The notes beneath the pieces were generated by a model that saw only the letters and a program-made list of their open reading frames with translations, was not told where the DNA came from and did not search any database. Positions 1 to 32,663 of a DNA stretch of 32,663 nt are shown piece by piece. The position numbers were made by a program, and so were the translations under genes. Source of the DNA: Pseudomonadales bacterium (lineage in GTDB: Bacteria > Pseudomonadota > Gammaproteobacteria > Pseudomonadales > Azotimanducaceae); contig JANQMF010000003.1 of the NCBI GenBank assembly GCA_028280225.1, positions 1 to 32,663 on the forward strand. Reading direction: 5' to 3'. The first letter of the stretch is position 1. Every line of letters starts with the position of its first letter.

Positions 1-321
1 AAACGGCTTGCGGATAAAGTCCACCGCACCCCGGCGCATGGCTTCCACCGCCATGGGTATGTCGCCGTGGCCGGTGATAAATATGATGGGAATGGTGGCG
101 CCAATCTCCACCAGCCGCTGCTGCAGTTCCAGGCCACTCATCCCGGGCATACGGATATCTAACACTAAACATCCGTGGTTAAGCTGCTCGTATTGAGCCA
201 GAAATTCATCAGCACCGGCAAAGGTGGCATAGTCCACATCCACCGAGTCTAACAACATGCCTATGGAATCACGGACCGCCTCGTCGTCGTCGACAACATA
301 AACTGTTCCTGCTTCACTCAT
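1..321 (-). CDS. fixJ: FixJ-type response regulator, N-terminal part (cut by window edge)
   Basis: This is the receiver domain of a two-component response regulator; 107 residues are visible from the ATG at 321 and the rest lies beyond position 1. Seen: the acidic pocket DDDE (11-14), phospho-acceptor Asp55 in VLDIRMPGMSG, Thr83 in FITGHGD and Lys105 in the final RKPF. The FITGHGDIPMAVEAM and GAVDFIRKPF wording is typical of the FixJ/NarL group, which carries a C-terminal LuxR-type helix-turn-helix, not visible here. The start overlaps the end of the upstream kinase by 8 nt (ATGAGTGA), so the pair is translationally coupled. Inferred role: transcriptional output for the FixL-like kinase. The symbol rests on the partner kinase and receiver motifs; a close relative such as TodT/StyR type is possible. 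Confidence 0.88.
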   Translation of the reverse strand, partial: MSEAGTVYVVDDDEAVRDSIGMLLDSVDVDYATFAGADEFLAQYEQLNHGCLVLDIRMPGMSGLELQQRLVEIGATIPIIFITGHGDIPMAVEAMRRGAVDFIRKPF

Positions 322-1453
322 CTTGATGTCCCAGGGGTATTTGAAAATAAAAACACGCGCCTGCCCCTTCGTTGTTGCGAAACGACAGTTCGCCCCCATG
401 CTCCTCTATGATCGACCGGCAGATCGACAAACCCATCCCCATGCCGTCACTTTTGGTGGTGTGAAAGGCGGAAAAAATCATTGGGGCATCCTCAACGGCA
501 ACTCCCGGGCCACAATCCACCACCAATACCTGTGCACACGGTTGTCCCCCATCCTCCAACACTGTGGAGATCACCTTAATCTCCCGGCCATTAATACACT
601 CAATTTCGTACATGGCATCAATGGCATTGCGGATCAGATTTAAACCCACCTGCTGAATCTGCACCGGGTCACAAAACACCATGGGGTTGCGCGGGGTCAT
701 GTCGTAGACCAGCTCCACCCCGTGTAAACGGGCATCCCCCACCACCAGGTGCTGCAAGTCCAACAGCAGGGCGTTTAAATCCACCACCTCGCGCTGACCA
801 CCGGCGTTTTGCACAAATCGCTGGATGCGCTCGATCACCGCACCGGCCCGCAGCGACTGATCGTTCAGCTTGCGTACTGCCTCCAAGACCTTGTCTGAAT
901 TCGGCTGGGGACGTTCCAACAAACGAATACACGCCTGGGCGTACATGGAGATAGCCGTCAGCGGCTGATTTATCTCATGGGCGATGCTGGCGGTCATTTC
1001 CCCCATGGTACTCAGCCGGCCCACCTGAGCCAGGTGGTCGCGCTGTTCCAGCAATATATCCTGGGCGTGTTTTTGTTCACTTAAGTCGCGAATAATGCCC
1101 ACAAAGTACACCCCGTCTTCCGCCTGGATCTCGCTCACCGCCAGGTAAATGGGAAAGGTGCTGCCGTCTTTACGCTGGGCTACCAGTTCCCGGCCAATGC
1201 CGATAATGCCAGCGTCACCCCCCGCCATGTAACGCTCAACATACGCCTCGTGGGCAGACCGATACGGCTCGGGCATCAGCACCACCAGGGGTTGGCCCAT
1301 AATCTGGCTTTCGGTATAGCCAAACATCTGTAACGCGGCTCGGTTAACGGTCAGTATCTGCCCCGCCGCATCGATGGTGACAATGGCGTCCACCACCGCA
1401 TCCAGCACCACGTCAGCGTTGTCCACCAACCACTTTTGGCCTTGTATGTCCAA
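314..1453 (-). CDS. fixL: FixL-type oxygen-sensing PAS histidine kinase
   Basis: Soluble sensor kinase of 379 residues with no membrane segment. Domains: PAS at about 10-128; HisKA with the phospho-acceptor His159 in SIAHEINQPLTAI; HATPase with N box NLIRNAIDAM (272-281), DCGPGV (313-318), FSAFHTTKSDG and GMGMGLSI (337-344). The PAS segment keeps the FixL haem signature: His68 in RSAHEAYVERY and Arg88 in IIGIGR lie exactly 20 residues apart, as the proximal haem histidine (His200) and the regulatory arginine (Arg220) do in Bradyrhizobium FixL. Haem-based O2 sensing is therefore a strong inference. The only workable start is TTG at 1453, because an in-frame stop lies just upstream and no ATG or GTG falls between. 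The response regulator gene overlaps its 3' end. Expected outputs are microaerobic genes such as cbb3 oxidase or denitrification, none of which is visible here. Confidence 0.9.
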   Translation of the reverse strand: MDIQGQKWLVDNADVVLDAVVDAIVTIDAAGQILTVNRAALQMFGYTESQIMGQPLVVLMPEPYRSAHEAYVERYMAGGDAGIIGIGRELVAQRKDGSTFPIYLAVSEIQAEDGVYFVGIIRDLSEQKHAQDILLEQRDHLAQVGRLSTMGEMTASIAHEINQPLTAISMYAQACIRLLERPQPNSDKVLEAVRKLNDQSLRAGAVIERIQRFVQNAGGQREVVDLNALLLDLQHLVVGDARLHGVELVYDMTPRNPMVFCDPVQIQQVGLNLIRNAIDAMYEIECINGREIKVISTVLEDGGQPCAQVLVVDCGPGVAVEDAPMIFSAFHTTKSDGMGMGLSICRSIIEEHGGELSFRNNEGAGACFYFQIPLGHQDE

Positions 1454-1508
1454 AACCTTAAGCCCGTTGGCCTGTGTTCAGACTGGCATTCACCCCAATT
1501 CCCATCAA

Positions 1509-1520
1509 TTTTGCGCAAAA
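1509..1520. promoter_or_regulatory. Perfect 12-bp palindrome upstream of fixL
   Basis: TTTTGCGCAAAA is a perfect palindrome about 56 bp upstream of the kinase start, in the intergenic region shared by the divergent fixLJ and stress-protein operons. It could be an operator. It does not fit the FNR/FixK consensus TTGAT-N4-ATCAA, so no regulator is assigned. Confidence 0.3.
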
Positions 1521-1583
1521 AAAGGACAATATCATGATTAAGGCCCCCGTTTTTGCCACTAGGTGATTTCCCTTAACGCCCAC

Positions 1584-1605
1584 TTCGGTATCCCCCTATA
1601 CCGAA
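1584..1605. promoter_or_regulatory. 8-bp inverted repeat (6-bp spacer), candidate operator
   Basis: The arms TTCGGTAT and ATACCGAA are perfect reverse complements separated by CCCCCT. The site lies in the 218-bp gap between the fixL start (1453) and the small ORF at 1672. No T-run follows on either strand, so it does not look like a terminator. A dimeric regulator site is the simplest reading; the protein is unknown. Confidence 0.4.
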
Positions 1606-1642
1606 AAACACCCCCCGGGCGCAGCATAGGACCATCGGATAC

Positions 1643-1660
1643 GTAGACAAAGTAGACAAA
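1643..1660 (+). repeat. Perfect tandem 9-mer GTAGACAAA x2
   Basis: GTAGACAAA occurs twice head to tail just before the ribosome-binding site of the small ORF at 1672. The preceding bases make ATACGTAG (1639-1646), a 7/8 match to the FixJ half-site GTAMGTAG known from rhizobia. Because it is so close to the start codon, a repressor or translational role is as likely as activation. Confidence 0.35.
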
Positions 1661-1671
1661 AGGAAACGACT

Positions 1672-1779
1672 ATGTGGCTGGAACATCCAAATAAAACCCT
1701 GACCGTTGCCGGCGCTGCCCTGTTTGTAGGCGCCGCCATCATTGTACTTGGGCTGACCACGCTGAACTGGCTGGTATAG
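1672..1779 (+). CDS. Small single-span membrane protein, 35 aa
   Basis: Unrecognised small ORF starting MWLEHPNKTL and ending LNWLV. Residues 10-31 form one hydrophobic, Ala/Gly/Val/Ile-rich membrane segment, with the only lysine (Lys8) on the short N-terminal side. An AAAGGA ribosome-binding sequence (1658-1663) lies 8 nt before the ATG. It is followed 84 bp later by the UspA-like gene in the same direction, so the two may be cotranscribed. Its position opposite fixL suggests microaerobic or stress regulation and a role beside a membrane complex, in the manner of small respiratory-oxidase subunits, but that is speculation. A chance ORF cannot be excluded. Confidence 0.5.
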   Translation: MWLEHPNKTLTVAGAALFVGAAIIVLGLTTLNWLV

Positions 1780-1863
1780 ACCTGGCTGATCTGGCTGAAA
1801 TAGGCCAAGCGGCACACTGGCGGGCCGTCTTCCGCCCGCAGCTCACCCCAAACCCGGCAGGCC

Positions 1864-2769
1864 ATGACTAAGGTACTGGTAGCAGTTGAAGCCAACGACG
1901 AAAGCCGGCACATCATGGCCACCGCCGGCGAAATGGCCCTGCAAAAACCGCAGGATAGCGGTGAGCTGCATATCTTAAATGTGGTGCGCCCCATCACCGA
2001 GGTTTATGCCGACCTGAATTTTACCCCCTTCGCGGAACACACCTGCGCGCTGCTGGACACCCAGAAAGCGGCGCAAAAAGCGGTTTTGCAACAACACCTG
2101 GAAAGCTGTTTTACCCAAGCCGCTCCGAAATGTGTGGTGGAAGTGCTGGAAGGCTTACCCGCCAGTACCATCGCCAACCGGGCTGAGCAACTGAACGCCA
2201 GCTTGATCGTCATGGGGCTGCACAACCGGCAGGGTTTAACCACGCTGTTGGGCTCCACCACCTACGGCGTACTCACCCAGTGCGCGCAGAACTTACTGGC
2301 GGTACACCCGCAGCCCAAGCGGGGCAGCTTGCCCTATCAACGGGTGTTGATTTGTGTGGACACCTCAGAAAACATAAACACCACCCTGGCCAGCGCCGCA
2401 CCCCTGGCCCTGGCGGCCAACAGTTATCAGGTCATTTCCGTGCAGCCCCCCCTGACCTCAATTTACGCCTCCGCGTATGCCGGGCAGAGTGAAAACATTG
2501 CCTATAACAAAATCCAGGCCCACATTGAGGCAGAAACGGTTGCCCGGGTCCGTCAAGCGACCCGCCAGGCGGGCTTGAGCGAAAACCATGTCCACGTCCC
2601 CATGGGGGACGCCAGGACCTGTATATTGCAGGCTGCTGAAGATACCGCGGCTGATTTGATCATCACCGGCACCAACGCCCGCGGGCCGGTGGGACGGTTG
2701 TTGCTGGGTTCAACGGTGCGCGGCATCCTGGACCATGCACCCTGCGACGTCTGGGTTGTACACCCCTAG
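1864..2769 (+). CDS. Tandem universal stress protein (two UspA domains)
   Basis: Cytoplasmic protein of 301 residues with two UspA folds in tandem, comparable to the UspE arrangement. Domain 1 (about 1-147) begins MTKVLVAVEAND and ends in VMGLHNRQGLTTLLGSTTYGVL. Domain 2 (about 157-301) begins RVLICVDTSEN and contains the nucleotide-binding pattern G-x2-x2-G-x9-GS as GTNARGPVGRLLLGST. The intact pattern suggests that the second domain binds ATP; domain 1 has a related but weaker version. The gene lies downstream of the small membrane ORF and divergent from fixLJ. In other bacteria such proteins are commonly induced under anaerobiosis by Fnr/Anr-type factors, which fits the neighbourhood, but no clear Fnr box was found here. 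The ribosome-binding site before the ATG is weak. Confidence 0.88.
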   Translation: MTKVLVAVEANDESRHIMATAGEMALQKPQDSGELHILNVVRPITEVYADLNFTPFAEHTCALLDTQKAAQKAVLQQHLESCFTQAAPKCVVEVLEGLPASTIANRAEQLNASLIVMGLHNRQGLTTLLGSTTYGVLTQCAQNLLAVHPQPKRGSLPYQRVLICVDTSENINTTLASAAPLALAANSYQVISVQPPLTSIYASAYAGQSENIAYNKIQAHIEAETVARVRQATRQAGLSENHVHVPMGDARTCILQAAEDTAADLIITGTNARGPVGRLLLGSTVRGILDHAPCDVWVVHP

Positions 2770-2916
2770 GGGCCAGGCAGGCGCCTTTTTCCCCAAGTGG
2801 GCAATAAAATTACCAAAAAATTACGCTTTCGGGATAATACTTACAATTCTCTCAAGGTCTGCGTGGCCTGATGTTGCACAATCGGTTTCTGCCTGACCTC
2901 ATGTTTGGAGCTTGAG

Positions 2917-3747
2917 ATGCCGGAAGTACAAGTTCAACAAGCCCCCAGCGAAATGCAGCGCCTGGACCACGAAACCGCGCTGAGCATTGCCCGTTCGCTG
3001 CACTCGGACCTGGACCTTGGGGTTGTGGTCAAACGCCTGTACACTTTTGTTTCGGCCCTCACCCGGGTGTCCCACCTGCACTACAGTAATCAACAACCGG
3101 ACATCACCTATGAGCTGGGGGAGCAGCAGTCCCACAGTTTGACCTATGAATTAAAATTGACCAGCCAGCCCAGCTCCGCCGGGACCGTTATCCTCAGCGC
3201 CCAGGCACCGTTAAGCGACCACGACACCGAGCTGGTTGCCGAGCTTTTGTCGCTGGCCGCCAACGCGCTGATGAATGCGCATAAATATCTTGCCGCGATA
3301 ACCCCGGGCCAGCCGGTGACCCCGCACCCCAAACCGGAGAAACCCGCCCGCAAATGTCCGGACGCCCTGGTGCTGGTGCGTATCGAAGGCCTGGACATCA
3401 TTCGAGATTTATCCAGCGAAGCCCTGGCCGACAGCATCATGTCCGAGCTGAAGGTGCAGCTGAGCCAGACCCTGCGTGAAGCGGACGGCACCCACAAGGT
3501 GGACAACGATCATCTGGCGGTACTGCTGCCCAGCACCGCCACCGGGGGTGCTGAGCGAGTCGCGGAAAAGGTAGCCCGGCTGGTCGACGAGTTGGACTTT
3601 ATTGACCCGCTGTTGCGCCGTGAACTTTCTGTCAGCGTGGGTATCAGTTCCACCAGCGATGCCTCTTCCGCGGAGGATGTGCTGGCCAATGCCAAGGTGC
3701 AACTGGCCAAGGCCTTGCGTAACCAGCCGCCCCAGACGGTGCATTAG
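2917..3747 (+). CDS. Degenerate GGDEF-domain protein
   Basis: Protein of 276 residues. The start is set at the ATG at 2917 because GGAG (2907-2910) sits 6 nt before it; an upstream TTG at 2905 would overlap that site. Residues about 15-125 resemble a small GAF-like sensory region, followed by a Pro-rich linker (130-146). Residues 148-268 have the GGDEF framework: LVLVRIEGLD, then LAVLLPST, AERVAEKVARLV and LSVSVGISS. The signature position, however, reads VDNDHL (195-200) instead of RxGGDEF, so the active-site glycines and acidic pair are lost. Diguanylate cyclase activity is not expected. A nucleotide-sensing, dimerisation or scaffold role is possible. It shares direction with the UspA-like gene (147-bp gap) and converges on the EthD-like gene. 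Confidence 0.7.
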   Translation: MPEVQVQQAPSEMQRLDHETALSIARSLHSDLDLGVVVKRLYTFVSALTRVSHLHYSNQQPDITYELGEQQSHSLTYELKLTSQPSSAGTVILSAQAPLSDHDTELVAELLSLAANALMNAHKYLAAITPGQPVTPHPKPEKPARKCPDALVLVRIEGLDIIRDLSSEALADSIMSELKVQLSQTLREADGTHKVDNDHLAVLLPSTATGGAERVAEKVARLVDELDFIDPLLRRELSVSVGISSTSDASSAEDVLANAKVQLAKALRNQPPQTVH

Positions 3748-3781
3748 ACCGCTTCTTTTTAACAGAAACCCGTTGCCGACG

Positions 3782-4453
3782 TTAGGGCGGCAGCACCACC
3801 TCTTCTGCCGCTAAAAACAGCACCACACTGCCCGGTTCAGCAAAGTTTTTGGCATCCGTGGCCTGATCTTCGCGCATCTGCCGCGAGACCATGGCCGCAC
3901 GGGCTGCCGCCACAGAGGGAAAGTGCAGTTCGGTAATGCCGTCAAAGGGTGGTTTACCCACCTGGTAAGTCTCCGCCAGAGGATGGCATTGCAGGTAGTA
4001 CACCGCCTGCTCGGTGAGGGCCGCAATAGGGCCGTGGTTGTGCCACCAATAGCGCTGAAAATCCGCCACCGACAAATGGGGTTGGCGGCGAAAGGGGAAA
4101 ACACCCTTGATGAATTGTCCCGTGTGATGTTCCGGCAAACGCATCACCGTTCTCGCCCGGCCACTGACAATGGGGCCCACGCGTACCTGCGGCGCCAGTA
4201 CCTTGCCAATAACCTCAGCCTGGGCCAGGGTGTTGAGCGCTGTTTCCGCCCGCTCAAACCACAGCTCCGCAACCCCGACGTAGGGCGCCTGGCTGCGGGC
4301 TTCAATCTGTTCGCCGTTATAGCCGGCCAGACTGCGGGTCTGAACATAGCCGCAAAGGTCAGTTTGCTGTAGAGCCTGTAAAGCCCGCTCACCCCGAACC
4401 GCAAAAGGATCCACCCCCCAAGGCCCTTCCAGGAAGAAATAGTTCTTGTACAT
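3782..4453 (-). CDS. EthD-like tandem dimeric alpha-beta barrel protein
   Basis: Protein of 223 residues with no signal peptide or membrane segment. It appears to hold two ferredoxin-like (EthD/dimeric alpha-beta barrel) halves. The second, about 107-215, is the clearer one: FIKGVFPFRRQPHLSVADFQRYWWHNHGPIAA matches the EthD pattern of a K-rich strand followed by the F-x-x-YW-x-x-HGP helix. The ATG at 4453 is chosen because GGAGG lies 6 nt upstream; the GTG two codons earlier overlaps that spacer. Members of this family often sit in aromatic, ether or steroid catabolic clusters, usually without a defined reaction. Here it is alone between convergent and divergent neighbours. Function not assigned. 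Confidence 0.72.
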   Translation of the reverse strand: MYKNYFFLEGPWGVDPFAVRGERALQALQQTDLCGYVQTRSLAGYNGEQIEARSQAPYVGVAELWFERAETALNTLAQAEVIGKVLAPQVRVGPIVSGRARTVMRLPEHHTGQFIKGVFPFRRQPHLSVADFQRYWWHNHGPIAALTEQAVYYLQCHPLAETYQVGKPPFDGITELHFPSVAAARAAMVSRQMREDQATDAKNFAEPGSVVLFLAAEEVVLPP

Positions 4454-4491
4454 GTGCACCCTCCATCGTTACACGCTCAAGTTACACCCAC

Positions 4492-4531
4492 CACTGCCGA
4501 TACCCCCAAAGATAGCACTCCTTGGCAGTGC
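4492..4531 (+). promoter_or_regulatory. Leader with two mutually exclusive hairpins before DUF1538 gene
   Basis: CACTGCC (4492-4498) can pair with GGCAGTG (4524-4530). Alternatively GCACT (4515-4519) pairs with AGTGC (4527-4531). Both use the same 3' bases, so only one can form at a time. The element ends 32 nt before the start codon at 4564. This is a possible leader switch or operator; no known riboswitch class was recognised. Confidence 0.3.
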
Positions 4532-4563
4532 TTCGGACATAGATTGCAAAACAGGATGTGCTT

Positions 4564-6507
4564 ATGAGTTCCGGACCCGATACGGCAAGCCAAAATCCCG
4601 CGGCCAGTCCGCGCTTTCAGTTAGGCTGGCGAGATACATTTCGCATATTGTGGCCCTATGTAAAACGCAATTTTATGAATCAGGTGGAAGGCATCTGGTT
4701 TATCGTGGCCTATCTGGTGGTTTTCCAACTGCTGGTATTACAACTGCCCATCGTATACGCGGGCATGATCGGCGCGGGTATTCTGATTGTTGCCGTGGGC
4801 CTGATGTTTTTTATGGAAGGCCTGCGCCTGGGGTTGATGCCCCTGGGTGAAGAGATTGGCAGCGTGTTACCCAAAAACAGCAAAATGCCGGTCATTCTTG
4901 TTTTTGCCTTCCTGCTGGGCATGGGCGCCACCTTTGCCGAACCCGCCATTGCCGTGCTTAAAGCGGCCGGGGCCGGTGTCAAACCCGAATCCGCGCCCCT
5001 GTTGTACAGCTTGCTCAACGACTTTTCCAGCCAGCTGGTGACCGCGGTAGGGGTGGGGGTTGGTCTGGCAGTGATGCTGGGGGTACTGAGATTCTTTTTT
5101 GCCTGGCCGTTAAAATATCTGGCGATCCCCGCGGTAATGTTATTGTTGGGGATGTCCTTTTACTTCAACCAGGTGCCTGAGCTGCAAGCGGTTCTGGGCC
5201 TGGCCTGGGACTGCGGCGCGGTCACCACCGGTCCGGTAACAGTGCCCCTGGTACTGGCCCTGGGTATAGGTGTATGCCGGGTGGTTTCCAGCGGTTCCGG
5301 CGGGGGTGGCCATTCGGGATTTGGCATTGTCACCTTAGCCTCTTTGTTTCCCATTCTTGCAGTGATGTTGCTGGCCTGGTTCCACTACGCCAACAACGAC
5401 TATTGGGGTGCGGAGAACTACCGGCACACCGAAACGGTCAGCCAGGTGGTCCCAACCCAAACCGAGGCGGCACCCACCCTGGAAAAAACTCTGTCCCCCA
5501 TTTCCAAGGAAGAGTTTGGCGAATACTTAAGATCCGGCAAAATGCCGGATAATGTCAAAATCGACTTTGTCGGGGGTGAGCCCAGCCTGGAAAACGGCAA
5601 AATCAAGGTGAACCAACCCGACGTTGTCATTAAAAAGTTGTACAAGCGCGACTTTACCTTTGTTGCCGAAGATACCTGGGACAGCGGTTCAAAACTTTCG
5701 GAGCAGTTGTGGCAGGCCACCAAGGATGCCCTGCGGGCCATTATTCCCCTGTGTCTATTCCTGTACATTGTGCTGCGCATGGTGCTCAAACAGCGCCTTG
5801 CACCGCGCAACGACGTCGGTATTGGCGTCACCTTTGCCTTTGCCGGCATGTCCCTGTTCGGACTGGGGATTGCTCTGGGGTTAACCCCCCTGGGCGCCCA
5901 GCTCGGCAGCAATGTGCCGGTGGCCTTTGCGGAAATTTTGCCCTGGGGCCTGGATCATGTTGAGGGTCCGTTATTTCCGGACTGGGGTAAATTTGCCGCC
6001 ATTGGTTTTGCCTTTTTCTTAGGTTACGGCGCCACCCTGGCTGAGCCCGCCCTGAACGCCCTGGGGGATACCGTGGAGCGGATTACCGTGGGTGCCTTTC
6101 GCAAAAAACTGCTGATGCAAAGTGTGGCCATTGGTGTGGGTTTTGGCATCGCCGCCGGGATTTTCAAGATGGCTTATAACCTGCCCCTGTTCTGGATGTT
6201 GATGCCCCCCTATGTCCTGGTGTTGGTCCTGACCTGGTTTGCCCCCCACAGCTTTGTTAATTTCAGCTGGGATTCCGCCGGGGTGACCACCGGACCCATC
6301 ACCGTACCCCTGGTCCTGGCCATGGGCCTGGGGGTTGGCGCCAACGTACCCGGGGTATCTGACGGTTTTGGTATTCTGGCGCTGGCTTCGGTGGGACCCA
6401 TCCTCACCGTGCTGACCGTGGGCCTTTATACCCAACACGCGCAAAAGGCGAATCGCAACGAAGAGCAAAGTGAATCCCAAACCCTCACCGAAGCGGAGGC
6501 CCACTGA
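4564..6507 (+). CDS. DUF1538 multi-pass membrane protein (tandem duplicated)
   Basis: Integral inner-membrane protein of 647 residues made of two DUF1538 units joined by a soluble linker. Each unit has a GLxxGLxPLG-like entry, a GATxAEPA motif (GMGATFAEPAI, then GYGATLAEPAL) and a re-entrant-looking WDxxxVTTGPxTVPLVLAxGxGV motif. The linker (about 280-390) is polar and contains LEKTLSPISKEEFGEYLRSGKMPD. The duplicated, Gly/Pro-rich membrane motifs suggest a transporter or channel, but the substrate is unknown. ATG 4564 is chosen over GTG 4558 because AGGA (4553-4556) is spaced 7 nt from it. The stop overlaps the next gene's ATG (TGATG), and that gene encodes a PII-like protein. PII proteins gate transporters (GlnK-AmtB), so PII-like control of this protein is a reasonable inference. 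Confidence 0.85.
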   Translation: MSSGPDTASQNPAASPRFQLGWRDTFRILWPYVKRNFMNQVEGIWFIVAYLVVFQLLVLQLPIVYAGMIGAGILIVAVGLMFFMEGLRLGLMPLGEEIGSVLPKNSKMPVILVFAFLLGMGATFAEPAIAVLKAAGAGVKPESAPLLYSLLNDFSSQLVTAVGVGVGLAVMLGVLRFFFAWPLKYLAIPAVMLLLGMSFYFNQVPELQAVLGLAWDCGAVTTGPVTVPLVLALGIGVCRVVSSGSGGGGHSGFGIVTLASLFPILAVMLLAWFHYANNDYWGAENYRHTETVSQVVPTQTEAAPTLEKTLSPISKEEFGEYLRSGKMPDNVKIDFVGGEPSLENGKIKVNQPDVVIKKLYKRDFTFVAEDTWDSGSKLSEQLWQATKDALRAIIPLCLFLYIVLRMVLKQRLAPRNDVGIGVTFAFAGMSLFGLGIALGLTPLGAQLGSNVPVAFAEILPWGLDHVEGPLFPDWGKFAAIGFAFFLGYGATLAEPALNALGDTVERITVGAFRKKLLMQSVAIGVGFGIAAGIFKMAYNLPLFWMLMPPYVLVLVLTWFAPHSFVNFSWDSAGVTTGPITVPLVLAMGLGVGANVPGVSDGFGILALASVGPILTVLTVGLYTQHAQKANRNEEQSESQTLTEAEAH

Positions 6508-7700
6508 TGTTTAAAAACAGCCATCAGTTTTCTGTTGTCACCACCGTGCTGCCCAATTCCACCACGGCGCGGGTGCTGCCCAACCTGCTGGTTGAACCGG
6601 GCAGCAGCGCTTTGTCCTGGAAAGCCCGGGGCACCCTGCTGCAGGACAGTTGGTGGCAACGCTGGGTGCCGCCCATCAGCCCCGCCAAATCCATGACTCA
6701 ATTGCTGGTGCCGGATACCGAGGTGAGCCGCCTGGTCAGCCGTATTGTCGAAGACGGCAAACTGCACCAGCAGGCCACCGGCGCGGTCTATTCCACCCCC
6801 TGTGAGCATGTCTATTTTGGCTCCCAATTTTCCACCTGGCCCCAACGGGAAGGTGCCGCGGTATTGGATGGTGATCACCGGCTGACGGAAAATCTCAGTA
6901 TCATCTACTGTATTGTGGGGCACAACTTGTCCGACCGGGTTTCCCGGGCCGCCATCAACGCCGGTGCCCACGGTCCCATCGTTTACTACAGCGAAGGCCG
7001 GGGACTGCGCGACCGGCTGGGCTGGCTGCGCATCACCAAGGAACACGAAAAAGAAGTGCTGATGGTGCTGGCTGATGAAGCCAACGCGGATGAGGTATTT
7101 GACGCCATGGCCAGGGCGGGGCAGCTGCATTTGCCCGGCCGGGGATTTATGTACCGCATGGCCATCGACAAAGGCATGTTTAATCTGCCCGCCCGGGTCA
7201 GCCATCACCACTATGATGCCAATATGCAACAGATCATCAACGCCATTGACCACCTCAGCGGCCATACCCACTGGCGCGACCAGGCGGTATTTAACGTTGG
7301 TGGCGAAGGCCGCGGTGCCGGGCTGGAAAATTTTACCTCCAGCCAGACTACCCTGACCGATCAGGTGGCCCTGTCCGCCATGATCAAACGCCCCCAGGCA
7401 CCGGCGCTGATGGACGCCATGCTGGATGCCGGTGCACCGGGTTTAAATATTACCTACGCCCGCCATGTACAGGCCAACGCGGAGACTCACCAGGGCAGCG
7501 TCGGTGTTTCTGACGAATACGGTATGTTGCGCTGCATTACCGATGCCCAGACCAGCGAAGTGATCTGCGCCACCATAGACGGGCAGGCAGAGTCTCTGGG
7601 TTTCAAAGACATGTGTATGTTTGTCAACAGCGTACCCAAGGTTGCCACCTACATCCCCGGCAATGTGGACTATCGCCAACCCCTGGAAGAAGCGTCCTAG
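6507..7700 (+). CDS. Triple-domain PII-like regulatory protein
   Basis: Cytoplasmic protein of 397 residues that appears to contain three PII-like (GlnB-fold) units in one chain. Unit 1 (about 8-105) begins FSVVTTVLPNSTTARVL and ends GAVYSTPCEHVYFG. Unit 2 (about 130-222) has the classic wording SIIYCIVGHNLSDRVSRAAINAGAHG and ends GRGFMYRM. Unit 3 (about 284-385) has DQVALSAMIKRPQAPALMDAMLDAGAPG. PII proteins are normally homotrimers of about 112 residues, so one chain may supply a whole ring of three barrels. No uridylylation-type Tyr51 T-loop was recognised. GGAGG (6495-6499) precedes the ATG by 7 nt, and the start overlaps the DUF1538 stop by one base. Likely regulator of that membrane protein; the ligand is unknown. 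Confidence 0.8.
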   Translation: MFKNSHQFSVVTTVLPNSTTARVLPNLLVEPGSSALSWKARGTLLQDSWWQRWVPPISPAKSMTQLLVPDTEVSRLVSRIVEDGKLHQQATGAVYSTPCEHVYFGSQFSTWPQREGAAVLDGDHRLTENLSIIYCIVGHNLSDRVSRAAINAGAHGPIVYYSEGRGLRDRLGWLRITKEHEKEVLMVLADEANADEVFDAMARAGQLHLPGRGFMYRMAIDKGMFNLPARVSHHHYDANMQQIINAIDHLSGHTHWRDQAVFNVGGEGRGAGLENFTSSQTTLTDQVALSAMIKRPQAPALMDAMLDAGAPGLNITYARHVQANAETHQGSVGVSDEYGMLRCITDAQTSEVICATIDGQAESLGFKDMCMFVNSVPKVATYIPGNVDYRQPLEEAS

Positions 7701-7709
7701 GTCTCCCTC

Positions 7710-7751
7710 GTATGGGGGAACAGGTATGGGGGACAGGTGTGGTGGGGACAA
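7710..7751 (+). repeat. G-rich imperfect tandem repeat (about 14 bp x3)
   Basis: Three adjacent units (7710-7723, 7724-7736, 7737-7751) follow the pattern GTATGGGGGACAG with small changes. They fill the 60-bp gap between the convergent PII-like and VOC genes. G-runs of 4-5 on the plus strand could stack as a quadruplex or slow polymerase. No conventional terminator is seen in this gap. Confidence 0.6.
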
Positions 7752-7760
7752 CCGGTGCTG

Positions 7761-8285
7761 TCAGCGCCGTTTGATGGCCGGATCCCCGGGACGGTGCAAT
7801 TCATGCGCCCGCCGCCAGTCGCTGAAGGCGGCCAGAATACTCGGCGGGTCGTCGTGTAATTCGGTGAACCCACCGTTGACCGTGCGGGTGTCGAAGTAAC
7901 AGGCCCGGGCTTTGTCCGCAAACAGCTCCGTAGCCAGTTCAAACCCCAAATCAAACAGCCGCTGTTTTTCTTCTTCATAGTCGTTAACCAGCAACCCCAC
8001 GTGGTGGAAACCCTCTTCACCGGCGGCATACATGTCCCGGTAGATGGAAGGGGTGTCATCGTGTTGCACAATAAACTGAATCATCTGCCGGCCCAGGTAA
8101 CCAAAGGCATAGCTGACGTCCGCCTCCTGGTTGGTGCCCCGGTAGGTAAAGTGATCCGCCTTATGGTGTTCGGTGATAAAAAACGGCCCGGCACCATACA
8201 GGGTATTCCACCGGTCGCAGGCCTGCTCCAGGTCGTTTACCAACCAGGCTTCCTGAAAAAAATCGTAATGTTGCAACATGGTCAT
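7761..8285 (-). CDS. VOC-fold (glyoxalase-like) protein
   Basis: Protein of 174 residues with the vicinal-oxygen-chelate fold of the Glyoxalase_4 type. The N-terminal module reads WLVNDLEQACDRWNTLYGAGPFF. The second module begins GFHHVGLLVNDYEEEKQRLFDLGFE and includes the ACYFDT strand and TELHDD. The His in FHHVG and Glu in TELHDD are plausible metal ligands. Start ATG 8285 has GGAGG 7 nt upstream. Family members include methylmalonyl-CoA epimerases, glyoxalases and ring-cleavage or isomerising enzymes; this one cannot be assigned a substrate. It converges on the PII-like gene. Confidence 0.78.
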   Translation of the reverse strand: MTMLQHYDFFQEAWLVNDLEQACDRWNTLYGAGPFFITEHHKADHFTYRGTNQEADVSYAFGYLGRQMIQFIVQHDDTPSIYRDMYAAGEEGFHHVGLLVNDYEEEKQRLFDLGFELATELFADKARACYFDTRTVNGGFTELHDDPPSILAAFSDWRRAHELHRPGDPAIKRR

Positions 8286-8480
8286 AGCTCGCCCTCCTCT
8301 TGGTTAGCTGAATCAAAAAGTACTGAATTACGGCAGGTATTACCAATGTCAATTGATCCGCCGCGGATCATTGAAGGGCCACCCGGACCTGACATGGGCC
8401 GGTTTTTATCGCGCACGCGCCGCCGCCTGGCATACGCGCGGTGAAGGCGGTACAGTATTTTGTTTTGCGAAAAACCAATC

Positions 8481-9254
8481 ATGCGAATCGCCACCTGGAA
8501 CATCAACGGCTTACGGGCCCGGCTGGATTTCATCAAACTTTGGCTGCAAGCCCGGCAGCCGAATGTCGTAGGCTTGCAGGAGCTGAAGACCCCGGATGAG
8601 GAGTTTCCTTATGACTTTTTTGCGGAGCTGGGCTACCACGCCCTGGTGCACGGGCAGAAAAGTTGGAACGGGGTGGCTGTACTCACCAATTTGCCCAGCA
8701 CCCTTAAGCAAAGCGGCTTACCCGGCGAAAGCGACTGGGGCAGCCGTCTGCTTACCGCCAGTATCGATGACCAGCTTGAATTCACCACCGTATATTGCCC
8801 CAACGGCAAGTCCACCAGCCATGCGGACTACCCCAACAAATTGTCGTGGTATGCCAGCCTGCACAGCCACTGGCGCAGCGGTGAGCACCCCCATCGCGTG
8901 ATCTGCGGCGACTTTAATATTGTCCCCATGCCCCGGGACAGCTGGCGCGGCACCCAGGCCAACGGAGATATTTTTCACACCGAGGCGGAGCGGGCGTGTC
9001 TGCAACAACTGATGGACACGGGTTTAATTGACTTGTACCGGCAGCAATATCCGGACACCCAGACCTTCTCCTGGTGGGACTATCGCGGCGGCGCCTTTCA
9101 CCGCAAACAAGGCCTGAGAATTGATTTTATTCTGGGCACCCAGACCATTGCTGAACAGGTTGAGGATGTGGTGATCGACCGGGATTTCCGCAAAAAGCAG
9201 GACGGCCTGACCGCCTCGGACCATGCCCCGGTTTATGCGGACCTGCGTATTTAA
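8481..9254 (+). CDS. xthA: Exodeoxyribonuclease III family AP endonuclease
   Basis: Mg-dependent DNA repair nuclease of 257 residues that cuts at abasic sites and removes 3' blocks. The family motifs appear in order: MRIATWNINGLRAR at the start, LQELK with the metal-binding Glu, WNGVAVLT, CPNG, GDFNIVP with the catalytic Asp-Asn, FSWWDYRGGAFHRKQGLRIDFIL, and the C-terminal SDHAPV with the catalytic Asp-His. ATG 8481 is chosen because the conserved MRIATWNING begins there; an in-frame TTG upstream at 8460 adds seven unlikely residues. The gene stands alone, divergent from the VOC gene and 129 bp before fusA2. Several paralogues (xthA, exoA) occur in related genomes, so the exact symbol is uncertain. 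Confidence 0.92.
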   Translation: MRIATWNINGLRARLDFIKLWLQARQPNVVGLQELKTPDEEFPYDFFAELGYHALVHGQKSWNGVAVLTNLPSTLKQSGLPGESDWGSRLLTASIDDQLEFTTVYCPNGKSTSHADYPNKLSWYASLHSHWRSGEHPHRVICGDFNIVPMPRDSWRGTQANGDIFHTEAERACLQQLMDTGLIDLYRQQYPDTQTFSWWDYRGGAFHRKQGLRIDFILGTQTIAEQVEDVVIDRDFRKKQDGLTASDHAPVYADLRI

Positions 9255-9307
9255 GATTTCACTTAAGCTTTCCTACGTTCAGTGGTAAGGTACGCGCTCC
9301 AGAAATT

Positions 9308-9356
9308 AGCCTGCAAATAATATCCTTATTTTTCAATGGGTTAGCAAATGCAGGCT
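9308..9356 (+). promoter_or_regulatory. Leader inverted repeat upstream of fusA2
   Basis: AGCCTGCA (9308-9315) and TGCAGGCT (9349-9356) are perfect 8-bp arms separated by an AT-rich 33-nt stretch, ending 27 nt before the EF-G start codon. It may form a leader hairpin or frame a promoter. There is no evidence for a specific regulator. Confidence 0.35.
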
Positions 9357-9383
9357 CTTAATCCAGAACACTAGAGAAGAAAC

Positions 9384-11468
9384 ATGACTGACCTAACGCG
9401 TTATCGGAACATCGGCATTTTTGCCCACGTCGATGCGGGCAAAACCACAACCACGGAACGTATTCTGAAACTGACCGGTAAGATCCATAAAATCGGTGAG
9501 GTGCACGACGGCGCGGCAACCACCGACTTCATGGAGCAGGAGCAGGAACGCGGTATTACCATCCAGTCCGCGGCCACCTCCTGTGAGTGGGCAGATCATC
9601 GTCTTAACATTATCGACACCCCCGGGCACGTGGATTTCACCATTGAGGTGTACCGCTCCCTCAAAGTTCTGGACGGGGGTGTGGGTGTCTTCTGTGGCTC
9701 CGGCGGTGTTGAACCTCAGTCGGAAACCAACTGGCGTTATGCCAACGATTCTGAAGTGGCGCGCATTATTTTTGTCAATAAGCTCGACCGCCTGGGGGCA
9801 AACTTCTACCGGGTGGTGGATCAGATCAAAGACGTGCTGGGCGCCAACCCGCTGGTCATGACCCTGCCCATCGGCGAGGAGGACAACTTTGTTGGGGTGG
9901 TGGATGTCCTCACCCAGAAAGCCTATGTCTGGGACGATACCGGCAACCCGGAAGCCTACGAAGTACAGGACGTGCCTGCTGACCTGGCGGACAAAGCCGC
10001 CGAATACCGGGAGGCGTTGATTGAAACTGCGGTTGAGCAGGACGACGACCTGATGGAAGCCTATCTGGAAGGTAACGAACCTTCTGAGGAAGATCTGAAG
10101 CGTTGTATCCGTAAAGGCACCATTAATCTGGACTTTTTCCCCACCTACTGCGGCTCTGCTTTCAAGAACAAAGGGGTGCAGAATATCCTCAACGCCGTGG
10201 TGGACTACCTGCCCAATCCCACCGAGGTTGACCCTCAACCCGAGGTCGACCTGGAAGGAAACGAAACCGGTGAGGTTGCCCACGTTGATCCCAACGGTCC
10301 GTTGCGGGCGCTGGCGTTCAAAATTATGGACGATCGTTACGGTGCCCTGACCTTTACCCGGATCTACTCCGGCACCCTGAGCAAGGGTGACAACGTGTTG
10401 AATACCTTCACCGGCAAAACCGAGCGTATTGGCCGCATTGTTGAGATGCACGCCGACTCCCGGGAAGAACTCGACTCCGCCCAGGCCGGCGACATTGTTG
10501 CCCTGTTGGGGATGAAAAATACCAAAACCGGGCACACCCTGTGTGACCCGAACAAACCGGCCACCCTGGAACCCATGGTCTTCCCGGACCCGGTGATTTC
10601 CGTGGCCATTGCCCCCAAGGATAAGGCGGGTGCCGAGAAGATGGGGATTGCCCTGTCTAAAATGGTACAGGAAGATCCTTCTTTTTATGTCGAAACCGAC
10701 GAAGAGTCCGGCGAAACCATCATGAAGGGTATGGGTGAGCTGCACCTGGACATTAAGGTGGATATTCTTAAACGCACCCACGGCATAGACGTTGACGTGG
10801 GCCGGCCTCAGGTGGCGTACCGGGAGACCATTACCCAACTTATCGAAGACAGCTATACCCACAAGAAGCAAACCGGTGGTGCCGGTCAGTTTGCAAAAAT
10901 TGACTACGTCATTGAACCCGGTGAGGTGGGCAGCGGCTACGAATTTGAGTCCAAGGTGACCGGCGGCAACGTGCCGCGGGAGTTCTGGCCGGCGGTGGAA
11001 AAAGCCTTTGGCCAATCCATGGAAGAAGGCACCCTGGCCGGCTTCCCCCTGCTGGATGTGAAGGTGACTCTGACAGACGGTGGCTTCCACCCGGTGGACT
11101 CCTCCGCCATTGCTTATGAGCTGGCGGCCAAGGCCGCCTACCGGCAGTCTGTGCCCAAGGCCGGGCCGCAACTGCTGGAGCCGGTGATGAAGGTGGATGT
11201 TTTTACCCCCGAGGACCATGTGGGCGATGTGATTGGTGATCTCAACCGCCGCCGGGGCATGATTAAGTCCCAGGAAGCCGGCGTGAGCGGGGTGCGGGTC
11301 AAGGCAGACTGCCCCCTGGGTGAAATGTTCGGCTATATCGGCGACCTGCGCACCATGACCTCCGGCCGTGGCCAGTTCTCCATGGAGTTTTCACACTACG
11401 CCCCCTGCCCCGCCAACGTGGCGGAGGACGTGATTGCTGAAGTGAAGGAGCGTAAAGCCAACGCCTAG
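9384..11468 (+). CDS. fusA2: Elongation factor G, second-type paralogue
   Basis: Translational GTPase of 694 residues. The G domain has [14 protein letters not shown] (G1), [10 protein letters not shown] (G2), DTPGHVDFT (G3) and NKLDRLG (G4). Later domains include [26 protein letters not shown], and the domain IV tip region [23 protein letters not shown]. It ends [25 protein letters not shown], wording typical of the standalone FusA2 of Pseudomonas, Vibrio and Shewanella. The surrounding genes are not rpsL, rpsG or tuf, so this is not the str-operon copy; a canonical fusA elsewhere is expected. GAGAAGAAAC precedes the ATG. EF-G2 paralogues may act in translocation or recycling under special conditions; the exact role is not known from the sequence. 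Confidence 0.9.
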
Positions 11469-11488
11469 ACCGCCGATTTTGCGGCATC

Positions 11489-11515
11489 AAAAAAGGGGCT
11501 GCGGCCCCTTTTTTT
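11489..11515. terminator. Bidirectional Rho-independent terminator
   Basis: AAAAAA is followed by a GGGGC-TGCG-GCCCC hairpin (11495-11508) and TTTTTTT. It lies 20 bp after the fusA2 stop and 25 bp after the ychF stop on the other strand. T-runs on both strands make it work for both convergent genes. Confidence 0.9.
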
Positions 11516-11539
11516 GTATCCGGTATTTGTAAGGACGTA

Positions 11540-12631
11540 CTAGACGTTAAAGCGAAAGTGCACCACGTCACCGTCAGCCACTTCGTAGTCCTTGCCCTCC
11601 AACCGCCAGCGCCCGGCATCCTTGGCGCCTTGTTCCCCACCGTGGGTAACAAAGTCGTCAAAACTGACCACTTCCGCCCGGATAAACCCTTTTTCAAAGT
11701 CGGTGTGGATCACCCCGGCCGCCTGGGGCGCTCTGGCTCCCACCGGAATGGTCCAGGCGCGCACTTCCTTGGGACCGGCGGTAAAGTACTGCTGCAATCC
11801 CAACAGCTTGTATCCAGCGCGAATAACCCGGTTCAGGCCGGGTTCGGCAATCCCCAGATCGTCGAGAAACTCCTGCCGCTCCTCATCATCCAGCTCAGCC
11901 ACTTCCGCTTCAATTTTATTGCTCACCACCACCACTTCCGCCGCTTCGGTGGCGGCTATGGCCCGTACTTCGTCCACCAGCGGATTGTCGCTCAAACCGT
12001 CTTCCGCCACGTTACAGATGTACAGCACCGGTTTGGCGGTAATAAAGTGGAACTCACGAATGGCCAGCCTTTCCTCCTTGCTCAAATCAGCGGTCCGCAC
12101 CGCATCACCGTTTTCCAACTTTTCCTTGACGTTGTCCAGGATCGCCTGCAACGCCCGGGCGTCCTTGTCACCGGAGCCGGCGGTCCGGCGGGTGCGCTCG
12201 TAGACCTTTTCCAGAGTTTCCAGATCCGCCAGAGCAAGTTCCGTGTTGATAATTTCAATGTCGTCCCTGGGGGATACTTTTCCGGATACGTGGACAATAT
12301 TGTCATCGTCAAAGCAGCGCACCACATGGGCAATGGCATGGGTTTCGCGGATGTGGGCAAGAAATTGATTACCCAGGCCCTCACCCTGGGCAGCTCCGGC
12401 CACCAGGCCGGCAATGTCGACAAATTCCATGGTGGCCGGGATCACCTTTTCCGGGTTTACCAGTTCTGCCAACTGGTTTAAGCGGGGGTCCGGCACCGGC
12501 ACCACCCCGGTGTTGGGGTCAATGGTGCAAAATGGGAAGTTCTCCGCATCAATCCCGGCCTTGGTCAGGGCGTTAAACAAGGTTGACTTGCCGACGTTAG
12601 GCATCCCAACTATGCCGCAGTTAAAACCCAC
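11540..12631 (-). CDS. ychF: Redox-regulated ATPase YchF (OLA1 family)
   Basis: P-loop ATPase of 363 residues in the Obg-related family, linked to ribosomes and oxidative stress. Seen: [15 protein letters not shown] (G1), [40 protein letters not shown] (G3), the NKIE position, which replaces NKxD and fits ATP preference, and the C-terminal TGS-like domain ending [17 protein letters not shown]. The start is GTG at 12631; its first base overlaps the stop of pth (TAGTG) and GGGAGA lies just upstream. The pth-ychF pair is a standard gammaproteobacterial arrangement. Confidence 0.96.
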
Positions 12632-13221
12632 TATTTATCTCCCGTTGCATGCAGCACGTTCATGGCGGCCTGCCAGTTCATCTGTACCATATCTTTCACC
12701 AGCGATTCCGGCATGTCCAAGGCCTGCTCCGCCAATGCCCGCTGGTCCGCGGGCATGGTGTGTTGAGTCAGGTAGGCGGTGACCAGCCCCTTATCCCCGG
12801 GATGACCCACGCCAATGCGCAGGCGGTGAAAATTCCCGTTGTTGCCGCAGCCGGCGCGCACACTCTTTAAACCGTTGTGGCCGTTGTCACCACCACCCGC
12901 CTTGAGCCGGACAACGCCGGGCGCAAACGCCATTTCATCGTAAGCCACCAGCATTTCTTCGGGCGCTATTTTGTAGTACCGCGCCAGGGCACCCACACTG
13001 TCGCCGCTGTTGTTCATAAAGGTATCCGGAACCAGCAGGCGCAGGGCTGCACCGGCCATCTGGCCATACCCCAGTTCACCTTTAAATTTTGTTTCCAGAT
13101 AGAGGTTGATGCCGTACCGGGCCGCCAGCTGACGCACCCAGCTGGCGCCAATATTGTGCCGTGTGGCCGCGTAACGCGGGCCGGGATTACCCAGCCCAAC
13201 AATGAGTTTCAGCATGGCCAT
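12631..13221 (-). CDS. pth: Peptidyl-tRNA hydrolase
   Basis: Recycles peptidyl-tRNAs that fall off the ribosome. Length is 196 residues, normal for the family. Motifs: [20 protein letters not shown], with Asn12 and catalytic His22; [26 protein letters not shown] with the catalytic Asp; [13 protein letters not shown], keeping the second His and the following Asn; and [20 protein letters not shown] replaces the GGGHGG of E. coli, a change seen at a non-catalytic position. The stop overlaps ychF by one base. It lies 26 bp after rplY. Confidence 0.96.
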
Positions 13222-13247
13222 AACAGCTTGGTAGGGACGGTTGCGAT

Positions 13248-13940
13248 TTAGCTGTCGTCACCTTCAGATGCGTCATCCGCAGAAGCTTCATCTTCTGCGG
13301 TATCACCTTCCGGCGCATCCGTTGCCGCTTCCTCTTCCTCTTCCTCAATACCGCCACGGCGCACCGCCACGCTGGCCACCGGGATGTCGCGGTCTTCACC
13401 ATAGGTCAGGGCGACAATGGTCACCCCGTCCGGCAAGGGCAGATCAGACAAATGCACCGAAGAACCTGCATCGATTTCCTCCATATCCACCTCGATGAAT
13501 TCAGGTAGGTTGGCAGGCAGACAGCTGATTTCCACTTCCGTCAGATTGTGCGCAATGCTTCCGCCACCCATCTTCACCCCAACACAGGATTCTTCGTTGA
13601 TGAAGTGCAGGGGCACACTGACGTGCATTTCCTGATCCGCGCGGATGCGTTGAAAGTCGATGTGATTAACCCGGCCGCTGGCGGGATTACGTTGTAAGTC
13701 CCGCACCACCGCAGCCTGAGCCTTACCTTCCACCATGACATCAAGAATCTGGGAATAAAAGGCTTCCTGCTGCATGACCTTGGTCAGCTCGTTAACACTC
13801 AGCGTTAAGTTTTGGGGCGCCAGATTGGCCCCATAAATTATGGCCGGAACTTTTTCGCCCTGGCGACGCAGGCGGCGGCTCGCACCTTTCCCTACATCCT
13901 GGCGGAGTTCAGCGGTCAGGGTAATGTTGTCTGACATCAT
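13248..13940 (-). CDS. rplY: Ribosomal protein bL25, long Ctc/TL5 form
   Basis: 5S rRNA-binding protein of the large subunit, 230 residues. The N-terminal L25 domain (ITLTAELRQDVGKGASRRLRRQGEKVPAIIYG) is followed by the TL5 C-terminal beta domain (VSVPLHFINEESCVGVKMGGG, SIAHNLTEVEISCLPANLPEFIEVD). The last 30 or so residues are a highly acidic, low-complexity tail starting at EEEEEEAATD. This is the long form, not the 94-residue E. coli form. AAGGAG precedes two adjacent ATGs at 13940 and 13937; either could be used, and the second has the better spacing. Confidence 0.95.
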   Translation of the reverse strand: MMSDNITLTAELRQDVGKGASRRLRRQGEKVPAIIYGANLAPQNLTLSVNELTKVMQQEAFYSQILDVMVEGKAQAAVVRDLQRNPASGRVNHIDFQRIRADQEMHVSVPLHFINEESCVGVKMGGGSIAHNLTEVEISCLPANLPEFIEVDMEEIDAGSSVHLSDLPLPDGVTIVALTYGEDRDIPVASVAVRRGGIEEEEEEAATDAPEGDTAEDEASADDASEGDDS

Positions 13941-14043
13941 TTATCTCCTTGTTTGTCGGCTTTTGCCTTTATTAAACCGTTGGATTTGCGACCAACCTCA
14001 ACGGCATTGTCCTATCAGCGCCTTATCCAGTTCGGGACAAGCC

Positions 14044-14988
14044 CTATCTGAACATGGCGCTGATAGATTCTTCGTTGCTCACCCGCCGGATCGATTCGGC
14101 CAGTAAGCGGTCCAGACTAAGCTGGTGAATTTTGCTGCAGTTGGCCGCCTCGGCGGACAATGGAATGGTGTCGGTGACCACCATTTCGTCCAGGGACGAC
14201 GCGGCGATACGCTCAACCGCCGGCCCGGACAGCACCGGATGGGTGATGTAGGCCACCACTTTGAGAGCACCTTCTTCTTTTAATGCTTCTGCAGCGGTGC
14301 ACAGGGTACCCGCGGTATCCACAATGTCGTCCACCAGAATGCAGGTTTTGCCGGCCACATCACCAATCACGTTCATGACCTTGGTTTCGTTCGCCTGGGG
14401 CCGGCGTTTGTCGATGATGGCCAGATCAAGATCATCAATTTGTTTGGCAATAGCCCGGGCCCTGACCACACCCCCAACATCCGGGGAGACCACAATGGGG
14501 TTTTCATAGTTTTTTGTCAGAATATGGTCCACCAGTACCGGTGAGCCATAAACATTGTCCACCGCAATATTAAAAAAGCCCTGGATCTGATCCGCGTGCA
14601 AGTCCACGGTGAGAATACGATCCACACCCACGGTGGAGATCATATCCGCCACTACCTTGGCGCTGATGGCCACCCGGGCTGACCTGGGGCGCCGGTCCTG
14701 GCGGGCATAACCGTAATAGGGAATCACCGCGGTGATGCGGGTGGCGGATGCGCGCTTAATGGCATCGGCCATAATCAGCAACTCCATAATGCTGTCATTG
14801 GTCGGCACACAGGTGGATTGCAGCAAAAAAACGTCCTGGCCACGGACATTTTCGTGCAGTTCCACACTCACTTCCCCGTCACTGAAACGGCCCACGTCAG
14901 CACGGCCCAGCTTCAGACGCAGTTCTTCCGCCACACGCATCGCCAGTTCCGGATTGGCGCCGCCTGTAAACAGCATCAAATTTGCCAA
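14044..14988 (-). CDS. prs: Ribose-phosphate pyrophosphokinase (PRPP synthase)
   Basis: Makes PRPP from ribose-5-phosphate and ATP for nucleotide, His, Trp and NAD synthesis. Motifs: [58 protein letters not shown], the PRPP loop [16 protein letters not shown], and [13 protein letters not shown] at the end. The start is set at the TTG at 14988 ([10 protein letters not shown]...), because AAGGGG lies 9 nt upstream and the resulting 314 residues match the usual 315. An in-frame ATG at 15036 would add 16 unrelated residues. It is preceded by tRNA-Gln in the same direction and followed by rplY. Confidence 0.94.
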
Positions 14989-15128
14989 GTTTTTGTTCCC
15001 CTTGTCACGTTGTCCTGCCCTTACCTTGCAGCCCATCCCGGCCGGTGCCTTATGTCATTATCGCCATTACCCGAACGGATCATCCGTGCTGAGATCATCT
15101 TCCTGTGGTCATCGTAATGGGTGTGATA

Positions 15129-15203
15129 TGGCTGGGGTGGCAGGATTCGAACCTGCGCATACCGGGATCAAAACCCGGGGCCTTACCGCTTGGCGACACC
15201 CCA
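15129..15203 (-). tRNA. glnT: tRNA-Gln (anticodon TTG)
   Basis: 75 nt including an encoded CCA end. The acceptor stem TGGGGTG pairs with CACCCCA. The anticodon stem CCGGG/CCCGG encloses the loop TTTTGAT with anticodon TTG, and the T-arm carries GTTCGAATC. A tRNA-Gln just upstream of prs is the usual arrangement in Pseudomonas-like gammaproteobacteria. The 236 bp to its right (15204-15439), where ispE usually lies, contain no gene; a weak TATAAA (15216-15221 on the minus strand) might be its -10 box. Confidence 0.96.
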
Positions 15204-15295
15204 ATTTTTCATCTATTTATAACTGGTTTAACTGGTTGTCGTAGCCACCCCTTACCCGGGATGGATCCGTTCCGCCTTTTGATTAACACCGTCTG

Positions 15296-15311
15296 AGCGC
15301 TTGTGCGCTCT
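15296..15311. repeat. Short hairpin GAGCGC-TTGT-GCGCTC in the lolB/tRNA gap
   Basis: A perfect 6-bp stem with a 4-nt loop; a third GAGCGC copy occurs at 15332-15337. No T-run follows on the minus strand, so it is a weak terminator candidate at best. It lies in the gap where ispE would be expected. Confidence 0.4.
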
Positions 15312-15439
15312 TAAGCCGGCATGGATTTGAGAGCGCGCTATTGTCCGTATCCCGCCCATCTCTGTCAAACCATAAGCATCACAAGATCAAGCACTTAATC
15401 ACAACAGGACGTCTACAGAAAAGCGGTGGTGAACTTTTA

Positions 15440-16042
15440 TCAGGCGCCCTCAATAAAAGACTTGATGGCCACGGTAATCTTCTGCTCCCCATTGGCGGCC
15501 ACAATACGCGCCGGCGCCGGGCCTTGGGCACCCTGGCCACCCAGGGACACCCGCCAGCCGGATTGCACAAAATCCTGAACCTGTCCGCCACCGTCCGTCG
15601 CCAGCACCCGGGCGGGATAATCCGGGTGCGGCATACCCCGGATCCAACTGCTGAGCACATCGATGGGCAGCACAAAACCCAGGTGCCGGGCCATTACCTG
15701 AGCCGGCGGCCCCCGATCCACCACCCTATCCCCTCTTTTGACCCGCATATCGTCCGGGGTCCCGGTCAACATGACCCGTCCCTGGCCCAGGGGGCCCCAT
15801 ACCTGGACCTCGTACGCGCCGGTATATTGACGCCAGTTAAAGCGCATACTTTGACCACGCTGGGCCAGGCGCACCGCTAACTTGCCCTGAACCTCAAATT
15901 CAAGGGTTTCGGGGCTGATCCGAGGCGCGTGGGTGACACATCCCGCAACCAGGGCAGAAGCTAAAATAGCTAGGCAAAATAAGGGCTTAGTTCGAGATAG
16001 GCAGGGCCAATCTGCTATCATTGCGCTATCCAAAGGTAACAT
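15440..16042 (-). CDS. lolB: Outer-membrane lipoprotein insertion protein LolB
   Basis: Final acceptor in the Lol pathway, taking lipoproteins from LolA into the outer membrane. It has a lipoprotein signal: hydrophobic LFCLAILASALVAGC with the lipidated Cys35 (lipobox LVAGC) followed by Val-Thr. Typical LolB stretches are FEVQGKLAVRLAQRGQSMRFNWRQ, YEVQVWGPLGQGRVML, WIRGMPHPDYPA and VQSGWRVSL. ATG 16042 leaves only 6 bp to the divergent hemA start; the second ATG at 16021 gives a neater 27-residue signal and is a good alternative. Divergence from hemA is the standard gammaproteobacterial arrangement. The usual downstream partner ispE is absent. Confidence 0.9.
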   Translation of the reverse strand: MLPLDSAMIADWPCLSRTKPLFCLAILASALVAGCVTHAPRISPETLEFEVQGKLAVRLAQRGQSMRFNWRQYTGAYEVQVWGPLGQGRVMLTGTPDDMRVKRGDRVVDRGPPAQVMARHLGFVLPIDVLSSWIRGMPHPDYPARVLATDGGGQVQDFVQSGWRVSLGGQGAQGPAPARIVAANGEQKITVAIKSFIEGA

Positions 16043-16048
16043 TCAGCT

Positions 16049-17380
16049 ATGAGCATATTGGCATACGGACTCAACTATCGCACGGCTTCCATTGAGCTGC
16101 GCGAGCGTATTGCCTTTCCTGAAGACGCTGTGCAAGACGCCTTACATCAGGTCACCCGGGATGTTCACGGTGTGGCGGAAGCAGCCATTATCTCCACCTG
16201 TAACCGCACGGAACTTTATTGTGCCCTGCACCCCGAGGCTGAGCCGGATCTGGCCGACTGGTTAAGCAAACACCGTCCGGTCCATCCGGATGAACTGGCC
16301 GGCGCGGTCTACCAACACTGGGATGTGGATGCGGCCAAACATCTGATGCGGGTGGCGTCGGGGTTGGACTCTCAAGTGCTGGGTGAACCGCAAATCCTGG
16401 GTCAGGTTAAGTCCGCTTATGAGCTGGCCCGGGTCTCGGGCACCCTGGGTCCGGAACTCAACCTTTTGTCACAGATATCCTTGCGCACAGCCAAGCATGT
16501 GCGTACCCAAACCGATGTCGGCCGCAACCCCATTTCCGTGGCTTACGCCGCGGTATCCTTAGCCCAGCAGATTTTTGCCGATCTGCATACCAAGTCTGCT
16601 CTGTTGCTGGGCGCCGGCGAAACGATCGGGCTGGTGGCCGATCACCTGCAAAGCCAGAATCTGGGTCACATGGCCATTGCCAACCGGACCCTGGCCAACG
16701 CGGAAAGGCTGGCCGCAAAATACGGAGCACACGCCATGCAGCTCACCGATGTAGCTGCACACCTTGCCGAATTTGACATTGTCATCACCTCCACCGGCAG
16801 CTCGCTACCCGTTGTAGGCAAGGGGGCGGTGGAAGCCGCCATTAAGCAGCGCCGCCGCAAACCCATTTTTATGGTGGACATTGCCGTACCCCGGGACATT
16901 GAACCCGAGGTGGCCGACCTGCCCGATGTTTATCTTTACTCCATTGACGACTTGACGGAAATTGTTGAGGGCAACTTACAACAACGCCGGGAGGCTGCCT
17001 TGCACGCGGAGCAATTTGTCCTGGAAGGTTCGGCCCTGTACCTGCGGGAGCGGCGCATCACTCAGGACAAAACCCTGTTGCGTGCCTTCCGCACCCAGGC
17101 CCAGCAGTTGCAGGCTGCCGAGTATGAAAAAGCCAGAAAAGATCTGGCCCGGGGGGTAGACCCGGAACAGGTCCTCAGCCGTTTTGGCAATAACTTAACC
17201 AACAAACTCATCCACGCCCCGACCATTGCCATGCGCGAAGCCAGCGCGGAAGGGCATACCGATCTGCTGGACACCCTGCGTACCCTGTACCGGCTGGAAG
17301 ATATTGATCTTGAACCTGGCCTCGACAACAATGCGCCCGCGCAGTCCAAAAATCAGGCGTCGGACAAGAAAGACAAATAA
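16049..17380 (+). CDS. hemA: Glutamyl-tRNA reductase
   Basis: First step of the C5 haem pathway: NADPH-dependent reduction of Glu-tRNA to glutamate-1-semialdehyde. Protein of 443 residues. The catalytic Cys51 is in [34 protein letters not shown] and the NADPH-binding [15 protein letters not shown] follow, then [14 protein letters not shown], and a C-terminal dimerisation helix region ([18 protein letters not shown]). It begins an operon with prfA (2-bp gap) and prmC. There is essentially no spacer from lolB, so its promoter must lie within the lolB coding region. Confidence 0.97.
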
Positions 17381-17382
17381 CC

Positions 17383-18483
17383 ATGGCCTTATCCAATTCC
17401 ATGGTCAGTAAGCTGGCCGGTTTAAAAGATCGTTTTGAAGAAGTGTCCGCTCTGTTATCGGATCCCGAGGTGATGGGCGAGCGCAACAAATTTACCGCCC
17501 TGTCCAAAGAATTTGCCGAGCTGGAACCGGTGGTGCTGTGTTACAGCAACGTCCAAAAACTGGAACAGGAACTGGCGGACAGCCGGGTGCTGCTGGAAGA
17601 ATCTGCTGACGATGCGGAAATGCGTGCCCTGGCTGAGGACGATATTACACAAAGCACCGCCAAGCTTGCTGACCTGGCGAGCCAACTCCAGACCCTGTTG
17701 TTGCCCAAGGATCCCAACGATCATTCCAATGTCTTCCTGGAAATCCGCGCCGGTACCGGTGGTGACGAAGCCGCAATTTTTTCCGGCGACCTGTTTCGCA
17801 TGTACAGCAAATTTGCTGAATCCAAGGGTTGGCGGGTAGAGGTGCTGAACGAACGCGGGGGTGAACACGGTGGTTTTAAGGAAGTGATCACCCGGATCGA
17901 AGGCAAGGACGTCTACAGCCAATTAAAATTTGAGTCAGGGGCACACCGGGTGCAACGGGTACCCGAGACCGAAAGTCAGGGCCGCATCCACACCTCCGCC
18001 TGTACCGTGGCCATCATGCCCGAGGTGGACGAAATCGACTCCATCGAAATCGACAAAAAAGATATTCGCGAGGACACCTTTCGAGCTTCCGGCGCCGGTG
18101 GTCAACACGTCAACAAAACCGACTCAGCCATTCGTCTCACCCACCTGCCTACCGGCACCGTGGTTGAATGCCAGGACGAACGTTCGCAACACAAAAACCG
18201 CGCCCGTGCCATGTCCCTGCTGCAAGCCAAACTGCTGGACGCCGCCCGCACCGCCCAGGAAAGTGAACAGGCGGAAAATCGCCGGCTGCTGGTGGGCTCC
18301 GGTGACCGTTCGGAACGTATCCGCACCTACAACTTTCCCCAGGGCCGGGTCACCGACCACCGCATCAACCTCACCCTGTACAAACTTGACGAGGTGATTG
18401 AGGGGGACCTGGACGTGGTGGTACAGCCGCTTATCCAGGAACACCATGCGGATCAGTTGAAAGAACTGGGCCGCGAAGCGTGA
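17383..18483 (+). CDS. prfA: Peptide chain release factor 1
   Basis: Reads UAA and UAG and triggers peptide release. Protein of 366 residues. Seen: [22 protein letters not shown]; the codon-recognition region [23 protein letters not shown], with a PET tripeptide in place of the PAT/PVT of model species; the catalytic [17 protein letters not shown] with GGQ; and [19 protein letters not shown] 17383 comes 2 bp after the hemA stop. An internal ATG at 17401 (MVSKLAGL) aligns with the E. coli start and is an alternative. Its product is methylated by the next gene, prmC. Confidence 0.97.
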
Positions 18484-19289
18484 CCACCGTCAGCCAGTGG
18501 CTCGCCGCCGCCGGTGACCTGCCACGTTTAGACTGCGAAATTCTTTTGTATCACCAGTTGGGGTTGAGCCGCGCGGCACTCATTACCCACCCCAGCCGGC
18601 ACATTCCGCCGCGCCAGTTGCAACAGCTTGAGCATCAGCTTGAGGCACTGCGCCGGGGGGTGCCCACCGCCTACGTGGTGGCGGAACAGGAATTCTGGGG
18701 CTTAACCCTGGCCGTAAACCAGGATGTCCTTATCCCCCGGCCGGAAACAGAGCTGCTGGTGGAACTGGCCCTGGAACGGGCGCCTCGGGCAGCGCGGGTT
18801 TTGGATCTGGGCACCGGCAGTGGTGCCATTGCCATTGCCCTGGCCCATACCCGGCCGGATCTGCAAGTCACCGCTGTAGACCAATCCTTATCCGCCCTGG
18901 CTGTGGCCAGACAGAATGCCGCTACCCACAACGCCGTGGTCAACTTTGTGGCCTCAGATTGGTTCAGCGCGGTTAAACCCCGGGCCTGGGATATGATCAT
19001 CAGCAATCCACCCTATGTGGCTGACGGTGATCCACATTTACCTGCCCTGTGTTATGAGCCGCAAACCGCCCTGGTCTCCGGTCCGCAAGGCTTATGCGCC
19101 CTTCAGCACATAGCCGGTCAGGCCCCTGGTTACCTGAGCCCCAGCGGCTGGCTGCTGCTGGAACACGGTTACGACCAGGCCGCCCGGGTGGCTGAACTAC
19201 TGCACAAAGCCGGATTCGCCAACCCCACCTGCCGGCCGGACCTGGCCGGCATTCCCCGGGTCAGCCTGGCACAATGGTTTGAGGACTAA
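18480..19289 (+). CDS. prmC: Release factor glutamine methyltransferase
   Basis: Methylates the Gln of the GGQ motif in release factors, using SAM. Protein of 269 residues. The N-terminal helical domain includes [20 protein letters not shown]. The linker [16 protein letters not shown] and [12 protein letters not shown] are typical of the family. The SAM motif is [16 protein letters not shown] and the catalytic NPPYVADGD contacts the glutamine. The GTG start overlaps the prfA stop (GTGA), indicating translational coupling with its substrate gene. Confidence 0.96.
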
Positions 19290-19292
19290 GAC

Positions 19293-20033
19293 ATGCGCGA
19301 CGACGAGCTATTGCGCTACAGCCGGCAAATTATGCTGCCGGACCTGGATATTGAAGGTCAGGAGAAGCTGCTTGCCGCCCGGGTGATGCTGGTGGGATTG
19401 GGAGGCCTGGGTTCTCCCGCCGCCCTGTATCTGGCGGCTGCCGGGGTGGGTACCCTGGTGCTGGTGGATGACGATGAGGTGGATTTGTCCAACCTGCAGC
19501 GGCAAATTGCCCACGGTGAGGCCACGGTTGGAGAAAACAAAGCCACCTCAGCCGCCCGGACGATCCACAATATCAACCCCCACACCGAATGTAAGATTGT
19601 CCAGCAGCGGCTGGACACGGCAAACGCTCAAACCCTGCTGCAAGACGTGGATGTGGTACTGGATTGCAGCGACAATTTCTCCACCCGCTTTTTGCTCAAC
19701 GACCTGTGTTGGGCCGCCGGGGTACCCCTGGTGTCCGGCGCCGCCATCCGCTGGGAAGGCCAGGTCACCGTTTTTGATGCCAACGTGGCTGACTCACCCT
19801 GTTATCGCTGTCTTTACCTCAGCGGTGACGACAACGCCTTAAACTGCGCGGAAAACGGTGTTGCCGCGCCACTGGTAGGTATTGTTGGGGCCACTCAAGC
19901 CATGGAGGCCCTGAAGATTCTGGCCCAGGTCGGAGATAGCCTGGTTGGCCGGATATTGGTCATCGACACAAAACACATGGACTGGCGCACCCTCGGCCTG
20001 GGCAAGCGCAAAAACTGTCCAACCTGCGGCTAG
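19293..20033 (+). CDS. moeB: MoeB/ThiF/HesA-family adenylyltransferase
   Basis: E1-like enzyme that adenylates the C-terminal Gly-Gly of MoaD or ThiS in sulfur-carrier activation. Protein of 246 residues. Seen: [19 protein letters not shown] with the arginine finger, [19 protein letters not shown] for [31 protein letters not shown], and two zinc CxxC pairs (CYRC and CPTC, the latter at the C terminus). It follows prmC by 3 bp, as in many gammaproteobacteria. Sequence alone does not separate MoeB from ThiF. The stop TAG shares the CTAG at 20030-20033 with the stop of convergent lipB. Confidence 0.9.
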
Positions 20034-20659
20034 CACTCAAGCTGATATTGGTCTATCAGCGCGGCAAAAAGCTGTTGTTTGACCACGGCTATATCAACCG
20101 CGGCAAAGTCCGCCATCTGGGTGACCTGCATGCCCAGCAAGCCACAGGGATTGATGCGTGAAAAAGGCTCCAGATCCATGCTGACGTTCAGACTGAGCCC
20201 GTGATAAGAACACCCGCGCCGGACCCGCAGCCCCAGACTGCCGATTTTATTACCCGCCACGTAAACCCCCGGCGCATCCGGGCGCGCCGCCGCGTTGATG
20301 CCGTATGCAGCCACGGTCTTGATCATGGACTCTTCGATGCCCGTAACAAGATCCCTGACGCCCAGGCGCATGCGGCGCAGATCAAATAACAGATAGGCGG
20401 TAATTTGACCCGGACCGCGGCGGCCAGGTGACCTACCACGGTCCGTCTGCACCACCGGAATATCACCCGGCGCCAATACATGTTCCGCCTTGCCGGATTG
20501 TCCCTGGGTAAAAACAGGCTGGTGTTCGGTAAACCAGATTTCATCAGGGGTTTGCGCGGTACGCTGCTCGGTAAATTCACGCATGGCGGCAAAGGTGGCG
20601 GCATACCCGGTGAGCCCCAGATCCCGCATCACTACCCGCACCCGGGATGCAGCTTCCAT
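20030..20659 (-). CDS. lipB: Octanoyltransferase LipB with an inverted motif segment
   Basis: Transfers octanoate from ACP to lipoyl domains. Protein of 209 residues, normal length. The catalytic pair is present: Lys138 in AGNKIGSLG and Cys172 in [19 protein letters not shown] is also normal. Residues 76-81, however, read RSPGRR where the family has [20 protein letters not shown] instead of [14 protein letters not shown]. The plus strand of these very bases encodes GGQVTYHGP, and perfect 7-bp inverted repeats flank the segment. The segment therefore looks flipped in place without loss of frame. As written, the substrate-binding loop with its conserved His is destroyed and the enzyme is probably impaired. 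The start lies 2 bp after the ybeD stop. lipA, often next to lipB, is not here; moeB converges instead. Confidence 0.93.
20411..20445. repeat. 7-bp inverted repeats bounding a flipped 21-bp segment in lipB
   Basis: The arms CGGACCG (20411-20417) and CGGTCCG (20439-20445) are exact reverse complements and enclose 20418-20438. Reverse-complementing the enclosed 21 bp turns lipB codons 74-81 into the canonical RGGQVTYH with no other change. Exact restoration of a conserved motif is hard to explain by chance. Confidence 0.92.
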
Positions 20660-20661
20660 AC

Positions 20662-20925
20662 CTATAACACCAACCGCACCGATGGCAGGGTTAAGAGTTC
20701 AGTGTGCAACTCCCGCAGCTGTTCCTCCCCGGTGGCAACAATATTCATGCGAATGGATTGAAAATTCCCTTCCCGGCTGGACCGGGTATTCACCTGGTCC
20801 GGGGTGACTTCCGGGGCATGCTTGCGTACCACGGCAATAATCTCCGCCACCGCTTGACGATCACTTTCCCCAATGACCTTTATCGGGTATTCACACGGGA
20901 ATTCTATGCGCGGGGGGTTGGCCAT
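20662..20925 (-). CDS. ybeD: YbeD/DUF493 small regulatory protein
   Basis: Small cytoplasmic protein of 87 residues with an ACT-like alpha-beta fold in known members. Typical stretches: [15 protein letters not shown] near the start, then [22 protein letters not shown] and LPSVRLVL at the C-terminal end. It sits between dacA (1-bp gap) and lipB (2-bp gap), the usual arrangement, and is often proposed to affect lipoate-related or envelope functions, although its biochemical role is unsettled. Confidence 0.93.
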
Positions 20926-20926
20926 C

Positions 20927-22129
20927 TCATTCGCTGCCGAACAGCTCGCTGAAGAACAAACTCACAAAGTCCGTAAATTGCCCAATTAAGCCGGATTCCG
21001 GCACATCTTCCAACACCACCAGGGGTGCTGTGTACAGGGTTTTGTCGTGCAGCTTTAGCTTAAGTTCACCCATCTGTTCACCCTTGGACAGCGGTGCTTC
21101 GATCACCTTGGGAATTTCCAGCTTAACTTCTATGTCGTTGTAATAACCCCGGGGGAAGGTGACCACCACTTCATTTTCCACACCCAGGCCAACGGTATCC
21201 GCGTCCGCGTAGTAAACCGGCTGGTCCTTAAGGGCCACATCCGCTTCGTACAATGACTGTGTTTCGTAGTAGCGGAATCCGTAGGACAACAACTTTTGAC
21301 TTTCGCGCATGCGCGCCTGGTCACTGTCCGTACCCATGACCACAGAAATCAGGCGCATCCCCTCCCGGACCGCGGACGCCACCAGACAGTATCCGGCACT
21401 GCTGGTATAGCCGGTTTTAACCCCGTCCACCGTTTTGTCACGCCACAGCAGCTTGTTACGATTAGCCTGCTCGATACCGTTAAACTCATACGAGCGTTGA
21501 CTGTACAAGGCATAGTGTTGCGGAAAACGGTTGATCAAATCCCGGGTCAGCAACGCCATATCCCAGGCTGAACTATAGTGTTCCCGGTCCGGCAAACCGG
21601 TGGAATTGGTGAAATGGGTGTTCTGCATCCCCAACACCGCCGCCTGCTGGTTCATCATGTTGGCAAAAGCATCCTCGCTGCCGCCGATATGTTCCGCAAC
21701 CGCCACGCTGGCATCGTTGCCCGATTGAATGATGATACCCTTGAGCAAGTCCTCTATGGTGACCTTGGTGCCTTCCCGGATAAACATTTTGGAACCACCG
21801 GTACGCCAGGCGGCAACGCTGACCAGAACCTCGTCATTCATCTGGATGCGCCCGGCATCAATTTCCTGTTCAACCAGATAGCTGGTCATGATTTTGGTTA
21901 AGCTGGCCGGTGGGTTTTGCTCGTGGGCGTTGTACTCAACAATCACCTTGTCCGATTCGGCGTCGACAAGCAAATAGGAACTGGCCTGAATCTCCGGGGC
22001 GGGAGGAATAATGGGTTCCTGAGCTTGGGCCCCAGCCATGCTGCAAAGGACAATGAGCAACAGCACAACTTGCCCGGCAACGGGGAATGGGCTCGGCATG
22101 GGACGGTGGTTCATAAATTCAGCCATCAA
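20927..22129 (-). CDS. dacA: D-alanyl-D-alanine carboxypeptidase (PBP5/6 family)
   Basis: Periplasmic enzyme that trims the terminal D-Ala from peptidoglycan pentapeptides. Protein of 400 residues. The signal peptide VVLLLIVLCSMAGAQA is followed by cleavage near 37. Active site: Ser76-x-x-Lys79 in PASLTKIMTSY, Ser136-Gly-Asn in IIQSGNDASVA, and Lys238-Thr-Gly in DGVKTGYT. The C-terminal PBP5-type beta domain is followed by an amphipathic helix (IGQFTDFVSLFFSELFG) that usually anchors the protein to the membrane. The ATG at 22129 or at 22114 may be the start. Part of the envelope operon with rlpA (44-bp gap). Confidence 0.95.
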   Translation of the reverse strand: MMAEFMNHRPMPSPFPVAGQVVLLLIVLCSMAGAQAQEPIIPPAPEIQASSYLLVDAESDKVIVEYNAHEQNPPASLTKIMTSYLVEQEIDAGRIQMNDEVLVSVAAWRTGGSKMFIREGTKVTIEDLLKGIIIQSGNDASVAVAEHIGGSEDAFANMMNQQAAVLGMQNTHFTNSTGLPDREHYSSAWDMALLTRDLINRFPQHYALYSQRSYEFNGIEQANRNKLLWRDKTVDGVKTGYTSSAGYCLVASAVREGMRLISVVMGTDSDQARMRESQKLLSYGFRYYETQSLYEADVALKDQPVYYADADTVGLGVENEVVVTFPRGYYNDIEVKLEIPKVIEAPLSKGEQMGELKLKLHDKTLYTAPLVVLEDVPESGLIGQFTDFVSLFFSELFGSE

Positions 22130-22173
22130 TCAGTTCGAACGCGGTCATTTGATTTTGTTACGCAACTTAAAGT

Positions 22174-23028
22174 TTAACATCTGTCCACACTATCTTCTCG
22201 GGCCGCCAGGCAGGTGGTGGGAATCAACTTGGGTGGACCATAGTTGGCGGCCAGCAGTTTAGCCCGCACGGCTTCCACCTCCGCCCCGGCGTTCACCGGC
22301 CCCAACTGTACGCGATAATAACCGTCCGGGGTCTTCAGAATGACCCCCGGCAGGCCGGTGCGCTGCTCCAGATCTTTCTGGCTGCGATCCGCCCGGGCAA
22401 ACTCGGTAAAACTGGCCGCCTGCACCAAATATTGGCGCACCGCGGGTTGGGGTTGCACCACCTCCATCATGACCTCGGTGGTGCCTTGATTCTGGAAACC
22501 CAGCTTCACCGCCGCGGCATAGGACAGGTCGATAATCCGCTTATCGTGAAAGGGTCCCCGATCATTAACCCGGACAATGGTGCTGCGCCCATTACGCAGA
22601 TTGGTGACCCGCACATAGGTAGGGATGGGCAGATGTTTGTGCGCCGCGGTGAGTTTGTAAATGTCGTAAGGTTCGCCACTTGAGGTCAGCCGCCCGTGGA
22701 ACTTGGTTCCGTACCACGAGGCAAGGCCACGCTGGCGGTAACCCCGGGCATCATCCATTACCCGGTAAGACTTACCCAGCACCGTATATACCGGCCCGTT
22801 GCCACGCTTGCTGCGCGGCTCGGACTTCACCTGAGGATCGGGCAGGCGCGCCAGTTGGGCTTCGGTTTGCGCACTGATTCTGGGTGCTGCATCCTTGGGC
22901 TTAAACACCGGCTTTGTTCCCGGATAGGGGTTGCCCGCACATCCTGTCAGCATCACCGCCGTTACAATCAGTAAGCCGGCAATGGCCATTCTCCGGTATT
23001 GGAGTGCCTGAGTTGTGGTGTTACTCAT
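22174..23028 (-). CDS. rlpA: Septal-ring lipoprotein RlpA (DPBB + SPOR)
   Basis: Outer-membrane lipoprotein of 284 residues; homologues cleave denuded glycan strands or bind them at the septum. Lipobox VMLTGC after a hydrophobic stretch. The double-psi beta-barrel region has RGLASWYGTKFHGRLTSSGE, with the catalytic-type Glu and His, YVRVTNLRNGRS and VNDRGPFHDKRIIDLSY, with the Asp. The C-terminal SPOR domain (about 205-275) includes YLVQAASFTEFARA and GYYRVQLGPV. ATG 23028 is preferred to the TTG one codon before. Intact D, H and E suggest an active lytic transglycosylase. Confidence 0.94.
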   Translation of the reverse strand: MSNTTTQALQYRRMAIAGLLIVTAVMLTGCAGNPYPGTKPVFKPKDAAPRISAQTEAQLARLPDPQVKSEPRSKRGNGPVYTVLGKSYRVMDDARGYRQRGLASWYGTKFHGRLTSSGEPYDIYKLTAAHKHLPIPTYVRVTNLRNGRSTIVRVNDRGPFHDKRIIDLSYAAAVKLGFQNQGTTEVMMEVVQPQPAVRQYLVQAASFTEFARADRSQKDLEQRTGLPGVILKTPDGYYRVQLGPVNAGAEVEAVRAKLLAANYGPPKLIPTTCLAAREDSVDRC

Positions 23029-23043
23029 CAAGCTTGCCCACCC

Positions 23044-24141
23044 TTATTGTTGAACCTGAGACATGTTGTTGTCCCGGGCAAATTGTGTTTTTAAGCCATC
23101 AGCAATATGCCAGACCGCCAGGGCATAAAGCTGGCTGCGATTGTATCGGGTGATGACGTAAAAGTTGTGGAGTGCCACCCAATATTCTATCCCTGCTTCG
23201 GTTTCCATGGCATAAAGATTTGCTTTGGCGTCATTATCCAACACCACCCCTTCGGGAAAGACCACACCCGCTGATGTCAATTCAGCCACCCGGTGTTGCA
23301 ACTTTAAACCTTTGTTGGTCCATTCAGGCAGGTCTTTAACCCGGCTGACATCCACCTGCAGCGCAACCGCTTGCTCGGCCTGGCGCCAGCGGTGTTGGGC
23401 AAAATAGTTGCCGATACTGCCGATGGCGTCCACGGGATTTTGCCAGATGTCGCGCACCCCGTCGTTGTCAAAATCAACCGCATAGTGTCTGTAACTGGAA
23501 GGGATAAACTGCCCATAACCCATGGCTCCGGCATAAGAACCCAGCAACGTATCGGGGGCCTTTTGTTCCTCCCGGGCCAACAGCAGAAAGTGTGTCAGTT
23601 CACTGCGGAAAAATTTTGCCCTGGGCGGATAGTCGAAACCCAGCGTAAACAGGGCATCCAACACAGGAAAGTCGCCCTTATGTTGCCCGTAGCGGGTTTC
23701 GATACCCAAAATGGCCACAATATATTCCGGCGCCACCCCATAGGTTTGTGCCGCACGATTGAGGGTCGCTTCGTGCGCACGCCAGAAGGCCACCCCTTGG
23801 GCAATACGTTCCGGGCCCACCAGGATTTTTTTGTACCGCCCCCAGGTCCATACTTTTTCCGCCGGCCTGGTTATGCGGTCGATAATGTCCTGGCGATAAC
23901 GCACCTGGGTGATCAGCGAGGTCAGCGCTTCGCGCTGAAAGCCGTGTTCAGCCACCAGTTCATCCACATAGGCCTTGACGTCTTCGCGCTGGGTGTAGGG
24001 CACTTCACCGGCGGCTATCGCCATCATCATCACCGGATTGTGGGTTTGGCCCGGCAAGGGTAACAGGGCCAGCAGCGCGCTGATCAGCAGCATTCCTCCC
24101 CTGCCCGGTGCCGGGGACATGTGTCTGGAAAATAGTTTCAC
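23044..24141 (-). CDS. mltB: Lytic murein transglycosylase B (MltB/Slt35 family)
   Basis: Cleaves the MurNAc-GlcNAc bond of peptidoglycan. Protein of 365 residues from a GTG start at 24141; an ATG at 24120 is also possible. It has a signal segment MLLISALLALLPLPGQ without a lipobox cysteine, so it should be soluble in the periplasm, unlike the E. coli MltB lipoprotein. The catalytic Glu is in VAILGIETRYGQHKGDFPVLDAL. GSYAGAMGYGQFIPSSYRHYAVDFDNDG, including the EF-hand-like DFDNDG, and DIWQNPVDAIGSIGNYF are family hallmarks. It lies 12 bp before rlpA in the elongation operon. Confidence 0.93.
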   Translation of the reverse strand: MKLFSRHMSPAPGRGGMLLISALLALLPLPGQTHNPVMMMAIAAGEVPYTQREDVKAYVDELVAEHGFQREALTSLITQVRYRQDIIDRITRPAEKVWTWGRYKKILVGPERIAQGVAFWRAHEATLNRAAQTYGVAPEYIVAILGIETRYGQHKGDFPVLDALFTLGFDYPPRAKFFRSELTHFLLLAREEQKAPDTLLGSYAGAMGYGQFIPSSYRHYAVDFDNDGVRDIWQNPVDAIGSIGNYFAQHRWRQAEQAVALQVDVSRVKDLPEWTNKGLKLQHRVAELTSAGVVFPEGVVLDNDAKANLYAMETEAGIEYWVALHNFYVITRYNRSQLYALAVWHIADGLKTQFARDNNMSQVQQ

Positions 24142-24177
24142 TTTAAACGTCTACCTCAAACCAACGTTATTGAAGCC

Positions 24178-25305
24178 TTACCAGGCCTTGTGGGTGCGGA
24201 TGGCCATGATAATACCAAAGCCGGCCATCAGGGTCAGAGCGGATGTGCCGCCGTAACTCACCAGAGGCAACGGCACGCCAACAACCGGCAACAGACCGCT
24301 GACCATGGCAATGTTAACAAATAGATAGACAAAAAATGTCAGTACCAGGGCGCCGGATAACAAGCGTCCGAAGGTACTTTCCGCGCCGGCTGCCAGATAC
24401 AGGCCCCGGGCGATGATCAGCAGGTAAAGGGTGAGCAGTACCAGCACACCCAACAAACCTAATTCTTCGCCAATAACCGCAATAATAAAGTCCGTGCGCG
24501 CCTCGGGCAGAAAGTCCAGATGGCTTTGTGTCCCTTGCAAAAGCCCCTTGCCGGTGATGCCGCCGGAACCGATGGCGGTGGTGGACTGGATGATATTCCA
24601 ACCCGCTCCGAGGGGATCGCTTTCCGGATCAAACAGGGTAAGGATTCGCTGGCGCTGATAGTCTTGCAGGGTGTACCACAAACCCGGCGCCGCCGCTGCC
24701 AGGGCTAAAAAGGCATAACCCAGCCACCGCCAGGGTAACCCTGCCAGCACCACCACCGCCAGCCCCGCACCGGCCACCAATATACCCGTGCCCAGGTCAG
24801 GCTGTGCAACAATTAAACCGGCAGGGATCAGCACAATGGCCAACGCCACACATACATCCTTAAATGACGGCGGCAGCGGCCGGTCGTGGAAATACCAGGC
24901 TACCGCCATGGGGACGGCAATTTTCATGAACTCGGAAGGTTGAAAACGGGTAATGCCCGCAACGTCCAGCCAGCGCCGGGAGCCTTTGACGGATACACCC
25001 GTGATCAGGACCAGGACTAACAAGCCCACGCCCAGAACATAGATGTAGGGGGCCCAGCGTACGTAAAACTGCGGCGGTAGCTGGGCGGCGATAACCAGGG
25101 CGGCAAAGGCCAGCCCCAGGCGAATAATCTGGGCGCGAAACAACACCGCACTTTGATCCACCGCGCTGTACAATACCACCAGGCCGCAGGCCACCACGGT
25201 CATCACCAACAAAAATAACCAGGGGTCGATGTGAATCCGGTACAACCCCCCGCTGCGCAACACCCGCTCGTGGGTGGGCAGACTGCGCACAAAGTCCCGG
25301 CTCAT
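24178..25305 (-). CDS. mrdB: Rod-shape glycosyltransferase RodA
   Basis: SEDS-family peptidoglycan polymerase of the elongasome that works with PBP2. Protein of 375 residues with about 10 membrane segments. Typical SEDS motifs: SRRWLDVAGITRFQPSEFMKIAVPM, IVAQPDLGTGIL, with the Asp equivalent to the catalytic residue, GWNIIQSTTAIGSGGITGKGLLQGTQS, DFIIAVIGEELGLLG and LPLVSYGGTSALTLMAGFGI. The ATG overlaps the mrdA stop (ATGA), so the partner proteins are coupled in translation. Confidence 0.96.
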   Translation of the reverse strand: MSRDFVRSLPTHERVLRSGGLYRIHIDPWLFLLVMTVVACGLVVLYSAVDQSAVLFRAQIIRLGLAFAALVIAAQLPPQFYVRWAPYIYVLGVGLLVLVLITGVSVKGSRRWLDVAGITRFQPSEFMKIAVPMAVAWYFHDRPLPPSFKDVCVALAIVLIPAGLIVAQPDLGTGILVAGAGLAVVVLAGLPWRWLGYAFLALAAAAPGLWYTLQDYQRQRILTLFDPESDPLGAGWNIIQSTTAIGSGGITGKGLLQGTQSHLDFLPEARTDFIIAVIGEELGLLGVLVLLTLYLLIIARGLYLAAGAESTFGRLLSGALVLTFFVYLFVNIAMVSGLLPVVGVPLPLVSYGGTSALTLMAGFGIIMAIRTHKAW

Positions 25306-27218
25306 CTCGGCCTCCGGCCGGAGCGCTGACTCACCGCCGCGGTTTTCAGCTGGGGCAGCAGATAGGCGTCCATGACCTGCCGCGCCACCGGCGCCGCAAC
25401 GGAACTGCCGCCACCACCGTTTTCCACCAGCACCGACAAGGCAATTAAAGGATTGTCAGCCGGCGCAAAGGCGATAAACCAGGCGTGTTTGCGATTAAAT
25501 TCGTCCAGCTCTTCTTCGTTGTACTCTTCCCCCTGACGGATCTCCACCACTTGTGCGGTACCGGATTTACCCGCCATGCGATAGGCAATATCCCGGCCTA
25601 TATAAGCCCAGGCGGTGCCGTTACCCCGAAACCCCTTGTTGCCCCGATGCACCACCGCCTCCATGGCATCCACCATTTTTTCCCAGTCCTGGGCACTGGG
25701 GCCAACAATCCGCGGCAGGGGGGGTGGCGGGTCCGCTTCGGGCAGAGGGGCGTCGCTGGACAGTAACATGCGGGGTCTGACCAAGCGCCCGCGATTGGCC
25801 AGGGTGGCGGCTATGGCCGCCATCTGCAGGGGTGTAACCAGCAAGTCACCTTGACCGATGCCCATATTGATCGAGTCGCCCGGGTACCAGATTTCCCCTT
25901 TAAAACCTTGTTTCCATACAGGGTCCGGCAACAGCCCCGGGCTGGCATCCGCCACGTCTACCGCCAGGTTCTGGCCAAAACCAAACTGTCTGACAAAACC
26001 CAGCAGGTTTTTGACTTCCATGCGGGTGGCGAGATCGTAGAAATAGACGTTGGAAGAGCGATAGATGGCCCGGTGCAGGTCCACGGTGCCCTGCCCTCCG
26101 GTGTTGTTGCGTGTCCACGTCCAGTCTCGATACATTCTGGACTGCCCGGGGAGTTTAAAGAAACCCCGGTCTTCGATGGTTTCCTCCCAGTCCACCGCCT
26201 GATGGACCACCCCGGCCAGGCCCACCACGGGTTTGAAAGTGGAGCCCGGCGCATATTGACCATTTACCGCGCGATTAAACAGCGGTGTGTACACCGAATG
26301 GCTCAGCGCCTTGAACTGGTTGGAGCTCATGCCAGTGATAAACAGGTTTGGATCGTAACCCGGCTGGCTGACCAGAGCCAGAATGCCGCCGGAGCGGGGA
26401 TCCAGGGCCACAATGGCGCCCCGGCGCTCACCCAGGGCGGCTGAGGCGGCAATCTGCAAGCGGCTGTCGAGTTGCAGGGAAATATTCTGGCCCGCCACCG
26501 GGGATTCTTTTTCTAACAGCTGGTGTATGCGGCCGTGAGCGTCGGTTTCCACATGCTGGTAACCCACCTCACCGTGCAGGGAACGCTCGTAGAATTTTTC
26601 CACGCCACGCTTGCCGACAAATTTTGTGCCGCTGTAGGTGACCGGATCGAGTCTTTGCAGGTCGTCTTCGTTAACCCGGCGCACGGAACCTACCGCGTGG
26701 GCGAACAGTTCTCCATAGGGGTAATGACGGATCAGTTGTGAAGTGACTTCAACCCCGGCAAATCTGTGGCGATTCACCGCCAGAATGGCTATTTCTTCCT
26801 CACTCAGTGCCAGGCGCAGGGCGACGGGTTCGAAGGGCCGCCGCTTGCGTTTCAGACGGCCTTCAAATTCGGTGATATCCGCAGGCGTAACACTGACCAG
26901 GGTGCCCAGTTCCTGGATGGTCTGCGCCAGGCTTTCCACTCTTTCCGTCACCAGATCCAACGAGGACGATACCCGGTTTTCAGCGAGCAGTTCACCGTGG
27001 CGGTCAAAAATAAGGCCCCGGGGGGGTGCCAGGGGTTGCACCTGGATTCGATTTTGATCCGAACGGGTTTGGTACGTCTGATACTCCCACACCTGCAGTT
27101 GGACAAAGCGAAAAACAAGAATACCCACCAGGGCGATAATGATGACAAAAAGAATCACCGCGCGCTGAATAAACTGGCTTTTTTCGCGCAGCGGATCTTT
27201 GATGGCGGAGGTGACCAT
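25302..27218 (-). CDS. mrdA: Penicillin-binding protein 2
   Basis: Class B transpeptidase for side-wall peptidoglycan synthesis, 638 residues. One membrane anchor (about 20-42), then a pedestal domain (LAPPRGLIFDRHGELLAEN) and the transpeptidase domain. Active site: Ser326 in QYAPGSTFKPVVG, Ser388-Ser-Asn390 in RSSNVYFYDL, and Lys551-Ser-Gly-Thr in MAGKSGTAQV. The C terminus is short and basic after the LPQLK segment. It starts 6 bp after the rlmH stop, with no strong ribosome-binding site, and is followed by mrdB with an ATGA overlap. Confidence 0.97.
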   Translation of the reverse strand: MVTSAIKDPLREKSQFIQRAVILFVIIIALVGILVFRFVQLQVWEYQTYQTRSDQNRIQVQPLAPPRGLIFDRHGELLAENRVSSSLDLVTERVESLAQTIQELGTLVSVTPADITEFEGRLKRKRRPFEPVALRLALSEEEIAILAVNRHRFAGVEVTSQLIRHYPYGELFAHAVGSVRRVNEDDLQRLDPVTYSGTKFVGKRGVEKFYERSLHGEVGYQHVETDAHGRIHQLLEKESPVAGQNISLQLDSRLQIAASAALGERRGAIVALDPRSGGILALVSQPGYDPNLFITGMSSNQFKALSHSVYTPLFNRAVNGQYAPGSTFKPVVGLAGVVHQAVDWEETIEDRGFFKLPGQSRMYRDWTWTRNNTGGQGTVDLHRAIYRSSNVYFYDLATRMEVKNLLGFVRQFGFGQNLAVDVADASPGLLPDPVWKQGFKGEIWYPGDSINMGIGQGDLLVTPLQMAAIAATLANRGRLVRPRMLLSSDAPLPEADPPPPLPRIVGPSAQDWEKMVDAMEAVVHRGNKGFRGNGTAWAYIGRDIAYRMAGKSGTAQVVEIRQGEEYNEEELDEFNRKHAWFIAFAPADNPLIALSVLVENGGGGSSVAAPVARQVMDAYLLPQLKTAAVSQRSGRRPR

Positions 27219-27224
27219 GGCTAG

Positions 27225-27710
27225 CTAGGCCCGGTGATAGGGGTGGCCGATGCAGATACTCCAGGCCCGGTACAGGGCTTCCGCAACCACCACCCGGACC
27301 AGGTAATGAGGCAGGGTGAGACTGGACAGGGACAAACACTCATCCGCACGTTCCAGCAGCGCCGGCGCCAGACCGTCAGATCCCCCCACCGCCAGGCAGA
27401 CATCACCACCCATATCCCGCCAACTCTGCAATTTAGTGGACAGGCCCTGACTGGACACCGCCTGGCCTCCTTCATCCAAGGCAATCAGCCGCTCACCTTT
27501 ACCAATTTGAAGTAACATCTTGTCACCCTCTTGGCGAATAAACCGGGTTGTACTCCCCGCTTTGGCACCCTTGCCGCCTAAGTGTTTGGCCGCGGGGATT
27601 TGCACAAGTTCCAGGGGCATATCCCTGGGCATACGTTTGGCATACTCCGCAAAAGCTGCATCCACCCAATTTGGAGGTTTTGTGCCAACTGCCAGCAGGC
27701 GTATCTTCAT
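27225..27710 (-). CDS. rlmH: 23S rRNA pseudouridine1915 N3-methyltransferase
   Basis: SPOUT methyltransferase acting on helix 69 of the 50S subunit. Protein of 161 residues (E. coli has 155). Motifs: MKIRLLAVGTKPPNWV, EYAKRMPRDMPLELVQIPA, LIALDEGGQ, the SAM-knot segment VCLAVGGSDGLAP and the C-terminal LPHYLVRVVVAEALYRAWSICIGHPYHR. The order rsfS-rlmH-mrdA is the normal gammaproteobacterial arrangement. Confidence 0.96.
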   Translation of the reverse strand: MKIRLLAVGTKPPNWVDAAFAEYAKRMPRDMPLELVQIPAAKHLGGKGAKAGSTTRFIRQEGDKMLLQIGKGERLIALDEGGQAVSSQGLSTKLQSWRDMGGDVCLAVGGSDGLAPALLERADECLSLSSLTLPHYLVRVVVAEALYRAWSICIGHPYHRA

Positions 27711-27725
27711 AAGTGTAGTGGGAAA

Positions 27726-28073
27726 TCAGGAGGTTGATTCGCTGCCTGCGGACACATCCGACCACAAGCGCTCCAGTTCATAAAAGTCGCGCGCCTGACT
27801 CTGCATGATGTGCACCACCACATCACCCAGATCCACCAGGACCCACTCGTTGGTTTCGCGACCTTCAATACCCAGGGCAGGATGACCCGCCGCCTTGGCC
27901 TTGGCCAACACTGCATCTACAAGGGCTTTTACATGTCGGTTGGAGGTGCCGTTCACCAGCACCATGTAGTCGGTAATGGACGTCAGGTCTGCAACGTCGA
28001 GGGCTAAAATTTTTTGGCCTTTAAGGTCTTCTAAGGCCTCTACCACACAGTCTCGCAGTGTGTTTGCTATCAA
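27726..28073 (-). CDS. rsfS: Ribosomal silencing factor RsfS
   Basis: Binds uL14 and blocks subunit joining when nutrients are low. Protein of 115 residues; the motifs are [63 protein letters not shown] and [12 protein letters not shown]. The start is a TTG at 28073 that overlaps the nadD stop (TTGA), with AGGAGA 7 nt upstream. The weak start codon plus overlap suggests that translation depends on nadD. Confidence 0.95.
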
Positions 28074-28705
28074 ATAACTGTCTCCTGCTTAACATAGAGA
28101 TCGTGCGCCTTAATATATGTGCTTACCGGGTGTGCAAGCAAATGTTCGTAAGGGGCTTGTTGGGCTATTTTACGCCTAATTTGGGTTGCCGACACCTCCT
28201 GCATCGGCTGTTCTAACCGCACAATTTGGCCGTGCCGGTCCGCCTTAAGCCGCGCCACACCATATTTTTGCCACAGTTGCCGGATGGGTTTGGGCTCAGG
28301 TTGGGTTTCCCCGGGCCGGGCGACCACGACCAGATTGCACAAGCTCAACAGATCCTGCCAGCGATGCCAGGTGGTCAGGGTGGCGAAGGCATCCTGGCCC
28401 ACCACCCAGGCCACAATCTGATCCGGTTGATGCTGATGAAAGTCCTCCAGCGTGTTCACCGTATAGGAAAACCCCGGACGGTCCATTTCCCGGTTGTCCG
28501 CAACCAGGCCGGGCTGGTCTTGCACCGCCAACTTAAGCATCTGCCAGCGGTGTTCCAGCGACGCCTGGGGTGGACGCCGGTGCCCTGGCCGGGCTGCCAG
28601 CACCAACCGCATTTGTGTACATGCCAACACCGCCATGACCCTTTTTGCCGCGTGCACATGTCCGTTGTGGACCGGGTCGAAGGTACCCCCCAACATGCCA
28701 ATCAT
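28070..28705 (-). CDS. nadD: Nicotinate-nucleotide adenylyltransferase
   Basis: Makes deaminated NAD from NaMN and ATP in NAD synthesis. Protein of 211 residues. The nucleotidyltransferase signature [15 protein letters not shown] carries the HxxH-like pair; [32 protein letters not shown] and the SATQIRRKI motif are all present. It lies 69 bp after proA and overlaps rsfS. Confidence 0.95.
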
Positions 28706-28774
28706 CAGCAGCAGGAAGGACCGGGGCAGACCGGGACAGGTTTCACGATTAAACCCGCGAATACCAGACGTGGT

Positions 28775-30037
28775 TCAACGGTGACGGAGCTCGCCGTTGC
28801 CATAAACCACATATTTCTGCGATGTCAGCCCGGTCAGGCCGACGGGACCCCGGGCATGGATTTTGTCCGTGGAAATGCCCACCTCGGCACCCAGACCGTA
28901 TTCGAACCCATCCGCAAACTGTGTTGAGGCATTGACCATCACCGACGCGGAATCCACTTCGGTGATAAAGCGGCGGGTTGCAGGGTAGTTATTGCTGACA
29001 ATGGTATCGGTGTGCTGGGAGCCATATTCATTAATGTGGCTGATGGCCATATCCAGGTCATGGACGATCCGTACCGCCAGCACAGGCCCCAGATATTCCG
29101 TGTGCCAATCTTCTTCAACAGCCGCCTTAATACCGGAAACCAGATCACGGGCTTGTGCGCAACCCCGCAGTTCCACACCCGCCCGGGTAAAACGTTCAGC
29201 CAGGTCAGGCAGCAGTTGCGGGGCCACCTGGGCATGGATCAGCAGGGTTTCCATGGCATTACACACCGCATATTTTTCCACCTTGGAGTTAAAGGCGATA
29301 TCGGCGCCCATTGCGATATCCGCATCCCGGTCAACATAGACATGGCATATCCCGTCCAGGTGTTTGATCACCGGGATCATGGAGTTTTTACTGATACGCT
29401 CAATGAGCCCCTTGCCGCCCCGGGGCACAATCACATCCACGTAGGTGTGCAGCTTGAGCAATTCATCCACGGCATCCCGGTTGGTGGTATTTAATAATTG
29501 TACCGCCGTTTCCGGAAGCCCCGCTTCCGCCAGGCCGGCGCTGACACACTGCCCAATGGCCTGGTTGGAGGCAAACGCCTCGGAGCCGCCACGCAGGATA
29601 CAGGCGTTACCGGATTTGATGGACAAGCTGGCCGCGTCGATGGTGACGTTGGGACGGGATTCGTAAATCATGGCAATGACCCCAAGCGGCACCCGCATTT
29701 TGCCGACCTGAATACCGCTGGGCTGATAACTGAGGTCCGTGACCTCACCTACCGGATCCAGCAGGCCATCCACCTGATGTAATCCTTCGATCATGCGGTC
29801 GATGCCTTTGTCATCCAGGTACAAACGGTCGATCAGGGGTTGATCAATGCCATCTTTTTCCGCACCGGCCATATCCCGGGCATTGGCCTGTTTAATCACC
29901 TCCCGGGCCTGGTCCGTTTGCCTGGCAATCGCCTGCAAGGCAGCAGATTTGGCTTCGGTACTGGCTGCCGCCAGAACCCGTGAGGCGGCCCGAGCCTGCA
30001 CCCCAAGTTGGGTCATATAGGTTGCTAAGTCTTCCAT
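28775..30037 (-). CDS. proA: Gamma-glutamyl phosphate reductase
   Basis: NADPH-dependent second step of proline synthesis; it reduces glutamyl-5-phosphate to the semialdehyde. Protein of 420 residues. Motifs: [38 protein letters not shown] (cofactor and substrate site), [23 protein letters not shown] and catalytic Cys259 in [42 protein letters not shown] ends the protein. proA upstream of nadD is a common gammaproteobacterial arrangement. proB is not in the window. Confidence 0.96.
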
Positions 30038-30081
30038 GGCACCCAGTATAATCCGCCCGGGCGGTTAACTCACCTGTGCGC

Positions 30082-30687
30082 CTAACCCTGAAATTTTTTC
30101 ACCAGGCGGCCCAGTTCAGCCAGACGTTCACGCGGCCAGCGCATCTGCAGCAGCGATTGCTTGATTTCAGGTTCGATGGGCAGCAGTTCCGACAGACGTA
30201 AACTCACTGAACGGGCTTCGCTGAAGTTAACCTGGAGATTGAGCTTCTTGATCAGCGGGTGGCTGGTCAGCTCCTGCAAAACCTCCACCAGGGGTTCGTG
30301 CTCCTTGGCCAGTTCGCCGGCAGGTTCGTCCGCCAGAAACTCCACATCACCCAGCATTAATCGGTCAGCCTGAGTACGGACCTGGCGAACCGAAAACTTG
30401 CGCGCCCCCTCCACCACAATGCCCAACAGGCCGTTGTCTGCCTGATTAAAGTCGATGATGCGCGCTTCGGTCCCCACATCAAATATCTCCGGCAGCTTGG
30501 CATCAGCGTGCCCCAGTACATCTTCACCCTGGCGGATAAGTACCACACCAAAGCCAATGCCTTCGCGCATGCAGCGTCCAACCATGTCCGTATAACGGGG
30601 TTCGAAGATCCGCAAAGGCAACACCCCACCGGGAAATAATACGGTGCGTAAGGGGAATAGCGGCATCTCCAGGCGCTTACTCTTCAT
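30082..30687 (-). CDS. Lon N-terminal-domain (LON substrate-binding) protein
   Basis: Protein of 201 residues made only of the LON substrate-binding domain; there is no AAA+ or protease part, so it is not Lon itself. Seen: MPLFPLRTVLFPGGVLPLRIFEPRYTDMVGRCMREGIGFGVVLI, the classic N-terminal beta domain, then DVGTEARIIDF, GLLGIVVEGARKF and a helical C-terminal part rich in Leu and Glu. Start ATG 30687 has GGTGG 6 nt upstream; a longer upstream reading frame is not supported. Function unknown, possibly an adaptor or substrate-binding protein. It lies 44 bp before proA. Confidence 0.85.
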   Translation of the reverse strand: MKSKRLEMPLFPLRTVLFPGGVLPLRIFEPRYTDMVGRCMREGIGFGVVLIRQGEDVLGHADAKLPEIFDVGTEARIIDFNQADNGLLGIVVEGARKFSVRQVRTQADRLMLGDVEFLADEPAGELAKEHEPLVEVLQELTSHPLIKKLNLQVNFSEARSVSLRLSELLPIEPEIKQSLLQMRWPRERLAELGRLVKKFQG

Positions 30688-30689
30688 TT

Positions 30690-30746
30690 GTTTCCACCGT
30701 CTGTTTCCACAGTCTATGTTCCACCGCGATGGGTCCCACCGTCCTG
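30690..30746 (+). repeat. Imperfect 13-15 bp tandem repeats (about 4 units)
   Basis: Units begin at 30690, 30703, 30718 and 30733, each close to GTTTCCACCGTCT. They occupy the divergent gap between the LON-domain gene and the dienelactone-hydrolase-like gene and so may hold regulatory sites. The remaining gap to 30816 shows a TATACT (30777-30782) that could be a -10 box for the plus-strand gene. Confidence 0.45.
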
Positions 30747-30816
30747 CCCACTGCAAAATCCGTCAGCTATTTTGTATATACTTCAGCGCATACGCATTGA
30801 CAGCAATCCACAGTTT

Positions 30817-31614
30817 ATGTCCGACCCTAGATCCCAGTCCACTACCCTTAATCTCGATGCATACCGCAAACGCGCCTTTACCGCACCCGTGGGCCAGGGC
30901 CGTCAAGCGGTTGCCGTGACCCACGACGTGTACGAACAGGGGGAACCCGGCCCCACGGTGGTACTGATTCAGGAGCTTCCCGGTATTGGTCAGGAGATGA
31001 TCAGTCTGGCCGGGGCCTTCAGGGCGCAAGGTTACCGGGTGGTGCTGCCACACTTATTTGGCCCCATTGGACGCATTTCAATGCTGGGTAATACCGGCCG
31101 GGTGTTTTGTATGCACCGGGAGTTCAAATTGTTTGCCAAAAACGCCAGCAGCCCCATCGTGGATTGGTTAAAAGCCTTGTGCGTGGATTTGCGGGATACA
31201 GAGCCTGTCAGCAAGATTGGCGTGATCGGCATGTGTCTGACGGGAAATTTTGCCATCTCGCTGATGGCTGACGACAGTGTCCTGGCCGGGGTGGCCTCCC
31301 AGCCTTCCATGCCCCTGTTTGACCAGGACCACTTACACATGTCCGAAGCGGAAATCAGCGCGGCAAAAGCCCGCCTGGACACACATGGTCCTATGCTGGC
31401 ATTGCGCTTCAGCGGCGACAAATTGTGCACCGGGGCCAAATTCCGGGCGCTGGCACAAACTTTCAACGATGACGCAGAACGCATCAGGCTCATTGAACTG
31501 CCGGGTGATGGCCATTCCGTGCTGACCCTGGATTTGCTCAAGGGGGGTGAACCGGCACAGGGCGCCCTGAACGAAGTGCTGTCCTATTTCAACAGCCAGC
31601 TCAAATCCGCATAA
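30817..31614 (+). CDS. Dienelactone-hydrolase-like alpha/beta hydrolase
   Basis: Cytoplasmic hydrolase of 265 residues with the Cys-His-Asp triad of dienelactone hydrolases: nucleophile Cys140 in GVIGMCLTGNFA, Asp201 in RFSGDKLC and His233 in PGDGHSVL. VVLIQELPGIGQEM carries the Glu53 that polarises the Cys in this family. The substrate is not known; chlorocatechol breakdown should not be assumed without the rest of that pathway. ATG 30817 is chosen because upstream residues of the longer frame are compositionally non-protein-like. The stop TAA abuts the ATG of uppP, so the pair is likely one transcript. Confidence 0.83.
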   Translation: MSDPRSQSTTLNLDAYRKRAFTAPVGQGRQAVAVTHDVYEQGEPGPTVVLIQELPGIGQEMISLAGAFRAQGYRVVLPHLFGPIGRISMLGNTGRVFCMHREFKLFAKNASSPIVDWLKALCVDLRDTEPVSKIGVIGMCLTGNFAISLMADDSVLAGVASQPSMPLFDQDHLHMSEAEISAAKARLDTHGPMLALRFSGDKLCTGAKFRALAQTFNDDAERIRLIELPGDGHSVLTLDLLKGGEPAQGALNEVLSYFNSQLKSA

Positions 31615-32418
31615 ATGGATTGGCTACAGGTTATCCTGCTTGCCCTGATTCAGGGTGTTACCGAGTTTCTGCCCATTTCCAGTTCCGCTCACCTGGTGCT
31701 GCCCGCCCAATTGCTGGGCTGGCCGGACCAGGGTCTGGCTTTTGATGTGGGGGTACACTTTGGAACCCTGTTGGCGGTTTTAAGTTACTTTTATCGGGAT
31801 CTATCCCGCATGGCCACGGCGGTGGTGACCTGGCCGGTGCAACGCCGGTACACCACCGATCTGGATTGGGTGTTTAAACTGGCTGCGGCCACCTTACCCG
31901 TGGCTGTAGCCGGGCTGGTGCTCAAAGACTTTGTTGAAGATAACCTGCGCTCGGTGGCGGTGATTGCCACCACCACCATTTTGTTTGCCCTGGCGTTGTG
32001 GTACGCGGACTACTTCAGCCGGCGCACCCCGGCAACCGCGTCCCAGAGCGCCACCTGGCTGCAAGCCCTGGGTATCGGGTTTGCGCAAATATTTGCCATT
32101 GTGCCGGGCACTTCCCGCTCCGGGGTGACCATCACTGCGGCTCTGCTGCTGGGCATGAGCCGTACCGCCGCTGCACGTTTCTCGTTTTTGCTGGCGATTC
32201 CCACCATTGCCGGCGCACAACTGTTACTGACGCTGGATCTGCTGGCCGGCGGCAGCCGGCCACCCTGGCCGGAACTGGTTGCGGCCACCTTTCTGGCCGG
32301 GGTGTCCGCTTACCTTTGTATCCACTTTTTTATCCGGCTGGTGGAGCGCACGGGTATGCTGCCCTATGTGATATACCGTTTGCTGCTGGGCTTGGTGCTG
32401 GTGGTTTTTCTGTTCTGA
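31615..32418 (+). CDS. uppP: Undecaprenyl-diphosphatase UppP (BacA)
   Basis: Inner-membrane enzyme that recycles the C55 lipid carrier for cell-wall synthesis and gives bacitracin tolerance. Protein of 267 residues with several membrane segments. The two family motifs are present: ALIQGVTEFLPISSSAHLVL, with the Glu-rich/Ser-rich first motif, and IVPGTSRSGVTITAALLLGMSRTAAARFSFLLAIP, with the second catalytic motif. The ATG directly follows the stop of the preceding gene. Confidence 0.95.
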   Translation: MDWLQVILLALIQGVTEFLPISSSAHLVLPAQLLGWPDQGLAFDVGVHFGTLLAVLSYFYRDLSRMATAVVTWPVQRRYTTDLDWVFKLAAATLPVAVAGLVLKDFVEDNLRSVAVIATTTILFALALWYADYFSRRTPATASQSATWLQALGIGFAQIFAIVPGTSRSGVTITAALLLGMSRTAAARFSFLLAIPTIAGAQLLLTLDLLAGGSRPPWPELVAATFLAGVSAYLCIHFFIRLVERTGMLPYVIYRLLLGLVLVVFLF

Positions 32419-32450
32419 ACCGCGAAGTGCATCAGCCGCACTGACGCCGG

Positions 32451-32486
32451 GTGTTGCAGGCTGCATACGGCAACACTTTGTTTTTT
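32451..32486 (+). terminator. Candidate terminator after uppP
   Basis: GTGTTGC (32451-32457) pairs with GCAACAC (32470-32476) around a 12-nt loop and is followed by TTTGTTTTTT. It lies 33 bp after the uppP stop. Strength is moderate because the stem is only 7 bp. Confidence 0.6.
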
Positions 32487-32518
32487 GGCCCCAGTTTTTT
32501 GGCCTCGGTTTTTTGGCC
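32481..32518 (+). repeat. Three copies of TTTTTTGGCC
   Basis: TTTTTTGGCC occurs three times with 14-bp spacing (32481-32490, 32495-32504, 32509-32518), between the uppP terminator and the 3' end of ssb. The repeated T-tracts may reinforce termination of uppP transcription. Confidence 0.65.
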
Positions 32519-32552
32519 CCGGCGGGCGCCTGAATGACGTGGCCTGACTGAC

Positions 32553-32663
32553 CTAGAAGGGAATATCGTCTTCGAAGTCGGTAGAGTCGGATAACGTGGG
32601 CGCATTGTCGGAAAAACCCTGGGGTGCCTGACCACCGCCACGATTATCGGCGCCCCCACCGTC
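32553..32663 (-). CDS. ssb: Single-stranded DNA-binding protein, C-terminal tail (cut by window edge)
   Basis: The last 36 residues of SSB: a Gly/Asn/Gln-rich linker followed by SDSTDFEDDIPF and a TAG stop. The terminal DDIPF is the protein-interaction tip that recruits repair and replication partners. The DNA-binding OB domain lies past the right edge. The gene converges on uppP. Confidence 0.93.
   Translation of the reverse strand, partial: DGGGADNRGGGQAPQGFSDNAPTLSDSTDFEDDIPF

Follow-up and report, generated by a model that had tools for sequence, protein, structure and literature searches.

The lipB gene in the 32,663-nucleotide stretch of a Pseudomonadales draft genome that we analysed (the window) spells a conserved substrate loop backwards. 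How did 21 bp of a housekeeping gene come to be written in the opposite orientation, and did this happen in a living cell at all?

A reversed segment in lipB

The lipB open reading frame scores 282.8 bits against the NCBIfam profile NF010922 (E 1.3e-84), above the cut-off of 235, and also matches TIGR00214 (E 4.3e-54) and Pfam PF21948 (E 1.2e-27). It has the LipB profile match together with the catalytic Lys/Cys dyad, but the substrate loop RGG(Q/H)VT(Y/F)HGPGQ is absent as written. The relevant features of the window are as follows:

20030..20659, minus strand: lipB, lipoyl(octanoyl) transferase, 209 aa, with matches to NF010922, TIGR00214 and PF21948
20144..20146, minus strand: codon of catalytic Cys172 (Cys169 in E. 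coli), intact, C in 92 of 92 relatives
20246..20248, minus strand: codon of catalytic Lys138 (Lys135 in E. coli), intact, K in 92 of 92 relatives
20411..20417, plus strand: left inverted-repeat arm, CGGACCG
20418..20438, plus strand: inverted spacer of 21 bp, altering LipB residues 76-81 from GQVTYH to RSPGRR
20439..20445, plus strand: right arm CGGTCCG of the inverted repeat
20411..20445, minus strand: hairpin-forming quasi-palindrome with 10-nt arms, 90% complementary, and a 15-nt loop

The observation itself is solid. The first-pass annotation had described the loop as an in-place inversion of 20418-20438 between the 7-bp arms CGGACCG and CGGTCCG, and both its coordinates and its reading are correct. 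We could also reproduce that reverse-complementing the spacer brings back the canonical loop peptide exactly, in frame and with all other residues untouched, and the frame is open in both orientations. The segment is the exact reverse complement of a canonical one and has inverted repeats at its edges, which are the marks of a microinversion. Its ancestral orientation is inferred from 109 lipB loci of relatives, none of them close enough to supply the ancestral DNA itself, and the restored orientation also fits the genome's raw codon frequencies better, by 5.6 natural-log units.

A repeat search that allows imperfect arms extends them to 10 nt at 90% complementarity (20411-20420 and 20436-20445). 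The folding of the hairpin is modest and not exceptional: as single-stranded DNA, 20401-20455 reaches -12.2 kcal/mol on the minus strand (z -1.62; equalled or bettered by 16 of 200 shuffles) and -8.9 kcal/mol on the plus strand (z -0.52; 50 of 200 shuffles). The sequence of the arms is partly dictated by the conserved residues D-R and H-G-P.

Upstream of lipB and on the same strand lies an ORF that by eye resembles dacA (20927-22129), while lipA is found on a different contig (C29) and does not adjoin lipB. Elsewhere in the window, a 608-aa open frame on the minus strand (9393-11219) runs antisense to an ORF that by eye resembles elongation factor G (9384-11468) and is probably a by-product of codon composition.

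Comparison with relatives and with the rest of the genome

All 109 lipB loci of relatives that we read (L002-L110) carry the canonical motif (D/N)RGG(Q/H)VT(Y/F)HGPGQ. These loci comprise 29 from 58 whole genomes, of which 55 (this one included) contain a recognizable lipB, and 80 kept out of 204 from genome contigs, with some genomes present twice. Removal of duplicates and addition of two further loci, L112 and L114, leaves 92 distinct relatives, and in every one of them LipB residues 74, 75, 76, 78, 79, 81 and 82-85 are identical; the window deviates at 76, 78, 79 and 81. The possibility raised earlier that relatives share a conserved RSPGRR as an old variant finds no counterpart among the relatives read.

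Across the 45 LipB columns conserved in at least 97% of relatives, the window departs at four, all within the flip, and at 0 of the 41 outside it. The claim that the remaining gene is intact, including Lys138 and Cys172, thus holds, and both residues are invariant in the 92 distinct relatives. When each relative is left out in turn, departures have a median of 0 and reach at most 4, in L097, which has a canonical loop (gaps uncounted). The gene therefore shows no decay outside the flip, and since a count of four occurs elsewhere, it is the clustering in the loop that is striking.

Perfect arms of 5 bp flank only 3 of the 107 canonical motifs from L002-L110 that fit the DNA pattern, and none has longer ones; this count leaves out L112 (7 bp) and L114 (6 bp), both retrieved by a pattern that demands such arms. 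Arms as long as those of the flip are thus unusual, and a hairpin mechanism would be expected to act at just such a site. That pattern, our first for the inverted motif, matched 3 of 398 genomes, but L112 and L114 proved to be canonical genes, whose symmetric arms let the pattern match on the other strand. A second flipped pattern extended into GGNCCNGGNCA with up to 2 mismatches retrieved only this genome among 390 of the order (1/390); both patterns presuppose this arm phase, so that flips with other breakpoints would escape them. No second copy in either orientation was found in viral contigs, a result of little weight given that the collections may omit records near this genome.

In one congeneric genome (G005), lipB is split across two contig ends within the same motif (L266 on C47 and L267 on C233), and the canonical motif is readable across the two halves. 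Both ends run into sequence that resembles a Nextera/Tn5 adapter, with GTTACCTAC on both sides resembling a 9-bp target duplication.

Within the genome, we scored every in-place inversion of 9-90 bp in 889 kb of sequence against 1.6 Mb of a relative (G019). The comparison rested on ORFs that matched at 50% or better over 50 residues: 330 of them, spanning 71,133 aligned residues, when overlapping and antisense frames are counted, and 209, spanning 62,058 residues, when they are not. The lipB flip, with its 7-bp arms, ranks first at a gain of 43. The runner-up (gain 36, 1-bp arms) is ruled out as an inversion by its own reverse-without-complement control, which scores higher (41), and the next gain is 24. 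The best gain in the relative is 25, and the other controls reach 28, 23 and 22. The lipB flip thus exceeds chance.

A direct survey of non-overlapping coding regions for inverted repeats, with a minimum perfect arm of 7 bp and spacers of 6-40 bp, gave 427 cases, of which 366 would alter at least four residues if flipped (499 and 425, respectively, with overlapping and antisense frames). Only 4 of the 366 come closer to the relative when flipped, namely lipB, which goes from 2 to 8 of 8 matching residues, and three others that gain a single residue each. Among the 366 informative inverted repeats of the genome sample, lipB is the only clear microinversion, though this is a count and not a rate, the sample containing the window by choice.

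Lipoylation with a flipped LipB

According to the parts of PMC9307952 drawn on here, the loop of E. coli LipB comprises RGG at residues 71-73, with Arg71, Thr76 and His78 at lipoyl-contact positions of LplA, and the catalytic pair is Lys135/Cys169. The same source reports that the G72A/G73A double mutant keeps 39% of its activity and R71A 21%. Converted with a constant offset of 3 (the E. coli numbering comes from that paper, E. coli LipB itself lying outside our alignment), the window LipB retains Arg74, Gly75, Lys138 and Cys172, while the equivalents of Gly73, Thr76 and His78 have become Arg, Gly and Arg. Judged from these replacements, the flipped protein is likely a dead or badly crippled enzyme.

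A bypass enzyme (LplA or LipM/LipL) had been proposed as a check, and this search came back negative: Pfam PF21948, which covers LplA and LipB, has a single match in this genome (4.44 Mb, 96.7% completeness), and this is lipB itself. The control search was positive in 13 of 14 reference genomes. Of the 40 genomes searched from the genus, 37, counting this one, carry a single match, which for three of them (G465, G785 and G786) is assumed to be lipB; two genomes, 81% and 73% complete, have none, and G005 has the two pieces of its one lipB. With this profile, neither an LplA-type bypass nor a second gene of the LplA/LipB family was found in this genome or in the 40 of the genus. The genome does encode intact lipA (lipoyl synthase), gcvH (GcvH) and sucB (SucB), and with these present and no bypass in sight, a fixed lipB null should be very costly. 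It is difficult to see how a genome could stably keep lipoyl proteins without a means of attaching lipoate, except if the flipped LipB has retained function or an enzyme not seen in the genus is encoded in the 3% of the genome that is missing.

Assembly fold-backs and the origin of the flip

The assembly contains three contigs with one end that folds back within coding DNA:

11016..11325 of L181 (contig C116), its last 310 bases: fold-back with 92-bp arms in a ComEC family gene
1..78 of L168 (contig C71), its first 78 bases: fold-back with 30-bp arms at the end of the frame of an FAD-binding protein
18542..18636 of L152 (contig C28), its last 95 bases: fold-back with 25-bp arms in the frame of an MFS transporter

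In L181, positions 421-725 of the ComEC-family profile match on the minus strand and the neighbouring positions 392-446 back on the plus strand, while the short plus-strand piece in L152 (28 aa) gave no family match. We read these three ends as chimeras, since the reading frames continue on one strand only, though natural inverted repeats can also form contig ends. As such, the fold-backs are a flag on the quality of the assembly. Perfect inverted repeats of at least 20 bp occur at 4 of 128 contig ends versus 4 of 2516 internal 300-base windows (Fisher p 3e-4), the latter tiled without overlap and hence splitting some internal repeats. A repeat family with the core TGGGGTCAGACCCCA accounts for all four internal windows and for one of the ends (L282), and its removal leaves 3 of 128 ends versus 0 of 2516 internal windows (p 1e-4). 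The full listing for 880 kb holds 11 repeats with arms of at least 20 bp, seven from this family and four, including two in L181, at contig ends. In 18 loci from other genomes, the inverted repeats at either end do not exceed 10 bp; roughly half of these ends are true contig ends. Lowering the threshold to arms of at least 16 bp gives 14 inverted repeats in 880 kb of this genome versus 3 in 1.6 Mb of the relative, but most of these represent the one family and were set aside.

This palindromic family, with the core TGGGGTCAGACCCCA or near variants, is scattered over the genome, often as inverted pairs, and we assume from its appearance that it is REP-like. Six of the eight places tested (all those below except L282) lie outside stop-free frames of 100 codons:

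15646..15731 of L154
2579..2719 of L118
9385..9507 of L118
15800..15877 of L120
5035..5126 of L152
18401..18551 of L169
9374..9450 of L161
4594..4661 of L124
1..92 of L282

At the level of single bases, the quality of the assembly looks good, and given the single frameshift-like break in 177 gene pairs we reject an error-riddled assembly as a general cause (this set includes antisense frames, and a further ten alignments carry an internal stop). The N runs in the sample are four whole contigs below 3 kb and not scaffold gaps, and none of three adapter sequences was found in the genome sample. In a k-mer test, canonical reads plus one fold-back chimera per side suffice to cover the written sequence completely up to a k of 36, so that at small k an assembler could produce the flip even if no molecule had it. 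From k of 37 upwards, fold-back reads cease to yield the written path, and an assembler that reaches large k would therefore need a molecule with both junctions.

We regard the lipB flip as probably, if only just, an artefact of amplification, library making or assembly, and lean towards such an origin in the tube over a one-off real mutation. The mechanism is likely a double template switch at the quasi-palindrome: at the first arm, a growing strand would leave its template for the opposite strand, copy the spacer backwards off it and return to the original template at the second arm, leaving a microinversion. This could take place during DNA amplification or library making, or fold-back chimeric reads could collapse into one contig path during assembly; either way, the event would have happened outside the cell, and the living organism probably has a normal loop. 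The fold-backs elsewhere in the assembly and the lack of a visible bypass enzyme strengthen this reading. Precedents exist in that sheared libraries contain inverted chimeras at short complementary stretches, at low frequency (described in the part of PMC10908179 used here), and that 406 of 475 chimeras from multiple displacement amplification (MDA) were inverted (PMC1855051), though the latter study assigns hairpin self-priming and template switching only a minor part and finds that its chimeras carry deletions. Against an artefact, the flip lies 12 kb inside a 32.7-kb contig and not at a weakly covered end, so that the consensus would have had to settle on artefact reads, and the other 365 informative inverted repeats show no further clear inversion. 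The otherwise clean sequence and the lack of the three adapters in the sample also count against it. Its place in the interior of a clean contig and its being a single event rather suit a real template-switch microinversion that reached high frequency or fixation in the sampled population and left LipB dead or weak, an origin that we hold to be plausible yet somewhat doubtful. The undecayed remainder of lipB is what a recent event would leave, and the anatomy is that of the 59 human-chimpanzee microinversions of 17-33 nt, all of them with inverted repeats of 3-75 nt, in the portion of PMC8755829 considered here; spacer inversions are also known within yeast genes (PMC8604942, in the sections used), where they arise by intermolecular template switching and are sometimes reversible. 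Conversely, these yeast inversions are described only with arms of more than 9 bp and short spacers. PMC8755829 finds that template switching does not easily account for short or imperfect repeats and proposes break-induced replication instead. A real event would also replace the equivalents of E. coli Gly73, Thr76 and His78, and lipoylation should stop where neither 4.44 Mb at 96.7% completeness nor 40 genus genomes offer a second LplA/LipB-family match.

A flipped protein that is still an active LipB, and hence an old and tolerated variant, would sidestep this cost. It would fit with the retention of Lys138, Cys172, Arg74, Gly75 and every other column of at least 97% conservation outside the flip, and with the 21-39% of activity held by the E. 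coli loop mutants in the cited part of PMC9307952. Yet Gly76, Val78, Thr79 and His81 are each found in 92 of 92 distinct relatives, conserved columns elsewhere show no departures that might compensate, and the other strand of the spacer still spells the canonical peptide letter for letter, as it would for a young event; we consider such a variant very unlikely. Slightly less likely still is an intragenic switch able to turn LipB on and off reversibly. The arms are perfect, the flip is in frame, both states are open, and yeast spacer inversions of a few bp flip back and forth (per the same sections of PMC8604942). Yet no relative read is in the flipped state, the arms are not conserved (5 bp at 3 of 107 canonical motifs and never more, L112 and L114 excluded), and switching off a sole housekeeping enzyme would serve no obvious purpose. 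At 21 bp, the segment is too short for known invertases, and PMC8755829 argues, in its part used here, that segments below 33 bp cannot loop for recombination between their repeats. Least credible of all is the extension of this idea in which a hairpin with 7-bp arms would flip the sole lipoylation enzyme without a recombinase and create a reversible, stochastic, dormancy-like LipB-off subpopulation; if true, 2-oxoglutarate dehydrogenase, glycine cleavage and other lipoyl enzymes would be shut down in these cells. Of the three options that the first-pass annotation had offered, the geometry of a hairpin-driven template switch thus stands and an artefact gains support, while the invertible on/off LipB is unsupported, with no flipped relative, unconserved arms and a segment that is too short.

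In form, the sequence is a microinversion and so belongs to a known kind; if it is an artefact, it is no biological feature. Were it real, it would be a clean bacterial case of a single template-switch event that rewrote six active-site loop residues without a frameshift, and the fate of an organism without working LipB or LplA would become testable. Were it an artefact, it would illustrate that an in-frame microinversion in a draft genome can pass for an exotic variant, and contig-end fold-backs would offer a cheap flag for such assemblies.

Among known systems, intragenic invertons have reportedly been described in gut bacteria by Chanin et al. in 2024, and like the lipB case these are in-frame, recoding flips within a gene between inverted repeats. 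Intragenic invertons need a recombinase as well as longer repeats and segments, whereas lipB shows no sign of two states. The human-chimpanzee microinversions are similar in anatomy to the lipB flip, as in the part of PMC8755829 drawn on here they are pure inversions with arms that touch their edges, the 21 bp of lipB fall within their range of 17-33 nt, and its 7-bp arms belong to their commonest class (4-7 nt, 28 of 59). Unlike this set, the lipB flip affects a bacterial housekeeping coding sequence, is seen in one assembly only and is possibly not real. The yeast cases, as given in the sections of PMC8604942 used, share with lipB the inversion of a spacer between perfect arms, in frame within coding sequence, but they have arms above 9 bp, short spacers and 2-5 substitutions that replace up to two residues, compared to the shorter perfect arms, the longer 21-bp spacer and the six replaced active-site loop residues of lipB. 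Fold-back or inverted chimeras, as the excerpts of PMC10908179 and PMC1855051 describe them, form at short complementary stretches and continue as the reverse complement beyond the junction, as in lipB, and fold-backs also occur at ends of contigs in the present assembly. Chimeras usually contain a single junction, while the lipB contig has both, so that two chimeras or a double switch would be needed to write it.
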